Of a stretch of DNA of 64,000 nucleotides, positions 1 through 64,000 are shown piece after piece. The position numbers were made by a program, and so were the translations under genes. Under the pieces are notes generated by a model. That model did not search any database. It was not told the DNA's origin and saw only the letters and a list, made by a program, of their open reading frames with translations. The DNA comes from a virus. The stretch covers positions 62,001 through 126,000 of the IMG/VR virus record IMGVR_UViG_3300050821_010764. The stretch is one strand, 5' to 3'. Each line of letters begins with the position of its first letter. Within the stretch, counting starts at the first letter, position 1.

Positions 1-741
1 GATGTGGAGCTTTCGAGGTCCGAAGAGTTCGTTTCTTTCGAAAAACAATTCACCACTCCATACGGTCAAGCTTCTTGGCAGTTCGGTGCAGATAAAGTTA
101 AGACTGCTAGAGAACATGTGACTAGACAGTTGTTAACCTACGGTCATAAGAACCCACAAGTTACTGTTGTCAAAAGTGACGACACTTCCATTCTCTTTAG
201 CGTTGCACTAGATGCGGGCAGGGTTGGATTTACCGTTCCTGTCAAATTTGCCAGTGGCAATATGGTTAAGCCAAGTGTCATGTTGTGCAATGGTACGGTT
301 GCTTCATTTAGCCAAGAAGGAATTAACGAACTATACGTCAGTAATGCCAGCGACTTCAAAGCTGCGGCTGCTGCCTCTCCTCAATTTGGTTTGAAGCCAA
401 GTGATGTATTAAATAACTTGAGAGTAGCTTTAGCCGAGGGTAACCACGCCAAGGCAGAAGACGCCTTGAACGTCCTAGCAAATTCTGGAGATACTAAGGC
501 TCATGCCATCGGCTTCCAGTTATTCCTAGATGGTTTAGCCCACAAGAAGGCTGAAGCTGAAGTCAAGTGTTCTCACATGATCAAGAATGCTACTAGTGAG
601 CATCCAATCTGTGCACATACTGGATTACCAGTTCACAAGGTGTATCAAGATAAAGATGGTAATTGCCGTCCTCTTTATAGAAGAGGTCAGGATGAAACTT
701 ATGAAGGAGCAGTCTTTAATAACTCCAAGATCTTCGGGTGA
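1..741 (+). CDS. Hypothetical virion-type protein, 5' truncated
   Basis: The frame is open from the first base (codon GAT at 1-3), so the gene starts upstream of the window; the GTG at 4 is only the first possible start inside it. The visible 246 residues end at TGA 739-741. An Ala-rich stretch (about residues 118-125) is followed by a helical segment around DVLNNLRVALAEG and AEDALNVLANSG. The C-terminal third carries C and H residues (KCSH, HPICAHTG) that could bind metal. I do not recognise the family. It lies four bases before the next gene in the co-directional head-gene run, so a structural role is inferred from context only. Confidence 0.7.
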   Translation, partial: DVELSRSEEFVSFEKQFTTPYGQASWQFGADKVKTAREHVTRQLLTYGHKNPQVTVVKSDDTSILFSVALDAGRVGFTVPVKFASGNMVKPSVMLCNGTVASFSQEGINELYVSNASDFKAAAAASPQFGLKPSDVLNNLRVALAEGNHAKAEDALNVLANSGDTKAHAIGFQLFLDGLAHKKAEAEVKCSHMIKNATSEHPICAHTGLPVHKVYQDKDGNCRPLYRRGQDETYEGAVFNNSKIFG

Positions 742-744
742 TCT

Positions 745-1584
745 ATGAGTGTATCAAGACTAGCTAGATTTCTAACTCTCAAATACGCCGCAGAGCTAAT
801 CAATCCTGATGCTCCTGCCGGTGAATTGATTGAGACGATTAAAAATAATTTAGCTGACATTTACCGAAAGTTTATGCCAGAGTATAGCGGTCTTATATCT
901 CAAATCAATCAATCCTATAAACTTCCATTTCTAGATAGTTTGGAAGATATTTTTTCTGCCTTTATTGCTAATCTTGACAATCTGGATATTATTCAAGTTA
1001 ATCAGCTATCCCTTGAATTGATTAAGAATGTTGAGCATGTAAGGGTTAAATTAAACGATTTCATCAAAACCAATAAGAATGACCCTGCTTTTACCGCTTT
1101 CTTTATGAGAAAGAGATTAGCTAGCACGGTGGATAAAGTATTGGAAGGTTTGGAGAAAGATTTAATTAGACAATTAGATTACATTAATGCTACCAACAAA
1201 AGTGTTCATCTTCCTACTGCCGAGTTCACGGAACATGGTAGGGGTCGTCGCATGCCAGATGGTAGTGAAACTACCAAGCGTCGTCGTATGGAACAAACTC
1301 CACAACAAACTGAAATGTTGGTTTTGAGATTCGGTGATTTGTATGGTGTTAGGGATATGTCTGATTGGGGTAAGCTCAAACATGGGGATGCCGATTTGGC
1401 AGAAGAATTAATGACGGCATTTCTTGGGCTAAATAGAGCATCTAAGGAGTACCAGAAATCTGAGGACTACGATCCTAAAGACCGAAGGAATGCCAGCAAA
1501 GAAAAATTATTTTTGGCAACCAAGGTAAAGGGTGGTTTGCGCAAGCGAATTGAAGAGTTCTTTAGTAATAAGAGAGGTTTATAA
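745..1584 (+). CDS. Hypothetical protein, mostly helical, 279 aa
   Basis: Complete ORF with ATG 745 three bases after the upstream stop. It is predicted to be largely alpha-helical and charged. A basic patch near residues 169-182 (GRGRRMPDGS, KRRRMEQ) separates an N-terminal helical half from a C-terminal half ending in a Lys/Arg-rich tail (RKRIEEFFSNKRGL). There is no signal peptide, membrane segment or catalytic motif that I can recognise. Its stop (TAA 1582-1584) shares its last A with the start of the next gene, so translation is probably coupled. Function unknown; a virion or packaging role is inferred from position. Confidence 0.75.
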   Translation: MSVSRLARFLTLKYAAELINPDAPAGELIETIKNNLADIYRKFMPEYSGLISQINQSYKLPFLDSLEDIFSAFIANLDNLDIIQVNQLSLELIKNVEHVRVKLNDFIKTNKNDPAFTAFFMRKRLASTVDKVLEGLEKDLIRQLDYINATNKSVHLPTAEFTEHGRGRRMPDGSETTKRRRMEQTPQQTEMLVLRFGDLYGVRDMSDWGKLKHGDADLAEELMTAFLGLNRASKEYQKSEDYDPKDRRNASKEKLFLATKVKGGLRKRIEEFFSNKRGL

Positions 1585-2300
1585 TGAGAATAGCAGAAAT
1601 GTTGACCGCCATTGCGGCTTGGCTAGAAAGCCCAAATAATGAAGCTTTGCTGTTAGCCGAAGCTGACGAGGACTGCATGAAAGTCGTTGCAGAGTCCTGT
1701 ACTTTGGCTGCCGCTCTTCTCAAGAATGCTGCTGAACAAGTAGACACCATGGAAGCCCCAGAAGAGTCTAAAATCACTCCTGAATCCATTGATGAGCTTG
1801 CCAATTTGGCAGCCGCTTTCGATGCCTCGGGTGACCCACAACTCAAGAAGCAGGCTTCTGTACTTGATGAACTATTGCTATCTATTGCTGCTCCACCTAA
1901 TGCTTATGCAGAAAGAAAAGATTTACAAGAGCAAAGATTGATTGAGATAGGTAAGAAGTACAATGATCCACGTAAAGAATTGCATGAAGTAAATAAAATT
2001 GGTGATTCTGAAAAGGGCATTGATAAAAGCAAAATGACTGAGAAATATAGAATATTGGAAGCTCCTTTGAGCACTCGATATTGTCCAGATCATCCGGGCG
2101 TGCAAATTGCTCGTATTGGTGAGCATATGTGGCAATGCGAGATGGACAAGAAGTCTTACAATTTCGAAACAGGTTTTGAATTAAATAATGGCTCTAAGGT
2201 TCCAGGTGGTGATGTGGCACAACAGACTCAAGGAGTCAATGTTCCTTATCATGCCATTTTTGATACTCGCGAAGGTAGATTAGGTTATAATAAACCATGA
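1584..2300 (+). CDS. Hypothetical protein with helical hairpin and Cys/His motif, 238 aa
   Basis: ATG 1584 follows an AGAGG ribosome site and overlaps the upstream stop by one base. The N-terminal 100 residues are Ala/Leu/Glu-rich helices. They include a hairpin-like unit (about 70-103: ELANLAAAFDASGD then KKQASVLDELLLSIA) that recurs in several other proteins of this window. The C-terminal part carries CPDHPG and, about 20 residues on, WQCEMDKKSYNFETGF, a layout that resembles a small metal-binding or beta-ribbon domain. No enzyme motif is seen. The 3' end overlaps the next small gene by ATGA. Function unknown; probably a virion component. Confidence 0.75.
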   Translation: MRIAEMLTAIAAWLESPNNEALLLAEADEDCMKVVAESCTLAAALLKNAAEQVDTMEAPEESKITPESIDELANLAAAFDASGDPQLKKQASVLDELLLSIAAPPNAYAERKDLQEQRLIEIGKKYNDPRKELHEVNKIGDSEKGIDKSKMTEKYRILEAPLSTRYCPDHPGVQIARIGEHMWQCEMDKKSYNFETGFELNNGSKVPGGDVAQQTQGVNVPYHAIFDTREGRLGYNKP

Positions 2301-2476
2301 GCGAACTACAGCAGACCATGCACAAGCTAATTGATACTATGGAAAAGAGAATAGAAGAAATATTGTCTTGTGTAGATAATGAGACTGCTGAAGAGTTTCT
2401 CAGAATATTTAATGAGAAAATGAAGGAACTTAATGAACAAACCAACCTACAAAAAAATCCTGGAGCATCCGGATAA
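2297..2476 (+). CDS. Small helical protein, 59 aa
   Basis: This small ORF begins at ATG 2297 inside the ATGA overlap with the previous stop and ends at TAA 2474-2476, so it also overlaps the start of the next gene by 44 bases. The product (begins MSELQQTMHKLIDTMEKR) is Glu/Lys-rich and should form one or two amphipathic helices with no membrane segment. Support comes from the coupled start and from filling what would otherwise be a 132-base gap in a region with almost no gaps. The long overlap with the next gene is unusual here and lowers confidence. Function unknown. Confidence 0.55.
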   Translation: MSELQQTMHKLIDTMEKRIEEILSCVDNETAEEFLRIFNEKMKELNEQTNLQKNPGASG

Positions 2477-3191
2477 AGACGAAATCATTAATAAATTAGT
2501 GATTGGACAGCCGTTAAATGATATTCATGATTGGCTAAAGGGTAAATATACCAACGTCAGTGAGGCTAAATTTGTTCTTTCTGAAAAAATTCTTAAGTCT
2601 TTTCAACATACTTATTTAGATTTTTATAATGATGTTTTAACCGATCTTTCTAAAACAAAAACAGCTTTAGCTACTGGCACAGTTGATCAATTAGAATTAG
2701 CTGTTAAAAAGAGTCCAGCCTATAAAGATGCCATGATTAGAACGGCAGGAACTGAATTAGATATTAGACAGATGGTACATAATTTATGTGTCAATGTGGA
2801 ATCTCGTTTATCACAAGTCTTCGATGAAATTCAAGAAGACCCCAGAAATATCAACACCAAGGTAGATCGTTTATTGATTGATTATGCTGAAGTACTTGGT
2901 AATATTCTTGAAAAATACTATAAGTTTACTGAAGCTCCTGCCGACCAAATTATTCAGCATAACGTGACTTTACAAGTGGTAGATCAGCATATTTCGGTAT
3001 TTCATGATGTAATTAAAGAAGTTTTGTCTCAGATGGATTTGGAGACCTCTTTGTATTTTATGGAGGTATTCAACACCAAGATGGCGGCGCTCAAGGTACC
3101 CGTACCAGATGCTCAGCCAACCCAGGAAATGAAGCTGGCTGAAGCAAGATTGCTTAATGAAACCATTAACCAAAAAATAAATCAACCATGA
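2433..3191 (+). CDS. Putative DNA-binding protein, candidate small terminase subunit
   Basis: ATG 2433 is preceded by AAGGA at good spacing. The N-terminus (about residues 8-40) follows a pattern I associate with small-terminase-like proteins of large phages: PDKDEIINKLVIG, then LNDIHDWLKGKY, a short variable stretch and an LSEKILKSFQ helix, i.e. a helix-turn-helix-like fold. The remaining 200 residues are long charged helices suited to oligomerisation. In the family model the small terminase recognises DNA and recruits the large subunit; TerL lies about 5.5 kb downstream. The assignment rests on a remembered pattern plus context, not on a search. It could be another helical virion protein. 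The stop overlaps the next start by four bases (ATGA). Confidence 0.45.
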   Translation: MNKPTYKKILEHPDKDEIINKLVIGQPLNDIHDWLKGKYTNVSEAKFVLSEKILKSFQHTYLDFYNDVLTDLSKTKTALATGTVDQLELAVKKSPAYKDAMIRTAGTELDIRQMVHNLCVNVESRLSQVFDEIQEDPRNINTKVDRLLIDYAEVLGNILEKYYKFTEAPADQIIQHNVTLQVVDQHISVFHDVIKEVLSQMDLETSLYFMEVFNTKMAALKVPVPDAQPTQEMKLAEARLLNETINQKINQP

Positions 3192-5029
3192 CCAAACCTC
3201 GTTCAGCAATTATCGACATGCCATCCAAGAAACAATTGGAAATGGCTACCCGTCCATATTCTAATGAAGAGCTACAAGTGGAGCCTGAGGTTCAAGAAAG
3301 ACTTGACAAGTTGATGAAATTTTTCGACGAAGCTGGGATCGATTATAGTAAATTTGATCCAGAGTCTATTCCTAAATTAGACTTCAGCAAAAGACAAGCT
3401 TATCCAAACAATGACCAGTATATGTATATCCCGGGTCAACATAATACGCATAAATGGATGCAAGCAGTTAGAGAAATTTTTGCCAAGGAGAAATCCGGCG
3501 ACAACCGAGTTAATGCCATTCGTCGGGTTACTTCTGGTTGGAATATTATGGAGACGTTTGACTTTCTAAACTGGCTTAAATTTCATGAAGCAGGAGATCA
3601 TATGAAGTACAAGTTCGCACAACTATGGTATGAAAATGGTGAGCCCGGCTATTTTCTACATGTTAAGCCAGATCCAGCCAAAGAACCAGAGCCACAGGTT
3701 TCTGGACGTGATATCGATTTTGCTAGAGATCAAAGCAATAACAACGAAGAAAAGAAACAACTAATCGAAAAGCAACGTAATAAGATTATTGGCAGATTAG
3801 ATTCCGCTGAGAAACTTCTACGCTCTCCGGATGGACAAGTGTTCTCTGGTAAAGAATTTGAATCTCTGTTAGAAGCCATCTATCAACTAAAAAAGAAAAT
3901 TCAGATGGTAAACAAAGTAAGCGCTTCGACTAGATTGTATGAAGATATGATTATTCGTGAAGCCAACATTCTTAGCAGAAATGGTTTTACTAAGGCTGCT
4001 AGCGTATTACATTCTGTGGCACAAACTCCGGGCGCCGCCGGCGAACAAGCTAAAGGTACGCCTGGTGGAGAGATGGCTCTAACCCCTCCTGCTCCGCCTG
4101 ATCCATCTGGTGCTGGTAATCCTGGTGCTCCTGGTGGATTGCCATCAGTGGGTCCGGGAATGCCTCAAGGTGCTCCTAACTCTGCGACTCCAGCAGGCGT
4201 ACCTAATGAGACATCTCCTGCTCCAAAGGGGATTAGTGAATTTTTAGAGGGAATGAATACGGGTAAATTTTCTCCTGGCGACAATCTAGAAGTAGAAGAT
4301 ACTTTGTATGTATCTGACAACCAAGACGAGTTATTGGTAACAGAAGCGCAAGTTCCACCAGTAGATGAACCAATGACTGCTACTCCAGCACCTGCACCAC
4401 TAGATCCTGCTCCTGTAGCCACCCCACCAGCTCCTGATGCTCCTGCAACCGAAGAGCCGTTAGAAGTGACCGAGGATGATATTAAACCAAAGGGTGATGC
4501 TCCTGCGCCATCCGCCAGTGATTTTGATAGTAAAATTGATGCGGTCTTTTCCGGCATCACAGTCGCTGATGTGGTAGCCAAGCTAGAAGACATTGCCAAA
4601 GTTTATAAAACCAGAGAAATTCCAAGACAGCTCGGCGTCGTTGATATGATGCTAGATAGTCTGGGACTTGCCTCCTACTTCCCATCTTTATCAGAAGCTA
4701 CTAACAAAGCGCTTGAGTCTAACAACTATATTTCTACCCGTGTGGAAGACATTCTTTCCAAACTACGTGGAGCTATGGCTGGTAAGGATATTGATTTAAA
4801 GGGTGACGATAATGAGAAGCCAGAAGTAGCAGGCATTAAAAACCAGCTACAGTCTGATCAAGATAAAGAAAAGGCTCGTAAGCAGATGAGAAAAGATCAA
4901 GAAACTGCCGAGCTTGCCGGTAAGGGCAAAGAAACACCTGAAGTGGAAATTGAAGAAGATTTAGGTGCACCACCGACTCCGGCAGCACCTCCCGCCGCTC
5001 CTCCAAGAGCCCCTAGACCTCCAGCATAA
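3188..5029 (+). CDS. Large virion-type protein with Pro-rich linker, 613 aa
   Basis: Starts in an ATGA overlap with the upstream gene. Three regions are visible. The N-terminal ~170 residues look globular (motifs YMYIPGQHNTHKWMQAVREIF and TFDFLNWLKFHEAG). A helical segment (about 190-280) includes a recurrent hairpin-like unit (REANILSRNGFTKAASVLHS). A low-complexity Pro/Ala/Gly linker (about 280-450) follows, then a second helical domain and a Pro-rich tail ending PPRAPRPPA. This two-domain-plus-disordered-linker plan suggests a structural or assembly protein, not an enzyme. No family is recognised with confidence. Confidence 0.7.
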   Translation: MTKPRSAIIDMPSKKQLEMATRPYSNEELQVEPEVQERLDKLMKFFDEAGIDYSKFDPESIPKLDFSKRQAYPNNDQYMYIPGQHNTHKWMQAVREIFAKEKSGDNRVNAIRRVTSGWNIMETFDFLNWLKFHEAGDHMKYKFAQLWYENGEPGYFLHVKPDPAKEPEPQVSGRDIDFARDQSNNNEEKKQLIEKQRNKIIGRLDSAEKLLRSPDGQVFSGKEFESLLEAIYQLKKKIQMVNKVSASTRLYEDMIIREANILSRNGFTKAASVLHSVAQTPGAAGEQAKGTPGGEMALTPPAPPDPSGAGNPGAPGGLPSVGPGMPQGAPNSATPAGVPNETSPAPKGISEFLEGMNTGKFSPGDNLEVEDTLYVSDNQDELLVTEAQVPPVDEPMTATPAPAPLDPAPVATPPAPDAPATEEPLEVTEDDIKPKGDAPAPSASDFDSKIDAVFSGITVADVVAKLEDIAKVYKTREIPRQLGVVDMMLDSLGLASYFPSLSEATNKALESNNYISTRVEDILSKLRGAMAGKDIDLKGDDNEKPEVAGIKNQLQSDQDKEKARKQMRKDQETAELAGKGKETPEVEIEEDLGAPPTPAAPPAAPPRAPRPPA

Positions 5030-5037
5030 GCAGATGA

Positions 5038-5802
5038 ATGAAACTACGAGAATTGCTTCAACAAATGAAGGAAGTGCAAGAGACTATAGGGACTTCTGAG
5101 CCCTATATCTGTGGAGGCACGCCTAGAGATAGATACTTGAAGCACTTAGAAAATATCTCGGATTTAGATATTACTACCGGTGACAAAACAGTAGATTATC
5201 TATCACAAGAATTTGCAGAGGCTCTTAAAAAACAATACAACATTACTAGAAGAACAATGGATGATGGTCACAGCACCATCTACATTGGTTCCTTTAAAAT
5301 GGATTTCTCTTCTAATTTTAATGTTCCTGGCATTGATGCTATCCTCGCCAAAACGGGGATTGCCAAGCCCACGGAAATACAAAAAGAAATGTTCAGCAGG
5401 GATTTTACCTGTAATGCTCTTCTTCTATCTTTGGACCTAAAAGAGTTAATTGATCCAACTCATAAAGGATTTAAAGATATGAATGAGAGAATGATTCGCA
5501 CCTGCTTGGCTCCTGAGATTACTTTGACTACCAACAGGAATAGAGTGATTAGAGCTATTTATTTGGCGTCTAAACTAGATTTTGATGTTGATCCTCGCCT
5601 CATTGAGTATGTTAGAAAAAATCCTCAGACTGTCAGAATCTCTACCGAAAAAGCCATGTCTGAGAAATTGAATGAAGCTTTCAATCGAGATGCTGATAAG
5701 GCTAGTAGTCTTATTACTAAAATGGGATTATGGAACTACATCCCAATTACTGAAGTAGTTTATCCATATTATATGAAACATAAGGGTTCCAATGGGAAAT
5801 AA
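5038..5802 (+). CDS. CCA-adding/poly(A)-polymerase-like nucleotidyltransferase, short form
   Basis: Member of the class II tRNA nucleotidyltransferase/poly(A) polymerase superfamily, which adds nucleotides to RNA 3' ends using two metal-binding aspartates. Visible signatures in order: GGTPRDRYL then SDLDIT (motif A, with the DxD pair near residues 41-43), RDFTCNALLLS then LIDPTHKGFKDM (motif B and its beta hairpin), and NRNRVIRAIYLASKLDFDVD (motif C-like). At 254 residues it has the head/neck but lacks most of the body and tail of full CCA enzymes, which usually exceed 380 residues. Two ATGs are near the start; the one at 5038 is in frame. The window encodes a second, full-length homologue on the minus strand at 32.5-33.8 kb. 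Substrate unknown. Confidence 0.85.
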   Translation: MKLRELLQQMKEVQETIGTSEPYICGGTPRDRYLKHLENISDLDITTGDKTVDYLSQEFAEALKKQYNITRRTMDDGHSTIYIGSFKMDFSSNFNVPGIDAILAKTGIAKPTEIQKEMFSRDFTCNALLLSLDLKELIDPTHKGFKDMNERMIRTCLAPEITLTTNRNRVIRAIYLASKLDFDVDPRLIEYVRKNPQTVRISTEKAMSEKLNEAFNRDADKASSLITKMGLWNYIPITEVVYPYYMKHKGSNGK

Positions 5803-6886
5803 ACGAGCTTATTTTCAAGGAGGTGGTGGTGTCAATGAACCAACTCCGGGCGAAAAGAAATACAAATCAGACCCAGCCATTGTGGTACAGCCTCGTTTTG
5901 AAGAGGTGTTCTATCGCAATTATGACCTCTACGAAGTGCCTGGTTTCGAGCACATTGGTCCAGGGGCTGGTTGGCACGCCCTACAAAATTATAACTCGGT
6001 TGGGGAATTTCTAGAAGCCCGCAGGAAGAGACTCGCCCCTCGCTACGTGGCTGATGACTCTTGGCAGTTGGATAGTGGGAAGCGCACCAAAGAAAATCCC
6101 GGAATTAAAGCTAGAGCAGCCTTGCTAAACAGAATAATCAAAACGGCATCAAACTGTGGATTCTGTGGAAAATCTAAAATCGATGTAACTTTTCCTTGTG
6201 AACATTGTGGCAAAGGTGGAGCTGTTGTTGCGGGTGACGAGAATAATGGACCCAATTTTGATTATGGTAAAGGCTTGTACTCCAATATGAATAAGTATAA
6301 AAGTGTCCAAGATTTTGAAGAACATGCTGATAAAGGTCCTGGAGCTTTTTTTGCTGATGACAACGAAGACCATATGATGCCGCCTAAAGAGCATGGCACT
6401 AAAATCTACGATTGGAAAAACAGTATTTATCAAGGAACGCCTAAAGCTACTAAACGACACGACTCTAATAATATAGATTTCCTAGCTGATCAATATATTG
6501 ATCCAAATATTGTAACACCAGAACCTGGTGACGTAGATGGTGGCAATCCAGTAGGAGAGGCTAATCAAATGGGAGGATATTTAGATGAATATCTTCCAGA
6601 AAAAGATTTTGAGGGCAAAGATCCGGATACTCTGGATTTTGGTAGGGATTACTCTGGCAGTGACCAGTTTCCTAGCAAAAAAGACTTTGCTCCGGCGACC
6701 ATTGACCAAGAGTCTGTCAAAAAACTAATAGACAAATACTCTCCTGCACCTACTTCTGGGCTGTACGGTTTGCCTGATGGTGTGGATTTGCCGGAGGAAG
6801 ACCTTGGGAATCCAACGGATATTAATCCAGATTATGGCTCAGTGGGTCCAGAAAGTAAGATGTACGAAGATAAATGGAACATTTAA
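5792..6886 (+). CDS. NEPTPG-motif protein with zinc knuckle, 364 aa
   Basis: ATG 5792 overlaps the upstream stop by 11 bases. The extreme N-terminus (residues 7-20) is YFQGGGGVNEPTPG, nearly identical to a segment of the protease-scaffold protein at 18.1-21.7 kb (GYYQGAGGVNEPTPG). A CxxC-x10-CxxC knuckle (C122, C125, C136, C139) probably binds zinc. The remainder is rich in Asp, Gly, Pro and Tyr with few hydrophobic stretches and looks extended or disordered (YLDEYLPEKDFEGKDPDT). No catalytic motif is apparent. The shared N-terminal motif suggests a head-assembly partner or a segment recognised by the same factor. Function otherwise unknown. Confidence 0.75.
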   Translation: MGNKRAYFQGGGGVNEPTPGEKKYKSDPAIVVQPRFEEVFYRNYDLYEVPGFEHIGPGAGWHALQNYNSVGEFLEARRKRLAPRYVADDSWQLDSGKRTKENPGIKARAALLNRIIKTASNCGFCGKSKIDVTFPCEHCGKGGAVVAGDENNGPNFDYGKGLYSNMNKYKSVQDFEEHADKGPGAFFADDNEDHMMPPKEHGTKIYDWKNSIYQGTPKATKRHDSNNIDFLADQYIDPNIVTPEPGDVDGGNPVGEANQMGGYLDEYLPEKDFEGKDPDTLDFGRDYSGSDQFPSKKDFAPATIDQESVKKLIDKYSPAPTSGLYGLPDGVDLPEEDLGNPTDINPDYGSVGPESKMYEDKWNI

Positions 6887-6905
6887 AACAACGGATATTA
6901 CTACA

Positions 6906-6913
6906 TATAAATG
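6906..6913 (+). promoter_or_regulatory. T4-late-promoter-like box
   Basis: The 50-base gap before the 6937 gene contains TATAAATG, one base from the TATAAATA late-promoter consensus of T4-like phages. It lies 24-31 bases upstream of the start codon and ahead of an AGAGG ribosome site. No sigma-factor gene is visible in the window and I did not find clear repeats of this exact box in other gaps, so this is a weak call. Confidence 0.25.
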
Positions 6914-6936
6914 CATATCAGCTTAGAGGTACCTAA

Positions 6937-7887
6937 ATGTCATTACAGTCAACAGCACAAGAATTAATCGTTGTCGACCCAGCTTCTATGGGTCACCAAA
7001 TGGGTGGTGGCACACCTATGCAACTAGTTCCTTTGGAAGTGCACGATGGACCATCAGAGCATGACCATTCTGAACCTTTAGAAGTCAGCGACCAACCCGT
7101 TGAAATTGAAATCGAACTTACTCCTGAGCATTTAGGTATTGCTGGACCTGATCCACAACAACCTTCCGAACTTGAAGTGTCAGAACATGACCACAAAGAC
7201 GAAGCCAAAGTAGATGAAGATCCCGCCCAAACAGCTAAGAATGAAAAATGGGACTGGGGTAAACGTGGACCAACTGGTTTTATTGCCTGGGTTAAAGAGC
7301 GCTGTGACGATGTTCCTAAACACTCCGGTTATGATACCGCAGGTCTTGAGCGTGCTGTAGCTTATCTTGAGAGACTAGATAACGAAGTTTCCAAAGCTAT
7401 GAGAATGGATTTGGATGGTGAGCTAGATGCTAACCAAATTGAGAAGGTTCGTTCTATCATCGATAATGGTATTGAACGTTTGCATGATCGTTTAGATAAG
7501 GTTAAGAGCAGCAAAAAGAAGACTCGCAAGAAGAAGTCCGATTACGAATCAGATGGTCTTGTTAAAGAGGCTCAGAAGATTACTGGAGTATCTGGGGTGT
7601 ACGTTATGGTACCTCTATTGATTTCTAGAATTGCCAGAGTTTGTATTAATGGCATGGTGTCTGCTGGTCATGACATCGAAGATTTGTTTGAGAGACAAGT
7701 AAAATTCTACAAGCTTGATGTGCAACAACAAGCCGAGGTAATGCAATTGTTGGCTGATATGGGCTATAATGTTCGTCAGGACAGAGGCTTCATGCCAGAT
7801 CAGGATATTGACGTTGCAGACAGCGGCAATATGGACTGGGCAGCAAACTACAATCCTTCGGCTAATGTGTGGGGCAAGGATAGATAA
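6937..7887 (+). CDS. Conserved phage protein, acidic N-terminus and helical core, 316 aa
   Basis: ATG 6937 follows an AGAGG site. The first ~95 residues are acidic and His-rich (SEHDHSEPLEV, SEHDHKDEAK) and likely disordered. From about residue 103 a compact region begins (KWDWGKRGPTGFIAWVKERCDD, then SGYDTAGLERAVAYLERLD), followed by helices, a Lys-rich patch (KSSKKKTRKKK) and a hydrophobic helical segment (VYVMVPLLISRIARVCINGMVSAGHD). I believe this core recurs in large phages as a virion-associated protein of unknown function, from memory only. No catalytic residues stand out. It is translationally coupled to a small gene through TAATG. Confidence 0.75.
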   Translation: MSLQSTAQELIVVDPASMGHQMGGGTPMQLVPLEVHDGPSEHDHSEPLEVSDQPVEIEIELTPEHLGIAGPDPQQPSELEVSEHDHKDEAKVDEDPAQTAKNEKWDWGKRGPTGFIAWVKERCDDVPKHSGYDTAGLERAVAYLERLDNEVSKAMRMDLDGELDANQIEKVRSIIDNGIERLHDRLDKVKSSKKKTRKKKSDYESDGLVKEAQKITGVSGVYVMVPLLISRIARVCINGMVSAGHDIEDLFERQVKFYKLDVQQQAEVMQLLADMGYNVRQDRGFMPDQDIDVADSGNMDWAANYNPSANVWGKDR

Positions 7888-8057
7888 TGAGCAGACCAAT
7901 TATTCAAAAGGTTAGCTTATTAATGTCTGCCATGATGAGAGCTTGTCTAACCAAGCAATCTACTTATAGGCAGCAAGTGCAGAAGTATGATTTGAATAGT
8001 ATCGAACAAAAATGTCTCTTAGAATTATTGTACGACATGGAGAGCAAACATGTCTAA
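7887..8057 (+). CDS. Small hypothetical protein, 56 aa
   Basis: ATG 7887 shares a base with the upstream TAA (TAATG) and the stop TAA 8055-8057 overlaps the next gene by 8 bases, so the ORF exactly bridges its neighbours. The product (begins MSRPIIQKVSLLMSAMMRA) has two predicted helices, several Gln/Tyr residues and two Cys. It is too short for a family call. The coupled start and stop are the main evidence that it is translated. Confidence 0.6.
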   Translation: MSRPIIQKVSLLMSAMMRACLTKQSTYRQQVQKYDLNSIEQKCLLELLYDMESKHV

Positions 8058-8718
8058 ATATTCTCGTCATCAATCAGTGGTTTCCAGACAATCCGATGAA
8101 AACATCAGTGAAGACCACTGGTTAAAAAACTTTCAAAAGAGTTTACAAAAGGGCGCGGTTCAACCACGTTCCACCGATAACTCTTTGTTTGACCAAATTA
8201 ATTCCATCATGAATGGAAAATCCAAATACACGTCAGTTGATCACGCTGTAAAGGATATGCAAGAAAGAAGCGGTCTTACCGCTTACTTAGATAAGATCAG
8301 CAAAACGTCGGGAGAAGAGCGCGCTACTAGTAGCAAAGCTAAAACCGCTTCCGACATCCACCATGTAATCGAGAAGAGAGTCGATAGCGAAAAGGGACTT
8401 CCCGTTGTATTCAAGAAGTGCCCACAAGCCAAGACGACCTTAGAGAATTACATTAGGGATACAAAGGGCAACTTGCCAGTTCCGGCAATTATTGAAAAAC
8501 TAAGGTCTATCCATCAGTCTGACGTCTCTGACGCCAAAGATTGGGATGATGACAATCTTATCAGAGAAGTAAGTAAGCAGAACCTGATCGCTAAGAGAGA
8601 TAATCCAGCTAGCTATGAAAATTATGCTAACTTGGGCTCTAGAGATCATGACGCTGATTCCGAAATAGATCCATCTAACACCGACGCATTTCACGCCCTT
8701 ACTCCCGTAAAACAGTAA
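8050..8718 (+). CDS. Hypothetical protein upstream of TerL, 222 aa
   Basis: Starts at ATG 8050 within the end of the preceding small gene and ends 13 bases before TerL. It is hydrophilic, with basic and acidic patches and helical segments (DQINSIMNGKSKYTSVDHAVKDMQE; TLENYIRDTKGNLPVPAIIEKLRSI). The C-terminal 40 residues are acidic and probably disordered (SRDHDADSEIDPSNTD). No recognised domain. Its place directly ahead of TerL would suit a small terminase or packaging accessory, an alternative to the 2433 gene, but I see no helix-turn-helix signature. Confidence 0.7.
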   Translation: MSKYSRHQSVVSRQSDENISEDHWLKNFQKSLQKGAVQPRSTDNSLFDQINSIMNGKSKYTSVDHAVKDMQERSGLTAYLDKISKTSGEERATSSKAKTASDIHHVIEKRVDSEKGLPVVFKKCPQAKTTLENYIRDTKGNLPVPAIIEKLRSIHQSDVSDAKDWDDDNLIREVSKQNLIAKRDNPASYENYANLGSRDHDADSEIDPSNTDAFHALTPVKQ

Positions 8719-8731
8719 CTGGGAGGGCTAT

Positions 8732-10639
8732 ATGCCCGCTGCGTCAAATACGTTAACGATCTCTGATAAAGATATTTTCAACAAACTTAAGAACCAACTG
8801 CTCATGATTGATCCGGTTGCGTTCTGTGAAACCTATCTCACACTAGATGGCAAGCCATTTAGACTGCATGGTAATGGCTATAAACCCTTTGCCGATATTT
8901 ACCGCTACATCGGTATCAAAGCTTTAGAACCTAACGCTAAACCAGTTATCATGGTTAAAGGTCGTCAGGTCGGTGCCACTACCATGGCTAGTGCATTAGA
9001 AATGTACTTCATGGGATCCGGTTTATTTGGGAGTGGTATCAAACCAGCTATCAGAGTCATTCACGCTTTCCCTCAGTTGGAATTGGCGGCAGCTTACTCT
9101 AAGACTAAGCTAAATCAAATGATTGTCTCCGCTGTTCCAGCGGCAGGGCAAGAAGAAAAATCCAGGGCTGCTAAACCAAAATCTCATATGCAGGTTCTAT
9201 TAGATCAGTCTACTCCTACCAATGACTCCATGCATTTCAAGCAGTTCATTGGTGGAAACCATTTATGGATTGAGTCGGTCGGACTTGACGGAGACCGTAT
9301 CATGGGTCGTACTGCCGATGTTTTGTTTTTTGACGAAGTTCAGAAAACGACCGGCATGGCAATTGGTAACTCTCTAAAAGTTTTGACCACTGCCAAGTAT
9401 GGAGAACCAACCAAGGGTGTGCAGATTTATTTCGGAACTCCAAGGCGTAAAGGTTCTGATTTCCATAAGATGTGGCAGACCTCTTCTCAACAGTATTATT
9501 ACTTAGGTTGTGAAGACTGTAAAGAATATTTTCCATTGTATACTCCTGGTTCGGATGACTGGAAAGATATTTGGTTGCACGGCTACATTGTCAAATGTAC
9601 TAAGTGTGGTCATGAGCAGGATAAGCGCGAGGCAGCAGAACGTGGTAAATGGATTGCCCTCAAGAATCCAGATGATCCAGATTGTAAAATGATTGGATTC
9701 CATATTAATCAGCTTTACATGCCTATGTTTACTCGTGAGCAAATCGAGAGCGAATTACCTGGTAAGCATCCAATTAACACCGAACGTGTTTTCATGAATG
9801 AAGTATTGGGAGAGTTTTTCCAAGGTGATGCTAGCCCAATTACTCCAGAAGAAATTAAAGACCTCTGTGCTGACATTGGTAGAAAATTTAGCGCTCGTAT
9901 CATTCCGCAAAAGAATACTATTAACCAACAGATTGTAGTATTGGGAATAGACTATGGCGCCCGCGCAGACTTAGAGCAACTAGCTAATCCTGATAAAGTA
10001 AAAGCCACGGGTCAATCTTATAGCACTGCCGTAGTGTTAATGTCTAAAGGTCCTGGGTTATTATCTATTGAGTTTTGTACTAAATTCAAACGTAATGACA
10101 TTGAAAGTAAAAAGGGAATCATTGATCAGATTATGAGACAGTATAGTATCCAATTGGCAGTGGGAGATATTGGTTACTCCAATGACTTTTCTGCTTTATT
10201 GCATCAGTCTTATGGAGATCGTTATTTAGTTTCCCGCGCTCATAATAGAATAAATGGTCACGTTAAGTTTAGTGCCGACGCTTTTCCAAAAGAAATTATC
10301 TTTGAAAGAGATTTCTATATTGGAGAGTTGTATGAACAAATGAAGAAAGGTATGATTAAGTTTCCATTTGGAGATTATGAGAAGGTGGCTTGGTTAATTG
10401 AGCATTGTGCTAGTATGGAAATCAAACCATCCATTTCCAGAGGTGGAGATCCAAGCGTCCATTATGTAAAAGGTAGTACTCCAAACGACGGTTTTATGGC
10501 GCTATTGAACGCTTACATAGCTTATAAGTTCATTATCAGCCGAGGATTTACCAATAATAATCCACTACTTCAGCATCAAAACTTCAAACAACGCAATAAA
10601 CCACTGATTGTAACGGGCTATGTTCCTCGTAAATTCTGA
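8732..10639 (+). CDS. terL: Terminase large subunit (packaging ATPase and nuclease)
   Basis: Motor protein that translocates DNA into the prohead and cuts it. Start ATG 8732 is behind a strong GGAGGG site. The ATPase domain shows a Walker A-like loop KGRQVGATT (residues 76-84) and Walker B VLFFDEVQ (about 196-202). A CxxC pair near 260 (CEDC) and another near 289 (CTKC) make a zinc-ribbon insertion like that in GpA-type terminases. The C-terminal RNase H-like nuclease has three candidate acidic residues: D407 in GIDYGARAD, D479 in VGDIGYSND and D586 in TPNDGFMALL. Length (635 aa) fits GpA-like terminases. The portal gene follows after 76 bases. Confidence 0.92.
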   Translation: MPAASNTLTISDKDIFNKLKNQLLMIDPVAFCETYLTLDGKPFRLHGNGYKPFADIYRYIGIKALEPNAKPVIMVKGRQVGATTMASALEMYFMGSGLFGSGIKPAIRVIHAFPQLELAAAYSKTKLNQMIVSAVPAAGQEEKSRAAKPKSHMQVLLDQSTPTNDSMHFKQFIGGNHLWIESVGLDGDRIMGRTADVLFFDEVQKTTGMAIGNSLKVLTTAKYGEPTKGVQIYFGTPRRKGSDFHKMWQTSSQQYYYLGCEDCKEYFPLYTPGSDDWKDIWLHGYIVKCTKCGHEQDKREAAERGKWIALKNPDDPDCKMIGFHINQLYMPMFTREQIESELPGKHPINTERVFMNEVLGEFFQGDASPITPEEIKDLCADIGRKFSARIIPQKNTINQQIVVLGIDYGARADLEQLANPDKVKATGQSYSTAVVLMSKGPGLLSIEFCTKFKRNDIESKKGIIDQIMRQYSIQLAVGDIGYSNDFSALLHQSYGDRYLVSRAHNRINGHVKFSADAFPKEIIFERDFYIGELYEQMKKGMIKFPFGDYEKVAWLIEHCASMEIKPSISRGGDPSVHYVKGSTPNDGFMALLNAYIAYKFIISRGFTNNNPLLQHQNFKQRNKPLIVTGYVPRKF

Positions 10640-10715
10640 TAATCTCCTAAATACTTGTTTTACTGATATATTATTAGTTGAGTATAGTAGAGGATAGTGG
10701 AAACAATGAGGCTTC

Positions 10716-12599
10716 ATGGCTTTTAATAAAACCGCAAAAAAAATATGGACAGGACCATCTAACTCTGATCAATACTTTGAAAATAGGTCTACTTTACCTC
10801 AGGTTAGTGCTCTTATGGCTCAAAGCGTCTCTCCTTCAAGAAGGGAAGCCTTGGCTTCAGAGGTAGAGCAAGGTCTCTTTAGGGACGGCTCTGGTCCATC
10901 TTACAAAGAAGATGGGGCTACCTATAATTCTCGTGTAGTGGCTTCTGTTGGCATGAATAAATCTGCGCAGGTTGTCAGCAGTTCGGGAGGTAGTTTCCGT
11001 GGAGGAACCGGCGATACCGTCAAACAAACTCCTGAAGTTTATTCTCCCCTTTGGTTAAACTCCAATCTTAATTTACCACGAGATAGAGCTACTATCAATG
11101 CTTGGTGCCGAAGCTTTTATGCTTTGAATCCTTTCGTGCATAATGCTATCAATCTTCATAGCACCTATCCAATTAGTAAGCTTAACATCAAGTGTCCTAA
11201 CAAGGACATCGAAAAGTTTTTCAATGATATGATTGAAGAAATTGATTTGATGAACATCTGCGTGCAAATCGCCCAGGAATATTGGCTACTTGGAGAATCT
11301 TTCGTTTATGCTGAGCTTGATGAAAGCCGTGGTAAATGGAGCCGTCTGTTGATTCAGAATCCAGACTACATGATTGTCAAGCGTACAGTAGTTGCCAATG
11401 AGCCTATCATTATGTTACGCCCCGACGAAAACCTTAAGAAAATCATTTTCTCTAATCGTCCAACTGATATTGAACAGCGCAAGCAGTTAAATAATCATAT
11501 CATTGACTCTGTCAAGCGTGGCGAGAATATTCCATTAGATAACTTCCATGTGTCTCATTTAGCTCGTAGAATCAGCCCTTACGAAATCCGTGGCACTGGT
11601 CTTCCAGTCTGTATCTTCCGTCAGTTGATGTTATTCGACAAGCTAAGAGAATCTAAGTATGCTCAGGCTGATGGTATGATCAATCCACTTACTTTAGTGA
11701 AGATTGGAACCGATGGCGCCGATGGTTTGCATCCAACCTTTGCCGACCTGGAATCTTGGAGGAATGTATTTGAAGAAGCACAATATGATAAGGACTTCAA
11801 GATCTTTACGCATGCCGGTATTGCTGTTGAGCGAGTCGGTTATGGTCAAGGTATTTATGACATTTCGGGTGATATCACTCAGATTATCAAGGAAATCTAT
11901 GTCGGTTTGCAAGTTCCACCGGTTCTAATGGATGGCGGCGCCGACACTACCTATGCCAACGGTGGTGTGGCTCTTGACGTTCTTCGTCAGCGTTACATGC
12001 AATTCCGTAATATGATGTCTACTTGGTTGAAGCGAAAGATTTTTGCTCCAATCTCTAAGATTCAGGGCTTCTACGATTACTCAGGCGGTGAGAAACAACT
12101 TATCGTTCCAGAAATCGATTGGAACCATATGTCTTTGTTTGATGCAGGCGACTACATCAATAGCTTGGTAACTCTTACTCAGGGCGATGGTCCTGCTAAG
12201 AGAGCTTCTATTCATACTTTGTATCGTTCTTTGGGTCTAGAATTCGAAGACGAAGTTAGAAAGATGCGTAAAGAAGCTATCCAAAATGCTATTAACAAAA
12301 AAGAAGCGGTAGCACTAGATGCCATGGATTTGAACTCTCTTCGTGCATTGGATGAAGAGGATGAAATTCCAGAACCAGAATTGGCACCAGGTCAAGCTCC
12401 ACCAGGATCCGCGCCACCACTACCAGGTGAGTCTCCAGGCGGCGGACCTCCACCTCCGGGAGCAATGCCAGGATTAGATATGGGAATGCCACCAGGCGGA
12501 GCACCTCCTCCACCTCCACCACCAGGTGGAGCCCCTCCAGGAGGCGGAGAAGCACCTCCAGCAGCGCCTCCACCAGCAGGCGGAGCACCTCCAGCTTAA
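10716..12599 (+). CDS. Portal protein with long Pro/Gly-rich tail
   Basis: Dodecameric portal that forms the DNA entry channel at the head vertex and docks the terminase. The call rests on position after TerL, size (627 aa), and segments typical of portals: an N-terminal disordered arm, then INAWCRSFYALNPFVHNAI, a wing with ICVQIAQEYWLLGESFVYAEL, and VGLQVPPVLMDGGADTTYANGG ahead of LRQRYMQFRNMMSTWLKRKI, which fits the stem and clip order. The last ~80 residues are almost purely Pro, Gly and Ala, an unusual tail for a portal. ATG 10716 is chosen because GAGG precedes it at 5 bases; an ATG slightly upstream is out of frame. Confidence 0.85.
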   Translation: MAFNKTAKKIWTGPSNSDQYFENRSTLPQVSALMAQSVSPSRREALASEVEQGLFRDGSGPSYKEDGATYNSRVVASVGMNKSAQVVSSSGGSFRGGTGDTVKQTPEVYSPLWLNSNLNLPRDRATINAWCRSFYALNPFVHNAINLHSTYPISKLNIKCPNKDIEKFFNDMIEEIDLMNICVQIAQEYWLLGESFVYAELDESRGKWSRLLIQNPDYMIVKRTVVANEPIIMLRPDENLKKIIFSNRPTDIEQRKQLNNHIIDSVKRGENIPLDNFHVSHLARRISPYEIRGTGLPVCIFRQLMLFDKLRESKYAQADGMINPLTLVKIGTDGADGLHPTFADLESWRNVFEEAQYDKDFKIFTHAGIAVERVGYGQGIYDISGDITQIIKEIYVGLQVPPVLMDGGADTTYANGGVALDVLRQRYMQFRNMMSTWLKRKIFAPISKIQGFYDYSGGEKQLIVPEIDWNHMSLFDAGDYINSLVTLTQGDGPAKRASIHTLYRSLGLEFEDEVRKMRKEAIQNAINKKEAVALDAMDLNSLRALDEEDEIPEPELAPGQAPPGSAPPLPGESPGGGPPPPGAMPGLDMGMPPGGAPPPPPPPGGAPPGGGEAPPAAPPPAGGAPPA

Positions 12600-12680
12600 T
12601 TGAAATCAAATAGCTATTACCCCGGCACTTAGGGATAATTACGTATTATTTTACTGATTCCACCAAGTGAAGGGTTAACA

Positions 12681-13964
12681 ATGCAGAAAACTGCTCAAAG
12701 TGCACGACAAACAGGACGAGGTCTTCTCAATAAATTACGTGAGATGACCAATGTTAGCGGCATTGCTGCCGAAAAATTCTTCAATCCACAATTTCAAAAG
12801 ATTATGGAAGAGTTAAGAAAGAATGATGATCAGGTTAGATCTATCGTTACTGGCACTACTATTGGATCTGGTGACCCTGGCATGGACCCTAAGTCACTCA
12901 AAGATCTATTAAAAATGGCTAAGTCTAATTTCAATAGACGCGAGTACATGACAGCCACCGCCGAGCTTGCCAGATTTCATCGTAAAATTACCGAAGTTAT
13001 TAAAGTGTTGAATGCCATTAGCGATAATGTTGATGAAGTTCATCATGAGTTTTTATTCAAAGATTTAGGTCCAGAACATAAAGAAGAACTATTAGATTTA
13101 CAGAAGCGTTGGGAAACCAAAAAGGCAGCTCGTGATGCACTACTAGTTAAAGAGGCTGGCGTATCTGACATTGTAGATTTTTTGAAGACTTTTAATACCA
13201 GAGGTCGTGGTTTAGCTGCTTGGGAAAAAAGATATCCTCAAGAAGTTGGCAAGATCAAAAGTGGCGTTAGCTCTATTTTACAAAGATCTGAAAGCTTATT
13301 CGACACACTCATCTCTTCATTAAAAGAAATGGCACGTGCTCGTTCCACTAGAGATCTTAATACCTACATAAAAGAAATTGGTAGAGTTAAAAAGTCTTTT
13401 GAAATCTATGAAAATGGCAAAGGTGGATTTAAAGATGTTTACAATGGTACTCTAAAAAATTGGGTTGACAAGATGGCACGTTTAGAACAAACGACATCTG
13501 CTCCTCCACCAGAGACCACTGCTCCTACTGCTCCAGCTCCTGGGGCAACTAATTTGGGCAAGACAGAAATTGCAGTTGAACCTGCTCCTGCTCCAACACC
13601 TTCAGCTCCAGCACCAACTGTCCCCGCGCCAACTGTAATGACCGGACCGGCAGGGAATCTTCCACCAGGAGCGGGTCCTCCATTTGCTCCTGCCCCTCAC
13701 GCAGTAGAAGAGGAAGAAGCCCCAGTTACTTTAAGAGATCCTTCAGTACAATCTCCACCTATTGAGGGTAAGAGACCTGAAAAGGCACCAGAAGAGTTGC
13801 TAAAAACACAACACAGAAAATTCTTTGCATCTTTAGAATCACTGTCGAATGAGAGTCCGTTGTTATTAGCTAGCTACATTAACAAGTATGCTCGTTCAGT
13901 ACAAATTAGTGATCCTGACACCGCAATCCAACTATTCAAAATAGCCAAATCTATTAGGGGGTGA
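12681..13964 (+). CDS. Helical virion-type protein with Pro-rich linker, 427 aa
   Basis: Begins at ATG 12681 after AAGGG. The first ~265 residues are predicted as long helices (EKFFNPQFQKIMEELRKND; NRREYMTATAELARFHRKI; SLFDTLISSLKEMARARS). A Pro/Ala-rich linker (about 270-375, many PAP and APAP units) follows, then a short helical C-terminal module (ASYINKYARSVQISDPDTA) resembling the recurrent hairpin. The same helical-domain plus Pro-linker plan is seen in the 3188 gene. No catalytic motif. It ends one base before the transglycosylase gene. Probable structural or assembly protein. Confidence 0.72.
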   Translation: MQKTAQSARQTGRGLLNKLREMTNVSGIAAEKFFNPQFQKIMEELRKNDDQVRSIVTGTTIGSGDPGMDPKSLKDLLKMAKSNFNRREYMTATAELARFHRKITEVIKVLNAISDNVDEVHHEFLFKDLGPEHKEELLDLQKRWETKKAARDALLVKEAGVSDIVDFLKTFNTRGRGLAAWEKRYPQEVGKIKSGVSSILQRSESLFDTLISSLKEMARARSTRDLNTYIKEIGRVKKSFEIYENGKGGFKDVYNGTLKNWVDKMARLEQTTSAPPPETTAPTAPAPGATNLGKTEIAVEPAPAPTPSAPAPTVPAPTVMTGPAGNLPPGAGPPFAPAPHAVEEEEAPVTLRDPSVQSPPIEGKRPEKAPEELLKTQHRKFFASLESLSNESPLLLASYINKYARSVQISDPDTAIQLFKIAKSIRG

Positions 13965-13965
13965 A

Positions 13966-15210
13966 ATGGCAACCGTCACGCGCAACCCTAATTTAGGCGC
14001 TAACTTCTATCCCAAACTAGTTCAAATATCTGCTGAAGCCGGTATTAGACCCGAGGATTTATTAGCTGTTATGGTCTCGGAATCCGGTATCAATCCTGGA
14101 GCCTATGAAGAAAAATTTCATGGTGCAGGTTTGGTAGGATTCATGCCAGATACACTAAGAGGACTAGGATACAAGGGTAGTTGGGAGGACTTTGCTCATT
14201 TACCGGGCGAAGCACAACTTGATTATGTCAAAAAGCTAGTGCAGGGGTTTGCTCAAACTAATGGCGGACCCTTTACTTCTGCTGCCCAATATTATGTCGC
14301 TAATTTATGGCCTGTTGCTTTGAGGTTGCCCGGCATTCGTCAAGGTAATCCTAGTACAGTGTTTATTGAAGAACATCCGGAAACCACTACTGATCCTAAA
14401 ACGGGTAAAGCTTGGAGCAAGAAGTATTTTAATCTAGGCTACAAAATTAGTCCAGAAATGGAAAGTAACGCATATAAGTATAACCCTTTATTTCACGGTT
14501 CAGTACCTGGGGCTATTACTTATGGTGATATGATGAAACAGGTAGAAAAGAATAAACGCAACCCAGCTTATCAAAAAGCTTTAGTAGCTATGAGAGATTC
14601 AGCCGGTTATACGCCAGGCAAAGAGGAGCCAACTATGGTAGCTACTCAAGACAAAGATAACATTTTCCAGAGATATTATGATAAAATGAGGGGCAAGGAA
14701 GAAGATATCTATCAAGAAATGGGTAGCAAGTGGGCACCTGCTCCTGGCGCGGCTCCAGCAGCCAGTACTAACGATTATGATCAGATTCTTGGCAAGTATT
14801 TGCAACTTGCCGCTTCTACTGAAAGATCTAACAAGAAGTTGTATAAACAATTCTTGCCTAATAACTATCTGACTATTAAGGTTCAAGCACGAAACTTGAC
14901 AGACGCTGTCGAATTTTCTCGTGTTCTTTGTACGGCTCTGGATGAAGAGTTAATGGCTAAAGCGTATACCCATACTAATGGTCAAGAGGTAGAAGTAGAG
15001 TGCTGTATTCCTGGACCGGAATATGAATGTTTTGAAACTGTCAAGCAATTAACCGAGTCTATGGCAGATGCTTTTCATTTTGCTACCACTAAAGTGGGCG
15101 GCATCCAAGTAAAAACTCAATTCATTACCAATAAAAAGTCATCTTATCAACAAATCAGCCTTCAGGCTGCCAACAACCACTACAGGAAATTCCTGCTAAA
15201 ATTCATTTAA
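13966..15210 (+). CDS. Lytic transglycosylase-like virion protein, 414 aa
   Basis: Start ATG 13966 follows GGGGGTG. Residues 15-110 match the SLT (lysozyme-like) pattern: EAGIRPEDLLAVMVSESGINPGAY with E39 as the likely catalytic glutamate, then GAGLVGFMPDTLRGLGYKG, which corresponds to the G-L-x-Q-x-x-P block of the family, although the usual glutamine is replaced. Such enzymes cleave peptidoglycan between MurNAc and GlcNAc and in phages help DNA cross the wall. The remaining ~180 residues (from about 270) form a separate domain (LGKYLQLAAS, YLTIKVQARNLTDAVEF, HFATTKVGGIQVKTQF) I do not recognise. Within the head module it may be an injected or tail-tip enzyme. Confidence 0.7.
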   Translation: MATVTRNPNLGANFYPKLVQISAEAGIRPEDLLAVMVSESGINPGAYEEKFHGAGLVGFMPDTLRGLGYKGSWEDFAHLPGEAQLDYVKKLVQGFAQTNGGPFTSAAQYYVANLWPVALRLPGIRQGNPSTVFIEEHPETTTDPKTGKAWSKKYFNLGYKISPEMESNAYKYNPLFHGSVPGAITYGDMMKQVEKNKRNPAYQKALVAMRDSAGYTPGKEEPTMVATQDKDNIFQRYYDKMRGKEEDIYQEMGSKWAPAPGAAPAASTNDYDQILGKYLQLAASTERSNKKLYKQFLPNNYLTIKVQARNLTDAVEFSRVLCTALDEELMAKAYTHTNGQEVEVECCIPGPEYECFETVKQLTESMADAFHFATTKVGGIQVKTQFITNKKSSYQQISLQAANNHYRKFLLKFI

Positions 15211-15219
15211 GGACATGAA

Positions 15220-15639
15220 ATGGTAACAGAACAAAAGGTATTAGAGGTAGTGCAGGAGTCCAATAAAGATAGAACTAGGACTTTTGCCGAGTTTATTGCT
15301 GCCATTTTTCACGATAAATTCATTGAAATTTATCTTGGCGACTCTTATGAAGAAGTTAGCACTGAACAAATCTCCACGGCTTATCCTGCCGTTTTTTGTG
15401 GCAAGGTAGTTTCTGCTTATAGAGAGTGCTTAGTGTTGAACTCTGTATTTGTTAATAGTTCTACCAATAAACTGGAGTTGGGTAATCTAATGTTCATCAG
15501 TGAAAGAGCTATTAGAGGACTTAATGAAATTGATGGTAAAGGAATTATGGAAGATATGTTCTTAAGAAGCAAAGAATCTTTAGACATCAAAGCACATTTT
15601 CTCGATGGCGTTCCAGTTAAACTGTCTCCCAAAAAATAA
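15220..15639 (+). CDS. Hypothetical protein, 139 aa
   Basis: ATG 15220 sits behind AAGGA. Mixed alpha/beta composition with acidic character (FAEFIAAIFHDKFIEIYLGDSYEEV, then VFCGKVVSAYRECLVLNSVFV). Beta strands around ECLVLNSVFVNSS and LELGNLMFISERAI suggest a compact folded domain. No recognised family and no membrane segment. It lies nine bases after the transglycosylase gene and just before the next gene, so it is probably co-expressed with both. Function unknown. Confidence 0.7.
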   Translation: MVTEQKVLEVVQESNKDRTRTFAEFIAAIFHDKFIEIYLGDSYEEVSTEQISTAYPAVFCGKVVSAYRECLVLNSVFVNSSTNKLELGNLMFISERAIRGLNEIDGKGIMEDMFLRSKESLDIKAHFLDGVPVKLSPKK

Positions 15640-15645
15640 TGAATC

Positions 15646-16398
15646 ATGCACGATACCAATCAACTACTCAAATTAGCCGACACATATTATCAAGATTGTG
15701 TTCAAGGCTTATCTAAAATTGCCCGCATCAGGCAATTACCGGGTGGAAAGTATCGTGTGCTCTCTATGAAGGGCAAAAATCTGGGCACTTACGACTCTCG
15801 TGAAGCAGCCGAAAAAAGACTTAAGCAAGTTGAGTATTTCAAAAACGTTGACCAAGCTAATGCCAAGGATTCTTCTTCAGAAGAAAAGGTTATTGACCTA
15901 ACTGGTGCTGTAGATTTCTCTTATTCCGCCATTATGCGTGAAATGAGAAAAGAAGCAGACAAAGAACAAGTTCGTTTATTTTTAACTATGTTCAAAAAAG
16001 AATTTGATAATGCAGTAAAGAAGAAACTTCAAAAACCAGAAAAAGTGGCTTTACAAAATTCTTTGGTTAAATTCAACAAGAGACATAAGGTAAAGTGCAA
16101 AAAGAAATTAGTAAAGAATGCGGCTGTTAGTGAGCTAGGCGATCCAGCTATGGTAGGAAAATACTTAGCTGATATTGTTAGATTTACACTTAATAGAGTG
16201 CCAGCTGATAAGAGACAAAATGCTCTTGATAGTTTAAGACATAAATTCTATTCTTTTAATGCCAACGAAATTGCGCAGAAGGATTTGCCGCCCACCTCTG
16301 CTATTGGTCAATCTATTACTTTCGTCAAACACGTTCTCTTCAATCATGACGCCGTGTATATCCGCGAGGTGCTCAACAACATTGTGAGCAATTTATAA
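15646..16398 (+). CDS. Hypothetical protein with short beta-hairpin motif, 250 aa
   Basis: ATG 15646 lies six bases after the previous stop with only a weak ribosome site. Near residues 24-65 is a sequence of the form RIRQLPGGKYRVLSMKGKNL, followed by GTYDSREAAEKRLKQVEYF. It reads as a small beta-hairpin plus helix; I think this module recurs in large phages and resembles short DNA- or RNA-contacting AP2/integrase-arm-like modules. The rest is Lys-rich and helical (KKEFDNAVKKKLQKPEKVAL). Highly basic overall, so nucleic-acid binding is plausible. Function otherwise unknown. Confidence 0.65.
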   Translation: MHDTNQLLKLADTYYQDCVQGLSKIARIRQLPGGKYRVLSMKGKNLGTYDSREAAEKRLKQVEYFKNVDQANAKDSSSEEKVIDLTGAVDFSYSAIMREMRKEADKEQVRLFLTMFKKEFDNAVKKKLQKPEKVALQNSLVKFNKRHKVKCKKKLVKNAAVSELGDPAMVGKYLADIVRFTLNRVPADKRQNALDSLRHKFYSFNANEIAQKDLPPTSAIGQSITFVKHVLFNHDAVYIREVLNNIVSNL

Positions 16399-16399
16399 C

Positions 16400-17173
16400 A
16401 TGATACACAGGCTTCGCAAGGTAACTGACCAACTGTATCGAGGGAGCGCTCCGTCTCCCAAGGATGTTCTTTGGTTGAAAGAAAATTTAGGCATTAAAAA
16501 AATAGTCAGTTTAGATAAAATAGCCGGTGATAGAATTGATAGGACTACTAAGTTATTGGGTATCAAACATATTATATGTCCTATTGGTCATCCTAATTTT
16601 AAACACTCTCTATTGCATTTTCTGAAACATGATTTAAAAGAGTTATTGTTAGAAGGCGGACCCACTTATGTTCATTGTCAGGCTGGTAAAGATAGAACTG
16701 GATTAGCAGTAGCTTTAGTTCAATGTAAATATCTAGGTAAAAGTCCAGAAGACGCTTTAGAAGAAGCTAAGTCTTTGGGATTTGGTTTGGATGTTGACCC
16801 TAAGCCTATTCATGTTTTTGAGAAGCTAATTAAGGCTTGCAAGCCAGCCAAAGACAAAGATACTAATCATGCTGATATAGTTTCAAACGAACGAGAATAC
16901 ATTAGTGATAATCGAGACTCGTTTTTGGATGAGGGACATCAGGGTTCTTTTGCGCCTTATTTGAATGTTACTCGTCAGAATCCGCAAGATGCTCTTTACA
17001 ATTTTGTGGTTGATCAATCTCCAACCCGTGAGAATTATCACCATGGCAAGCCAATAAAAGAGCATGAATCTCAAGAGGAAGACGTTGTGCCTATGGTCGG
17101 CGTTTACGATAATGATGCGGGTGGCAGAGGCTTTGGACCTGCGGAAAACAATGGTGGATTCATTTATGATTAA
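16400..17173 (+). CDS. Cysteine-based protein/lipid phosphatase (HCxxGKDRTG)
   Basis: Carries the P-loop VHCQAGKDRTG (C93 nucleophile, R99), the hallmark of cysteine-dependent tyrosine, dual-specificity and phosphoinositide phosphatases. The lysine and aspartate inside the loop resemble the MptpB-like bacterial group and, partly, PTEN. The N-terminal half shows the expected fold: LYRGSAPSPKDVLWLKENLGIKKIVSLD, then IKHIICPIGHP ahead of the active site. Residues after about 160 are Asp/Asn/Gly-rich and probably extended. Phages seldom carry such enzymes in a head-gene run. It could act on phosphorylated host proteins or lipids, or be packaged. It overlaps the next gene by 8 bases. Confidence 0.85.
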   Translation: MIHRLRKVTDQLYRGSAPSPKDVLWLKENLGIKKIVSLDKIAGDRIDRTTKLLGIKHIICPIGHPNFKHSLLHFLKHDLKELLLEGGPTYVHCQAGKDRTGLAVALVQCKYLGKSPEDALEEAKSLGFGLDVDPKPIHVFEKLIKACKPAKDKDTNHADIVSNEREYISDNRDSFLDEGHQGSFAPYLNVTRQNPQDALYNFVVDQSPTRENYHHGKPIKEHESQEEDVVPMVGVYDNDAGGRGFGPAENNGGFIYD

Positions 17174-17819
17174 GAAGGCGTATGCAGTACAAATGACCTA
17201 TGATGTTTCTGATGCTGAAAAGACTCAGGCGCAACAGGCATTGATATTGTTTAATTTCACCTTGAAACAGTTGGATTTAGCTTCCGACCATCTTAACATT
17301 ATGAAGACACCTTTCAAGAATAACCCAGAAATGTCTCCTGAAGAGGTTATGAAGGCTAGAGTTTCTATCAGACGCTTCAGAGATAAGGCTATCGATAATT
17401 TTAATGAGTTCAAGAAGACAGCTTTTAAATGCGTTAACGTAATGCAGAACTTCGCTTCCGATACCCAGACTCTCAAACTAATGAAATCTTTTATCTCTGC
17501 TATTGATGATCTGGAAGTCAAGGTCAATAAGTTTGCTGACATCTTTGATGATTTAGAAGTGAAAGACTTCGCCACCAATGTTGTCAAGGAAATTGAGGCC
17601 ATTCAAGAGCAATGCGATGATATTACTGAGATTATTGATGAAAGAATCAAAAATCATATTCAGAACAATATCTTGGCTACTAGTTGGGTAGATAACGTAA
17701 GTGAAGAGTTACAGGAGAAGGTTCAGGAGAAAACTCCACTCATTTTGGACCTTTTTAATAGACGACAAGACCAATTAAATGACATGATAAAGGAGAGAAC
17801 CTCACAGCCTGGCAATTGA
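17166..17819 (+). CDS. Helical hypothetical protein, 217 aa
   Basis: The open frame extends back to 17064, but ATG 17166 is preferred: it overlaps the upstream stop by only 8 bases, while the earlier start would overlap by 110. The protein is nearly all alpha-helical, with heptad-like stretches (FNFTLKQLDLASDHLNIMKT; AIDDLEVKVNKFADIFDDLE; NVVKEIEAIQEQCDDITEII), so a coiled-coil or helical-bundle assembly is likely. No Cys/His cluster or membrane segment. Probable virion or assembly protein by context; function unknown. Confidence 0.7.
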   Translation: MIKKAYAVQMTYDVSDAEKTQAQQALILFNFTLKQLDLASDHLNIMKTPFKNNPEMSPEEVMKARVSIRRFRDKAIDNFNEFKKTAFKCVNVMQNFASDTQTLKLMKSFISAIDDLEVKVNKFADIFDDLEVKDFATNVVKEIEAIQEQCDDITEIIDERIKNHIQNNILATSWVDNVSEELQEKVQEKTPLILDLFNRRQDQLNDMIKERTSQPGN

Positions 17820-17890
17820 TTTTATTGTTACGGAATAGTAATAATGCCATATAAAGGTAAAGTTACTGTCACAATGTGGCAATAATCCAT

Positions 17891-17896
17891 TATAAT
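17891..17896 (+). promoter_or_regulatory. Candidate -10 element (TATAAT)
   Basis: The 117-base gap between 17819 and 17937 holds a perfect TATAAT about 40 bases upstream of the small 17937 gene, which has its own GGAG ribosome site. The -35 position (around 17868-17873) matches poorly. If used, it would start a transcript covering the small gene and the protease-scaffold gene. Confidence 0.35.
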
Positions 17897-17936
17897 AATT
17901 GTAAAAAGATTGTGATTCTCCCCAATTGGAGAGTAG

Positions 17937-18092
17937 ATGTTTATCAAACACGGTGACGGAAAAATATTATCAGTTGTTGAGACTGAGGAGATGACGGAAG
18001 AGCAAAAGAAAGCTGCTCGTGATCTATCTAAGAAAGTCGTCAAGACATCAGAGGAAACTGATCCTTCAGAGATGAAGAAATCAGGGAGATAA
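17937..18092 (+). CDS. Small acidic/basic protein upstream of the protease-scaffold, 51 aa
   Basis: ATG 17937 follows TTGGAG and the ORF ends at TAA 18090-18092, three bases before the next gene. The product begins MFIKHGDGKILSVVETEEMT and continues as a Lys/Glu-rich helix (EEQKKAARDLSKKVVK). The short beta N-terminus with charged helix looks like a conserved small phage protein, but I cannot name a family. Evidence for translation: ribosome site, tight spacing and a candidate promoter upstream. Confidence 0.6.
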   Translation: MFIKHGDGKILSVVETEEMTEEQKKAARDLSKKVVKTSEETDPSEMKKSGR

Positions 18093-18095
18093 CGC

Positions 18096-21000
18096 ATGAC
18101 ATTTATTAAACTAGGCGAAGCACAGGAGATTAAGTTAGAGAGCATGGATTCGTGCCTCCCTGCTGTGAGTCCTGAAATTCTAGAGAACTTTAGGAAGTTT
18201 GCAATCAATCTTAAGAAGGTTGCCCCTAAAGCAGAAGACTTTTTATATTTCTCTGCTGTTATGATGCATGCTGCTGAAGCAGCCGCCCTCAATGACGACG
18301 GGACTCCTAAGCTAACGGCTAGAGGAGAGACGGTAGAAGTAGGTTGGGATAAATCTGGTGGTACTTATCGCTGGATGAGCAACGACTCTAGTGTTAAACC
18401 CTATAAGAATTCTAATGGAGATATATTTCCAGAGGAAGAACTGGTAAAAGCATATAAGAAGTGGGTGGGTAAGCCTCTTTGCGTGGATCATAAATCGAGT
18501 TCGGTTGACCATGTAAGAGGCTTTATTGTTGATACCTACTATGATCGTAATCTTAAGAGAGTTATAGCTTTATGTGCTTTAGATAAGGCTGGATATCCTC
18601 AATTAGCAAGACAAATCTCCACTGGAGTTTCTAGCTGCGTGTCCATGGGTACCGCTGTTGGAAGAGCAATTTGCACCGATTGTGCCCGAGTCGCCCGCAC
18701 GGAACAAGACTTCTGTGACCATATGCGCCGCAAGAGCTGCTATGGTGAAATTAACGTAGATTTAAATCCACTTGAATTATCCATTGTTGTTAACGGAGCC
18801 GATCCAAAGGCTAATATCAAGCATATTATTGCTGCCGCTAACACCCTTAATACTTATGTCGAGAACAAACAAAAGGAACTCGACAAGCTAGCAGACTTGA
18901 CTTACTCAGCTACTTTGACTGTAAATGACCCTCAAGGACATGAAGGTGGAAATAGCACACAAGTTACAGTCAATGCGACGGACCTTGCTAAATTCAAAGA
19001 AGACGTCGAGGCAGCTTTTCAGAAATTGAGTGAAATTAAAAATTCTGGAAAAGATACTACTAATGATACGGCATCTAATCAAGAGCTAGGTACTGTGATA
19101 CCAGCCGCTGATTCTGGATTGGCTCCCCCACACGCAAGATATGCATCCGCTGAAGTAGGGGTGGATCCTATTGCTGAACTTCATGAGGTTACTAGAACCA
19201 TTGAAGCCAAGCTGAGCCAAATGAAACAAAGCTTGGACAAGTTAGCAAACACTTCTACTACAAACAAACAAGAGGAAAATATGTCTGGATCAAATGAAAC
19301 TGTAAAAAAGGGTTATTACCAAGGCGCCGGTGGCGTTAATGAGCCTACCCCTGGTCAGGCAAAATATCCAAAGGATCCTCTTCAAGAGCATCTCCGTGAA
19401 AAAGAGGATAAACAAATGGTGGGTCAACCTCCATTTCCAGATGTAGGACCAGTCGATGGTATGCATCCATCCCCAGAATCTGCTGACCAGTCTAATGAGT
19501 TAGAGCGTAAAAAGATGCTTGCTCGTGCTGAGTCTGAAGAGAGAGCCCAACGTCGTCAAGCGATTGTTGATTTAGCTAAGAGAACTATTGAAAACAAAAA
19601 AACCGCTTGGTTTCAAAATGGTGATGGCAACAACCCAGGAACCCCAACTCCAGGTAAACCAAAATACCCAGTTGATAAACTAGAGTATGTACTTCGTGAA
19701 CACGAAGATAAGCAGATGGTTGGACAGAAGCCTTTCCCAGGTGTTGGTCCAGTTGATGGTCTTCATCCATCTCCACAATCCGCTGACACCTCTGATGAGT
19801 TAAAGCGTAAGGAAATGCTACGTAGAGCTGGTTTAATAGCCAGATTCGTTCGTGCTTCCAATAATGATGGTACTGCCAATCTAGGTAATAGTGCTTGGGA
19901 AGTTTATCTTGGTGACAAGCTACTTCTTACTGCCTCTGTCAATGAACTATCTGGTGGACGTGCTGAAGTATTACATGACAGCATTGCAACCCGTGAATTC
20001 GGTGGCAAACTAATTGAGAAGATTAAGACTCATGGTGCAGACAAGATTCGCTCCTTAGTAAAGAGTGGACAACCAGCTCCAGGCGGTGCTCCTCCAGCTC
20101 CAGGCGGTGACGCAGGCGCTCCACCAGCAGGTGGCGATGCCGGTCCTCCAGCCGAAGATACTGGTAAATCCGGTGATCCAAAAGATCAAGCTCTTGCATT
20201 AGCAGAGAAGGGTGTCGAGCTTAGCTCCGACCTTAACGAAGCAGTCAAGGCTATGGTCGGTGAGAAATCCGAAATGGGCGATATGGAAGGCGGACCAGCA
20301 GCAGCTCCAGAAATGGGTGCTTCAGCCTCCTTTAGTACACAAACACTCAACAATTTGAGGAAGGAACTTAATGGCGCGCTAACTCACGCTATGCAAGAAT
20401 CCATTGCTTCCATTAACGATCATGTTGAAGAACTTAATATGATTTCTGGATTATATGATAAGGGCGCAGTAACTGACTCTAACCAAGAGTTCGTTGGCTC
20501 TATCGTTGAAGATGCACTAAGCGAAGCCAAGACTGCAATTGCAGATGGTTTCAAATTGATGAGCGCATTTGTGAAGTACGCCCGTGGTACTACTGCCATC
20601 GTCAAGCGTGCAGAAATCGAGGCAGAACTAGAGGCATTAGCTGAGGGAGAGACTATGACAGGCGAACAAGACGCCAACAATGGCGATGATTTAATGGCTA
20701 TGATCAGCGATACCAATTCAGATTTGGATGCTATCCATGGTCTTATGGCAGATGACAACGCTCATGCCGGCGAAGAGCCACATGACGAGGCACTAGAGGG
20801 CTTACTAGACATGCCAGCAGATGATGCAAATGATCTTAAAGCCGGTGATTTGAAGCCAGAAACTATGCTAGACCCAGCAATGATGTCTCATGCATCTTTT
20901 GATACCAAAGAAGGTCGTCAAGCAATGAGAGCCAAGCTAGCCGCTGACGCTCTTGGCAAGCAAGACGACGGAGAAATCTCCGATATGTCTAAGCAAAAGT

Positions 21001-21662
21001 TTAGCGACATGCTAGACCAAGCTGACAAGCTTACTGATGGTCAAACTGACTTGGATACCAAGCCATCTGACAATCTAGGATATGTTGAAACTCTTCCAGA
21101 AGTTAACAAGGCTATGATGGATCTTGCAAAAGCTCCACCAAAGGTCCGTAAGGAAGCAGAAGCTATCCATAACCTAATCTCTGAAGGCAAGCTTCACCCA
21201 TCCGACCTAGACGCTCTAGTAGCAGAAGGTTTGGATAAGGATGCAGTAGCTTACTACAAGAAGTACTGGGCTCAGACTGAAGGTGGCGGAGAATTCGCCA
21301 GTGAATTGGTCAAGGAGCACGTCAAGGCAGACCTTGAGGCAGAACTTAACAAGTACAGAGTAAAGCTAGGACGTTCTTACGAACTAGCATATGACATGGT
21401 TGACCGTGGTTTGTGTCACCACGACAGAAACGCAGTTTCTGCCCAGGTAGATGAAATCATGAAGTTCAATGACGAGTCTTTCGATTCTCTAAAGAGAGTT
21501 GTTGCAAGACACCCAGTAACCAACCTTCGTAAGGAAGGTGGAAGAATGCCACAAGTTGGTATGATCGGTTCTGGTGACCTAAGCACCACACCACAGTCTG
21601 ATGGTGATATGTTTGCACAATTGTCGGCAGCATTTTCTAAGACTTCCAAGAGAAGTTTCTAA
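18096..21662 (+). CDS. Putative capsid maturation protease fused to scaffold, 1188 aa
   Basis: The N-terminal ~260 residues resemble a prohead-protease domain of large phages: GKPLCVDHKSSSVDHVRGFIVD (H132 a candidate catalytic His), then RQISTGVSSCVSMGTAV with candidate Ser residues (about 174-185), a CxxC...C...C cluster (193-215) and NVDLNPLELSIVVNGADPKA. The following ~900 residues look like scaffold: helical, acidic, with two copies of an NEPTPG/DKQMVGQ repeat (about 405-470 and 505-570), a Pro/Gly linker (about 655-690) and long helices. Proteases of this kind cleave scaffold and capsid proteins during maturation. It sits between portal and major capsid genes as expected. Protease identity is inferred from motif layout and context. 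Confidence 0.6.
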   Translation: MTFIKLGEAQEIKLESMDSCLPAVSPEILENFRKFAINLKKVAPKAEDFLYFSAVMMHAAEAAALNDDGTPKLTARGETVEVGWDKSGGTYRWMSNDSSVKPYKNSNGDIFPEEELVKAYKKWVGKPLCVDHKSSSVDHVRGFIVDTYYDRNLKRVIALCALDKAGYPQLARQISTGVSSCVSMGTAVGRAICTDCARVARTEQDFCDHMRRKSCYGEINVDLNPLELSIVVNGADPKANIKHIIAAANTLNTYVENKQKELDKLADLTYSATLTVNDPQGHEGGNSTQVTVNATDLAKFKEDVEAAFQKLSEIKNSGKDTTNDTASNQELGTVIPAADSGLAPPHARYASAEVGVDPIAELHEVTRTIEAKLSQMKQSLDKLANTSTTNKQEENMSGSNETVKKGYYQGAGGVNEPTPGQAKYPKDPLQEHLREKEDKQMVGQPPFPDVGPVDGMHPSPESADQSNELERKKMLARAESEERAQRRQAIVDLAKRTIENKKTAWFQNGDGNNPGTPTPGKPKYPVDKLEYVLREHEDKQMVGQKPFPGVGPVDGLHPSPQSADTSDELKRKEMLRRAGLIARFVRASNNDGTANLGNSAWEVYLGDKLLLTASVNELSGGRAEVLHDSIATREFGGKLIEKIKTHGADKIRSLVKSGQPAPGGAPPAPGGDAGAPPAGGDAGPPAEDTGKSGDPKDQALALAEKGVELSSDLNEAVKAMVGEKSEMGDMEGGPAAAPEMGASASFSTQTLNNLRKELNGALTHAMQESIASINDHVEELNMISGLYDKGAVTDSNQEFVGSIVEDALSEAKTAIADGFKLMSAFVKYARGTTAIVKRAEIEAELEALAEGETMTGEQDANNGDDLMAMISDTNSDLDAIHGLMADDNAHAGEEPHDEALEGLLDMPADDANDLKAGDLKPETMLDPAMMSHASFDTKEGRQAMRAKLAADALGKQDDGEISDMSKQKFSDMLDQADKLTDGQTDLDTKPSDNLGYVETLPEVNKAMMDLAKAPPKVRKEAEAIHNLISEGKLHPSDLDALVAEGLDKDAVAYYKKYWAQTEGGGEFASELVKEHVKADLEAELNKYRVKLGRSYELAYDMVDRGLCHHDRNAVSAQVDEIMKFNDESFDSLKRVVARHPVTNLRKEGGRMPQVGMIGSGDLSTTPQSDGDMFAQLSAAFSKTSKRSF
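19281..21662 (+). CDS. Nested in-frame scaffold product (internal start), 793 aa
   Basis: Inside the protease-scaffold gene, ATG 19281 (codon 396, in frame) is preceded by AGAGGA at ideal spacing, the same site used by the next two genes. It falls just after the protease-like part. The product would begin MSGSNETVKKGYYQGAGG, placing the NEPTPG motif near its N-terminus exactly as in the separate 5792 gene. This mirrors known phage arrangements such as lambda C/Nu3, where scaffold is translated from an internal start of the protease gene. Expression is inferred from sequence only. Confidence 0.55.
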   Translation: MSGSNETVKKGYYQGAGGVNEPTPGQAKYPKDPLQEHLREKEDKQMVGQPPFPDVGPVDGMHPSPESADQSNELERKKMLARAESEERAQRRQAIVDLAKRTIENKKTAWFQNGDGNNPGTPTPGKPKYPVDKLEYVLREHEDKQMVGQKPFPGVGPVDGLHPSPQSADTSDELKRKEMLRRAGLIARFVRASNNDGTANLGNSAWEVYLGDKLLLTASVNELSGGRAEVLHDSIATREFGGKLIEKIKTHGADKIRSLVKSGQPAPGGAPPAPGGDAGAPPAGGDAGPPAEDTGKSGDPKDQALALAEKGVELSSDLNEAVKAMVGEKSEMGDMEGGPAAAPEMGASASFSTQTLNNLRKELNGALTHAMQESIASINDHVEELNMISGLYDKGAVTDSNQEFVGSIVEDALSEAKTAIADGFKLMSAFVKYARGTTAIVKRAEIEAELEALAEGETMTGEQDANNGDDLMAMISDTNSDLDAIHGLMADDNAHAGEEPHDEALEGLLDMPADDANDLKAGDLKPETMLDPAMMSHASFDTKEGRQAMRAKLAADALGKQDDGEISDMSKQKFSDMLDQADKLTDGQTDLDTKPSDNLGYVETLPEVNKAMMDLAKAPPKVRKEAEAIHNLISEGKLHPSDLDALVAEGLDKDAVAYYKKYWAQTEGGGEFASELVKEHVKADLEAELNKYRVKLGRSYELAYDMVDRGLCHHDRNAVSAQVDEIMKFNDESFDSLKRVVARHPVTNLRKEGGRMPQVGMIGSGDLSTTPQSDGDMFAQLSAAFSKTSKRSF
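19309..19815 (+). repeat. Two-copy protein repeat in the scaffold region
   Basis: Two units, from about 19309 and about 19608, encode the same order of motifs: aromatic-Q-Gly-rich start, PTPGxxKYPxD, LREhEDKQMVGQ, PFPxVGPVDG, HPSP and SAD...EL.RKxML.RA. The units are separated by a ~35-residue helix. Conserved Pro and Gly positions suggest a repeated binding peptide and not a globular domain. Confidence 0.8.
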
Positions 21663-21688
21663 GAACTAAACAACTAATAGAGGATACT

Positions 21689-22573
21689 ATGACTAATAAA
21701 AGTGTATCAGATTTTGTCGCTGCAACCATGGATGCAGTACTAAAGAGCGCAGAGCACAAGGCTTTGTTCGGCACCCAATACAAATATGCTTCGGATGAAA
21801 ACGATGCAAAGTGTTCAAAGTGTGGCAAGGATGCTTGCTCATGCGGTGACACCGGTATGGCAGATGACAATGAAGCAAAAAAGAAGATGCCACCTTGGCT
21901 AAAAGATAAGAGTGACTCTGCTAGTGCGGACGATCAAGATGCCAAGAAAAAGAAAGACTCTTCTGGTGATTCTTCCAGTGCTTGGGATGACAACGATGCT
22001 CGTAAGAAGAAGGATTCTTCCTCTTCCAGCAGCGATTCAGCCAGCGCTTGGGATGACAATGACGCCCGTAAAAAGAAGGACTCCTCTGGTGATTCTTCTA
22101 GTGCAGATGATAACGATGCTCGCAAAAAGAAGGAAGAATCTTCTAGCTCCAGCGATTCTTCTAGCGCAGATGATTTGGAAACTTCCGCAGCATTTGATGT
22201 TGCTATCGACAGCCTATTGACTGCTTCCGCAGCTCTTGACTCTGTCGGTATGGAAAAGTCTTCTGCATTCAGTTTGAAGCTTGCTTCTTTGGTTGTTGAA
22301 GCCAAGAAGAAGGACAAGGATTCTAAGAAGAGCAAGAGCGATTCTAACGATGCTAAGGATAAAGCCAAGGCAAAGAAAGAAAAAGAGCTAGCCGCCGAAA
22401 AGAAGAAGAAAGAAAAAGAGAAGGCTGATGCTCAATCCGCTAAGGATAAGGCTGCCAAGGAAAAAGAGAAGGAAAAGGCTAAAGCAAAAGCAGATAAAGA
22501 CAAGGCTGATGCTCAAGCTGCTAAAGATAAAGCTTCCAAAGAGAAGGCAAAATCATCTTCTTCTAAGAAGTAA
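21689..22573 (+). CDS. Ser/Asp/Lys repeat protein, low complexity, 294 aa
   Basis: Start ATG 21689 follows AGAGGA. The N-terminus is ordered (VSDFVAATMDAVLKSAEHKALFG) and followed by a small Cys cluster (KCSKCGKDACSCGD, four Cys, possible zinc site). Next come four to five imperfect repeats of DDNDARKKKDSS/GDSSSA (about residues 80-162), then a helical hairpin unit (AIDSLLTASAALDSVGMEKS), and finally a ~85-residue Lys/Ala-rich tail (KEKEKAKAKADKDKADAQ) resembling histone H1-like tails. The strong charge suggests DNA or scaffold contact inside the prohead. It sits between scaffold and capsid genes. No family recognised. Confidence 0.75.
   Translation: MTNKSVSDFVAATMDAVLKSAEHKALFGTQYKYASDENDAKCSKCGKDACSCGDTGMADDNEAKKKMPPWLKDKSDSASADDQDAKKKKDSSGDSSSAWDDNDARKKKDSSSSSSDSASAWDDNDARKKKDSSGDSSSADDNDARKKKEESSSSSDSSSADDLETSAAFDVAIDSLLTASAALDSVGMEKSSAFSLKLASLVVEAKKKDKDSKKSKSDSNDAKDKAKAKKEKELAAEKKKKEKEKADAQSAKDKAAKEKEKEKAKAKADKDKADAQAAKDKASKEKAKSSSSKK
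21928..22176 (+). repeat. Tandem repeats encoding DDNDARKKKDSS units
   Basis: Imperfect in-frame repeats of roughly 60 bases encode alternating acidic (DDNDA), basic (RKKK) and Ser-rich blocks, at least four copies. They create spurious long ORFs in other frames. Copies differ mainly in the length of the serine run and by a tryptophan before DDNDA in two of them. Confidence 0.8.
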
Positions 22574-22596
22574 TTAACTTCCAATAAGAGGATATC

Positions 22597-22824
22597 ATGT
22601 TTAAAACAGCCAGTTTCGAAGAAGAGATCTATCGTTCAATGGAAAAGAAATTGGTGTCAAACCAATTAGAAGAGAAGCATGGATTTACTAGGCTAGCTCA
22701 AGCTGCCGACTATCTTAATGCTGCCGCTGAAATTTTTGATCAAGCTGGTATGACCGAACAATCTGAAGAAGTAACAGAGGTCTTGCAGGGATTGGCTCAA
22801 CAGCTATCCGGCAAGACTTCTTAA
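22597..22824 (+). CDS. Small helical-hairpin protein, 75 aa, paralogue of next gene
   Basis: ATG 22597 behind AGAGGA. The sequence has FEEEIYRSMEKKLV followed by LAQAADYLNAAAEIFDQAGM and TEQSEEVTEVLQGLAQ. This is two helices around a Gly turn, the same unit as in the next gene and in several larger proteins here. It may be an autonomous version of the module. No catalytic residues. Position after scaffold genes suggests a head component or assembly factor. Confidence 0.75.
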   Translation: MFKTASFEEEIYRSMEKKLVSNQLEEKHGFTRLAQAADYLNAAAEIFDQAGMTEQSEEVTEVLQGLAQQLSGKTS

Positions 22825-22835
22825 TTTGAGGAACC

Positions 22836-23261
22836 ATGATCAAGAAAAGCGTTTTCGAAGATGATTTAATTGCCGGGATGCAGAGAGAACTGCAAGCTCA
22901 TGATAAAAAACAAGGTATGCAAAACCTTGATAAGGCAGTGGACTATCTTCAAGCTGCGGCAGAAATTTTCGAAGAGACTGGCATGACAGCTAAAGCCGAC
23001 CAAGTATTGAAAATTCTACTTAAAATTGGTCAAGAAAAAACCCCTCCTCATCCAAAGAATCCTGCTAATGTCAGTGATAGACATACTAAAGGATTAACCT
23101 CTGAAAAGATGGTAGCTAATCTAAAAGACCATGGTTCTATGTTTAATATGGTAGATGATGGTGCAGCTGATGACCTACTTAATATTGATATAGATGACAA
23201 AGGGTTAGAGGTTGCCGAGGGCGAAAACTCCTACGAGAAAACCTTTGAGGATAGTGACTAA
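22836..23261 (+). CDS. Helical-hairpin protein with acidic tail, 141 aa
   Basis: ATG 22836 behind GAGGA, 11 bases after its paralogue. The first ~70 residues align with the preceding gene (FEDDLIAGMQRELQ with FEEEIYRSMEKKLV; VDYLQAAAEIFEETGMTAKAD with ADYLNAAAEIFDQAGMTEQSE). A new C-terminal half adds a Pro/His stretch (KTPPHPKNPANVSDRHTKG) and an acidic tail (DDLLNIDIDDKGLEVAEGE). This looks like a tandem duplication with domain gain. Function unknown. Confidence 0.75.
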   Translation: MIKKSVFEDDLIAGMQRELQAHDKKQGMQNLDKAVDYLQAAAEIFEETGMTAKADQVLKILLKIGQEKTPPHPKNPANVSDRHTKGLTSEKMVANLKDHGSMFNMVDDGAADDLLNIDIDDKGLEVAEGENSYEKTFEDSD

Positions 23262-23301
23262 TTGTTATATACTGAGTAGGTATAGTTAGAAAAAGGCATC
23301 C

Positions 23302-23991
23302 ATGCTCAGACTAGTACAAGTAGGTAATACACTTCCAGCCAGTTTTATCGTTGATCCATCCGCTGAATTTCAGCCTGGACAGATTGCTGAATTAACCGTT
23401 ATCGGCAACCAAGTGATGGCAACCGTTAGTAACGGTACTGCCCCTATTGGTGTCATTGACGATATCAAAACCAAAGCATTTACTAACGTCTCTTGGAACG
23501 AAGTTGTTATCGTCCCAGCCGTAGGTGTTCCGGGTCCGGGCGGCACATTAGTTACTCCGGTTGATATCAAATCAGAATTAAAGAAACCTAATATCATTCC
23601 ATCCAGTTTCAACTCTACCGTTAACGTAGTGTTGAATCCAAATAATGGTGTTATTACTTTCGTAGCTGGTACCTCTTTGAATTTCGATTTAATGGGTACT
23701 GGACAACCAAATGCCATTAGAACTATTGTTAATTATACTTATCAAGTAGCTAATATTCCTGGTGATGATAGTACTCAAGGCTCTGGTAGAATGACCGTTT
23801 GGTTTAACAGAATGTTTTTCCAGACTGATCAATATGAGACTAATCAACAGTATCCTGTCAGAGCTAATTTGTATGTTAGTGAGGTAGGATTTTTGACGAC
23901 TAGAAGACCTAGCGCTATTCATCCGGCAGTGGCAATGGTAACGGCACCACCTACTCCTATGAATCCGATGATCGAAGTTCTTTGGTTTTAA
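23302..23991 (+). CDS. Beta-rich virion protein, 229 aa
   Basis: Complete ORF with mainly beta-strand character: ELTVIGNQVMATVSNGTAPIG and IGVIDDIKTKAF, then a long Thr/Val/Asn-rich region and an ANLYVSEVGFLTTRRPS segment near the end. No signal peptide. The composition and length fit a capsid decoration or head-completion protein, and I recall similar proteins in large phages, but no named family can be assigned. Upstream, the 40-base gap holds a ribosome site only (AAAAGG). Confidence 0.65.
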   Translation: MLRLVQVGNTLPASFIVDPSAEFQPGQIAELTVIGNQVMATVSNGTAPIGVIDDIKTKAFTNVSWNEVVIVPAVGVPGPGGTLVTPVDIKSELKKPNIIPSSFNSTVNVVLNPNNGVITFVAGTSLNFDLMGTGQPNAIRTIVNYTYQVANIPGDDSTQGSGRMTVWFNRMFFQTDQYETNQQYPVRANLYVSEVGFLTTRRPSAIHPAVAMVTAPPTPMNPMIEVLWF

Positions 23992-24043
23992 ACCCTCAAT
24001 ATTACTGCATATCCTTTTATTTAGAGAGAAGCTTTCTATATTC

Positions 24044-24073
24044 CAGCATATTATAGACGAATCTATCGATAGA
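24044..24073 (+). promoter_or_regulatory. CAGCATATTAT box and 12-base palindrome before the 24082 gene
   Basis: In the 90-base gap, CAGCATATTAT (from 24044) matches a box seen before three other genes (33846, 37124, 42814). It is followed by the perfect palindrome TCTATCGATAGA (24062-24073), which overlaps the AGAGGA ribosome site. The first may be a promoter and the second an operator or a translation-control hairpin. Neither is proven. Confidence 0.3.
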
Positions 24074-24081
24074 GGATAAAA

Positions 24082-25344
24082 ATGACTTTTAAACACGTGA
24101 AATTTGAGGATTCTGCGGTAATGCGCTCCCTGGAAAAGGTAGCCTCCCAAAAAGGTTTGGTTAAGTCCGATCCTCTCAAGAAAACCGCATCCAAACAAAC
24201 TGATTTGTTTCCTACTACCAATTTGACGGAGAACATCCTCAAGTTGTGCGAAGGTTTGAGACATCAAGGTTTCAACAAGTATGCCGATGAACTAGAAGAT
24301 AAATTCGTCGTTTACAAGCAAGCTGCGGCTGCTACTCTTTATGAAACCTCGCCTGAAGAAGGAAAAGATTTAGTAGATGCCGCTCATCCAAAGGGTAGCC
24401 ATCATCTTGAGGGTCTTGATAGCGATGAAGCTGTCATTGAGACCATTTTGGACCAACACCTAAAGGATACTAAGGTAGTAGAGAAAAAACCAACTGGCAA
24501 ATTGTCATCTTCTCGTGATATTTTAAGAGCTGTCAAATTTGTTTTAGCTCAAGAAGTAACGGAAGAGCAACTAATCCCAGTACGTGCTGAGAGAGCCATC
24601 GAGCAATTAAAATCTGTTCTTGGCATACTTGGTCAGTCTCGTACTACTATTTTGAACAAGATGAATACTACCACCCTGGCTAAATCTTTTGATACCAACT
24701 ACAATGAGATTGCTAATGTAGTTAACGCTCTCACTCCAGAGACCATTAGCATTAAAAGTATTGACAGTGTTATTGGAGATTTAGGTGACATCCAAAACTC
24801 TATTGATTTCTTCAACTGGAAAGATTTAGGAGTTCTGATTCCAGGAATTGGATTTGCTTCATTGCTACAACATGTCGGTGATTTTACTGACATGGCTACG
24901 GGAGATTGGGATCAAGCCCTAAGAGATAAAATGACCGGCTTCGTAAATAAAGCTAAGGCTGCGGCGAAAAAAGCCCGTGCTTTTATGCGTGGTGAAGCTG
25001 ATGCCGAAGTAAAAGAAATGGCAGCCAAGAAAAATGCACCACTTACCATTCCAACTGTTGAAATAAAGGCAGGACCATTAAGTTCGTATTTTGGTCAAAT
25101 TGCAAAATTAAAGACTCAGCTCAATACTTGGAAAGCGTTCCGTTCAATTTCCCAGAATCCAGAAGCAATGAAATGGATTGCAGAAGAGATTGCTGCTCTT
25201 GATGATATTGATAAAAGATATGACGCTCTACCAGAAGATCAAGAAGCCGGCGCTGCTAGTGAAATGGGCAAAGAAGTAAACGAAGAGGCTCAAAATATTA
25301 ATCAGTTCCAAGCAGACTGGGTTAGTGCTAAACCTAGTGCCTAA
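24082..25344 (+). CDS. Virion-type protein with AAHP motif, 420 aa
   Basis: ATG 24082 after AGAGGA. The N-terminus (EKVASQKGLVKSD) and a later DLVDAAHPKGSHHLEGLD segment match, in the same order, the 29268 protein, so the two are paralogues. A hairpin-like unit follows the N-terminus (ILKLCEGLRHQGFNKYADELED). The middle is helical with one moderately hydrophobic stretch (DLGVLIPGIGFASLLQHVGD), then a Lys/Ala-rich helix (KAKAAAKKARAFMRGEAD). No enzyme motif. Part of a block of large head-region genes at 24-30.5 kb that may be internal or injected proteins. Confidence 0.7.
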   Translation: MTFKHVKFEDSAVMRSLEKVASQKGLVKSDPLKKTASKQTDLFPTTNLTENILKLCEGLRHQGFNKYADELEDKFVVYKQAAAATLYETSPEEGKDLVDAAHPKGSHHLEGLDSDEAVIETILDQHLKDTKVVEKKPTGKLSSSRDILRAVKFVLAQEVTEEQLIPVRAERAIEQLKSVLGILGQSRTTILNKMNTTTLAKSFDTNYNEIANVVNALTPETISIKSIDSVIGDLGDIQNSIDFFNWKDLGVLIPGIGFASLLQHVGDFTDMATGDWDQALRDKMTGFVNKAKAAAKKARAFMRGEADAEVKEMAAKKNAPLTIPTVEIKAGPLSSYFGQIAKLKTQLNTWKAFRSISQNPEAMKWIAEEIAALDDIDKRYDALPEDQEAGAASEMGKEVNEEAQNINQFQADWVSAKPSA

Positions 25345-25354
25345 GGGTAAAGAT

Positions 25355-26620
25355 ATGTCAAAATCATCCGCCAAAGAAATATTGGACTATATTGAAAAGT
25401 ATGGTCGAGGCAGACCACCTCCGAAGCCGGGGGCAGGTTATGTGGCGTCCCCTACACCAGCACCATCTACTAAAGCTCCAGCGGGTGCAACGCATGCTCC
25501 TCCAAAACCTGGACAACATGTGCCATCTGGTGGCGGATCTGCAAGTAGTCCTGCGATCAAAGACATGCAAGAAAAGCTAGTTGGTTTATCTAAGTTAGTT
25601 TTATCTCAGCTTAATATTGAAAACATCGCTAAACAAGATGATTTGCGTCAAGCTGGCGAAGCCGCTCATCGAGATTCGTTCGGAGATTTCGTCGTTAAAA
25701 ACTATCTAAGACCTGCGGGTGGCGGAGCCCAAGAGTTTGATCCAAGTGAAAGGGTAACTGATGTTGCCAAAAAGCAACCTTCTACACCAACCAGAATGTA
25801 TTCTATCATGAATACCATGTCAAGAATTGGCGGACCAAAAGCTGAATTTAAACCAGATGGTGTCTGGGGACCAAGAACTAATCAAGCTCTTCATAATACA
25901 AAAGCCTTTGCAGAAGCCATGCTAAAATTATCCAAAGACTTTGAGACGCCAGTTAAGTCATATACTTTATCTGACCTAAAAAACTTCGCACTTCCAGATA
26001 AAGAAACTGACCTATCGCCACAAGATCGTGCTAAGTCAGCTTCAGTATTGGCTCAGCACATTCGAGCTATTACTAACATGTTTCATGAAATCAAAGAAAA
26101 CATTTTAGAGAATCCTCAGCATCAAGCCTCTATTGAGGGTGATACTCCATATGCTGTTATTGGAAAAGGCAAGGAAAAGCCAGGCGCCAAACCAGAACAA
26201 GCTCCTCAACCACTTACACCACAAGCTATTGCCTCCTTACAAACTAGATTTAAAGATGGTTTTCCAATCTTGTTTACTGATCCACAAACAAACAAAGGTA
26301 AAACCGTACTAGTTTTTGTGCAAGATTTAGTTAGCCCAGATGCATTTCAAGGATGGATGTATAAGCAACAAACAAATCAAGATCCGGCTAAAATTATAGA
26401 ACAAGTTAAAGATAGATTGGCTGGACGTCCAATTAAGCCACTACCAAGAAGATATGAAGACACTCTTTCTCCAACTGATAGAGAGCAATTTTTCAAGAGA
26501 AATCCAGACCTAAAAAAACAATACAATAAAGAAGTGGCAGAAGAAGCAGCAGATCAAGCAAAACAAGAACAAGGAATGGCACAACAAAGGACAGAAATGT
26601 CTGGGAAAGCTGGAGCATAA
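25355..26620 (+). CDS. Virion-type protein with peptidoglycan-binding-like motif, 421 aa
   Basis: ATG 25355 is preferred (AAGGG upstream, 10 bases after the previous stop) over an earlier in-frame ATG at 25325 that overlaps the upstream gene. A short N-terminal helix is followed by a Pro/Gly/Ser linker (about 20-65). Near residues 165-180 the sequence DGVWGPRTNQALHNTKAFA resembles the second half of PG_binding_1 repeats (DGxFGPxT). A Pro-rich stretch near 280 precedes the C-terminal domain (FPILFTDPQTNKGKTVLVFV). Could contact cell wall or the neighbouring proteins. Family not confirmed. Confidence 0.65.
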   Translation: MSKSSAKEILDYIEKYGRGRPPPKPGAGYVASPTPAPSTKAPAGATHAPPKPGQHVPSGGGSASSPAIKDMQEKLVGLSKLVLSQLNIENIAKQDDLRQAGEAAHRDSFGDFVVKNYLRPAGGGAQEFDPSERVTDVAKKQPSTPTRMYSIMNTMSRIGGPKAEFKPDGVWGPRTNQALHNTKAFAEAMLKLSKDFETPVKSYTLSDLKNFALPDKETDLSPQDRAKSASVLAQHIRAITNMFHEIKENILENPQHQASIEGDTPYAVIGKGKEKPGAKPEQAPQPLTPQAIASLQTRFKDGFPILFTDPQTNKGKTVLVFVQDLVSPDAFQGWMYKQQTNQDPAKIIEQVKDRLAGRPIKPLPRRYEDTLSPTDREQFFKRNPDLKKQYNKEVAEEAADQAKQEQGMAQQRTEMSGKAGA

Positions 26621-26622
26621 CG

Positions 26623-28146
26623 ATGTCTTTTATTTATGATGACTCAAATCTTATTAGCGATCTGATCAAAAGTGGTTTGGATTTTGAATCCAAATTCACT
26701 AAGGAGGGTCAAGCTACGGCTGCTGCTAATTCAGATTTTCAGAACATCACTACTGTATTGGACAACCTTCAAAAAGCAATGCCTTCGCCAGCCGGTGCTA
26801 CTCCAGCAGCAGCTCCCGGAGATGAGGCAGATCCTAATGCTCTTCCAGAAATTTCACATGTTGGTGCTGGCAAACCTGGATCACAGGATCCTAAACTTAC
26901 CAGTGCCAATTTAGAGGGCTTAGGTGCATTAGCAAGTTGGGCAGCGGGCAATGCTATTACTGTAGATGGAAAGCGTATAGCCTTTTCTTCAAACGAAGTG
27001 CAGGACGCCCCAGGAGAAGATTATCAACTATATAGGCTTGAGCCGAATGCTGGTTTATTAGAGGTCGGTGATAGGTCTGTCGTTAAGCAGGGGTTCTACA
27101 TCAATAAAGATTTATTGGTAAAATTCATTACGTGGAGACTGGCTGTTCTATCTCAAAAACCAAACATGGTAGAAAAAGTACAGTTAGGTAAATTGATTGC
27201 CGATGCTAATAGACTCCTGGGTACTAAAATTAGTCCAGAGTATAAAGCTCCAGAAGCAACCCTGTCACCAAATACACTTATTGATGAACTACCTGGTGTT
27301 ATCGATGGGAATAACCCAATGAATAATGGTGCTAAGCAACTATTTTTCAAGGACATCCAGTCTGACACCGCACTTAATGCATGGCTCAAGAATGCGCCAA
27401 TGACATTTATGAAAACCAAAGACAAAGACGTTCCCGCATATCCGCCCAGCAATGAGTTTGATATGTGTGTTATCGTTAAAGTTCTATGGACCAGAGCTAA
27501 TGTCTGGTCTACTCGTGCACCAAGTGATGCAGAGAAAAAGAAGTTTGTTGTTTATAAGCGTCAAATGGAAAAGCTAGCTCCAACTATTACCGGTGCCAAT
27601 GGCAAAGCTTGTCAATTAGCTGGGGCGACTCCGCAACCAGGTGCTCAGCCAAATCAAGTTAATGCTCCCGCTATTGCGCAAGCCATCAGCACTCTGCCAT
27701 TTAACATTAGAGATATCAATTTCAACAGAATTAAGAAATTCTTTGAAGTCGTTAAACCTCTCATGGAAAATGTACCAAACAACGAAGCCGCCATGGCACA
27801 CATGACTAATGTGGAAGAAACATTGATACCACAAGCTTTCAATTTGCTAGCTGTTAAAGATGGTATCATCCCATTGGGCGAAAGAGTTCATCAATTTGCA
27901 GGCAGACTAAGCAATCAACAAGAGCCGGGCAAACAAGTATTTCCATTGATCTCAGCTTTAGATAGAATTCTAGATGAGACTCGTGCAGTAGTGGAGGCTT
28001 TCTGGTCCGCTTATGGCGACAAGGTCAATTCTGGTCAACAGGCTCAGATTCTGGGTCAAATCGGCAGAAACCCAAATGACAGCTCTATCTATAGTAGAAA
28101 TGCGGACGCCCTTGAAACCTTAAGAACCTCTGGAACTGTAACCTAA
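26623..28146 (+). CDS. Virion-type protein, 507 aa
   Basis: Starts two bases after the upstream stop. A short helical N-terminus and a Pro/Ala linker (about 50-75) lead into a mixed alpha/beta region containing ITVDGKRIAFSSNEVQDAP and VKQGFYINKDLLVKFITWRL. A helical central part follows (MCVIVKVLWTRANVW), then a second Pro/Gln linker near 340 and a helical C-terminal domain (RIKKFFEVVKPLMENV). Membrane segments and catalytic motifs are absent. It shares the domain-linker-domain plan with its neighbours and is likely co-assembled with them. Confidence 0.68.
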   Translation: MSFIYDDSNLISDLIKSGLDFESKFTKEGQATAAANSDFQNITTVLDNLQKAMPSPAGATPAAAPGDEADPNALPEISHVGAGKPGSQDPKLTSANLEGLGALASWAAGNAITVDGKRIAFSSNEVQDAPGEDYQLYRLEPNAGLLEVGDRSVVKQGFYINKDLLVKFITWRLAVLSQKPNMVEKVQLGKLIADANRLLGTKISPEYKAPEATLSPNTLIDELPGVIDGNNPMNNGAKQLFFKDIQSDTALNAWLKNAPMTFMKTKDKDVPAYPPSNEFDMCVIVKVLWTRANVWSTRAPSDAEKKKFVVYKRQMEKLAPTITGANGKACQLAGATPQPGAQPNQVNAPAIAQAISTLPFNIRDINFNRIKKFFEVVKPLMENVPNNEAAMAHMTNVEETLIPQAFNLLAVKDGIIPLGERVHQFAGRLSNQQEPGKQVFPLISALDRILDETRAVVEAFWSAYGDKVNSGQQAQILGQIGRNPNDSSIYSRNADALETLRTSGTVT

Positions 28147-29217
28147 ATGACCCTAACCAATAGTGAAATCAAACTATATAATGATATCCTGATAGCAGAA
28201 ATTATCCTATCAGATACCAATGGTTTGTCTAAAACGGCACAAGAGGGTGTCGCTTCACAATTGATTAGTAAAGTTCATAGTTACGTTAGTAACAACATTA
28301 ATCCAGAAGATAAAACTGGCAGTTTACTTAACATGCTGGCTCCAGGTGCCATTACCGTTCTTTTTAGAGCATTAGGTTTGGGTTGGTTAGGATTTTTGTT
28401 TGGTATCGCTATGAGGGTATTTCATATTGACGTTGCCAGTATTATTGAATCTATTTGGAATTCTTTGAAAAGTGAATTGAGTGGCGGGAAGCAAATGACT
28501 TCTGCTCAAGTAGATAATATCGTCAATAGTGCAGTAGAAACTCATACTAAACCAGCTACCCAAGAAGAGGCTGAAAAAGCCTCTCAAACTTATCAACTAC
28601 AATCGGTTAATTTTCGAGATGCTAAGATGTTGAAACTAGCATTAGCAGATTATGCTTTGTTAGAGTGCGGCATTATTAAACAGTCTGGAATTTTAGACAT
28701 TTTCAGTTCTCAAAAAACAAAGACAGCCTCTATTTTGTCTAGGGTGCTCAGTCTATTTTTCAAGGTGGCTTTAGCCTCTGCTGCTGCCATGGTAGCCGGA
28801 GATGTCATCAACAAATTTTTAGGAAGACCTAATGCGCTGGATGACACCATGCAACATGGTAAGCCGGTGGGTGAACAAGCTACCGCTCCTGCGGTTATTT
28901 CTAAGCAGACCAAGTTTAAGGTTAGTCCATCTTATCATGATACTCCTAAGGGAGGTAATTGGATAGAAAATGTTTCTAATACTAAAGAAGGTATTCAGGA
29001 TATGTTAACTAGATTTACCAAAGAAGTATATCCAGATACCGGTAGTATGGATGGTGTTATTAGAAGTACGGCTGGATTTCAAGCCATTGTAGATAATATT
29101 CTATGGCACAATCATACTTCTGCTGGCGGACCTATTGTTTTTATTCCGCCCATGTTTAGTTCTAAAAAAATGTTGGTTGACCACTTCATCGACGACGTGG
29201 CGGAAAAAGCTCCCTAA
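28147..29217 (+). CDS. Virion-type protein with two hydrophobic segments, 356 aa
   Basis: ATG 28147 immediately follows the upstream TAA. Two hydrophobic stretches stand out: about residues 63-95 (MLAPGAITVLFRALGLGWLG, continuing FLFGIAMRVF) and about 197-222 (ILSRVLSLFFKVALASAAAM). They are separated by a charged helical region (EEAEKASQTYQLQSV). Together they could insert into a membrane, as expected for an ejected protein that forms a channel, or could be buried in a virion complex. The C-terminal third is a mixed domain ending FIDDVAEKAP. No family recognised. Confidence 0.68.
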   Translation: MTLTNSEIKLYNDILIAEIILSDTNGLSKTAQEGVASQLISKVHSYVSNNINPEDKTGSLLNMLAPGAITVLFRALGLGWLGFLFGIAMRVFHIDVASIIESIWNSLKSELSGGKQMTSAQVDNIVNSAVETHTKPATQEEAEKASQTYQLQSVNFRDAKMLKLALADYALLECGIIKQSGILDIFSSQKTKTASILSRVLSLFFKVALASAAAMVAGDVINKFLGRPNALDDTMQHGKPVGEQATAPAVISKQTKFKVSPSYHDTPKGGNWIENVSNTKEGIQDMLTRFTKEVYPDTGSMDGVIRSTAGFQAIVDNILWHNHTSAGGPIVFIPPMFSSKKMLVDHFIDDVAEKAP

Positions 29218-29267
29218 TCAGGTGATATGAGAGCATATAATTACACTTTCCATATGGTGAGAATATA

Positions 29268-30515
29268 ATGAGCAGAAGCGAAATTTTTGATGCATTTGTC
29301 AAAATAGCCCAAGAAAAGGGCATGATCTCCAATGATTCCAGCGACTCCAAAAAGAAGCTAGAACAGACAGGTCGTGCAGACTCTTTGGATATTTCTGCCA
29401 TTGAGGCTTTATATGGTGTGAAACCTAATACACCTAAGGGTTCTGATTATAAAGACAATATTATGGAAGCTGCCCATCCAAACTCGGTAGTGGTAGCACC
29501 ATCTTACGACAAGCTTAACGGTCTAGTCGAGAACAATATCGAAAGACAGAACATCATTCTTCACATTGTTCAAAAGACTCCAGACGGATTGCAGACTCAA
29601 CGTAAATATGCGGAACAAGAATTGCTTCTGTCTTTGGTACGTATCGGTAATGATCTAGATAATCGTGATGAAGATCAATTGCGTGTATTGGCAGATTCTT
29701 GCCTATTACAACTAAAAAAAAACTCTGAAGGCTTCAAGAAAGAAGCTATCGGTCCATTAGCTATTGCCTTAATTGCAGCCGCTGTTATTGGTGCAATTTA
29801 TGCGCATCAACATTTAGCAGATGCTAATCATGGAATGATGCAAGCAACGCAAAATTTACAATCAACTCTTAGTAAGTTTGCAAGTAGCAGTGTAGATTGG
29901 GGTGTAGGTCATGAATATGATCAAGATCTTAAATCAGATGTTCAAGGATTAAAAGACAGAATCGATTTGTTTTCTCAAACATATCAATCATTGGAAGCTA
30001 TTATCAGAGAACTAGAAAGACCAAAGGATGCAACTGAGTTAAAGCAGATTGCTGCTCAACCAGAATCACAACAAGTGGTAGCTGCATACAATAAATTGTA
30101 TGAGCTAATCACGAATATGTCTGCCTATATGGATAAGATTGAGACTGATTTTAAGTCAGAGTTCTATAAGACTCGTCACACTAAAGATACGGGAGTTCTA
30201 ACCAAAGGTTTAGAATGGGCTCATTTAGAGGGCGGAACTACTTCTTTGTTTGCCGATCCTTTCCAAGACGTAATGAATGCCATTCCTCCATTCAAAGAAA
30301 ACGTTAAATCGCTTCTTGATATGTTGAAGGAAGCTAAATCCAGAGAAGCTAAGGCGCGTGCCGAATTACTAGCCGCTCAATCTAAGGCTAAAGAAGAATA
30401 TGGCAGTGGCGCTACTACCAGTTGGGATGATAAATCCCATGAAAAAGAGCCAGAATCTCATGTTCGTAAGCTAGAAGAGGACTTAAAGGGTCTTATTCCG
30501 GCTGGGATGAGATAA
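29268..30515 (+). CDS. Virion-type protein, paralogue of the 24082 product, 415 aa
   Basis: ATG 29268 after GGTGAGA. The N-terminus (FVKIAQEKGMISND) and the NIMEAAHPNSVVVAPSYDKL segment align in order with the 24082 protein (EKVASQKGLVKSD; DLVDAAHPKGSHH). A helical middle contains one Ala/Ile-rich hydrophobic stretch (AIGPLAIALIAAAVIGAIYA, about 162-181), which could be a membrane-inserting helix, followed by long coiled helices. The C-terminus is a charged coiled coil. Likely internal head or injected protein. Name unknown. Confidence 0.7.
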   Translation: MSRSEIFDAFVKIAQEKGMISNDSSDSKKKLEQTGRADSLDISAIEALYGVKPNTPKGSDYKDNIMEAAHPNSVVVAPSYDKLNGLVENNIERQNIILHIVQKTPDGLQTQRKYAEQELLLSLVRIGNDLDNRDEDQLRVLADSCLLQLKKNSEGFKKEAIGPLAIALIAAAVIGAIYAHQHLADANHGMMQATQNLQSTLSKFASSSVDWGVGHEYDQDLKSDVQGLKDRIDLFSQTYQSLEAIIRELERPKDATELKQIAAQPESQQVVAAYNKLYELITNMSAYMDKIETDFKSEFYKTRHTKDTGVLTKGLEWAHLEGGTTSLFADPFQDVMNAIPPFKENVKSLLDMLKEAKSREAKARAELLAAQSKAKEEYGSGATTSWDDKSHEKEPESHVRKLEEDLKGLIPAGMR

Positions 30516-30624
30516 TTTTTATCAAAATCTGGTAATAACAGAATATGCTTTGTAGATTTAGTAAGAAAAAGTGTAAGTAACTTATCGCAGACAAGGTCTC
30601 GATATTATAATTTAGGAAACTAAA

Positions 30625-31341
30625 ATGTCTTTAAAACTATTGCAACCAGGCGTCCAACCACTAGGTCAATTTGACGGTTATGACTCCGATTTCTTGACTC
30701 TTAAGGGCGGTGAGATTGTTACACTCATTTCCGTTCCAGTGCCAGGCACTGATCACGCAGCTGCTGACTCTTTTGACGGATACGTCAACCCAGGTAGCGT
30801 GCAAAAACGTCCAGTTGTGACTCGTAACGTCGCAACCACCAAGCGTCCTTTGATGCTTTCTGATGATGGTATTACTGGCTACGGTACTCTATTCGGAGCC
30901 GTTGTTGGTGGAACTGTTGGTCAGCAAGTAAATGGACCAACCACCTTTACTGGTGCGCTTCTAGGACCTCACACTGCAACTGGTTCTGGCAAGGTAACTT
31001 GCTGGGAAAAGCCAGGTCTATATGCCGTCTCTCTTGATGCATGTGACACTGATGCAGTAACTGGTTTGCAACCAACCAACACCACTCTTGATGTTGGCGC
31101 TGCTTTGACCTTCGTTCCTGCTCTAGCCCTTGGTGGTCAATTGACTCCAGTGGGTAGCACCGCAGCCGCAGGTAACACTGTTGTTGTTGCTCGTCTAGTC
31201 GACTTCGAAACCAACGGATCTTTGGTAACCACTCCAAACAGACTAGTTGCCGCTCTAAACAGCCCATCTGGTTTGGTCAGCTCTGTCGGTCCTCGTCAGT
31301 TCGCCTTCGCAACCTTCTACTTCAACCCACCAGTTGCCTAA
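30625..31341 (+). CDS. Probable capsid decoration/accessory protein, 238 aa
   Basis: Start behind TAGGAA after a 109-base gap. Beta-rich and Gly/Val/Thr-rich throughout (GGEIVTLISVPVPGTDHAA, GTLFGAVVGGTVGQQVNG, GKVTCWEKPGLYAVSLDACD), with no membrane segment or enzyme motif. It is the gene directly upstream of the major capsid protein and visibly uses more C-ending codons than the surrounding genes, a trait shared with the capsid gene and typical of very highly expressed genes. A head decoration or vertex role is inferred from this. Confidence 0.6.
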   Translation: MSLKLLQPGVQPLGQFDGYDSDFLTLKGGEIVTLISVPVPGTDHAAADSFDGYVNPGSVQKRPVVTRNVATTKRPLMLSDDGITGYGTLFGAVVGGTVGQQVNGPTTFTGALLGPHTATGSGKVTCWEKPGLYAVSLDACDTDAVTGLQPTNTTLDVGAALTFVPALALGGQLTPVGSTAAAGNTVVVARLVDFETNGSLVTTPNRLVAALNSPSGLVSSVGPRQFAFATFYFNPPVA

Positions 31342-31454
31342 GTTAGTTGCTTAAATAATTCAAGCGTTTCGTGGATTAACTTTCACAAAACGCTCTATCA
31401 CACGCAAGTGTGTCGCTGGTAAGACTGGCAAATAATTCCACTAGGAGACGATTT
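31342..31454 (+). promoter_or_regulatory. Structured leader of the major capsid gene
   Basis: The 113-base gap holds two hairpins. One pairs AGCGTTT (31363-31369) with AAACGCT (31388-31394), with an inner GTG/CAC extension. The second pairs CACAC (31399-31403) with GTGTG (31408-31412) around a stable GCAA tetraloop. Neither is followed by a T-run, so they are not ordinary terminators; mRNA stabilisation or processing of the capsid transcript is more likely. An AGGAGA ribosome site follows at 31443. Confidence 0.55.
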
Positions 31455-32468
31455 ATGAATATGTTTAGCAACCAAGGCCAAATGAATGCCTCATCCCTTA
31501 AGGATGCACTACAAACTCTTGTTAAGTATGCAGCCGTTCTTGAAGAGAACACTCCATCTAACATGGGTCTTGCAGGACAAACTGCCCTAAGTGATGATAA
31601 GCGCGATGAATTGATTTCTCGCGCTATTATGACTCAAGATGGCAAGATTGCTCTAGCTCAGGCTATGGCAAACCCAATCCGTAGAAACTTGGATTACCAC
31701 GGTATCGCACGTCGTGCCTTGGTCGTTGACCCACTACCACAAGGTGCAATGCCAACTTACGATAGAGATATCGATGTTGCTGCTGTTGTTATCTCAAGCA
31801 ACGGTACTGGTCCAGAGTCCAGAGTATTCGGCGACAGAGTTGTCGTTCCAGAATTCGAAATCTATGCAAACCCAACGGTGAGAATCGCTGAAGTTAAGAG
31901 ACGTAGATTTAACGTAATTGACAGAGCAGTTCAGAAGGCTCGTCAAGAAATCATGGCTCAGGAAGATGCTAACATCTTCGCAGCTCTTGATGCAGCAGCT
32001 TCTGTTGAAAACGTCCTAACCGACATCGCAGATGCAGGTCTTCTAAAGAGAGACCTTGTCGAAATCAAGCAACAAATTGATCGTTGGGACTTAGTTACTA
32101 CTAAGTACTTCATGAACATCAATGAGTTCACTGATATCCTTAAGTGGGGTTCAGGTGGTGGACAAGGCGTAGGCGGCGGAGATTTCGATCCTGTCACTAT
32201 GAGAGAAGTTCTACAAACTGGTCTTTACGCCCACATCTGGGGTACTGACATCATGGTTTCCAAGATCGTTCCACCAGGAACCATCTACGGTGCCGCAGAC
32301 CCTGAGTTCGTTGGTGTTATGCCAATCAGACAGGACATTGAAGTGCTACCAGCAGACGAGCCAAAGCAATTGAAGCTTGGATGGGTAGTTTCCGAGATCA
32401 TCGGTATTGCTATCGTTAACCCACGTGGTTGCGCAGCAGGTCGTAAGTCTGTCGTAATCGGAGCCTAA
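31455..32468 (+). CDS. Major capsid protein
   Basis: The shell-forming protein. ATG 31455 is chosen because AGGAGA precedes it at good spacing; the frame extends back to 31410 but that start lies within the leader hairpins. 337 residues. The N-terminal ~60 residues may be a delta-domain removed at maturation (helical, MNASSLKDALQTLVKYAAVL). The HK97-like body shows RRNLDYHGIARRALVVDPLPQGAMPTYDRDI, a possible E-loop, FEIYANPTVRIAEVKRRRFN and a long spine helix (VIDRAVQKARQEIMAQED), and ends IIGIAIVNPRGC. The position after protease/scaffold, high-expression codon choice and strong terminator support the call; sequence identity was not searched. Confidence 0.8.
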   Translation: MNMFSNQGQMNASSLKDALQTLVKYAAVLEENTPSNMGLAGQTALSDDKRDELISRAIMTQDGKIALAQAMANPIRRNLDYHGIARRALVVDPLPQGAMPTYDRDIDVAAVVISSNGTGPESRVFGDRVVVPEFEIYANPTVRIAEVKRRRFNVIDRAVQKARQEIMAQEDANIFAALDAAASVENVLTDIADAGLLKRDLVEIKQQIDRWDLVTTKYFMNINEFTDILKWGSGGGQGVGGGDFDPVTMREVLQTGLYAHIWGTDIMVSKIVPPGTIYGAADPEFVGVMPIRQDIEVLPADEPKQLKLGWVVSEIIGIAIVNPRGCAAGRKSVVIGA

Positions 32469-32491
32469 TAAGCCTGATTGAATAAAGTTCA

Positions 32492-32525
32492 AAATCCCCT
32501 CTTAGCGAAAGCTAAGAGGGGATTT
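32492..32525. terminator. Bidirectional rho-independent terminator after the capsid gene
   Basis: A perfect 15-base-pair stem (AAATCCCCTCTTAGC 32492-32506 with its complement 32511-32525) encloses a GAAA tetraloop. It lies between the convergent capsid gene and minus-strand CCA enzyme gene. T-rich tracts on the + side and A-rich on the other allow termination in both directions. Confidence 0.9.
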
Positions 32526-32531
32526 CTATTT

Positions 32532-33773
32532 CTACTGTCCTGCCGCGAAGTCCAGCAAGAAGCTCTTGTTATTGTTGTCCGGATTTCTCAGAATTTCCAA
32601 ATAACAAGCTTCCAAAATGGATTTAATTTGCGGTCCCGGCTTGATGCCGATAACCAGCAAATCGTCTCCATTTAATTGCATTTCGCGCTTGGCGAAGACA
32701 GTTTCGCTAACGTATTTGCCGAACTGCACCCTAGAGTTGATTTCCATAGCCTCAGTCAATCGTATAAATTGGTCAAAGGTATAGTCCCAGGGGTCAGGGG
32801 CATGGTTCTTAATGACCGCCATAAAGCTCTTATAAGCCAAAGGCGTGTCCTTCTTAAGGAATTCATTATACCTGTCCAAAAGGCTCAGTAAGAAAGTGAC
32901 TCTTTTGATTTCTTTATTAGGAAACTTTAAGAATAACAGTTCTGCCTGTACCTGTTCGACTGGGCACATGCCATACATAAATGCCAAGCGAGTTTCTAGT
33001 TCCTCTTGACATTTATCTAAGAAGGGCAAGAAGTGCATATAGACATCTCGGCTACAGAGGAATGGACAAGCCACTGCCAATGCACCCGATTGTTGAAGCA
33101 GTTGAATCCCATACGAAGGATCCTTCGTCATCAAGGTTTTGCACAACTCATCTTGAATACGTTCCTTGGAAACCTTCTTCAAGGTTTCAAGGCTGCTTTT
33201 CATTCCAGTAAAAGTAGGAGATTCCACCGCATAACCAAAACGAGCGGCGAATCGTGCAACTCGCATGATTCGGAGTCCGTCTTCTTGGAATCTAGTTTCT
33301 GGATTTCCAACTGCTCGAATAATTCCTTTGTGTAGGTCTTCTAATCCACCATAAGGATCGACTAAACGATCTGCAATAGGGTCGTAGGCGATAGCGTTGA
33401 TGGTCAAGTCTCGTCTTGCCAAGTCTTGTTCCACATTGAGCACAAAGAAGACTTCTTCTGGACGTCGTCCGTCCTTGTATTCTCCTTCGATGCGAAAGGT
33501 GGTAACTTCGAAATGATTTTCGACACCTGGACCCATCACTACCGTGACAGTTCCGTGCTGCAAACCCGTGGGAATGGTCTTAGGAAATAATCCAATGACT
33601 TCTTGCGGGCTAGCATCCGTGGTAATATCCCAATCCTTGGGGGTTTGACCAAGCAGTAAGTCGCGCACACACCCACCTACGATGAAGGCTTGGTAACCTT
33701 CCGCGCTCAGGACGCGGCACACCTCGAAAGCTTGAGGATTGACGTGTTGTTGCGAAATTTGTACGTTTAGCAT
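32532..33773 (-). CDS. cca: CCA-adding enzyme (tRNA nucleotidyltransferase), full length
   Basis: Class II CCA-adding enzyme that builds or repairs the CCA 3' end of tRNAs. Visible motifs: motif A GGCVRDLLLGQTPKDWDI (D47 and D49 metal ligands, residues 33-50), HGTVTVVM, motif B RRDLTINAIAYD, LVDPYGGLEDLHKGIIRAVG, and motif C FQEDGLRIMRVARFAARFGY, followed by SKERIQDELCKTL. At 413 residues it has the full head-neck-body-tail length. It is the only minus-strand gene for many kb, faces the capsid gene across a bidirectional terminator, and is visibly richer in G+C than its neighbours, suggesting acquisition from a bacterium. A second shorter homologue sits at 5038. Confidence 0.93.
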   Translation of the reverse strand: MLNVQISQQHVNPQAFEVCRVLSAEGYQAFIVGGCVRDLLLGQTPKDWDITTDASPQEVIGLFPKTIPTGLQHGTVTVVMGPGVENHFEVTTFRIEGEYKDGRRPEEVFFVLNVEQDLARRDLTINAIAYDPIADRLVDPYGGLEDLHKGIIRAVGNPETRFQEDGLRIMRVARFAARFGYAVESPTFTGMKSSLETLKKVSKERIQDELCKTLMTKDPSYGIQLLQQSGALAVACPFLCSRDVYMHFLPFLDKCQEELETRLAFMYGMCPVEQVQAELLFLKFPNKEIKRVTFLLSLLDRYNEFLKKDTPLAYKSFMAVIKNHAPDPWDYTFDQFIRLTEAMEINSRVQFGKYVSETVFAKREMQLNGDDLLVIGIKPGPQIKSILEACYLEILRNPDNNNKSFLLDFAAGQ

Positions 33774-33802
33774 GTCACCGAACGTAAATCTTTAAAAATT
33801 GC

Positions 33803-33828
33803 TGTCAAGGGTTGCGGATATTTATCCG
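33803..33828. promoter_or_regulatory. Divergent intergenic region: -35-like TTGACA and palindrome
   Basis: Between the minus-strand CCA gene and the plus-strand 33880 gene lies TTGACA on the minus strand (33808-33803), though no good -10 follows at 17 bases. The inverted repeat CGGATA-TT-TATCCG is at 33815-33828. The repeat could bind a regulator or form a small hairpin. Promoter activity toward the CCA gene is plausible but incomplete by consensus. Confidence 0.3.
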
Positions 33829-33845
33829 GGGCAAGTGTAATAATA

Positions 33846-33852
33846 CAGCATA
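33846..33852 (+). promoter_or_regulatory. CAGCATA box before the 33880 gene
   Basis: CAGCATAATAT begins 34 bases upstream of the preferred start codon and matches similar boxes before 24082, 37145 and 42869. The trailing TAATAT resembles a bacterial -10. A phage promoter is possible. Confidence 0.3.
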
Positions 33853-33879
33853 ATATTGAACTACACCCGAAAGAAGAGC

Positions 33880-34584
33880 ATGAAACTAGACACCATTTCA
33901 GAGCTATATCAATTAATTTCTAGCGGAACTCAAAATCTTCCAGCTAGAAAACAATCTATTCTGCTAAGAAAAGCGGGTCTTGCTGCTCATGTGTCTGGCA
34001 CAGGTTTTAATAAAGTAGCTTTTGATACCAGACGTATTGATCAAGAAACTGAATATAATCCTCGTCGTGGTTTACAGAATTACAATCGAAGTGAAGCTTT
34101 TCTTTCCGAAGCTATGGGACAAAAACTTATTCATCTATCTAAACTCAAGGGAGTGCTAGATGATTTGAAGCAAGAATTTGGTAAAGAACATGAATGGCAA
34201 GACAGTAATGCTCGTGTTCTTTTATCTACACTTGATCAGGGTATGCGCACTCTTCAAAAAGATGGTGACTACTCCGATGCCCAGCCGTCTCAAGGCAGCA
34301 TTGATTACATTGAAGAGCTATTGCATGTTAGATATAGACTTGGTCTGGATGATTTAACAAGGCTTGGTAAATCTGAATTGAAGAAAGTAATTCTATCTAA
34401 AGATGAAGAGATGACTCGCAAAGATGTTAATCGCGCCTTAGAAATTACTAAGAGTGATGTGGGTTCTCAAACTTATGACACTTTGATGGAAAAGTTGTTC
34501 GGAGGTGTCCGTGCAACTCAAGAAAACCCTGAAGTGGAGAGAACGGTCACGATTACGATCAAAGACAAGTTTGTGGAGAAGTAA
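33880..34584 (+). CDS. Hypothetical protein, 234 aa
   Basis: ATG 33880 is preferred (AAGAAGAG upstream) over a TTG at 33856 in the same frame that lacks a ribosome site. The protein is helical and charged (ISELYQLISSGTQNLPARKQSI; LSKLKGVLDDLKQEFGKEHE; IEELLHVRYRLGLDDLTRLG), ending in a short beta segment (RTVTITIKDKFVEK). No catalytic motif or family recognised. It opens the appendage-gene region after the capsid terminator and probably shares a transcript with the next two genes. Confidence 0.7.
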   Translation: MKLDTISELYQLISSGTQNLPARKQSILLRKAGLAAHVSGTGFNKVAFDTRRIDQETEYNPRRGLQNYNRSEAFLSEAMGQKLIHLSKLKGVLDDLKQEFGKEHEWQDSNARVLLSTLDQGMRTLQKDGDYSDAQPSQGSIDYIEELLHVRYRLGLDDLTRLGKSELKKVILSKDEEMTRKDVNRALEITKSDVGSQTYDTLMEKLFGGVRATQENPEVERTVTITIKDKFVEK

Positions 34585-34587
34585 GTC

Positions 34588-35349
34588 ATGAGTAGCGAGA
34601 GCAATTTTGCATATTCTTTAAAGTACAATACGCACTTTATCGTAAAAAACATTACGGGTTATACCGACGCCCAAATTCTTGCAGAAGAAAATTTGTTTAT
34701 TCCTTTTGAGGTTAGATCTACCCGTAAAGTAATCAATATTTTTCTTTATCCAATTAATCCTGGTGAAACCAGAGATTTATTACAGATTCCCGGAGTTCAA
34801 GAGGAAGACATTAGATCATCTCTTCTTAAGGGTGTACTTAGACACAAGTTTTTATGTGGTGATATTGCTCTAGTCTCTAGTAATATTGATCTTCTTCAGT
34901 TTAGCGATAAGCAACGTGCTTTCTTGCAAAAATTTGGATTTGGCGAAGGTGTTCAGATTGGCTGGGATGAATTGGATGGATACACTCAGGGACAGATCAA
35001 TTCTGGTGGTGACAATGATGATGGATACATCACCGAGAAACAACATAAGACATTAAGAGATCTTATTCATTTCGTTGATCAGGGTCCTGGTGATGGATTT
35101 GCTTCGGGTGCTTTCAAAGAAGATTTGCCGTTGGGCAGTCCCTTTCCAACCTCAATCATTTGGTATTTAGATGTAGGTAAGACTAAAAAATTAGTGGCCA
35201 AAACAATTACTTATGGTATCAATAAATTTCCTATTACTATTCAATGGGATATGTATGATTATGATGGTGTAACTTTGATTCATACGGTCACTGACCATAT
35301 TACTTATAGTACGGCTTTTGAAGCAACTAGAATAAGGACTATTAGCTAA
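34588..35349 (+). CDS. Hypothetical virion-type protein, 253 aa
   Basis: Starts three bases after the previous stop. The N-terminal half contains TDAQILAEENLFIPFEVRSTRKVINIFLYPINPGETRDLLQIPG-like content (two strands and a helix). A Gly/Asp-rich loop near 130-150 follows (GQINSGGDNDDGYITEKQH), and the C-terminal beta-sandwich-like region contains YLDVGKTKKLVAKTITYG, ITIQWDMYDYDG and TVTDHITYSTAFEAT. This beta-rich ending resembles appendage or connector proteins. Stop and next start overlap (TAATG). Family unknown. Confidence 0.7.
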   Translation: MSSESNFAYSLKYNTHFIVKNITGYTDAQILAEENLFIPFEVRSTRKVINIFLYPINPGETRDLLQIPGVQEEDIRSSLLKGVLRHKFLCGDIALVSSNIDLLQFSDKQRAFLQKFGFGEGVQIGWDELDGYTQGQINSGGDNDDGYITEKQHKTLRDLIHFVDQGPGDGFASGAFKEDLPLGSPFPTSIIWYLDVGKTKKLVAKTITYGINKFPITIQWDMYDYDGVTLIHTVTDHITYSTAFEATRIRTIS

Positions 35350-35846
35350 TGTCAACCGATTCACCAGCGGCAATTTTATTTGATGAGCTTGGTAATCCAG
35401 TTGGGGTTATGCTGGATGGTTACGTTTATCGTTTGCAAGTTGAAACCATTATTACTGACACTTCGGGCAATGGTCCAGCCGCTGTCAAACCACCTAATAC
35501 TGCCGCAGTTGCTGCCGACCCGGCTCTAGTAGTAGCTTTTTCTCCCAATAACCCTATTACGGTATCTAGTGCTCGTCCGGCTACTTCTACCACTCATAGC
35601 GTGGTCGGCTCTGCCACCAACGTAGTTCTTTTAGCCTCTAATACTACTCGTTTAGGCGCAACCATCTATAATGATTCTTCTGCTTTATTGTATGTGAAGC
35701 TTGGTGCTACGGCTAGTACAACTGATTTTACTATTAAAATGTTTCCATTAGGTTATTATGAAATTCCGTATGGTTATACTGGTGAAATAGATGGAATTTG
35801 GTCATCAGCTCTTGGTCATGCAAGAATTGATGAACTTACTCCTTAA
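35349..35846 (+). CDS. Appendage protein, N-module plus C-module A, 165 aa
   Basis: Short virion protein made of two modules that recur in its neighbours. The N-terminus SPAAILFDELGNPVGV is shared in form with the 35906, 37145 and 41086 proteins. The C-terminal ~75 residues (VVLLASNTTRLGATIYNDSS, then KLGATAS and YTGEIDGIW, ending ELTP) match the C-terminus of the 35906 protein. The N-module is a candidate docking tag and the C-module a beta-rich tip. No enzyme residues seen. Confidence 0.72.
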   Translation: MSTDSPAAILFDELGNPVGVMLDGYVYRLQVETIITDTSGNGPAAVKPPNTAAVAADPALVVAFSPNNPITVSSARPATSTTHSVVGSATNVVLLASNTTRLGATIYNDSSALLYVKLGATASTTDFTIKMFPLGYYEIPYGYTGEIDGIWSSALGHARIDELTP

Positions 35847-35905
35847 ACAATGCATAAAATTATATTAATGTAGAAAGATACTTCTAACTTACAAGAGGCA
35901 ATCAT

Positions 35906-37048
35906 ATGTCAGGTGAATCCCCAGCATCAGTTTTATTTAGCTCAGACGGTACAGAATTAGCCGTTGTAAGTGGTAGTGCGATCCCAACTAGTACCAGGGC
36001 ACTATTAATTTCTGGTCAAAATCCAAGCGGTAACGCTACTTATGTACCATCATCTTTACATGGTGCTTTTGGTACTGCCGAGATGTCCAACGATTTCTCG
36101 ATTCAGTCTAACGCTACGTTAATAGCCAGCGGTTCTACTTTAGTCACCGCTAACTATTTCGGTACTCACGAAATTGCATTGATTGTTAACGTTACAGTGG
36201 CTCCAACCGGTACTACTCCAACACTATCATATTCTATTCAGGAAGTTGATCCTGGCAACGGCACTACACTTTATGGTAGCACCGCCTCTACCGGCTCTAT
36301 TACTGGTACCGGTGTGTTTACAGCCATTTTGAATGTGACCACCAGCTCTATGGTCAAGGTTACTTGGACCATTACTGGTACTACGCCAAGCTTCACTGGC
36401 GTTTACGCTACGATCACTACTAAGAACACTCCATCCACTCAGACTATTAACGGAACAGTTACATCAACTAACCCGTCCGTAGGTACTGATGGCGGTGCTT
36501 CTCTTACTTCTGATACTCAGGTTGGTGGTATTGCAACTACAGCTGCTCCAACTTATACCACTGGCACTCTAGATGCGTTGTCTTTGACATTAGGTGGTCA
36601 GTTGCGTATCGATGGTGCTTATCCAAAAGCTACTACTACCGCTAACTCTGCTGATATGATGCAGGTAGGTGGTATCGTTACTACTGCTGCTCCAGCCTAT
36701 ACTACTGGTCAGATTAACGCCCTATCTTTGGATACTGCTGGTAATCTACGTGTTTCGGCAATTACTAATAAGGCAGCAACTTCCGCTGTTACTTCTGTTG
36801 CCGTCACAGCCAGCACTAACACTACTTTGTTGGCTTCTAACGCTAGCAGAATTTTCGCCTCTATATTCAACGGCTCTAACAAGACCATTTACATTAAATT
36901 GGGAACTACTGCCAGCTTAACCAGTTATACAATTCAGTTGTTTACTGGTTCTTATTGGGAAGTTCCAAACGACTACACCGGTAACATTGATGAATTCTCT
37001 CCAGCCGGCGCATCTGGAAACGTTCTTGTAACTGAGCTAACTCCATAA
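35906..37048 (+). CDS. Appendage protein, N-module plus C-module A, 380 aa
   Basis: ATG 35906 after AGAGG. N-module ESPASVLFSSDGTELAVVSG, AIPTSTRALLISGQ is shared with the 37145 protein. A Thr/Ser/Gly-rich beta region follows, then two short repeats of the form QVGGIATTAAPTYTTGTLDALSL (from about residue 210 and about 252). The C-terminal module (NTTLLASNASRIFASIFNGS through VTELTP) is homologous to the 35349 protein. Composition and repeats fit a tail or head fibre. A terminator follows the gene. Confidence 0.72.
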   Translation: MSGESPASVLFSSDGTELAVVSGSAIPTSTRALLISGQNPSGNATYVPSSLHGAFGTAEMSNDFSIQSNATLIASGSTLVTANYFGTHEIALIVNVTVAPTGTTPTLSYSIQEVDPGNGTTLYGSTASTGSITGTGVFTAILNVTTSSMVKVTWTITGTTPSFTGVYATITTKNTPSTQTINGTVTSTNPSVGTDGGASLTSDTQVGGIATTAAPTYTTGTLDALSLTLGGQLRIDGAYPKATTTANSADMMQVGGIVTTAAPAYTTGQINALSLDTAGNLRVSAITNKAATSAVTSVAVTASTNTTLLASNASRIFASIFNGSNKTIYIKLGTTASLTSYTIQLFTGSYWEVPNDYTGNIDEFSPAGASGNVLVTELTP

Positions 37049-37076
37049 TCTGATTGATTGGTGGATAAAAATGAAA

Positions 37077-37113
37077 AAGAAGCTTGCTAGAAATAGCAAG
37101 CTTCTTTTATTTT
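37077..37113 (+). terminator. Rho-independent terminator
   Basis: A perfect 13-base-pair stem (AAGAAGCTTGCTA 37077-37089 with its complement 37094-37106) with a GAAA loop is followed by TTATTTTAT. It separates the 35906 gene from the 37145 gene. Confidence 0.9.
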
Positions 37114-37123
37114 ATCTATAATC

Positions 37124-37130
37124 CAGCATT
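37124..37130 (+). promoter_or_regulatory. CAGCATT box directly after a terminator
   Basis: CAGCATTTAGA lies just downstream of the terminator and 21 bases before ATG 37145, close to boxes before 24082, 33880 and 42869. A terminator followed by a candidate promoter suggests that the 37145 gene has its own transcript start. The short distance to the start codon is a caution. Confidence 0.3.
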
Positions 37131-37144
37131 TAGACGAGGAGAAA

Positions 37145-40117
37145 ATGTCAGGAACAAATCCAGAGTCAGTACTGTATGATATTAATGGAAATCCATTAGC
37201 CGTACAGAGCGGATCAGCAACGCCTACCTCTACTCCAGCTTTAATGATGGCTGGTTCAGATGGTGCTAATTCTAGATTCATCTTAGTTGATGGTTCTGGT
37301 CGCACAGTTGCGGTTGGAGCTGGTGTGGCGGGAACGCCTGCTGGTGGAGTACTGTCTATTCAAGGTATCTCTGGTGGTACAGTCGTTCCTATCAGCGGAA
37401 CCCTTACAGCCAATCAGGGAACCGCTAACACTATAGCTAACTCTTGGCCAATAGAAGTGACCGATGGTACTAATATTTTGGGTACCGCCGCTCATCCAAT
37501 TAGAATAGATCCAACGGGCACAACTATCCAACCAGTCTCAGGAACTGTAGCCGTTACACAAAGTACCTCTCCTTGGGTAGTGGGACAAGCTACCGCTTCT
37601 AGCTTAAATGCTACGGTTGTTGGATTAGGCGGCGCGGGCGCGCCCTCTGGTGGAATTATATCTACTCAAGTTCCAGATACAATAAATTCTGGAACTTTGA
37701 ATGCCTTGAATGCTGTTGTTTCGGTCTCATTAACTGGCAATCATGGCGCTGGTATGCAGTTATTGGCTGGTACTTTGCAAGGCACTATCACTCCTGAAAT
37801 TTCTTATGATGGCGGGACCACCTGGGTCGCCTCCTTTTTTGACGATCCGGTTACGGGAAATAAAGTTGCTACCATAGTTTTCGGAGCTAACAACACTGCT
37901 ACTGCCAGAACTATTGTAGCGCCCGCTGGTGCATCTCATGCTCGTGTTAGAGTTTCTGCTTTCACTTCGGGAACTGCGAATTGTAATATCCGCGCCACCA
38001 CATTAATAGAACCACCAGTTTTGTTTTCGGGCGCTGCTGGAGCAGCTTTACCACCAACTATCGTGCAAATGGGAGGTAATGATGGTAGTAATCTTAGAGC
38101 TATGCTTACAGATGCTTCCGGTCATCCAATCATTGTGGGTCCAGGAGTAGCTGGCACGCCATCTGGTGGAGTGGTAACTATTCAGGGAGTCTCTGGGGGA
38201 ACTGTAGTGCCCGTTAGTGGTACGGTAGCAGTTACACAGAGCACTTCTCCTTGGGCAGATAATATCACTCAGTTTGGTGGAACTAATATTTCTACTGGTA
38301 CTGGAGCTAGTGGAGCTGGTATTCCAAGAGTTACTGTTTCCAATGATTCCAATATTTTGGCAACACAATCTGGTTCTTGGACTGTTACCGATAATCAAGG
38401 AACTCCAAACACACTTGCCAATAAGTGGCCAGTTCAAGTTACGGACGGAACTAATACCATGCCAACTGGCGATGCAGTTGGTAGGGCTATTTTCGAGAAA
38501 ATTACCGATGGTACCAATACAGCTGCCGTCAAGGCGGCTTCCACTGCCGCTGTGGCAACCGATCCATCACTGGTAGTCGGCTTCTCACCTAACTCTCCAT
38601 TGCCAACAGGTGCTAATACTATAGGTATCGTTAATCAAGGCACTGCTGCCTCTCTAGCTAATGCTTGGTCTACCAAAATTACAGATGCTACCAATGGTCC
38701 GGTCGCCGTCAAAGCGGCATCTACCGCTGCCGTTGCTACTGATCCGGCTCTAGTCGTTGCCATTAGTCCTAACAATGTTATCAACGCTGCTGTTTCTGAC
38801 GTAACAGCTACTGGAACTTTAAATGCTCTTAACGCTACTGTTCAACTAGCTATTCAAGGCGAAAATGATGCTGGTATGCAATTAGTAGCCGGTACATTGG
38901 TGGGCACAATAGTGCCGGAAATTTCTATTGATGGTGGTACTACTTGGGCAGCCACCTTTTTCTCAGATCCAACTACTAAAAATAAAGTTTCCAGTATCGT
39001 TTTTGGCTCTAGTAACACCGCTACTACTAGAGCTATTGTTGGTGTTGGTGGCACATCACATGTTCGTGTTAGGGTGTCTGCTTTCACTTCTGGCACTGCT
39101 ACTTGTAATTTGCGTGCTACCGCCATGCAAGATCCGTCTAATATGTATGATAGTTCAGCGGGTGCTGCTCTCCCTCCAACCATTGCTCAGGTAGGAGGTT
39201 CAGTAACCACTGCCTCTCCAACTTATGTAACTGGTACTGCTAACGCCTTATCTTTAGACACATCCGGTCGTCTGCGTGAAGATGTTACCTCTTGGCTAGG
39301 TTCTACAGCTCCCACTGTGGGACAGAAAACCATGGCTAACTCTGTGCCAGTCACCATTGCTTCTGATCAATCTGCTATTCCAGTTTCCATTTCTGCTCCG
39401 GCTGGAGCTAGAGTGGGTCTTGTTCAAGGAATAGTTATCCTGGGTGGAGGTACCGGAGGATCATTGAATGCCATTCGTGCTACCACTTATAATGAACAGA
39501 CTACCAATGCTCAACGTTCCGTTTCTTCTGCTAGTGCCAGCGACACCTCTGCGGGGACGGGCGCCCGACAAATAACTATTACCTATTATGATCAAACTTG
39601 CGCCGGTCCTTTTACTGAAGTGGTTACTATGAATGGTACTACTTCGGTAAATACTGTTAGTACTACAATTTGTTTTATCGAAAAAATACAAGTTACTAGC
39701 GTTGGATCAGGAGGTACTAATGCCGGAGTAATTACATTATTTGTCAGTACTGCGGGCGGTGGAGGAACTATTGGTACTATTGGAACCGGTAACGTCGTAT
39801 CTGGAGTAGGAGATAGACAAACATTGTGGGCTCATCATTATATTGCTACCGGAAAAACTGCTCAGTTGGCAACCCTAGTAATTGGATCAACCAACTCCAG
39901 CGCCTCTAATGCTACTTTCTTAATGAGGTCTAAAGATCCAACAAGTGCTACTAGTTCGGACCTTCAGATCAGCGACTTCTTACCATCCAATATTTCTACG
40001 GTAAGAGCCTTGGGAATTCCTCTTAAAATTGCTGGTCCCGCCCGAATTTTGGTTTTGGGAAACCCAACTGGTAACAACAGCACTTTAGTCGCTTCATTCG
40101 ACTACTCGGAGACATAA
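37145..40117 (+). CDS. Large modular fibre/appendage protein, 990 aa
   Basis: ATG 37145 follows GAGGAGA. The N-module (NPESVLYDINGNPLAVQSGS, ATPTSTPALMMAG) is shared with the 35906 protein. The body is built of repeats: GTPAGGVLSIQGISGGTVVP-like units near 60 and 340, and VTDGTN-centred units. A ~128-residue beta-domain is duplicated at about 182-310 and 557-685 (GTLNALNA, PEISYDGGTTW, RVRVSAFTSGTA). The C-terminal ~220 residues (module B: TTNAQRSVSSASASDTSAG, ITITYYDQ, ATGKTAQLATL) are shared with the 40119 and 42056 proteins. No enzymatic motif. A fibre built by duplication and module exchange. Confidence 0.75.
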   Translation: MSGTNPESVLYDINGNPLAVQSGSATPTSTPALMMAGSDGANSRFILVDGSGRTVAVGAGVAGTPAGGVLSIQGISGGTVVPISGTLTANQGTANTIANSWPIEVTDGTNILGTAAHPIRIDPTGTTIQPVSGTVAVTQSTSPWVVGQATASSLNATVVGLGGAGAPSGGIISTQVPDTINSGTLNALNAVVSVSLTGNHGAGMQLLAGTLQGTITPEISYDGGTTWVASFFDDPVTGNKVATIVFGANNTATARTIVAPAGASHARVRVSAFTSGTANCNIRATTLIEPPVLFSGAAGAALPPTIVQMGGNDGSNLRAMLTDASGHPIIVGPGVAGTPSGGVVTIQGVSGGTVVPVSGTVAVTQSTSPWADNITQFGGTNISTGTGASGAGIPRVTVSNDSNILATQSGSWTVTDNQGTPNTLANKWPVQVTDGTNTMPTGDAVGRAIFEKITDGTNTAAVKAASTAAVATDPSLVVGFSPNSPLPTGANTIGIVNQGTAASLANAWSTKITDATNGPVAVKAASTAAVATDPALVVAISPNNVINAAVSDVTATGTLNALNATVQLAIQGENDAGMQLVAGTLVGTIVPEISIDGGTTWAATFFSDPTTKNKVSSIVFGSSNTATTRAIVGVGGTSHVRVRVSAFTSGTATCNLRATAMQDPSNMYDSSAGAALPPTIAQVGGSVTTASPTYVTGTANALSLDTSGRLREDVTSWLGSTAPTVGQKTMANSVPVTIASDQSAIPVSISAPAGARVGLVQGIVILGGGTGGSLNAIRATTYNEQTTNAQRSVSSASASDTSAGTGARQITITYYDQTCAGPFTEVVTMNGTTSVNTVSTTICFIEKIQVTSVGSGGTNAGVITLFVSTAGGGGTIGTIGTGNVVSGVGDRQTLWAHHYIATGKTAQLATLVIGSTNSSASNATFLMRSKDPTSATSSDLQISDFLPSNISTVRALGIPLKIAGPARILVLGNPTGNNSTLVASFDYSET
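37690..38073 (+). repeat. First copy of internal fibre domain duplication
   Basis: Encodes GTLNALNAVVSVSLTGNHGA through ALPPTIVQMGG. It is paired with 38814-39198; both have the same order of motifs (AGMQLLAGTL, PEISYDGGTTW, NTATART, HARVRVSAFTSGTA, ALPPTI). Confidence 0.8.
38814..39198 (+). repeat. Second copy of internal fibre domain duplication
   Basis: Encodes GTLNALNATVQLAIQGENDA through ALPPTIAQVGG. It is clearly homologous at protein level to 37690-38073 but diverged at DNA level, so the duplication is not recent. Confidence 0.8.
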
Positions 40118-40118
40118 A

Positions 40119-41084
40119 ATGCCAGTAACTTTTAGCAATCCCGTTATCTTATCATCTACTTGGACTGTTTTTAAGTCTAGTGCCATCACTGGTAAATCTT
40201 TATTGGTCCAGTATCAAGATGACGGTTCCATCTATACTATTTTTGCCATTGATTTATCAATTGCCTATACGTGTATTATCTGGAAGGGGACCGTACCAGA
40301 TGGTGTAATTAATAGTGGGTATTCACAAGCACAAAATGACACCGACAAAGCAGATTTTGAAAATAACTATAAAGCCCAAGCCAATAAAACTTTAACTCCT
40401 AAAAGCCAGGTAAATCTAGGGTACACTACTTCTGTTGGTAGCGCATTAACTGCTATTCGTGCTACAGCTTATGTTCAACAGACCACTAATGCTCAAAGAT
40501 CTTTAGTATCTAGCAGTGCTTCCGATACGGCAGCAGGTGCGGGTGCACAATCTATTAAAATAACATATTATGATCAAACTTTAGCTGGACCCTTCACTGA
40601 GACTGTTAGTTTGAATGGTATTACTGCCGTTAATACTGTAGGTACCAATATCTGTTTTATAGAAAAGATGGAGTGTACCTCTGTAGGAAATCAACTTTCT
40701 AATGTGGGAACTATTACTTTAACCATATCAACTGGTGGAGCTGGTGGAACTATAGGAACTATTGCGGCGGGTGATGGAATTACTAATTGGTGCCATCACT
40801 ATGTGGCTACCGGTAAAACCATGAATCTTGTTTCTGTCATAGGAACTATTCAAGGACAAAATAGTGGTGCCATGGAAGTCCATCGTACGGTTCCCACTGA
40901 CACAACAAAGACAGAATTAACGATTGCTCCCAAATATAGAATTACCACTAATTCATCTGGAACTTTGAGTTTTAATTCTCCAATTATGGTTGCCGGACCA
41001 GCTTTAGTTTTGGTGTATGGTCGTTCTGACGCATCTACTGGAAATCTAAATTGGTCCGTTGGTATGGGATATTACGAGGCTTAA
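40119..41084 (+). CDS. Appendage protein with C-module B, 321 aa
   Basis: ATG 40119 lies one base after the upstream stop, with GGAG before it. A distinct N-terminal domain of ~105 residues (FSNPVILSSTWTVFKSSAIT, IYTIFAIDLSIAYTCIIWKG) precedes module B (AIRATAYVQQTTNAQRSLVS, ITYYDQTLAGPFTE, ICFIEKMECTS, HHYVATGKTMNL), homologous to the 37145 C-terminus and to the 42056 protein. The exchanged N-terminus with conserved C-terminus is typical of receptor-binding or appendage diversification. No catalytic motif. Confidence 0.73.
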   Translation: MPVTFSNPVILSSTWTVFKSSAITGKSLLVQYQDDGSIYTIFAIDLSIAYTCIIWKGTVPDGVINSGYSQAQNDTDKADFENNYKAQANKTLTPKSQVNLGYTTSVGSALTAIRATAYVQQTTNAQRSLVSSSASDTAAGAGAQSIKITYYDQTLAGPFTETVSLNGITAVNTVGTNICFIEKMECTSVGNQLSNVGTITLTISTGGAGGTIGTIAAGDGITNWCHHYVATGKTMNLVSVIGTIQGQNSGAMEVHRTVPTDTTKTELTIAPKYRITTNSSGTLSFNSPIMVAGPALVLVYGRSDASTGNLNWSVGMGYYEA

Positions 41085-41085
41085 C

Positions 41086-42045
41086 ATGGCAATTGGCGAT
41101 AGATCAATAGAAAATATAATCATATATGATGAGAACGGTAATCAACTTACTAGTTTTAACTCACCAACTGAAGATATTCCAATTTCTCAGAGTGCCTCAT
41201 GGCTTGATTATGCTTTTAATCAGTCAGATGGTACGTTAGATACTACTCAATTTTGGACCAGCACTGTGGTAGGAACAGGAACGGCTACTCAAGGTAGTGG
41301 TGTTGGAACTTTATCTACTGGTACCACGGCTAATTCCACAGTTTCTTTACAGAGTCCTATTTCTCGTCTTCTGCCGGCGACCACAAATGCATTTCAAGCG
41401 GACGTGCAAACAGGAAATACAGGAGTCGCTAATAACAATCGTTTGTGGGGTGTTTTTGATGCCAATAACGGATATTTTTTCAAGTTAGCAGGTACGACCT
41501 TACAATTCGTAACGCGCAAGGCAACTGTCGATAGTACCACTAACATTACTTTATTTACCTTGGATACTAATTTCCATAGATATAAAATTGTGTACAATGG
41601 TATGGGAGCGGTCGCATCTGTTGATGGAATTGTAGTAGTTACTCTGACAATGAATCCGGCTGCCGTTCTTACCGCCAATGATAACTTACCTATTCGTTTA
41701 GAAAATGACAACTCTGGTGGATTAGCAACCAATCAAACTCTTTTAGTTAGATCGGTCGGAGTAGATGGGCATGGAATATTAGGACGCAGATCAAGATTTG
41801 TTCGTCTGAATGCGGCGGCTACTACAGTAGTAAAAAGAGGTCCGGGAACTTTGCGCAAAATAATGGTTAATAACGGAGCATTAGCAGCCACCGTTACGAT
41901 TACAGATAATACAGCCGCAGGTGGAACCGCTATCGGCGTGATTAATGCTGCTAATCCTGGTTCTTTCATTTATGATTTAGATTTTAACGTCGGTTTAACT
42001 GTAGTTATTGCAGGTACACCCGACATAACCGTTGTATATGAATAA
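41086..42045 (+). CDS. Appendage protein, jelly-roll-like, 319 aa
   Basis: ATG 41086, two bases after the previous stop, is preferred to the in-frame ATG 41059 inside the upstream gene. A short N-terminal tag (IENIIIYDENGNQLTSFN) is weakly like the N-module of its neighbours. The middle resembles a concanavalin-like beta sandwich (LWGVFDANNGYFFKLAGTTL, HRYKIVYNGMGAVASVDGIV, LPIRLENDNSG), a fold used by phage tail proteins to bind sugars. The C-terminus (RFVRLNAAATTVVKRGPGTL) is a small beta domain. Ligand binding is inferred from fold-like pattern only. Confidence 0.68.
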   Translation: MAIGDRSIENIIIYDENGNQLTSFNSPTEDIPISQSASWLDYAFNQSDGTLDTTQFWTSTVVGTGTATQGSGVGTLSTGTTANSTVSLQSPISRLLPATTNAFQADVQTGNTGVANNNRLWGVFDANNGYFFKLAGTTLQFVTRKATVDSTTNITLFTLDTNFHRYKIVYNGMGAVASVDGIVVVTLTMNPAAVLTANDNLPIRLENDNSGGLATNQTLLVRSVGVDGHGILGRRSRFVRLNAAATTVVKRGPGTLRKIMVNNGALAATVTITDNTAAGGTAIGVINAANPGSFIYDLDFNVGLTVVIAGTPDITVVYE

Positions 42046-42055
42046 GGGGCTGTAA

Positions 42056-42799
42056 ATGAGTATTAGCGATTTACTTTCATTATCACAGCACCTCGAAGTG
42101 CAAAGTGGAACTGTGAGCGGCTATATCGCCACATCTGCTACGACATCAGTGACTGTTCGTGCAACAATTTATACTCCACAAGGCGCTAATGCACAACGTA
42201 GTATTGTATCAACCAATGTTAATGATACGGCAGCGGGAACTGGTGCAAGAACTATTTTGATTACATATTTAAGCACAGACATGGCATCCTATAAAACAGA
42301 CACCGTCACTTTGAATGGGACTACAGCTGTTAACACCAATGCAACAGATATAGCTTTGATTGAAAAAATGACCGTAGCTACTAGTGGAAGTAGTGGAGGC
42401 AATGCTGGAACTATAAATTTTCTTACTGGACTTGCTGGAGCTGGCTCTATCTGGGGCTCTATTGCCACTGGTGATGGTCAAACATTTTGGTGTCATCACT
42501 ATGTGATCACTGGGAAAACGTTCTACATAGCGGCTGTTACCGCCGCTGCGACCGCCACTAATGGACAAGTAAGCATTCTACAGATTGCTAATCCAACATC
42601 CGTCCCCCAGGGACCACAATTACAGGTAGTCTCTACTTATTTACATGGCAATCAAACTACTGCCGGATTTCCTCCTGTAGATAAAGAAATTCAAGCGGCA
42701 AATCCTATTGTGGGACCAGCTATCATATTTCTCAACGAAAGACCGGCAGCTGTTACTGCCTCTACAACTCACGCATCATTTGAATATATTCAATTCTAA
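42056..42799 (+). CDS. Appendage protein consisting mainly of C-module B, 247 aa
   Basis: ATG 42056 after AGGGG. Apart from a ~30-residue N-terminus (LLSLSQHLEVQSGTVSGY), the whole protein is module B: TVRATIYTPQGANAQRSIVS, NDTAAGTGARTILITYLS, IALIEKMTVATSG and HHYVITGKTFYI. It is the third copy after the 37145 and 40119 proteins, with an altered C-terminus (AIIFLNERPAAVTASTTHAS). It may be the minimal form of the module and could be a separate tip or adaptor. Confidence 0.72.
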   Translation: MSISDLLSLSQHLEVQSGTVSGYIATSATTSVTVRATIYTPQGANAQRSIVSTNVNDTAAGTGARTILITYLSTDMASYKTDTVTLNGTTAVNTNATDIALIEKMTVATSGSSGGNAGTINFLTGLAGAGSIWGSIATGDGQTFWCHHYVITGKTFYIAAVTAAATATNGQVSILQIANPTSVPQGPQLQVVSTYLHGNQTTAGFPPVDKEIQAANPIVGPAIIFLNERPAAVTASTTHASFEYIQF

Positions 42800-42813
42800 T
42801 TCTACTAACAATT

Positions 42814-42820
42814 CAGCATA
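42814..42820 (+). promoter_or_regulatory. CAGCATA box before the GH18-like gene
   Basis: CAGCATATAGT starts 55 bases upstream of ATG 42869, inside the 69-base gap, and matches the boxes at 24044, 33846 and 37124. TATAGT within it resembles a -10 element. Confidence 0.3.
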
Positions 42821-42868
42821 TAGTTGAAATAATAAAGTCGGACGCAAACTTCAACTAAGGGGAAAAGC

Positions 42869-43777
42869 ATGACAGTTACAGCAGTTACCATTCCAACTCC
42901 ACCAAATAGCAATCTAGATCGTGCTATGTTCGTATGGATACCACAGGTGGGTGGAGCAAGTGATCCATTAAGTTCCGACACCAATATGCAGAATCTGCTA
43001 AACTGGTGTACTAACAACGGAATCAACGTACTTTTCTTGGATATCTGGGTTTACTTGGGTGGTGGAAATTTCTCTACTACACACGCACAAACTTTCCAGA
43101 AATTTATTCATTTTGCTCACGCTTCAGGCATTCGTGTTCTAGCACTTGGCGGAAATACTGATTGGGGACACAATCAACAATGGGTTATGGCAAATGTTGT
43201 TAAGAACATTGCCCAATATCAAGCTTACTGCGCAAATAACTCAACTAACACCGAGGGTGGTTTTGATGGTGTTATTCTAGATGCAGAATACTGGACCGTT
43301 AACGGTTACACCTCTACTGAACCAACGGGTATGTGTGATCTTATGAAGGCTATGCGTTCTGTTCTACAACTACCAGTTGGATTCGCTCCAACTCAGTGGT
43401 TGACTGACCCACTTAGTGCGGCATTGTCTTTCACTTATGACGGTTACACTGGTCTAGAGGGATATCATTTGATGAGACACGCAGATTTCTGTGTCATTCA
43501 AGCTTACTCTAACAGTGCTACCACTCAAACTAGCATGTTGCAAAACTGGTTTAACTACGCAAGCCAATCCGGATTCAATCTTGGATTGTACTGTGCCTCT
43601 TTGACTGATACCGGACAAGGAAGCGCTTCTTACTGGACTGGTTCTGCTGGCGCAAAAGCAACTATGGAGACCGCTCACACCACTATCTCTGGTAATTTTA
43701 CTGCTTCGCCTAATACTAATGCAAGTTTTAGAGGTCAAGCTATTGAACAGTATTCTTCTTACAAAAACATGACCTAA
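42869..43777 (+). CDS. GH18-like TIM-barrel protein, candidate depolymerase
   Basis: Start behind AAGGGG. Alternating strands and helices fit a TIM barrel (INVLFLDIWVYLGGG, ASGIRVLALGGNTDWG, LPVGFAPTQWLTD, HADFCVIQAYSNSAT). At residues 132-142 FDGVILDAEYW resembles the GH18 motif DxxDxDxE: D133, D138 and E140 are present, the second Asp is Ile. In GH18 enzymes the Glu is the catalytic acid in hydrolysis of N-acetylglucosamine polymers. The protein could depolymerise a surface glycan or bind it if inactive. No signal peptide. A terminator follows. Confidence 0.6.
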   Translation: MTVTAVTIPTPPNSNLDRAMFVWIPQVGGASDPLSSDTNMQNLLNWCTNNGINVLFLDIWVYLGGGNFSTTHAQTFQKFIHFAHASGIRVLALGGNTDWGHNQQWVMANVVKNIAQYQAYCANNSTNTEGGFDGVILDAEYWTVNGYTSTEPTGMCDLMKAMRSVLQLPVGFAPTQWLTDPLSAALSFTYDGYTGLEGYHLMRHADFCVIQAYSNSATTQTSMLQNWFNYASQSGFNLGLYCASLTDTGQGSASYWTGSAGAKATMETAHTTISGNFTASPNTNASFRGQAIEQYSSYKNMT

Positions 43778-43800
43778 TATTTGCTTAATTAGGTAATTAG

Positions 43801-43836
43801 CGCCTGGCAACGAAAGTTGCTGGGCGTTTCTGTTTT
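43801..43836 (+). terminator. Rho-independent terminator after GH18-like gene
   Basis: An 11-base-pair stem (CGCCTGGCAAC with GTTGCTGGGCG, including two G-U pairs) with a GAAA loop is followed by TTTCTGTTTT. It separates the appendage array from the patatin gene. Confidence 0.85.
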
Positions 43837-43887
43837 CAACCTACTAAATTGATATATGATTAAGGGACATTGTGCAAGTGAGGTTAA

Positions 43888-44748
43888 ATGCGAGCTTTGG
43901 TCTTGTCCGGTGGTGGCAGCAAAGGAGCTTATCAGGCAGGTGCACTCAAATATATTTTGGGTGAGCTGAGTGTTGCCTACGATGTCTTCTGTGGTGTCTC
44001 TGTAGGAGCCATTAATTGTTCTTTTCTATCTATGTTTCATAGTGGTCAAGAGGTTGAATCTGCTAATCTTCTTGCGGAGTTATGGTCTAAACTGGATAAT
44101 TCTAAAATTTACAAGCGTTGGTTTCCATTTGGACGCTGGCATGCTCTCTGGAATAAGAGTTTTTTCGATAGTTCACCATTACACACTATGCTGAAAGGCT
44201 ATTTAGACCTAGATAAAATTAGAGCAAGTGGTAAAAAAGTTAATGTAGGAACCGTTTCTTTAAGTTCAGGTAAGTATACCATCTTCGATCAGTCTTCTGA
44301 CCATTTTATTGAAGCAGTTATTGCTTCGGCATCCTTTCCTGGTATGCTGACACCGGTTAAATTTTTAGGACAGTTGTGGACTGATGGTGGAGTCAAGGAA
44401 ATATCGCCCATTAAAAAGGCAATGGAAATGGGAGCCGATGAAATCGACGTTATTATTACATCTCCTCAGACCAGGGTGAAACATTTCATCGAGAATCCGA
44501 CTACTGTAGATATTTTGAAGCGCTCTATTGACCTATCTACTGATAAAATCATGGCAAATGACATTGAGAAGATTCAAATGCACAATACTTTAGCGCAAGC
44601 AGGGCTGGCGGATTATAAGTACGTAAAACTTAACATTTTACGTCCAGATTACAATCTAATTGAGGATTTGCTAGATTTTAGACCGGAAAAAATCAAAGAG
44701 ATGATGGAAAAGGGCTATAAGGACGCTAAATACAAATACACAATGTAA
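43888..44748 (+). CDS. Patatin-like phospholipase
   Basis: Shows all patatin signatures: the glycine-rich oxyanion loop GGGSKGAYQAG (residues 8-18), the nucleophile elbow GVSVGA with S38, and the aspartate of the catalytic dyad in DGG (D166). The arrangement and 286-residue length fit bacterial patatin-like lipases, which cleave acyl esters of phospholipids. No signal peptide, so it acts in the cytoplasm, at the inner membrane, or as a packaged protein. A terminator upstream and small virion-type genes downstream give no clear partner. Roles could include lysis, membrane remodelling or acting like abortive or anti-phage patatins. Confidence 0.9.
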   Translation: MRALVLSGGGSKGAYQAGALKYILGELSVAYDVFCGVSVGAINCSFLSMFHSGQEVESANLLAELWSKLDNSKIYKRWFPFGRWHALWNKSFFDSSPLHTMLKGYLDLDKIRASGKKVNVGTVSLSSGKYTIFDQSSDHFIEAVIASASFPGMLTPVKFLGQLWTDGGVKEISPIKKAMEMGADEIDVIITSPQTRVKHFIENPTTVDILKRSIDLSTDKIMANDIEKIQMHNTLAQAGLADYKYVKLNILRPDYNLIEDLLDFRPEKIKEMMEKGYKDAKYKYTM

Positions 44749-44778
44749 TAATTCCATATAGTAACAGGAGAATACTCG

Positions 44779-45096
44779 ATGCCTAACTTTGCCGACCCAC
44801 TAGCGCCCATTGACTACGGTTATGACTTCAATTTCTTTAAGAAATACACCTCTTCAGGTGGGTCATACTCAACTGACGCCAATGTGTTAATCAACATGAA
44901 AGCTCCAACCTATACGGTGACTTTTCAATTAGAATCGGGCGGACCAGTTACTTATTCTTTCAATGGTTTGACTGATCATGGTGATATGACTCTAACTTTG
45001 CCAAGTCAGAACCTTATTTTTGAGAATAGGGTAATTTCTAAGATTTGGTTCAAAGGTTCTGGTGTAGTTCGTATCGAGGCATGGGCAATTAGATAA
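44779..45096 (+). CDS. Small virion-type protein, 105 aa
   Basis: ATG 44779 behind ACAGGAGA. Mainly beta (PTYTVTFQLESGGPVTYSFN; VRIEAWAIR) with an aromatic N-terminus (DYGYDFNFFKKYTSSGG). No cysteine, membrane segment or catalytic motif. It precedes two more small virion-type genes with tight spacing. Appendage or baseplate accessory is likely; family unknown. Confidence 0.68.
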   Translation: MPNFADPLAPIDYGYDFNFFKKYTSSGGSYSTDANVLINMKAPTYTVTFQLESGGPVTYSFNGLTDHGDMTLTLPSQNLIFENRVISKIWFKGSGVVRIEAWAIR

Positions 45097-45105
45097 GGGG
45101 CAATA

Positions 45106-45462
45106 ATGTCAACAGTATTGTCGCATCAGCCCGGTCAAACGGCAACCATCGTTCAACAAATTCTTAATCTAGATGGTTACAGAGCCGATGGTTATTCTTT
45201 TAGTGGCATTGGTGCACCCATCATAGCTAGAATCATCTATCCCAATTTTATGTTGGCACCTAACTTCCCTCTTATTATGACTAAGTTAGATACCGGCTTG
45301 TATAGTCATTCATTTACATTGCCTAGTGGAGCGGCAGCGGTTGGACTCTACATAGTAGATATTTATTGGTATCATCCTAATACATTAAGTTTGCAACAAG
45401 AGATTGTTCAAATAAATGTAACGGCTCCATTTGGATTATATAGCATTACGGCAGGACCATAA
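45106..45462 (+). CDS. Small beta-rich protein, 118 aa
   Basis: ATG 45106 behind AAGGGG. It reads like an immunoglobulin-like or fibronectin-like beta fold: GQTATIVQQILNLDGYRADG, then PIIARIIYPNF, GLYSHSFTLPSGAAAV, GLYIVDIYWYHP and QEIVQINVTAPFG. The same pattern (a value-for-property domain followed by YIVDIYW) appears in the 48863 protein N-terminus (GVGKYSFIYTIP). Stop overlaps the next start (TAATG). A baseplate or fibre-associated adaptor is plausible. Confidence 0.65.
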   Translation: MSTVLSHQPGQTATIVQQILNLDGYRADGYSFSGIGAPIIARIIYPNFMLAPNFPLIMTKLDTGLYSHSFTLPSGAAAVGLYIVDIYWYHPNTLSLQQEIVQINVTAPFGLYSITAGP

Positions 45463-46904
45463 TGGCTCAAATTCTTCCACCACTCAATCTTGTTCCTAAT
45501 GCCCCAGGGACTCCTGTAGAAGGTCCAACCGGACCTCAGGGACCTGCTGGTCCGCCTGGCGCTCAAGGTCCAGCTGGACCTCCTGGTAGTGGGGGAAACG
45601 GTGGTGTCTTTGTCTATCGAGATTCAGAACCATCTCCATCAGGCAATGTGTTTGCTACTTGGGCAGGAGCTTATGCAGCCGCTCATGCTACAAAACAACC
45701 AGCTACAATCATCATCGATCAATCATTACATGCGTGCGCTATTCCAACTAATGCTGGCAATTTTGATCTCAGTATAATCTCTCTAGCAGCGATTAGTATT
45801 GACAATGGATCTACTCTAAACATCAATGATGGTGTAACATGGAATCAAGGAGTGCTAAAAATTAGTAATGGATTACAAGTCGTTACTCTATTTTCTTCTC
45901 CAACCACTGCACTTATAACACCAGTCAATGGTGTAAATATAATTCTTGAAAACGGTGGATCTCTTTTTGTTGGAAATATGGGACGCATTGTTGATACTGA
46001 TGTTAATGATGCCGGAGTTAATCTTTATGTCGGAAATAATTGCCAAGTAAGGGGACTTGGTGCCAATGGACAAGTCTTATGGGCTAATGGTAATGGTGGT
46101 GACATAGAAATCACTATTGTTGGAACAGAGGGCGTTAACATTGGCAATGATACGGTAGGCGGAACGTCTCGTGCTACCTTGAACATCAATGTTGAAAGTC
46201 TTTCTAGTGGAAATGTCAGTAATAATGTATTTCCTGGTTCTGATACTAACAATCCAGCAGTTTGGCCATTTTATACGGGAAATACTCCTAGATATAATTA
46301 TTACCAATCTACACAGAACTCTTTGCCATTTGTAAGCGGTTCAATCGCAGGACCACCAACTAATCCTTTTGTTCAACTTGGAACTATGCGTTATGATTCT
46401 GGACAAACTCAACCATTCTGGTGGAATGGAACTACATGGTCTACGGTCGCATATGAACCCGACTATCTGATGGCAACTTTAGCTGCTCCACAGACTACAG
46501 GTCTTACCACGGGTGGGCACGTCAATTTTGATACTGTTCTAGCTAATCGAACCAACCAAGCAGGATACTCTTCTAATGGCAGGCTCTTCATTAACTATTT
46601 TGCCGGGTTCACTACCACAATTAAAGTTATTGGAAATCCTGGCTACTGTGATGGAACTATTTTTTATCAGTGGTGGGACCTAACTAATAATGTGGGCATC
46701 GGCAATGTGGCAAGTAATCTTGTCAATGGTGGCATTTGTCCTGATGTGGTAGCTATTTTGCCCAACACTTATAGTAATGTCAGTATTTTTCTTGAATTAC
46801 GACTGAGATTCGTTAGCTCAGCTACCACCATTGGCGCAACCGGACCCGCTGGAACCGTAATTCTACCTTGGGTTACGCTTGAAGCCATTGGAACCTTCCA
46901 ATAA
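45462..46904 (+). CDS. Collagen-like tail fibre, 480 aa
   Basis: The N-terminus carries about eight Gly-X-Y triplets (residues 21-45: GPTGPQGPAGPPGAQGP, AGPPGSG), expected to form a short triple helix and so a trimer. After that a beta-rich region is typical of beta-helical fibres (IVDTDVNDAGVNLYVGNN, NGNGGDIEITIVG), and the C-terminal domain has IGATGPAGTVILPWVTLEAI. Phage fibres commonly use collagen repeats as stiff trimerising linkers. No depolymerase active-site motif is recognisable. Confidence 0.8.
   Translation: MAQILPPLNLVPNAPGTPVEGPTGPQGPAGPPGAQGPAGPPGSGGNGGVFVYRDSEPSPSGNVFATWAGAYAAAHATKQPATIIIDQSLHACAIPTNAGNFDLSIISLAAISIDNGSTLNINDGVTWNQGVLKISNGLQVVTLFSSPTTALITPVNGVNIILENGGSLFVGNMGRIVDTDVNDAGVNLYVGNNCQVRGLGANGQVLWANGNGGDIEITIVGTEGVNIGNDTVGGTSRATLNINVESLSSGNVSNNVFPGSDTNNPAVWPFYTGNTPRYNYYQSTQNSLPFVSGSIAGPPTNPFVQLGTMRYDSGQTQPFWWNGTTWSTVAYEPDYLMATLAAPQTTGLTTGGHVNFDTVLANRTNQAGYSSNGRLFINYFAGFTTTIKVIGNPGYCDGTIFYQWWDLTNNVGIGNVASNLVNGGICPDVVAILPNTYSNVSIFLELRLRFVSSATTIGATGPAGTVILPWVTLEAIGTFQ
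45522..45596 (+). repeat. Collagen-like Gly-X-Y repeats
   Basis: In-frame GGT/GGA-CCN-NNN triplets encode about eight consecutive Gly-X-Y units. Confidence 0.85.
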
Positions 46905-46921
46905 TCTGATATAGTGAGAGC

Positions 46922-47251
46922 ATGAGAAAGAGTAAGCTAATCAAGAACAAATGCGAGATTGAGTCGTGCACCGTCACTGACCCTCAGCTACTAGAATTGC
47001 ATCATATTGTAGAAAGAACCGAAGTCAATACCACTAATAATACTTTTAATTTAGCTATTTTATGTGGTAATTGTCACGCATTAACCCATACAGGAAGATT
47101 GAAGATTATTGGAGTTTATCCATCAACTCAATTACCTAATGGAAGAACCATAATCTACGAATTAGATGGCAAAAGAAATATTGAAGGTATTGATAAGCCC
47201 TATGTTGAGTTTAAGAATAAGTCGTTTAAGTTGTTTGGAGAAAGTAAATGA
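46922..47251 (+). CDS. HNH endonuclease-like protein
   Basis: Small protein with an HNH layout: CEIESC zinc pair, LHHIVER (His pair as in the first HNH His), N in TFNLAILCGNC and HALTH for the last His, plus a second CxxC (CGNC). Such nucleases nick or cut DNA and in phages act as free-standing homing endonucleases or packaging accessories. ATG 46922 follows GTGAGAG. The stop overlaps the next start by ATGA. At 109 residues it is a minimal nuclease. Confidence 0.85.
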   Translation: MRKSKLIKNKCEIESCTVTDPQLLELHHIVERTEVNTTNNTFNLAILCGNCHALTHTGRLKIIGVYPSTQLPNGRTIIYELDGKRNIEGIDKPYVEFKNKSFKLFGESK

Positions 47252-47571
47252 GTAAAAATATTGATAAGTCTTTCCTGCGAGATGTTGGTGGTTCTGTTGA
47301 AAAGATTGATGCCTCTGATCCAAATAATTTAAGTAACAAGGTGCTACAAGAACGAGAAACTCGTAGCAGATTGCTTACACATGCTCGTCAATTGGGGTGT
47401 GAAAGAGAAATGTTATTGCTCTTTGCAAAATATGATAAGTTGTTACGCAATTGTACCAATGAAAAAGAGAGATCGGATATGGCTAAACTAGGAGCCGTAG
47501 ATATGTATAGGCTACTAGGTGGTGGCGGCGAGTTGTACGTTGATGGACAACTTGTTTGTAAAGAAAGCTAA
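47248..47571 (+). CDS. Hypothetical helical protein, 107 aa
   Basis: ATG in an ATGA overlap with the HNH gene. Helical and charged, with two Cys (QLGCEREMLLLFAKYDKLLR, NCTNEKERSDMAKLG) and a short beta hairpin at the C-terminus (GGGGELYVDGQLVCKES). No family recognised. It is translationally coupled to the HNH gene and just ahead of the cold-shock gene, forming a three-gene accessory unit. Confidence 0.68.
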   Translation: MSKNIDKSFLRDVGGSVEKIDASDPNNLSNKVLQERETRSRLLTHARQLGCEREMLLLFAKYDKLLRNCTNEKERSDMAKLGAVDMYRLLGGGGELYVDGQLVCKES

Positions 47572-47580
47572 GGAAATACA

Positions 47581-47817
47581 ATGAGTGCTAATGAAAAGTT
47601 TGTTGGTGAAGTGCTATGGTTCGACCCGAAGAGGGGTTTCGGATTTATTGGATGGGAGAAGGATGGAGTCAAGCAAAAAGATTTGTTTGTCCACTTCTCG
47701 GATATCTCTTGTGAAGGATTCAAAACCCTCTACAAGGCTCAAAAGGTGTCCTTCGGTCTTGGCGTTAATGTGCGCGGAGATCCAAAGGCAACCGAAGTCG
47801 AAATCCTGAAGAATTAA
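47581..47817 (+). CDS. Cold-shock-domain protein, 78 aa
   Basis: Single OB-fold cold-shock domain: GEVLWFDPKRGFGFI (RNP1-like), a short insert WEKDGVKQ, DLFVHF (RNP2-like), FKTLYKAQKVSFGL and KATEVEI. Such proteins bind single-stranded RNA or DNA. Bacterial CspA-like proteins are about 70 residues; the extra residues are the insertion after RGFGFI. ATG 47581 behind AAGGA. It could melt phage mRNA or protect single-stranded DNA. It ends one base before a minus-strand gene. Confidence 0.92.
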   Translation: MSANEKFVGEVLWFDPKRGFGFIGWEKDGVKQKDLFVHFSDISCEGFKTLYKAQKVSFGLGVNVRGDPKATEVEILKN

Positions 47818-48210
47818 TTACTTCTTGACGATGAAAATTTGAATGATTTGGATTATTAGTGATAATAGTCCGGTTAAGAATAAGACTTGAATCTTGAAGA
47901 TGTCTCTATTGGTTTCTTCTGATTGTTTAATCAGTTTGTCCATTTTAAGATCGTGTTCTATTTGAGTTTTGCGAATATCAGCAACTGATGCTGTAATTTC
48001 TTTATTCTTTTCGTGTAAAGTTTTCTTAACTTCAATGGCGGTTTCGTTAACTTCCATTTGAGTTTTACGAATATCAGTTAATACTTCAATAATTTCTTCA
48101 TTCTGTTCAACAACAGATGTTTCAATCTCAATAGCTTTTTTATTGACTTCTAGAATTAATTCCAGGTCGTGTTTTTTGATATTTTCGTTGGGATTTATCT
48201 TGTCGACCAT
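47818..48210 (-). CDS. Coiled-coil protein with C-terminal membrane anchor, 130 aa
   Basis: Long Glu/Lys/Ile-rich coiled coil (about residues 15-105, containing the near repeats VLTDIRKTQMEV and SVADIRKTQIEH), ending in one hydrophobic segment (IQVLFLTGLLSLIIQIIQIF, about 107-126) and KK. This tail-anchor plan, with the N-terminus outside the bilayer, fits a membrane-tethered protein; superinfection-exclusion, spanin or holin-antagonist roles are possible, none supported directly. It is the last gene of a minus-strand unit and its stop abuts the cold-shock gene stop. Confidence 0.75.
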   Translation of the reverse strand: MVDKINPNENIKKHDLELILEVNKKAIEIETSVVEQNEEIIEVLTDIRKTQMEVNETAIEVKKTLHEKNKEITASVADIRKTQIEHDLKMDKLIKQSEETNRDIFKIQVLFLTGLLSLIIQIIQIFIVKK

Positions 48211-48224
48211 GGTTCCTCATCTGG

Positions 48225-48398
48225 TTATTTCTTTTCGTTCTTCTTTTCTTTCCTGACTTTAATTTTGGTGATAACTTTATCACATTTTTCATTTAACTTT
48301 TCATAATCTTCCAATATTTCTGATTCCACATTCTCTGTTTGTGATGGGATACTAGAAATAACCATTTCAATAGCTGTGCTTAATTGTTTACGTTGCAT
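48225..48398 (-). CDS. Small basic protein, 57 aa
   Basis: ATG at 48398-48396, stop TAA at 48227-48225, preceded on the minus strand by AAGGTG. Sequence begins MQRKQLSTAIEMVISSIPSQ and ends in a Lys/Glu tail (ITKIKVRKEKKNEKK). It fills the gap between two minus-strand genes. Function unknown; a helical adaptor is possible. Confidence 0.6.
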   Translation of the reverse strand: MQRKQLSTAIEMVISSIPSQTENVESEILEDYEKLNEKCDKVITKIKVRKEKKNEKK

Positions 48399-48400
48399 GA

Positions 48401-48793
48401 TTACACCTTTGGAGGAAGTGGTTTCGTGTCTAAAACCACAATATCAGCATTTTCTTTGGCGAAATCCTCATCTGATAGATTCAGTTCGTCATAATACTCT
48501 TCTTTAATGCTGAAGGTTGATCTTTCTCTAGTTGGAATGAACGTCTCCCTATCAAAAGGAATATTCATTTTGGTAACTATGGGTGCCATTTGACGCACTG
48601 TAAGTGCGTTTCTTTTGCTAAAAATGGAGCCGGAGGTTTTGGACTTCTCTAACTGTTCCAATGTATAGTCGTAGTGTCTTTTATCCAATAAATTGATAGA
48701 CGAAAGGGCTTTAACTGTCAGATTCAAATCTGCCAGACTAACATTTCGTTTAGAAAAATTGGTAAGCCAAAAGGCAGGTGGTTCTGGTTTCAT
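48401..48793 (-). CDS. Conserved phage protein, 130 aa
   Basis: First gene of the minus-strand trio. The N-terminus PPAFWLTNFSKRNVSLADLNLTVKALSSINLL and the RHYDYTLEQLEKSKTSGSI region have a pattern I think recurs in large phages (from memory only). It is not a known enzyme. The C-terminal 50 residues are acidic (EEYYDELNLSDEDFAKENAD). A minor virion or regulatory role is possible. A candidate promoter region lies between it and the divergent 48863 gene. Confidence 0.65.
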   Translation of the reverse strand: MKPEPPAFWLTNFSKRNVSLADLNLTVKALSSINLLDKRHYDYTLEQLEKSKTSGSIFSKRNALTVRQMAPIVTKMNIPFDRETFIPTRERSTFSIKEEYYDELNLSDEDFAKENADIVVLDTKPLPPKV

Positions 48794-48862
48794 GTAAGTA
48801 CACTATAATGTGAGCATATTCATAAATTGCCACTAATAATGTAGTATAGAAAGAGGAGAATC

Positions 48863-49762
48863 ATGACAATTAAAGCGCGAGGCGAATTAATCGATGTCAC
48901 CGATCAGGTTAATTTAACTGTACAATTTAGAGATACCTCAGGGAACCCGGTGGATACCGACTCCTTCCCTACAATTTCTATTATTCAACCAAGCGGCTTG
49001 GTTGCCTTAGCTCCCACCTCGGCAGGAGTAGCTCGCATCGGCGTTGGCAAATACTCTTTCATTTACACAATTCCTATCAATGGTCCTTATGGCGTTTTCA
49101 ATGATGTCTGGGTTGGATTCATCAATGGATATCGAGTAGAAACCAATTTTGAGTTTATTGTTCTCCATACTCAGACTCCAGGCATCAACACAGACGGATA
49201 CGTTCATCTTGGAGATGATCCAGGTTTTGATTACTCCCAAGCCGCCATCAAGAATATCAATAAGCTATTGAAATCTTTGAAAGCCAGATTGAATAGCTCC
49301 GGTAAAGCTAAATCTACTGACGGATACGGCAATGTTATCTATGTCGACTGCGATATTTTCTCTGTCGACATGCTAGTTACCTTTTTAGCAACTGCTTTGT
49401 GGGATTTTAACCAAGTTCCCTTTTTTACTTTCTTCCAGTTCGATGACGATAGTTTCGTAGAACAATTCGGAGAAATTCTGGTCGAAGGCGCCACATTATA
49501 TGCTTTAGCATCTAAAGCATTGATTGAGCGTGGTCGTGAGTTTCAGGTTACTGATAATGGATTGAATTTCAATCCACCAACCGTCAGCGAATTGATGAAC
49601 ACTCAATATAGCACATTACTTTCTCATTATTGGGAGAAGTTAAAGTTCATCAAGGCAAGCTTGCGTCCAGCTCCAAGAGGCTTGGGTGTCTTCAGCATGA
49701 ACTCCGCTATCAACCCGGCTTTTGCTCGATTGAGACATCTTCGTGCAAGACGTCTTATTTAA
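48863..49762 (+). CDS. Virion protein, beta N-domain and helical C-domain, 299 aa
   Basis: ATG 48863 behind GAGGAGA. The N-terminal ~100 residues form an Ig-like beta domain (QVNLTVQFRDTSGNPVDTDS, GVGKYSFIYTIPINGPYGVF, FIVLHTQTPG). The C-terminal part is helical (KNINKLLKSLKARLNSSG; VDMLVTFLATALWDFNQVPF; EILVEGATLYALASKALIER), ending in a basic tail. I believe similar proteins occur in structural clusters of large phages as tail or baseplate components. Its stop overlaps the minus-strand methyltransferase by 8 bases. Confidence 0.68.
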   Translation: MTIKARGELIDVTDQVNLTVQFRDTSGNPVDTDSFPTISIIQPSGLVALAPTSAGVARIGVGKYSFIYTIPINGPYGVFNDVWVGFINGYRVETNFEFIVLHTQTPGINTDGYVHLGDDPGFDYSQAAIKNINKLLKSLKARLNSSGKAKSTDGYGNVIYVDCDIFSVDMLVTFLATALWDFNQVPFFTFFQFDDDSFVEQFGEILVEGATLYALASKALIERGREFQVTDNGLNFNPPTVSELMNTQYSTLLSHYWEKLKFIKASLRPAPRGLGVFSMNSAINPAFARLRHLRARRLI

Positions 49763-50336
49763 TTTTCTCAATCGTTACTTGCGATTGTTTATCTAGTAGT
49801 TTATACTTTCCTTGGAAGACTGACAAGAAAGCATCAATAGCTAGTTTAGGTCTATCCAGTAGTTGTGGGGCTAGGCTCCATTGATAGTCATCAAAGGTCA
49901 TGATGCCGCCCGCCCTTAGCAGTCCCCAAGATAAGACGGCATCTTCCAAGACGGCAGCAGCATTATGAGCGCCATCAATGTAGATAAAATCATAAGCTGT
50001 GGTGGGAAGCTTCCTCAAAATGTCCTGAGAATCTCCGCTCATCTTCTGTACTGCATTAGGTCTACCCAATGCAGCTATGTTATGGTCGAAGTTACTCTCC
50101 ATTAAAGATGGATCTAGTTTCAAACCTTGGGCTTGAAATGACCAATTATCAATACAGTCTATGAAACTAGTAGAATGTGTTAATACATTTTGTAATAACC
50201 AAACCGCCGCTCGCCCCTCAAAGGTTCCTATCTCTAGAAAAGTTAGATTGGGTTGATCAATAAATTTTGCTAGGTTCTTTTTCCACTGTGGAATGTGTTG
50301 CGAGAACCAATCTTGGGAAAACTTAAATTCAGGCAT
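49755..50336 (-). CDS. Class I SAM-dependent methyltransferase
   Basis: Rossmann-like methyltransferase: FLEIGTFEGRAAVWLL is motif I (SAM glycine loop), FIDCIDNW motif II, YDFIYIDGAHNAAAVLEDAV motif IV-like with acidic residues and GGIMTFDDYQW following. It resembles the Methyltransf_24 group, whose substrates include sugars and small molecules. 193 residues, complete. It overlaps by one base with the upstream 2H gene in the same minus-strand operon. It could modify a surface glycan, a nucleotide or RNA. Confidence 0.82.
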   Translation of the reverse strand: MPEFKFSQDWFSQHIPQWKKNLAKFIDQPNLTFLEIGTFEGRAAVWLLQNVLTHSTSFIDCIDNWSFQAQGLKLDPSLMESNFDHNIAALGRPNAVQKMSGDSQDILRKLPTTAYDFIYIDGAHNAAAVLEDAVLSWGLLRAGGIMTFDDYQWSLAPQLLDRPKLAIDAFLSVFQGKYKLLDKQSQVTIEKIK

Positions 50337-50950
50337 TATCTATCTATTTTTCTTCGCTCATAAGAAGGGGTCAGATATTCTTGCGGCGGATTGTTAGCTA
50401 GCTTGCAAAACATTTCAGCTTTCTGTAACAACAAAGAATGTTTTTGTCTCTCTGGACCTTTTAACGGAAAGGTAATGAAAATACGATCATCTCCATGATC
50501 TCCGCCCCATAAAACAAGCTCTTGAACAGAAAATTCTACCGGGTCAATCTTGAAATCATCTATTTCATCATCTGCATACGACAGAGTGATATGCGGTTTA
50601 TAGTCTTTGAAAGTTTTAGAGTATTCTATTTTGCAGTCATCGAACTCTTTAGCTAATTTCTCGTGTAGCTCATGTAATTCAGCTGATTTGACTCTAGCAA
50701 CGACGGCACACTTATCCTCACGTTTGGGAAAGCAAGTGACCTCATCAATTTCTGCTATAAAGGGTTTTACTTTGGAAACTACATCGTAAGTAGCTTCAAG
50801 AGCATGAGCTATTTCAGCAATAGGCCAATTTTCTTCAAAATGCAAAATAGTAATGTGCATATCGGACGGGGCAGTGTTTTTACCCGGCGTTTCAATGCCC
50901 GCTAATAAGCGTCCAGTTTCGTGAGGGATTCTAATTCCTAAAAAAGCCAT
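50336..50950 (-). CDS. 2H phosphoesterase (LigT/2',5' RNA ligase-like)
   Basis: Has the two HxT motifs of 2H phosphoesterases: MHITILHF (H32, T34) and KPHITLSY (H120, T122). The spacing (~88 residues) fits the LigT/AKAP7/Acb1 fold. These enzymes open 2',3' cyclic or hydrolyse 2'-5' phosphodiester bonds; T4 Acb1 uses the same chemistry to destroy CBASS cyclic-nucleotide signals. The C-terminus carries ~35 extra residues (LLLQKAEMFCKLANNPP). First gene of a two-gene minus-strand operon with a good promoter upstream. Confidence 0.85.
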   Translation of the reverse strand: MAFLGIRIPHETGRLLAGIETPGKNTAPSDMHITILHFEENWPIAEIAHALEATYDVVSKVKPFIAEIDEVTCFPKREDKCAVVARVKSAELHELHEKLAKEFDDCKIEYSKTFKDYKPHITLSYADDEIDDFKIDPVEFSVQELVLWGGDHGDDRIFITFPLKGPERQKHSLLLQKAEMFCKLANNPPQEYLTPSYERRKIDR

Positions 50951-51024
50951 GGTTACCTATGTATCTTATATCCGGGCGTGCCCTTTGTCAAGATGGTAAA
51001 ATATGACTATTTTCGTATCGTCAT
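50951..51024. promoter_or_regulatory. Divergent sigma70-like promoter region
   Basis: The 74-base gap between the 2H gene (minus) and the 51025 gene (plus) contains TTGTCA on the plus strand, 17 bases from TATTTT. Its complement reads TTGACA on the minus strand, 15-17 bases from TATAAG/TAAGAT. The two -35 elements therefore overlap in one TTGTCAA core, giving possible divergent host-type promoters. Confidence 0.45.
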
Positions 51025-51546
51025 ATGGCTTCTAAAAACGATAAACTACCTCTATCCGCAGTTAAGAAACTGCCCTATAAGTCTTTGAATCGTATGATAA
51101 AGAAAATGAGGGAGTATCTTAAACATGATGGCGTGGTCCAAGAAATGTTTAAAGAGTATGGTGTGGATATCGCAGAAATTGACCTGATTCCCATGAAGTT
51201 TGGTAACTTAGATGTCTCTGCCAAAACTGATCATGGAGTTATTACTTTCAATTACAAATTACTAACTGATGGCGACTTTTTCAAGGACTTCTCTTACGGT
51301 GTCCATGAAATGACCCATTGGCTTCAGCAGACTACAGGCGATAAGCCTACGCAAAGTGCTGATGACGGAGAATATCTGGATAATCCATTCGAACAAGAGG
51401 GCTTCCAGAACCAAGTAGAGTATATTGCTAATCAATTTGGCAAAGATGAAGCCGAAAATTATGTGGATGACTTGCTAGATCATCATGATGTCGAAGGCAA
51501 AAAGGAATTTAAAGAAAAGAAAGAGACCTTGATGTCTAAAGTTTGA
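51025..51546 (+). CDS. HExxH putative metalloprotease, 173 aa
   Basis: ATG 51025 is the first start after the divergent promoter; its ribosome site is weak. It contains VHEMTHWLQQ, a zincin HExxH motif (H94, E95, H98), with possible third ligands among the acids of NPFEQEGFQNQVEYI. Upstream it has helical segments (LNRMIKKMREYLKHDGVVQE) and a beta strand (GVITFNYKLLTDG). Short zincin-like proteins occur in phages as putative structural processing or host-acting peptidases. The protease activity is untested. Confidence 0.72.
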   Translation: MASKNDKLPLSAVKKLPYKSLNRMIKKMREYLKHDGVVQEMFKEYGVDIAEIDLIPMKFGNLDVSAKTDHGVITFNYKLLTDGDFFKDFSYGVHEMTHWLQQTTGDKPTQSADDGEYLDNPFEQEGFQNQVEYIANQFGKDEAENYVDDLLDHHDVEGKKEFKEKKETLMSKV

Positions 51547-51574
51547 GTAGAAGCTAATAAACTAGAATAATAGT

Positions 51575-53539
51575 ATGGTTTTCTACCCTAATCCATCTAA
51601 TGTCGGAACTAATCAAGTATCTTCGCTTGGTGACGGATACACTATTAATGTTACCTGGTTTCCAGCCGAACATTCTGCTCCGAAAAACAAGATAGCCTAT
51701 CAAATTTACTACTCTATCGTCAAAGAGACTGTCTTTGCCGAAGGACCTAAGCTTGTTTCCATTGATGGCGCCACTTCCGCCAATATCATCGATTTAACTC
51801 CAGGACAAGACTATTTTATTGCGGTTAGACCTGTAGAATACGATCCAACCATTTTTGATTTGACTTTGCTCCCCATTGCTCATGATAATCTAAGGTTTTA
51901 CCCACACAGCATCCTAAGACACGATATGACAGCTGCCGATTTGGTGGTGCCACTTCTAGATGTAGAAGGCTTCCCTGATGCTGGAGTAGTTAAAGTAGGT
52001 GTCGAACTCATTAGATATTTGGCTATTGATCATGTCAATAACAACCTTGTTGTTCCTGCCGGTGGCGGAGGTGCTCAACCAGTTCGATTAGTGGACCAAG
52101 GTGGTGGTAATTTCTTTACCGCCTCTCCTTCCAATGTTGGTCATGGCTCTGTTACTAATTTAACTGCCGTCTCTGGTTCTGGTGGTCCAACTGAAACTTG
52201 GACTATTAAATGTGTTTTCGTGCAAAGAGATATGTCCAACAACCCAATGCCGGGCACTGCTCAGTTTATTGCTATTGGCACCGTCTCTGGTCAAAAATTA
52301 GATGTACACGGTAATCCATTTGTCTGGACTGCCAATGGAATGGTCGTCTCTAACGGTATTTTAAGTTTTTCCATTACTGAAACGGCTCCGCCATTTAGAC
52401 CAGGTGATTTATTCACTATCAAAGTAGCTGGAGCAGTCGCAGGTGCTGCGAGCGGGCGCGGCTATAACAATTCTACTGCCACTCTTCATACAGTGGGCGG
52501 CTCCGATGGACTTAATACTTGGGATCCAACTGTGCCACTATTTACAGTCGGAGAAGACTCCCGTTGGGACCTAATCTATATTTGCCAATCACGTTTCGAG
52601 TATCCTCATTTTCCATTTACCATGGTGGATGGTTATCACCAGGTTGCCAAAGATTTGCTATCCACAGATTTATCCGCAGCTGATGCTGCTAACGTTACTT
52701 TCCCGGCATTCGACTTCGCAGGATATCATAGAACTGATCCAGTACAATTATTGAATGGTACTTGTGTAGGCAGCTACATTGGTGGAGAAATGGGTTGTAT
52801 TGATGGATATGGTAACGTACAAATTCTAAGAGGGTTTTCCTTACAAGATCAAAATACTCAGAGACAAGATGTCTTGCTATCGGTAACTGGTAAGCCAGCT
52901 GTTTTGATTAAGAGGGTGCAGACCGGAATTACTTGTAATTGTTATCTTCCATCTAGCGAGCATCCAGATGATAGATGTCCATTTTGCTATGGTACCAAAT
53001 TTGTTTTCGGTTACGAGCAATATTTTAATCCGCGCCGTTCTGATGGTAGAATTTTGGTTAGACCAGGACCAACCGAAGAAAGTTTAAAACGATATGAAGC
53101 CGGTATGGAGTCAGAGTTTCCATTGGACTTGTGGACACTAACTGTTCCCACTATCAAGATGAGAGATATCATTGTAATGTTTGACCAGGATGACAATGAA
53201 GAGTTTAGATATGAAGTGGCGGGTGTCATTAGAAACAATACCATCAATGGTCTAGATGGTGGTCAACATTTCAAGGTGATTAGAATTAGAAAGTTTGACC
53301 CAGCTTATCAAATCAGAATATTTAGAAATACTGCGGACTTCCCAAGCAAGCTGAATACTAGCATTGGATTCGTTCCTGGTATTCCTCCTCATACTCATGA
53401 GATCGTCATAAATGAGAAGATTATGTCGGTCAATCAAATAAATCAAACTACAGCGGTTTCACAGGGACATAATCATCCAATCGTCAATGGACAGGTTATG
53501 GAAGCGCTAGGGCATACCCACACTATCATCTTGCCGTAA
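51575..53539 (+). CDS. Large structural protein with FN3-like domain and His-rich C-terminus, 654 aa
   Basis: The N-terminal ~90 residues resemble a fibronectin type III fold (YTINVTWFPAEHSAPKNKIA, YQIYYSIVKETVF, ANIIDLTPGQDYFIAVRPVE). A long beta-rich middle follows. Near residues 450-475 is a possible zinc site (CNCYLPSSEHPDDRCPFCYG). The C-terminus has repeated HTH/HNH triplets (PPHTHEIVINE, SQGHNHPIVNG, LGHTHTIILP), metal-binding motifs found in phage tail-tip and fibre proteins. Probably a baseplate or tail-tip component. No clear ribosome site precedes ATG 51575. Confidence 0.7.
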   Translation: MVFYPNPSNVGTNQVSSLGDGYTINVTWFPAEHSAPKNKIAYQIYYSIVKETVFAEGPKLVSIDGATSANIIDLTPGQDYFIAVRPVEYDPTIFDLTLLPIAHDNLRFYPHSILRHDMTAADLVVPLLDVEGFPDAGVVKVGVELIRYLAIDHVNNNLVVPAGGGGAQPVRLVDQGGGNFFTASPSNVGHGSVTNLTAVSGSGGPTETWTIKCVFVQRDMSNNPMPGTAQFIAIGTVSGQKLDVHGNPFVWTANGMVVSNGILSFSITETAPPFRPGDLFTIKVAGAVAGAASGRGYNNSTATLHTVGGSDGLNTWDPTVPLFTVGEDSRWDLIYICQSRFEYPHFPFTMVDGYHQVAKDLLSTDLSAADAANVTFPAFDFAGYHRTDPVQLLNGTCVGSYIGGEMGCIDGYGNVQILRGFSLQDQNTQRQDVLLSVTGKPAVLIKRVQTGITCNCYLPSSEHPDDRCPFCYGTKFVFGYEQYFNPRRSDGRILVRPGPTEESLKRYEAGMESEFPLDLWTLTVPTIKMRDIIVMFDQDDNEEFRYEVAGVIRNNTINGLDGGQHFKVIRIRKFDPAYQIRIFRNTADFPSKLNTSIGFVPGIPPHTHEIVINEKIMSVNQINQTTAVSQGHNHPIVNGQVMEALGHTHTIILP

Positions 53540-53579
53540 GTAATAAAGTCACATAATACTAGTAAATTGAGGCACATAT

Positions 53580-54812
53580 ATGAGCGATCCTTTAGTTCCT
53601 AACTTCAAAAAAGGTGTTGGCAGATTAGCCACTGATCGATTTGATTTTGAAGATCATGTCGAAGGGAAGAGATTTAGGCATAAGGCTAACCAAATAGATT
53701 TATTTCCTACTGTTGTAGTTGCTACCGTTCCCCAAACCAATGTTCAAGGTGCTATTGCCGCTCTAGCAGCAGCCGTTGGTACTCCTGTTGTTCCAGACGC
53801 TACCACCTCAGCTAAAGGTATTGTTCAGTTAGCTGGAGATATCGGTGGAACTGCCATCAATGTTATAGTGACTAGAATTCAGGCGAAGCCTATTAGTACA
53901 GTGGTTCCTAATACCAATGATGTATTAACTTGGAACGGATCTACCTGGACACCAGCACCTATTGTTAGCTCATTCATTCCAAATAACGATCTTTCTGGAA
54001 GCAATGTTAGTCAAAATGTTATTGGTTTAACTGGAACTGGAACTAGCCCTAATGCTACTGTTAGCGCTAAATGTGATATCATTAATTTTGCTGCTTCAAC
54101 CATACCATTTATTGAGCAGGCAAGAGCCAGTGCCGGAGATGGTGGTAATTTTACTATTCAAGCACAGGGTGGAAATTTTGCTGATTCTGGACATGGTGGA
54201 AGTCTTATATTGCACGGCGGCGGAGACGGATTTGAATCTCATGTTAATGGTGGTGTTGCCATGTTGTTGGGTGATGGCACTTACATGGTAGAGAGCGTTG
54301 GAGTTGATAATAGCGGTTCTGGAAGTAAAGTTCTTTCTTTGCTTGCTAATAGCGCGATTACTTCTACTCAAATGCCAGCCAACACTGGCAGTAGAGTTAT
54401 TTACATTTCTGACACCGGTATTCCACCAGGTTCTGGTATTCCAGTTGGTGGAACTATTTTGTTTTCAGCTGGCGGCAAATTATCTATAAAACAAGGAGAT
54501 GGTGCCCAATTTGTTATCTCTCCAAATTATTTGCCGACCCGAACTATCACGGGCAACTACGCCATGACCGTAACTGATGTTGTTATTTTAGTGGACACTA
54601 GCTCTCTGTCTATCTCAGTCACTTTACCCGTACCAGAATCAGGCAGAAGAGTTGTTGTTAAGGACTCCAAAGGTTTTGCTGCGACACGTAATATTTCCAT
54701 ACTAAGATTTGGAGTTGAAAAGATTGAAGGATTAGCCGCCACTAAATTAATAACCGCTAACTGGGGATCTGTTACACTTGATTCTGATGGTACGGACTGG
54801 TTCATAGTCTAA
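53580..54812 (+). CDS. Tail fibre-like protein, 410 aa
   Basis: ATG 53580 after GAGGCA. The N-terminal ~40 residues (LVPNFKKGVGRLATDRFDFEDHVEG) may be a docking region. They are followed by Gly/Asn/Thr-rich beta repeats (IVQLAGDIGGTAINVIVTR, ATTSAKGIVQLAGD) typical of phage fibre stems, and a GGNFTIQAQGGNFADSGHGG stretch. The C-terminal domain (GNYAMTVTDVVILVDTSSLS through DSDGTDWFIV) matches a pattern common at fibre C-termini. No active-site motif. Three Gly-rich genes follow. Confidence 0.75.
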   Translation: MSDPLVPNFKKGVGRLATDRFDFEDHVEGKRFRHKANQIDLFPTVVVATVPQTNVQGAIAALAAAVGTPVVPDATTSAKGIVQLAGDIGGTAINVIVTRIQAKPISTVVPNTNDVLTWNGSTWTPAPIVSSFIPNNDLSGSNVSQNVIGLTGTGTSPNATVSAKCDIINFAASTIPFIEQARASAGDGGNFTIQAQGGNFADSGHGGSLILHGGGDGFESHVNGGVAMLLGDGTYMVESVGVDNSGSGSKVLSLLANSAITSTQMPANTGSRVIYISDTGIPPGSGIPVGGTILFSAGGKLSIKQGDGAQFVISPNYLPTRTITGNYAMTVTDVVILVDTSSLSISVTLPVPESGRRVVVKDSKGFAATRNISILRFGVEKIEGLAATKLITANWGSVTLDSDGTDWFIV

Positions 54813-54822
54813 AGGAAATTCC

Positions 54823-55647
54823 ATGGGACTATCAAGGCTAAATAAAAAACTCTTCACTTCATCTGGAACTTGGCTCGCACCTGCTGGCATTACTCAAATC
54901 ACAGTATTTGGTATGGGTGCTGGTGGTGGTGGAGGAGGTGGAGGTGGCGGAGGCATTACTAATCCTGGAGGAGGAGGATCTGGTGGTGGTGGAGCTATTC
55001 ACAACGTACAAATTATCACCGTAGTTCCAGGCGTTTCATATGCCATTACTATTGGTGGAGGGGGTGCGTCTGGTAGTGGTGGTACTGGTGGAGGCAATGG
55101 TGGTAATGGTGGAGATGGTGGTGATACTACTTTTGATGGTCTTGCTACATTCTATGGTGCTGGAGGTGGATTTGGTGGTAGAGGAAATTTTGGTGGCAAC
55201 TCTTTCGTTGTAGGTGGGGCTCCCCGTCGTGGGTTATTTCCGGGTTCTGGTGATGGCGCTCCGAGTAATCCGGGTCAAGGTGGTTTTGGTATTACCAGAG
55301 GTTGGTCTGTTGCAAGGGTTGGAGCCCTTCTTCTTAATGGTGGGGCAACGGCTGCTGGTCCTGGTGGTGGTTCTGGTGGTCCAGGTTTTGATGGTACTGA
55401 TTTGGGTGGAGGTGGAGGAGGCGGTGGTGGAGCTAGTACTTGGAATGGAATGCAGGCAGGATTTGGAAATCCTGGTGGACCAGGTTTTCCAATCAATGGT
55501 GGTAGCGGTCAAGTTGGTCCCAGTTTAGGTGCGGGTGGTGGAGGTGGAGGCGGTGGCGGCGGCACCGATTCAGGTCAACCATTGCGTGGTGGTGCCTCAG
55601 GAACAGCTGGCGCTTCGGGCGCGTTAATAATTTTGTGGATAGAGTAA
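54823..55647 (+). CDS. Glycine-rich adhesin-like protein 1, 274 aa
   Basis: First of three tandem paralogues. The N-terminus LFTSSGTWLAPAGITQITVF leads into long polyglycine stretches broken by short motifs (AGGGGGGGGGG, IHNVQIITVVPGVSYAITIG, GDTTFDGLATFYGAG, STWNGMQAGFGNPGGPG) and ends GALIILWIE. Glycine-rich loop regions on a fixed scaffold characterise gp38-type adhesins of T-even phages. ATG 54823 behind AAAGGAA. Antisense proline-rich frames here are artefacts. Confidence 0.8.
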   Translation: MGLSRLNKKLFTSSGTWLAPAGITQITVFGMGAGGGGGGGGGGGITNPGGGGSGGGGAIHNVQIITVVPGVSYAITIGGGGASGSGGTGGGNGGNGGDGGDTTFDGLATFYGAGGGFGGRGNFGGNSFVVGGAPRRGLFPGSGDGAPSNPGQGGFGITRGWSVARVGALLLNGGATAAGPGGGSGGPGFDGTDLGGGGGGGGGASTWNGMQAGFGNPGGPGFPINGGSGQVGPSLGAGGGGGGGGGGTDSGQPLRGGASGTAGASGALIILWIE

Positions 55648-56469
55648 ATGAGTAGATTAAACACACAAACATTTCTTTCATCTGGAACTTGGACTGCACC
55701 TGCGGGTGTAACCCAAGTTACACTGTTTGGTATTGGTGGCGGCGGCGGTGGTGGTGGCGGAGGAAGTGGAGGAACAGGATCTCCTGGATTGCCTGGTACT
55801 GGTGGTGGTGGAGGTGGCGGAGCCATTCATAGAATACTCACAGTTAATGTTGTTCCAGGAACCGTATATACGATAACTATTGGCGCTGGCGGCGGAGGCG
55901 GGTCAGGTAGTGGAGGTGGCGCTAATGGTGCTCCTGGTGGAGATGCTGGTGATACTACCTTTGATGGTCTTGCTACATTTCGTGGAGCCCAAAGGGGTTC
56001 AGGAGGCGTTGCGGCTACAACTGGTACAACCACTTTTGGTCCTGCTGGACAGCCAGCTAAGTTGGTTTCTTTTGGTGTTGGTCTTGGAGCGCAAGAAAAT
56101 GTTGGTTCGGGTGGTGAAGGAGTTAGTAGAGGTGTAGCAGTTAGCACTTCAGTAGCTAGTGGTAGTGGAACTGCAAACAATGTTGGGGGCGGTGGCGCTT
56201 TTGCTGGTGGTGATGATCAAGCTTTAGGTGGTCAAGGTGGAGGTGGTGGCGGTGCTAGTACTTGGCCAGGCGGAAATGGTGGAACTGGTATTCCTGGAGG
56301 TCCAGGTTACGCTATTAATGGCGGTGGTGGATCTGCTGGACCAGGTATTGCTGGGGGTGGAGGAGGTGGTGGTGGCGGTGGTGGAACTGTTACTGGTCAG
56401 CCGCTACGTTCTGGCAGTAATGGACAAGCTGGTGGCAGTGGCGCATTAACAGTTACGTGGGTAGAATAA
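55648..56469 (+). CDS. Glycine-rich adhesin-like protein 2, 273 aa
   Basis: Second paralogue, starting directly after the first gene stop. Same skeleton: FLSSGTWTAPAGVTQVTLFG, polyglycine, IHRILTVNVVPGTVYTITIG, GDTTFDGLATFRGAQ, ASTWPGGNGG and ending ALTVTWVE. Differences concentrate in the Gly-rich loops and in the central segment (VRLVSFGVGLGAQ-like, KLVSFGVGLGAQ). Coupled to the next gene by TAATG. Probably a receptor-binding variant or a subunit of a multi-part adhesin. Confidence 0.8.
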   Translation: MSRLNTQTFLSSGTWTAPAGVTQVTLFGIGGGGGGGGGGSGGTGSPGLPGTGGGGGGGAIHRILTVNVVPGTVYTITIGAGGGGGSGSGGGANGAPGGDAGDTTFDGLATFRGAQRGSGGVAATTGTTTFGPAGQPAKLVSFGVGLGAQENVGSGGEGVSRGVAVSTSVASGSGTANNVGGGGAFAGGDDQALGGQGGGGGGASTWPGGNGGTGIPGGPGYAINGGGGSAGPGIAGGGGGGGGGGGTVTGQPLRSGSNGQAGGSGALTVTWVE

Positions 56470-57332
56470 TGACTCTTAGTAAATTCAACAAACAACTATT
56501 TACTTCTTCTGGAACTTGGACAGCTCCTTCTGGAGTTACTGTTGTCATTTTACGTGGTATTGGAGGCGGTGGAGGTGGAGCTGGTGGAGGTGGAGGAGAT
56601 ATTAACGTAGCTGGAGAGGGTGGCGGAGGTGGAGGTGGTGCACGACAGAATACGGCAGTGTTAGACGTTATACCGGGAGTTGTTTATTCGGTTAATATTG
56701 GTATTGGTGGAACGGGCGGTTTAGGGGGAGGAACTGGTTCAGTTAGTGCTCCTGGTGGCAATTCTACAGATGGACAGGACACTACCTTTGCAGATCCTAC
56801 TCCGACCACATTAGCAACATTTCGTGGAGCTAGTGCGACATTTGGCGGAGTCAATGCTAATGAAGGAACTATTTCGGCAGTAGGCGGACCGCCAGTAAAA
56901 GGATTATGGCCTTCTGGTTCTACCACTGGTGGTTCAGGTGGTCATCCACATAATACAGGTCAAGGTGGAGATGGTATTGGTAGAGGTAATGCTGGTGTAG
57001 ATTTTCTTCGTTTAGATGGCGCCTCTACTGAAGCTGGCACGGCAGGCGGTCGTGGAGCTTTAGGGACTAACGGTGGTAGAAATGGTGGAGGCTCTGGCGG
57101 AGGTGGTGGTGCGAGCACTTGGGAAGGTGGAACGGCAGGAGCTGGTGGAAATGGAACTCCCGGATTCGGAGCTTCTGGTACTGGTCCATTTACTGGTGGT
57201 GCAGGTACATTAGGTGGTGGCGGAGGTGGGGGCGGTGGTGGCGGTGGAACTATCAATGGACAACCATTGCGTGCAGGACAAGCCGGTGGTAATGGCGGAA
57301 ATGGTGCTTTAGAAATTAGTTGGGTTGAATAA
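56469..57332 (+). CDS. Glycine-rich adhesin-like protein 3, 287 aa
   Basis: ATG 56469 is chosen because it overlaps the upstream TAA in TAATG; an in-frame ATG at 56457 lies within the preceding gene. Third paralogue: LFTSSGTWTAPSGVTVVILR, TAVLDVIPGVVYSVNIGIGG, DTTFADPTPTTLATFRGASA, ASTWEGGTAGAGG, GALEISWVE. It is longer by inserts in the DTTF region. Three copies in a row with the scaffold kept and loops changed argue for adaptive diversification of host recognition. Confidence 0.8.
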   Translation: MTLSKFNKQLFTSSGTWTAPSGVTVVILRGIGGGGGGAGGGGGDINVAGEGGGGGGGARQNTAVLDVIPGVVYSVNIGIGGTGGLGGGTGSVSAPGGNSTDGQDTTFADPTPTTLATFRGASATFGGVNANEGTISAVGGPPVKGLWPSGSTTGGSGGHPHNTGQGGDGIGRGNAGVDFLRLDGASTEAGTAGGRGALGTNGGRNGGGSGGGGGASTWEGGTAGAGGNGTPGFGASGTGPFTGGAGTLGGGGGGGGGGGGTINGQPLRAGQAGGNGGNGALEISWVE

Positions 57333-57395
57333 TCTGATTAGGTCGGCATAAAAGCGCAATATACCAATTCTTTTGCATGTCTATAAGGAGTTACT

Positions 57396-57833
57396 ATGGA
57401 TCCGATTCTTCAAACCCTATTAAGTTGGCAGTTTCTTATTTTTGGACTTGCCGTTGCCTCTATTATGTTTGTCTTGAGAAAATTTGTCGAATATCTCATG
57501 GCTAATTGGTCACCTGCATCCAAAGAATCAAAACTTTGGAATGATCTATTAATGCCAATTTTGCCAGTTCTTTTGGGTGCTTTCGGAGCTTTACTGTTTA
57601 AAACATATCCATATCCAGATGGTTTAGTTACTACTGGCGGAAGAGTTATTTTTGGATTAGTAGCAGGTCTTCTATCCACTCTATTTTATAGGGTAATTAA
57701 GGCACTAATGATTCAGAGAATAACTGGTGCACCCACCCCAACTACTACAGCTGGTAATCCAGATGCACCCGTTGATCCAGCAGCAGATGTAAATGATTTA
57801 GCAAATCAAGTAAGACAAACAATCAATAAATGA
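57396..57833 (+). CDS. Small membrane protein, holin candidate, 145 aa
   Basis: ATG 57396 behind AAGGAG. Three hydrophobic segments: about 12-30 (WQFLIFGLAVASIMFVL), 51-68 (LMPILPVLLGAFGALLF) and 84-101 (VIFGLVAGLLSTLFYRVI), with a hydrophilic C-terminus rich in Pro/Ala/Asp. Size and topology are compatible with a class I-like holin that permeabilises the inner membrane at lysis. No endolysin neighbour is visible, so a tail-associated membrane protein is an alternative. A hairpin without a T-run follows the gene. Confidence 0.65.
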   Translation: MDPILQTLLSWQFLIFGLAVASIMFVLRKFVEYLMANWSPASKESKLWNDLLMPILPVLLGAFGALLFKTYPYPDGLVTTGGRVIFGLVAGLLSTLFYRVIKALMIQRITGAPTPTTTAGNPDAPVDPAADVNDLANQVRQTINK

Positions 57834-57834
57834 G

Positions 57835-57861
57835 AATTTCAGTTATATATTTACTGAAATT
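57835..57861 (+). promoter_or_regulatory. Hairpin in the gap before the giant fibre gene
   Basis: AATTTCAGT (57835-57843) pairs perfectly with ACTGAAATT (57853-57861) around a 9-base loop, directly after the holin-like stop codon. No T-run follows, so it is not a standard terminator; an mRNA-processing or attenuation role is possible. Confidence 0.45.
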
Positions 57862-57873
57862 AGCCGGTGAGAT

Positions 57874-60800
57874 ATGAGCAAATTCCCTTCAGACTTTGAT
57901 GATGACACAACCCTGCCGTTTATAAACGACAATTTGAATGACATTGGTGGAGAAGCCATCAATGCTCTTCGTGATGTCGCATTTGCGCTTGAGCAAAATA
58001 TTGGTTTAGGAGCTGCCGGTACCACTAATTCTATCGCCGATAGACTAGGTGTTTCTATCAATCCTAACGGCACCATCAAAGCCTCTGCTATTGCCAGCTT
58101 AGGACTAGTTACCCTACCTATTCGTCAAGATCAGATTGCTGATGATGCTGAAATCCCAGAATCTAAATTAAGATTAGACCACAGAACCCAAGACCTGTTT
58201 AACTACATCAGAGATTTATCTGGAGACGTTAATCTAGCTTTGGGGTGGATCTCTGTCAGTGGAGTTAAACTAGAACCACATCTGATTGGTGCTATTTATC
58301 GACACACCATGGATCAAATTGATGTGACCGGTGATCCAATTGGTTTTCCTTTCCTAAAAAATAAGTTTAGACAGTTTAGAAATAATCTACAATCTTATAA
58401 TCTAGTTAATGATATCAATAATGAGTTACTAGCTCATCAATGGGCAGATGGTTCTAATTTTACCACTGGAACCGTTGTCACTAACAATGGTTCTTTATTT
58501 TCTGCCAATTACGGACATACCGCTAGTGGTATCTTCCTAAATACCACTAGATTTGTTAATATCCCTCAAATTGCTGACGATTTACAATTGTTTGCTGAGT
58601 TTATTGACGAGTCCAGCATTCTATTGTTGGGCACCAGAATTCAAAATCTATACTCTAATGGTATTTCTAGAGTTTCTAGATCTTCTAGTTTAAGCATCGA
58701 TGGCTATGGACAGTCCATTATTCCAATGACCCCTGCCATTGCTTACTTGAAGAATATTGGATCTAACAGCACTCCATTCGATGATATCGATAGGGGCGAC
58801 GACATTATCGAATTCAAACCATTGGCAGCCGCCAAAACCTCTAAATCTTTTGATGAGCAATTCGCGTTGGTTAAAGTTGGCGATATCATTAGAATCAACT
58901 ATGGCACCATTGAGACCTCTTTTATCATTAAAGAGAAAAAATATATTGCTGCCTCTCAGAAATATCTAGTTAGAATTGCCGGTAAAAACCTATTCTATTC
59001 TCCTATTGCTGTTGCCCGTATTGACCGTCCGCTAGTCAATAACAATAAGTTTGGTGTACTGGCTATTGCTCCTGCCAACAACCAGTTCAATCAGATACCA
59101 AGTCTGGTTGTGGGTAGCCCTCGTGGTGCTCAGGCACTAGGAGTTGGATTTAGCTCTGATGAGTTTAATGAAACTCATTATCTATTGTATCTAGCTTTGT
59201 ATCCAACTGGATCACCTCAAGATGGATATACTATTCTGCCTGGTATCGATGTCACTGGTAACAGAGGACAAACTCCAGGAGCTTATACTCTTGATTCCAT
59301 TGTAGATGCAACCAACGCAGCCCTTAGAAAACCAGGGTTTAATTACCGCTTCATTGCCTTCTCTTATCAAGGCGAGTTTGGTATCATGTTGGCAGATCCT
59401 TACAGTGATACGGCATTCTCAGTGCTCAGTGCGGTGGTTAAACCAGATGGAACTTTTGATGCAGTAGCCACTGGCATAGTATTTCAGAATAATGTTGTAG
59501 ACTTATTTCCAGTCCCACCACATACCGTCGCACCTGACCCTCTTGGATTTGGTCCTTTTGGCGCTAATATTGCCAGCCCTCCATTCATGCTTTCTTATGG
59601 CTCCACAGAAGCCTCTCAGAACCCGACCAGACTATTTGTTCCACTAAAAAGAAACAACTACTATGTCAACGGCGCTGAGAAGGAAAGACTTAATCTACAG
59701 CCAGGACAAGCTTTGGATGGCTATGGTGATGGTTACTGGGTAGGTACTATTCAAGTGCCACTTCCTGTTACAGGCGGTAGAGTAGAAAAAGTTTATCGTG
59801 TAGCTCAAGATCTATCTACTTCTGATTTGAAAATTGGTAAGACACTAGTTGTTCAGTCTTTGGGAGCTGGTAGTCTGTTAGATTTTGGTCGCTTCATCAT
59901 CAAAGATATCAATTTTGGATGTAACCCCGCCAACTTCACTGATATTACGGTGTACGATGCTGTTCATGCACAAGGATTTTCACCAACACCGACTTTAGGA
60001 TCAGACGGTAATCCCGCCAATGTTGCGCTGTATTTTAACTCTGATTCTGTTTCCTTTAATGCAGAAACGGCGACCGATTTCGTAGCTGTATCTCCGTTTA
60101 AGAGACATTTTGAAGTATATATTGATCAATTCAGTAATACCTTTACTCATGAAAGAGGTAGAATGGGTATTAGCGGTAGCAATATCGTTATTGATACTCC
60201 TACTCCAGTAACTCTATATGGTTCTACCCAACCAGCCAAGCTAGACATTATTAAAATTTCTCCAAAGTTAAGAGGATATCAGTTCGGTCCAGTCACTAAG
60301 ATCAATCTCAATATTATTGCTTTTGATTCTGCCAGCGGAATCTACGACGGATACTTATCCTCTTTCGATGGCAGCTTCCATACACACCTTGGTCCGACAA
60401 TCAACGGCAAAAAAGGTGAGGTCACTAGATTCTACGATGAGACTAATATTGATTACATTGATGTGTTGTTTGACATCACCACCATCGTTGGTTCTTTTGC
60501 TTTACAGAACATAGACATTCAACTATTTCCAACTTTGTCGTTGGATGATGAGGTTATGTTAATCGGAACCTGTCAGCTAAACGACACTACTAAATTTGTC
60601 AATCGTGTACGAGATGAAAGACAGTTTGGAAACACTAGTGAAAAAGAACTTAGCACTTCTGCTTTGAATTTCATCGCACTACCAGAAAGACTACTACACT
60701 TCAACGGAGTTATCAGAGGATTTGATATTGTTGATGTAAATGCCGAGGTTATTACATTAACCGGTGGGCAGGCTCTTGTCAATGGTAAATTCCAACTTCT

Positions 60801-63800
60801 CAATAATGAAATTCTCACCATTCCATTTACTAGAGAGTTGTATTTCTCAGTAGACTTCCCAATCAATTGGGCATTGTGTATTAATTCTATTGGTGAATTA
60901 GTCACTATTCCATTAACAGATTTTGATTCTGTTTTGGGCACTCCTAATGATCCTACTAGGCTAGTAGTTCTAAAAAATGTTATTTCTAATACTACCTATA
61001 CGGTGGATTCAACTACATTTGCCAATCTTCTAAATAATAGAAAAGATTTGACCATACTGTATATTGTAGCTTCGACTGTCTCTATGACGCCAACGGTCTC
61101 ACTATCTGTTAAAGATGTAAGAAGATATGTAAATGATCAAGACTCCAATATCCCGGCAGTAGTTACCGATGACAACTCACAGGGTAACTTTAAAAACTTT
61201 GTATCGGCTGCGACATGGATCAAACTAGATAACAAATTTCAAAATACCATTCAAATTAAGGGAAGTCAATTTGCAACTGTAGATCCCGGTTTCTCAGCCG
61301 GTAATAGTGTCAATATCGTAGGTGGTGGAGTTGGAGCCATACTTACTTTTAATACTAATGTAGTGATGTTTAATGTGAATTTCAAAGATTTAGAAATTCA
61401 TTTTCTTGGAAACACGACTCTAACTAATGTTAATTTTGATAACTGTGTAGTTTACAATGGTGGACCATCTCATAATTTCACGGCTACTAACTGTATTCTA
61501 AACAGATGTACTATTACAGTTGATGGAACCGCAACTCTTACTAATGTGTTAATCAATAAATCTACTGCAACTTTCGAGAGCACTATTATTGCAAATACCA
61601 CCAGATTTACTGATAGCATATTAACCTTCCTAATTGGTGGAACTTTTACTAATGTAATCATCGATCCATCTACGATAACGATTGGTGGAACGATTACCAT
61701 CAATTCTTCTGCTACTATTACCGATTCGACTATCCTAGTTACTACCGTCCAAGCTTTTGTAATAAGCAATCTTTTCAGATTTGAAAGAAATCAAGTTACC
61801 TATACGGGAGCCCCAGGTGGAGGATATGACACCACCGATCTAGTTAATGCAGGTGGAGGCATGATTTATGCCAGTGTAGGAGCCAACTTATCAGATGTTA
61901 TTGTCAGAGATAATACATTCACTACGGCTCTGACCGATAGATTCTCCTTTTTCAGTTTGCAACTAACTAGCTTCTCTTCTGTTATTGAAAATATTGATGT
62001 TTCCAAAAACAAGTTTATTTCTACAGCTATGGTAGATGATTTGAGAGCAGTTATCTCAATTGTATCTACTCTGACTGCACCAGCTAGTCCGGGCGCCTAT
62101 CCAAGATCTCCTAAATTAGTCAATGTATTTATTGATGGTAATATGTGCAACGCTAATCAGATGATTGTTGTATCTGTCCAGCGTACTCCGGGCGTGGTTG
62201 CTATCACTGGAGGCATGTTAACTACTACCAGTACAAAGATTTCTAATAACACCTGTGGTACCATTGGATTTATCACGGCAGCAGCTTCCGCTTCCGATTT
62301 CTCTAACGTTACCTCTCCAAATATTGGATTGATACAAGATAAATCAGATCAATTAGTCATCAGTGGTAATGCTTGCAAGTTTATTGCTAATCTTGATTTT
62401 AGAGGCGATTATATTCCATTCAGAAGTACAGCATATCCAGGAAACAATATTGACTTTGTTGCAACTGGTACCGGCGCTTTCAGCATCTACAATAACACTG
62501 TCAATTGGATTCAAGTTGGTTGCAGCGCTTATACTGTGCTAAATGACGGTGGCATCATCACTAGCAATAGAGTGTCTCCCGCTAATCCTGCCTATTTAAA
62601 CAACTTTACCGACGCATTAGTTAGCGGTGTTACACCGGGCAATGTAGGCATTTTGTTAAGAAGAGAATTTAACGGTACTGGCACTACTCGTAGCATTATT
62701 GCCAATAACATAATTGTTCAGAAGAATCTATTTAATACTGTTGGTACCGCCGTTAGCTATTATTATGATGCGGCTTTGGTCTGTTTCAACAGTGCCAATA
62801 TTACTGGCAACTCTATCATTGGCGTAGTCAACACCCTAACTAACCCACTATCTCCGTTCTCTACTATATTGTATTTGGGACCATCAGGTAATATGATTGT
62901 TTCAGGTAATAATTTGGATAGAGCTGGTTTAGGAATTCAATCTTATGTAGCTACAGCGCCTGGTGCGGTCAACCAAGTCTCTGTTACGAATAACATTTTC
63001 GATAGCCAATTTATTGATGTAGCTAATACTATCGAAACGGTGGGGGTTAATATTCCTTCTGCATGGTCATTCCGCAATAATAGAAATCAGATTTTCTATA
63101 AAGAAATATCTTTGGTAGATGACTCTTTTGGTTTAGATGGTCTTTTTGGGGCAGGAGTACAAAACAACTCTTATCCAGCACATACTCAGCTAACTCTTTT
63201 TGCCGACCAAAGAACTGGTGCTGACGGTTTTATTACTGTTTTTAGACAAATTGGTCCGGCTAGCTATACAGAAATAGCTTCTGATCATTTTATTCAAGTA
63301 CAAGATTTCGGTCAAGGCGCAAGCCATACATTTGGCTGGACTAAGCGTGGGGCAATTGATCCTTACTTGCCAGATAATGTTAGAATTTTGAACGCTAGAA
63401 TTGGATATTTTGAAAGTACTTGGAATAGCGTTAATGCTTTGGATTACAATGCCGCCCCTGCTTATAACGTTGCTACTTTAACTATGTTCAGGTACAAAGA
63501 TTCGACAACTTCAAATGATCCTCTCAATGGAGTATTGAATGTTAGAGACCAAATAACGGCTCATGCAGGAAGTTTTGGAAATGATAATTCTGTTTTTGAT
63601 AACGTAGCCGCCTCTCATCATATTACATCTGCTGGTGATGAAACCAATATTAGAACAAATACCGTTATTATCACTGCCGATTTAACTGCTCATGATTTTA
63701 CTACCAATCAAAATTACAGAATAGGTTATTCGTTAGAACAAAACTTTAAAAAAGCAGCTCCCACAGATGGCAACTTCGTCTTTTTTGATTGGTCTCCAAT

Positions 63801-63825
63801 TGTTTTGAAGTGCATTTATCGTTAA
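57874..63825 (+). CDS. Giant tail fibre/adhesin with beta-helix, 1983 aa
   Basis: ATG 57874 behind GGTGAG. The N-terminus (SDFDDDTTLPFINDNLNDIGGEA) and the following RQDQIADDAEIPESKLRLDH region are of a type I believe begins large fibre or baseplate-linked proteins in giant phages. The centre is a long beta-rich region. Residues about 1150-1300 have short strand-turn repeats rich in Asn and Thr (NVNFKDLEIHFLGNTTLTNV, TNVLINKSTATFEST) consistent with a right-handed beta-helix, as in receptor-binding and depolymerase fibres. The C-terminal part is a mixed domain ending FDWSPIVLKCIYR. No catalytic triad is identifiable by eye. Confidence 0.75.
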   Translation: MSKFPSDFDDDTTLPFINDNLNDIGGEAINALRDVAFALEQNIGLGAAGTTNSIADRLGVSINPNGTIKASAIASLGLVTLPIRQDQIADDAEIPESKLRLDHRTQDLFNYIRDLSGDVNLALGWISVSGVKLEPHLIGAIYRHTMDQIDVTGDPIGFPFLKNKFRQFRNNLQSYNLVNDINNELLAHQWADGSNFTTGTVVTNNGSLFSANYGHTASGIFLNTTRFVNIPQIADDLQLFAEFIDESSILLLGTRIQNLYSNGISRVSRSSSLSIDGYGQSIIPMTPAIAYLKNIGSNSTPFDDIDRGDDIIEFKPLAAAKTSKSFDEQFALVKVGDIIRINYGTIETSFIIKEKKYIAASQKYLVRIAGKNLFYSPIAVARIDRPLVNNNKFGVLAIAPANNQFNQIPSLVVGSPRGAQALGVGFSSDEFNETHYLLYLALYPTGSPQDGYTILPGIDVTGNRGQTPGAYTLDSIVDATNAALRKPGFNYRFIAFSYQGEFGIMLADPYSDTAFSVLSAVVKPDGTFDAVATGIVFQNNVVDLFPVPPHTVAPDPLGFGPFGANIASPPFMLSYGSTEASQNPTRLFVPLKRNNYYVNGAEKERLNLQPGQALDGYGDGYWVGTIQVPLPVTGGRVEKVYRVAQDLSTSDLKIGKTLVVQSLGAGSLLDFGRFIIKDINFGCNPANFTDITVYDAVHAQGFSPTPTLGSDGNPANVALYFNSDSVSFNAETATDFVAVSPFKRHFEVYIDQFSNTFTHERGRMGISGSNIVIDTPTPVTLYGSTQPAKLDIIKISPKLRGYQFGPVTKINLNIIAFDSASGIYDGYLSSFDGSFHTHLGPTINGKKGEVTRFYDETNIDYIDVLFDITTIVGSFALQNIDIQLFPTLSLDDEVMLIGTCQLNDTTKFVNRVRDERQFGNTSEKELSTSALNFIALPERLLHFNGVIRGFDIVDVNAEVITLTGGQALVNGKFQLLNNEILTIPFTRELYFSVDFPINWALCINSIGELVTIPLTDFDSVLGTPNDPTRLVVLKNVISNTTYTVDSTTFANLLNNRKDLTILYIVASTVSMTPTVSLSVKDVRRYVNDQDSNIPAVVTDDNSQGNFKNFVSAATWIKLDNKFQNTIQIKGSQFATVDPGFSAGNSVNIVGGGVGAILTFNTNVVMFNVNFKDLEIHFLGNTTLTNVNFDNCVVYNGGPSHNFTATNCILNRCTITVDGTATLTNVLINKSTATFESTIIANTTRFTDSILTFLIGGTFTNVIIDPSTITIGGTITINSSATITDSTILVTTVQAFVISNLFRFERNQVTYTGAPGGGYDTTDLVNAGGGMIYASVGANLSDVIVRDNTFTTALTDRFSFFSLQLTSFSSVIENIDVSKNKFISTAMVDDLRAVISIVSTLTAPASPGAYPRSPKLVNVFIDGNMCNANQMIVVSVQRTPGVVAITGGMLTTTSTKISNNTCGTIGFITAAASASDFSNVTSPNIGLIQDKSDQLVISGNACKFIANLDFRGDYIPFRSTAYPGNNIDFVATGTGAFSIYNNTVNWIQVGCSAYTVLNDGGIITSNRVSPANPAYLNNFTDALVSGVTPGNVGILLRREFNGTGTTRSIIANNIIVQKNLFNTVGTAVSYYYDAALVCFNSANITGNSIIGVVNTLTNPLSPFSTILYLGPSGNMIVSGNNLDRAGLGIQSYVATAPGAVNQVSVTNNIFDSQFIDVANTIETVGVNIPSAWSFRNNRNQIFYKEISLVDDSFGLDGLFGAGVQNNSYPAHTQLTLFADQRTGADGFITVFRQIGPASYTEIASDHFIQVQDFGQGASHTFGWTKRGAIDPYLPDNVRILNARIGYFESTWNSVNALDYNAAPAYNVATLTMFRYKDSTTSNDPLNGVLNVRDQITAHAGSFGNDNSVFDNVAASHHITSAGDETNIRTNTVIITADLTAHDFTTNQNYRIGYSLEQNFKKAAPTDGNFVFFDWSPIVLKCIYR

Positions 63826-63833
63826 AGGAAAAA

Positions 63834-64000
63834 ATGAGCTTAGATGACAAATTCTTACTAATAAATCAAAAGTGTTCATGTATTGATCAGCCGCCTCGAT
63901 TAATTGATGGCTATGCTATAGTTAGAGAGCGCTGTTTACAATGTCATGGTAGGGGAGTTAAAACCTCTGAAATTTCATTGGCTGAATTAAAGGCTTGGTT
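63834..64000 (+). CDS. Partial zinc-ribbon-like protein, 3' truncated
   Basis: ATG 63834 after AAAGGA, eight bases past the fibre stop; the frame is open to the end of the window (55 codons). Visible sequence begins MSLDDKFLLINQKCSCIDQP and contains KCSC then CLQCHGRG. The CxC and CxxCxGxG pattern resembles a zinc-binding repeat like half of a DnaJ-type knuckle. Remaining sequence and function are not visible. Confidence 0.65.
   Translation, partial: MSLDDKFLLINQKCSCIDQPPRLIDGYAIVRERCLQCHGRGVKTSEISLAELKAW

Follow-up and report, generated by a model that had tools for sequence, protein, structure and literature searches.

The window analysed here is a 64,000-nucleotide stretch of an IMG/VR viral record (IMGVR_UViG_3300050821_010764, positions 62,001 to 126,000), and all features described below lie on its forward (+) strand. 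It carries an ORF of 1188 codons, open throughout (18096..21662), which we read as a protease-scaffold fusion; at each of 80 IMG/VR loci the match to it is contained in a single ORF, some being clipped by contig ends. The sequence confirms the initial annotation in that codon 396 of this ORF is an in-frame ATG (19281-19283) preceded at good spacing by AGAGGA (19271..19276), four bases upstream. Initiation at this ATG would yield a nested coding sequence (19281..21662) for a 793-aa protein, the putative scaffold. The ribosome site had also been described as the one used by the next genes. This holds for the starts at 21689, 22836 and 24082, which have GAGG or AGAGGA, but not for all neighbours; of 22 gene starts inspected, 15 have a Shine-Dalgarno match of at least 4.

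The protease part

On the strength of its sequence relatives, the N-terminal part of the ORF is a prohead protease. The core, residues 105-212 (18408..18731), matches best phrog_2774, a family of unknown function (E=2.2e-17), and second phrog_18299, a head maturation protease (E=1.1e-13); phage G gp19 aligns to the protease part with 33% identity over 224 columns (E=1e-31). His132 (18489..18491) and Ser183 in VSMG (18642..18644), the probable catalytic histidine and serine, are invariant in 43/43 sequences and again across an alignment of eight including phage G, five actinophages and a Vibrio phage. The protease-like character first suspected for this region is supported by phrog_18299, gp19 and these two residues. 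The same part contains a CxxC...CxH cluster, a possible metal site (Cys193, Cys196, Cys207 and His209, 18672..18722), that is aligned in 8/8 of the latter sequences; its cysteines are invariant and His209 is conserved at 90% or more.

Structural comparison of the protease model (pLDDT 62.5) suggests a weak resemblance to the T4 gp21 and herpesvirus proteases: the varicella-zoster protease (1vzv, rmsd 3.1 over 104 aligned residues) and T4 gp21 (5jbl_A, rmsd 4.2 over 116) tie as best VIA-align match at Z 5.0, and Foldseek returned no match at E<=0.001. A Pfam search of the whole ORF gave no ClpP/SppA-type match at E<=0.1, an absence that is not proof, and Pfam matches, for this ORF as for seven proteins encoded nearby, were weak and below cut-offs, the terminase excepted. 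Searched against solved structures, the N-terminal part matched only a designed coiled coil (E=0.041).

Conservation of the internal start

The ORF contains 38 internal in-frame ATGs, and throughout this record a Shine-Dalgarno match of at least 4 precedes 17% of 725 internal in-frame ATGs, versus 64% of 104 first ATGs. At that background rate, a single genome provides weak evidence for an internal start; it is the comparison with homologues that makes the case strong.

The site is covered by 78 of the 80 IMG/VR homologues (L069 and L071, which do not cover it, were left out of the count), corresponding to 61 distinct contexts, among which the window's own sequence (L001, 100% identity) is counted once. 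The ATG is present in 61/61 contexts, with GAGG, AGGA or GGAG upstream in 59 and AAGG alone in 2. When 55 representatives were taken at <85% identity, L001 not being among them, start codon and ribosome site were found in 53/53 of those with a residue in the aligned column, versus 36/53 at codon 854, the runner-up among internal starts. In L063 and L074 the Met column of the alignment is a gap, with an ATG following a few residues later; in L074, AAGG lies just 3 nt 5′ of the first candidate ATG and is better spaced for a second ATG two codons later. These relatives are not independent: clustering at 55% leaves six groups, four of which align at the site (three with GAGGAA, one with GAGGAT).

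A further set was assembled by skipping loci that share a 400-base stretch with the first, leaving 23 ORFs, from which L191 and L193, which stop short of the site, and L178, which matches L179 in length and position, were left out. All 20 remaining loci, or 18 distinct contexts given that L196/L198 share one and L158/L174 another, have an ATG and, no more than 18 nt away, a ribosome-site-like tetramer; spacing was not strictly scored in this set and is wide (about 10) in L175. In several of them the residues preceding the Met differ, reading KDEQ (from TAAGGATGAACAA), KETQ (from TAAGGAGACACAA), RETT or EDIDK. Since these residues change but a ribosome site persists, what is kept is a ribosome site rather than the peptide. 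The initial annotation had proposed looking for homologues without the ATG and ribosome site, and for divergence around a kept start: none of the former was found in either set, and the linker around the internal start varies among homologues in both residues and length. The insertions detected in relatives, inteins included, lie upstream of the nested start.

Codon choice points in the same direction. The Glu-Glu ahead of the internal Met is coded GAG-GAA in 50/50 representatives having it, compared with about 10% elsewhere (in the five control Glu-Glu columns with the most sequences, 5/41, 0/40, 7/39, 0/21 and 2/21). Both flanks of the internal ATG show raised synonymous constraint, as does the annotated start; the peak for the whole ORF is a linker motif (see below) rather than the start site, and codons 337-343 also rank high. 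At the site, the mean 60-nt folding energy is -2.8 kcal/mol, versus -10.2 (sd 4.0) for 8750 control windows, which makes the internal start the least structured position sampled (every fourth codon, 40 representatives). The synonymous codon use reveals selection on the ribosome site itself, and comparison of the homologues shows selection acting at the nucleotide level to maintain both this site and the ATG.

Two alternatives can be weighed on these data. Glu-Glu-x-Met could be a site of autocleavage, at which the protease is released from the scaffold, with no second start involved; T4-type prohead proteases cleave after Glu, and Glu-Glu is frequent at the site. However, such a site would not account for the fixed GAG-GAA codons, for a Met codon that is always ATG in the 61 contexts, for the open RNA, or for distant loci where Glu-Glu is lost and the ribosome site kept, and we regard this explanation as very improbable. 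The other is a ribosome-site-like sequence that arose by chance and is unused, as the 17% background could allow; against the conservation in 53/53 representatives, the fixed synonymous codons and the open RNA, we give it almost no credence.

A conserved linker motif and a second candidate start

About 230 nt 5′ of the internal start, the variable linker contains a motif conserved at the nucleotide level (19053..19082) that shows the greatest excess of synonymous conservation anywhere in the ORF. A motif pattern was found in 42 of 55 representatives, and in 37 of these it lies 207-252 nt upstream of the ATG. Twelve records were searched, and one copy was found in each of ten; the search missed G010 and the window's own record, where the copy has diverged further. 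An overlapping gene in the +1 frame was considered at the linker and rejected, the frame shutting after 1 to 60 codons and several loci being devoid of its ATG.

The nested protein might instead be translated from its own mRNA, issued from a promoter inside the ORF of which the linker motif would be part. Herpesvirus UL26.5 is the model for such an arrangement, which could operate alongside the internal ribosome site. The strength of the synonymous constraint and the distance to the ATG argue in its favour, and no RNA fold was detected in the motif across 29 sequences, which suits a DNA site. Nevertheless, the motif has no sigma-70-like match and the region shows no clear excess of such matches (10 versus 7.5, sd 2.4). 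Moreover, none of the 12 records searched has more than a single copy, so that it is not a repeated phage promoter, and it was not seen in distant relatives that retain the ribosome site. With no sigma-70-like match and a single copy, the motif was rejected as a promoter and retained only as part of this rival explanation, which we consider unlikely.

Codon 854 (ATG at 20655..20657) is a weaker candidate for a second internal start, with ATG in 41/53 representatives, ATG and ribosome site together in the 36 mentioned above, and synonymous constraint at codons 851-855 (z=3.4).

The nested product

The 793-aa product has a pI of 4.86 and is modelled mostly as helices (mean pLDDT 61.2). Its position, composition and predicted helices make scaffold a good inference for its role, and further grounds are its fusion to the protease and its likeness to phage G gp21, a protein not annotated as scaffold. 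Family and profile searches matched the nested part to no scaffold family, and a sequence search of solved structures gave nothing at E<=0.1. With the nested model, Foldseek placed phage G gp21 at rank 17 (E=0.27), which is not evidence, and the viral and PDB libraries yielded nothing at E<=0.001.

A C-terminal helical domain, residues 1082-1150 (21339..21545), has a second copy in an ORF elsewhere (G000:C1:52048-52254, E=6e-12) and aligns with residues 279-333 of phage G gp21 over 55 columns (hhalign E=1.7e-4, probability 49%; BLASTP E=0.005). Near its N-terminus the nested product has a tag, YYQGAGGVNEPTPG (19314..19355), that begins 11 residues past the internal Met. This tag had been described as placed exactly as in the separate gene at 5792..6886, which has MGNKRAYFQGGGGVNEPTPG at its N-terminus; the two are similar and not identical, so that "exactly" was too strong. 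A diverged second copy, AWFQNGDGNNPGTPTPG (19605..19655), lies inside the nested product, hence the tag is not N-terminal only. Sixteen loci were scanned for homologues of gene 5792 and 13 gave a tagged ORF (none in L101, L109 and L110 by the expression used), and in the majority of those read the tag sits close to the start of the ORF. Outside the fusion ORF and gene 5792, a loose expression found just two chance-looking matches in short ORFs of the record.

The same module encodes the major capsid protein (31410..32468; phage G gp27, PDB 6wkk, E=4.3e-96; phrog_2522 major head protein, E=1.3e-77), about 10 kb downstream of the fusion ORF with several genes intervening.

Related fusions in actinobacteriophages

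Nine actinobacteriophage proteins resemble the window's fusion in having a protease core, a long C-terminal extension and an internal ATG with a ribosome site: Myrna gp97, Alice gp90, Phrappuccino gp53, Rhodococcus E3 gp77, Finch gp17, Stormageddon gp13 and those of Skog, Pupper and Tonenili. MAFFT aligned the internal Met in 7/9, and a purine-rich ribosome site precedes it in 7/7, against 17/200 for other in-frame ATGs. This Met is residue 1114 of Alice gp90 and residue 799 of Myrna gp97. For four more sites (Phrappuccino, Finch, L124 and L125) the Met with a ribosome site was placed by eye; these 4 of the 11 sites were chosen from lists pre-filtered for a ribosome site, and at the MAFFT Met column Phrappuccino has Lys and Finch a gap. 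L126 duplicates L125, while L127, whose start is cut and which is outside the 11, has a matching ATG and ribosome site.

The fusion is followed by one small gene and then the capsid gene in 8/9 of these phages, the Alice stretch ending inside the gene. No homology was detectable between their nested parts and those of the window's clade (hhalign E=0.31). The fusions are annotated variously as hypothetical protein, prohead or capsid maturation protease, tape measure or LysM-like endolysin, and the stretches examined carry no annotation of an internal start.

Discussion

Taken as a sequence-based prediction, a gene annotated as encoding one long protein probably makes two. The reading that we consider likely is that a single mRNA and frame would give both a protease-scaffold and the scaffold alone through an internal start: translation begun at 18096 would produce a 1188-aa protein in which the prohead protease is joined to a large scaffold, and ribosomes loading at the internal site ahead of 19281 would make only the 793-aa scaffold. 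By way of the C-terminal part common to both products, a limited number of protease copies would be brought into the head core, where the protease would later cut the scaffold and other core proteins. We infer that both products are made, the short one being more abundant and acting as the assembly scaffold.

The internal start could be real and the nested product still not be a scaffold removed at maturation but a permanent internal head protein or an ejected one. The occurrence of the tag and the C-terminal domain in other phage proteins, as in a co-packaged core set, would fit such a role, and so would the failure to match a scaffold family. Its fusion to a prohead protease, its acidic and helical character and the capsid gene lying so closely downstream in the actinophages argue against it, and we hold this role to be improbable.

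If the nested product is the scaffold, our analysis gives the exact predicted N-terminus of a candidate and suggests how the protease:scaffold ratio could be set, a prediction that extends to laboratory mycobacteriophages. Scaffolds are the usual setters of capsid size, and the candidate named here bears on how size is set in phages with very large heads. No scaffold is annotated in the stretches of phage G and the actinophages that were examined. The phage G head has T=52 (PMC5646251). In the literature searched (titles and abstract openings, with little subscription content), no internal start or nested scaffold is described for these phages; an earlier description is possible.

A wider reading, which we put forward as tentative and rather doubtful, is that an internal-start protease/scaffold gene annotated as one protein is general across a wide lineage of phages with large heads, comprising the window's clade (contigs reaching about 480 kb) and actinobacteriophages, among them the numerous mycobacteriophages of the Alice and Myrna kind. 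The gene would have arisen by fusion of separate genes like those of phage G, keeping the scaffold's ribosome site, and the linker element and the codon-854 start would be further control points in the window's clade. In that event, the single-copy linker element some 230 nt upstream would set or autoregulate scaffold synthesis, and codon 854 would yield a third product.

Comparison with known systems

Bacillus phage G resembles the window's head module in its protease homologue gp19 and its capsid homologue gp27, and its gp21 appears to share the 55-column C-terminal domain with the nested product. Unlike in the window, the protease (300 aa), gp20 and gp21 of phage G are separate genes.

In herpesviruses, UL26 has an N-terminal protease and a C-terminal scaffold, and the scaffold is also produced alone, as UL26.5, from a separate internal transcript. 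The window differs from this arrangement by its conserved internal ribosome site.

In lambda, the scaffold Nu3 comes from an internal in-frame start within gene C, whose protease is of the ClpP/SppA type; Shaw and Murialdo, in 1980, reportedly described the sharing of this gene. The lambda-like start proposed for the window's protease gene is supported by the conservation of the ATG and ribosome site and by the fixed synonymous codons, the window having, as in C/Nu3, an N-terminal prohead protease and a conserved in-frame start with a ribosome site between the two parts. That one lambda gene encodes both protease and scaffold is stated in PMC8508860. The window differs in that its protease is related to phage G gp19 and the actinophage proteases, and its nested product would reach 793 aa. 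By analogy, the window's system would work like lambda C/Nu3, with a protease and a scaffold that both appear unrelated to those of lambda.

Probable internal start of the fusion ORF

The ATG at codon 396 (19281), with AGAGGA four bases ahead, in the 1188-codon open frame 18096-21662 (plus strand) was confirmed; the initial annotation had proposed it as the start of a scaffold nested in a protease-scaffold fusion. The window sequence alone is unconvincing, because the ORF holds 38 internal ATGs and, in the window's record, a Shine-Dalgarno match of at least 4 at suitable spacing, found at 64% of 104 first ATGs, also precedes 17% of 725 internal in-frame ATGs.

Homologues had been expected to retain this ATG and its ribosome site, and they do. 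The IMG/VR scan gave 80 loci (best-segment identity 43 to 100%), at every one of which one ORF contains the match, some being cut by contig ends. The site is covered by 78 loci, in 61 distinct contexts: ATG is found in 61/61, with GAGG, AGGA or GGAG within 18 nt in 59 and AAGG in the remaining two loci (L063 and L074). In L074, just 3 nt separate AAGG from the first candidate ATG, a placing that suits a second ATG two codons further better. Clustering at 85% identity left 55 representatives, and start codon and ribosome site are present in all 53 with a residue in the Met column, the runner-up internal start, codon 854, reaching 36/53. Two extra scans seeded with divergent members added 20 inspected loci (18 distinct contexts), all 20 with an ATG and a ribosome-site-like tetramer within 18 nt. 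The residues ahead of Met vary in several of them (KDEQ, KDEK, KETQ, RETT, EDIDK), and the DNA of loci with changed residues retains TAAGGA, AAGGAG, AAGG or GAGGA. Kinship limits how many of these observations are independent, clustering at 55% giving six groups, four of them aligned at the internal start.

Codon choice and RNA folding were also compared. Glu-Glu ahead of the internal Met is written GAG-GAA in 50/50 representatives having it; GAGGAA is used in 5/41, 0/40, 7/39, 0/21 and 2/21 cases in the five best populated control Glu-Glu columns and at 50/490 of all other Glu-Glu pairs of the representative ORFs, where GAG makes up 24% of Glu codons. Codons 382-400, flanking the internal ATG on both sides, have excess synonymous conservation (z 3 to 4) comparable to that of the annotated start (z 3.3), and codons 337-343 are also among the high ranks. 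When folding was sampled at every fourth codon from 20 in 40 representatives, the internal ATG region was the least folded position: 60 nt average -2.8 kcal/mol there, compared with -6.0 for the first Met, while the 8750 control windows have a mean of -10.2 (sd 4.0) and 2.0% of them are equally open. At the sequence level, the comparison shows that the internal start region is kept by selection on nucleotides.

Two products, fusion and scaffold alone, are most likely made from one mRNA: initiation at 18096 would give the protease-scaffold fusion and initiation at 19281 the scaffold alone, the scaffold part carrying the fusion into the head core. We infer the synthesis, stoichiometry and scaffold function of the nested product. 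As the main alternatives, this product may remain in the head, or an internal promoter may drive its transcription. A linker motif at 19053-19082, about 230 nt upstream of the internal start (consensus GATACTAATGATNTNGCATNTAATCAATCGTCGGG in relatives), could bear on either: it is under the top synonymous constraint of the whole ORF (z 5.3), never occurs more than once in a searched record, and no RNA fold was found in it. Besides the two products expected from initiation at 18096 and 19281, a third is possible from codon 854 (20655-20657), with GGAG ahead, which is ATG in 41/53 representatives; Gly851 is written GGA in 39/41 representatives having Gly.

The predicted nested product

The nested part (793 aa, 19281-21662) is acidic (pI 4.86), and matched none of the known families searched; its predicted structure (mean pLDDT 61.2, pTM 0.28) consists of long helices plus a single small alpha/beta domain. 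Its C-terminal domain is also found, within the same record, in a second ORF (E=6e-12), and phage G gp21 resembles this domain with moderate support (hhalign E=1.7e-4, 55 columns, probability 49%).

The short tag near its N-terminus, thought to mirror that of a separate gene (5792-6886), does also start gene 5792, but an additional copy sits within the nested product, so that the tag is supportive and not decisive. A tag-bearing ORF was found at 13 of 16 gene-5792 loci scanned, gene 5792 included, and in 12/13 the tag lies within 30 residues of the start of the open frame. The tag is internal in L100, and no in-frame Met lies ahead of it in L103.

The protease part and its insertions

Residues 105-212 match a head maturation protease family (phrog_18299, E=1.1e-13), their best match being phrog_2774 (E=2.2e-17), of unknown function, to which the actinophage fusions belong. 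Phage G gp19 matches the protease part with 33% identity (E=1e-31), and His132, Ser183 (VSMG) and a CxxC...CxH cluster are retained in the clade and likewise in phage G, in five actinophages and in a Vibrio phage. AlphaFold models the protease part with modest confidence (pLDDT 62.5), and Foldseek found no match for the model at E<=0.001. The top VIA-align matches were varicella-zoster protease (rmsd 3.1, 104 aligned) and T4 gp21 (rmsd 4.2, 116 aligned), both at a Z of 5.0, which is within the range for common arrangements, yet they are the expected family.

Four relatives carry intein-like insertions within the protease part (L039, 6001-8352; L041, 6004-8289; L061, 5986-8337; L057, 3736-5412), each with Intein_splicing, Hom_end_hint or LAGLIDADG above the Pfam cut-off. 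LAGLIDADG was detected in three, the L057 insertion being short and without it. A similar sequence was seen in L200, read in translation only. An L5 gp82-like stretch is inserted in the Alice and Tonenili fusions, and that of Myrna holds a stretch resembling tape measure protein. The insertions found all sit ahead of the internal start; therefore, the nested product would need no splicing, and in intein-bearing relatives splicing would be required for full-length protease.

Genomic setting and comparison with known systems

The capsid gene of the module (31410-32468) is a homologue of phage G gp27 (PDB 6wkk, E=4.3e-96), its product having about 58 additional N-terminal residues relative to gp27. 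One capsid segment, SLKDALQTLVKYA, is found again in the ORF (L082, G000:C1 at ~52 kb, same record) that also has the scaffold's C-terminal domain; it is perhaps a shared core-assembly segment. A low-complexity Ser/Asp/Lys repeat protein (21689-22573) is encoded immediately 3′ of the fusion gene. Upstream of the protease gene, 16400-17173 encodes a protein with HCQAGKDRTG, a signature motif typical of protein-tyrosine or dual-specificity phosphatases. Immediately after the capsid gene, 32532-33773 lies on the minus strand among mostly plus-strand genes; judged by a motif, its product looks like a poly(A) polymerase or CCA-adding enzyme.

Phage G encodes its protease (gp19), gp20 and gp21 separately, ahead of decoration gp26 and capsid gp27, whereas in the nine actinobacteriophages examined the protease is fused with a long extension (annotated totals 852 to 1511 aa), followed, in the eight stretches showing it, by a single small gene with a hypothetical or structural annotation and then by the capsid gene. 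Two such fusion genes are labelled "tape measure" (Myrna gp97) and "LysM-like endolysin" (Skog), which look like misannotations. MAFFT aligns the internal Met in 7/9 actinobacteriophages, with AAGGA, GAGGA or AGGAG ahead in 7/7; for Phrappuccino, Finch and the IMG/VR relatives L124 and L125, a comparable Met was placed by eye from ribosome-site-filtered lists. The same 11 actinophage-type ORFs have a ribosome site at 17/200 other in-frame ATGs, and in 11/11 the region of the internal Met is less folded than the average of its ORF, with 3 to 20% of control windows equally open. Homology between the nested parts of the window clade and the actinophages was not detected (E=0.31), and we therefore speak of the same arrangement and not of proven common ancestry.

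A single gene encodes protease and scaffold in P2 and lambda, according to PMC8508860. Four aspects appear to be new within the searchable literature: the protease family, the 793-aa product, the clade itself and the case built on comparison. The use of an internal start is itself already known, from lambda C/Nu3.
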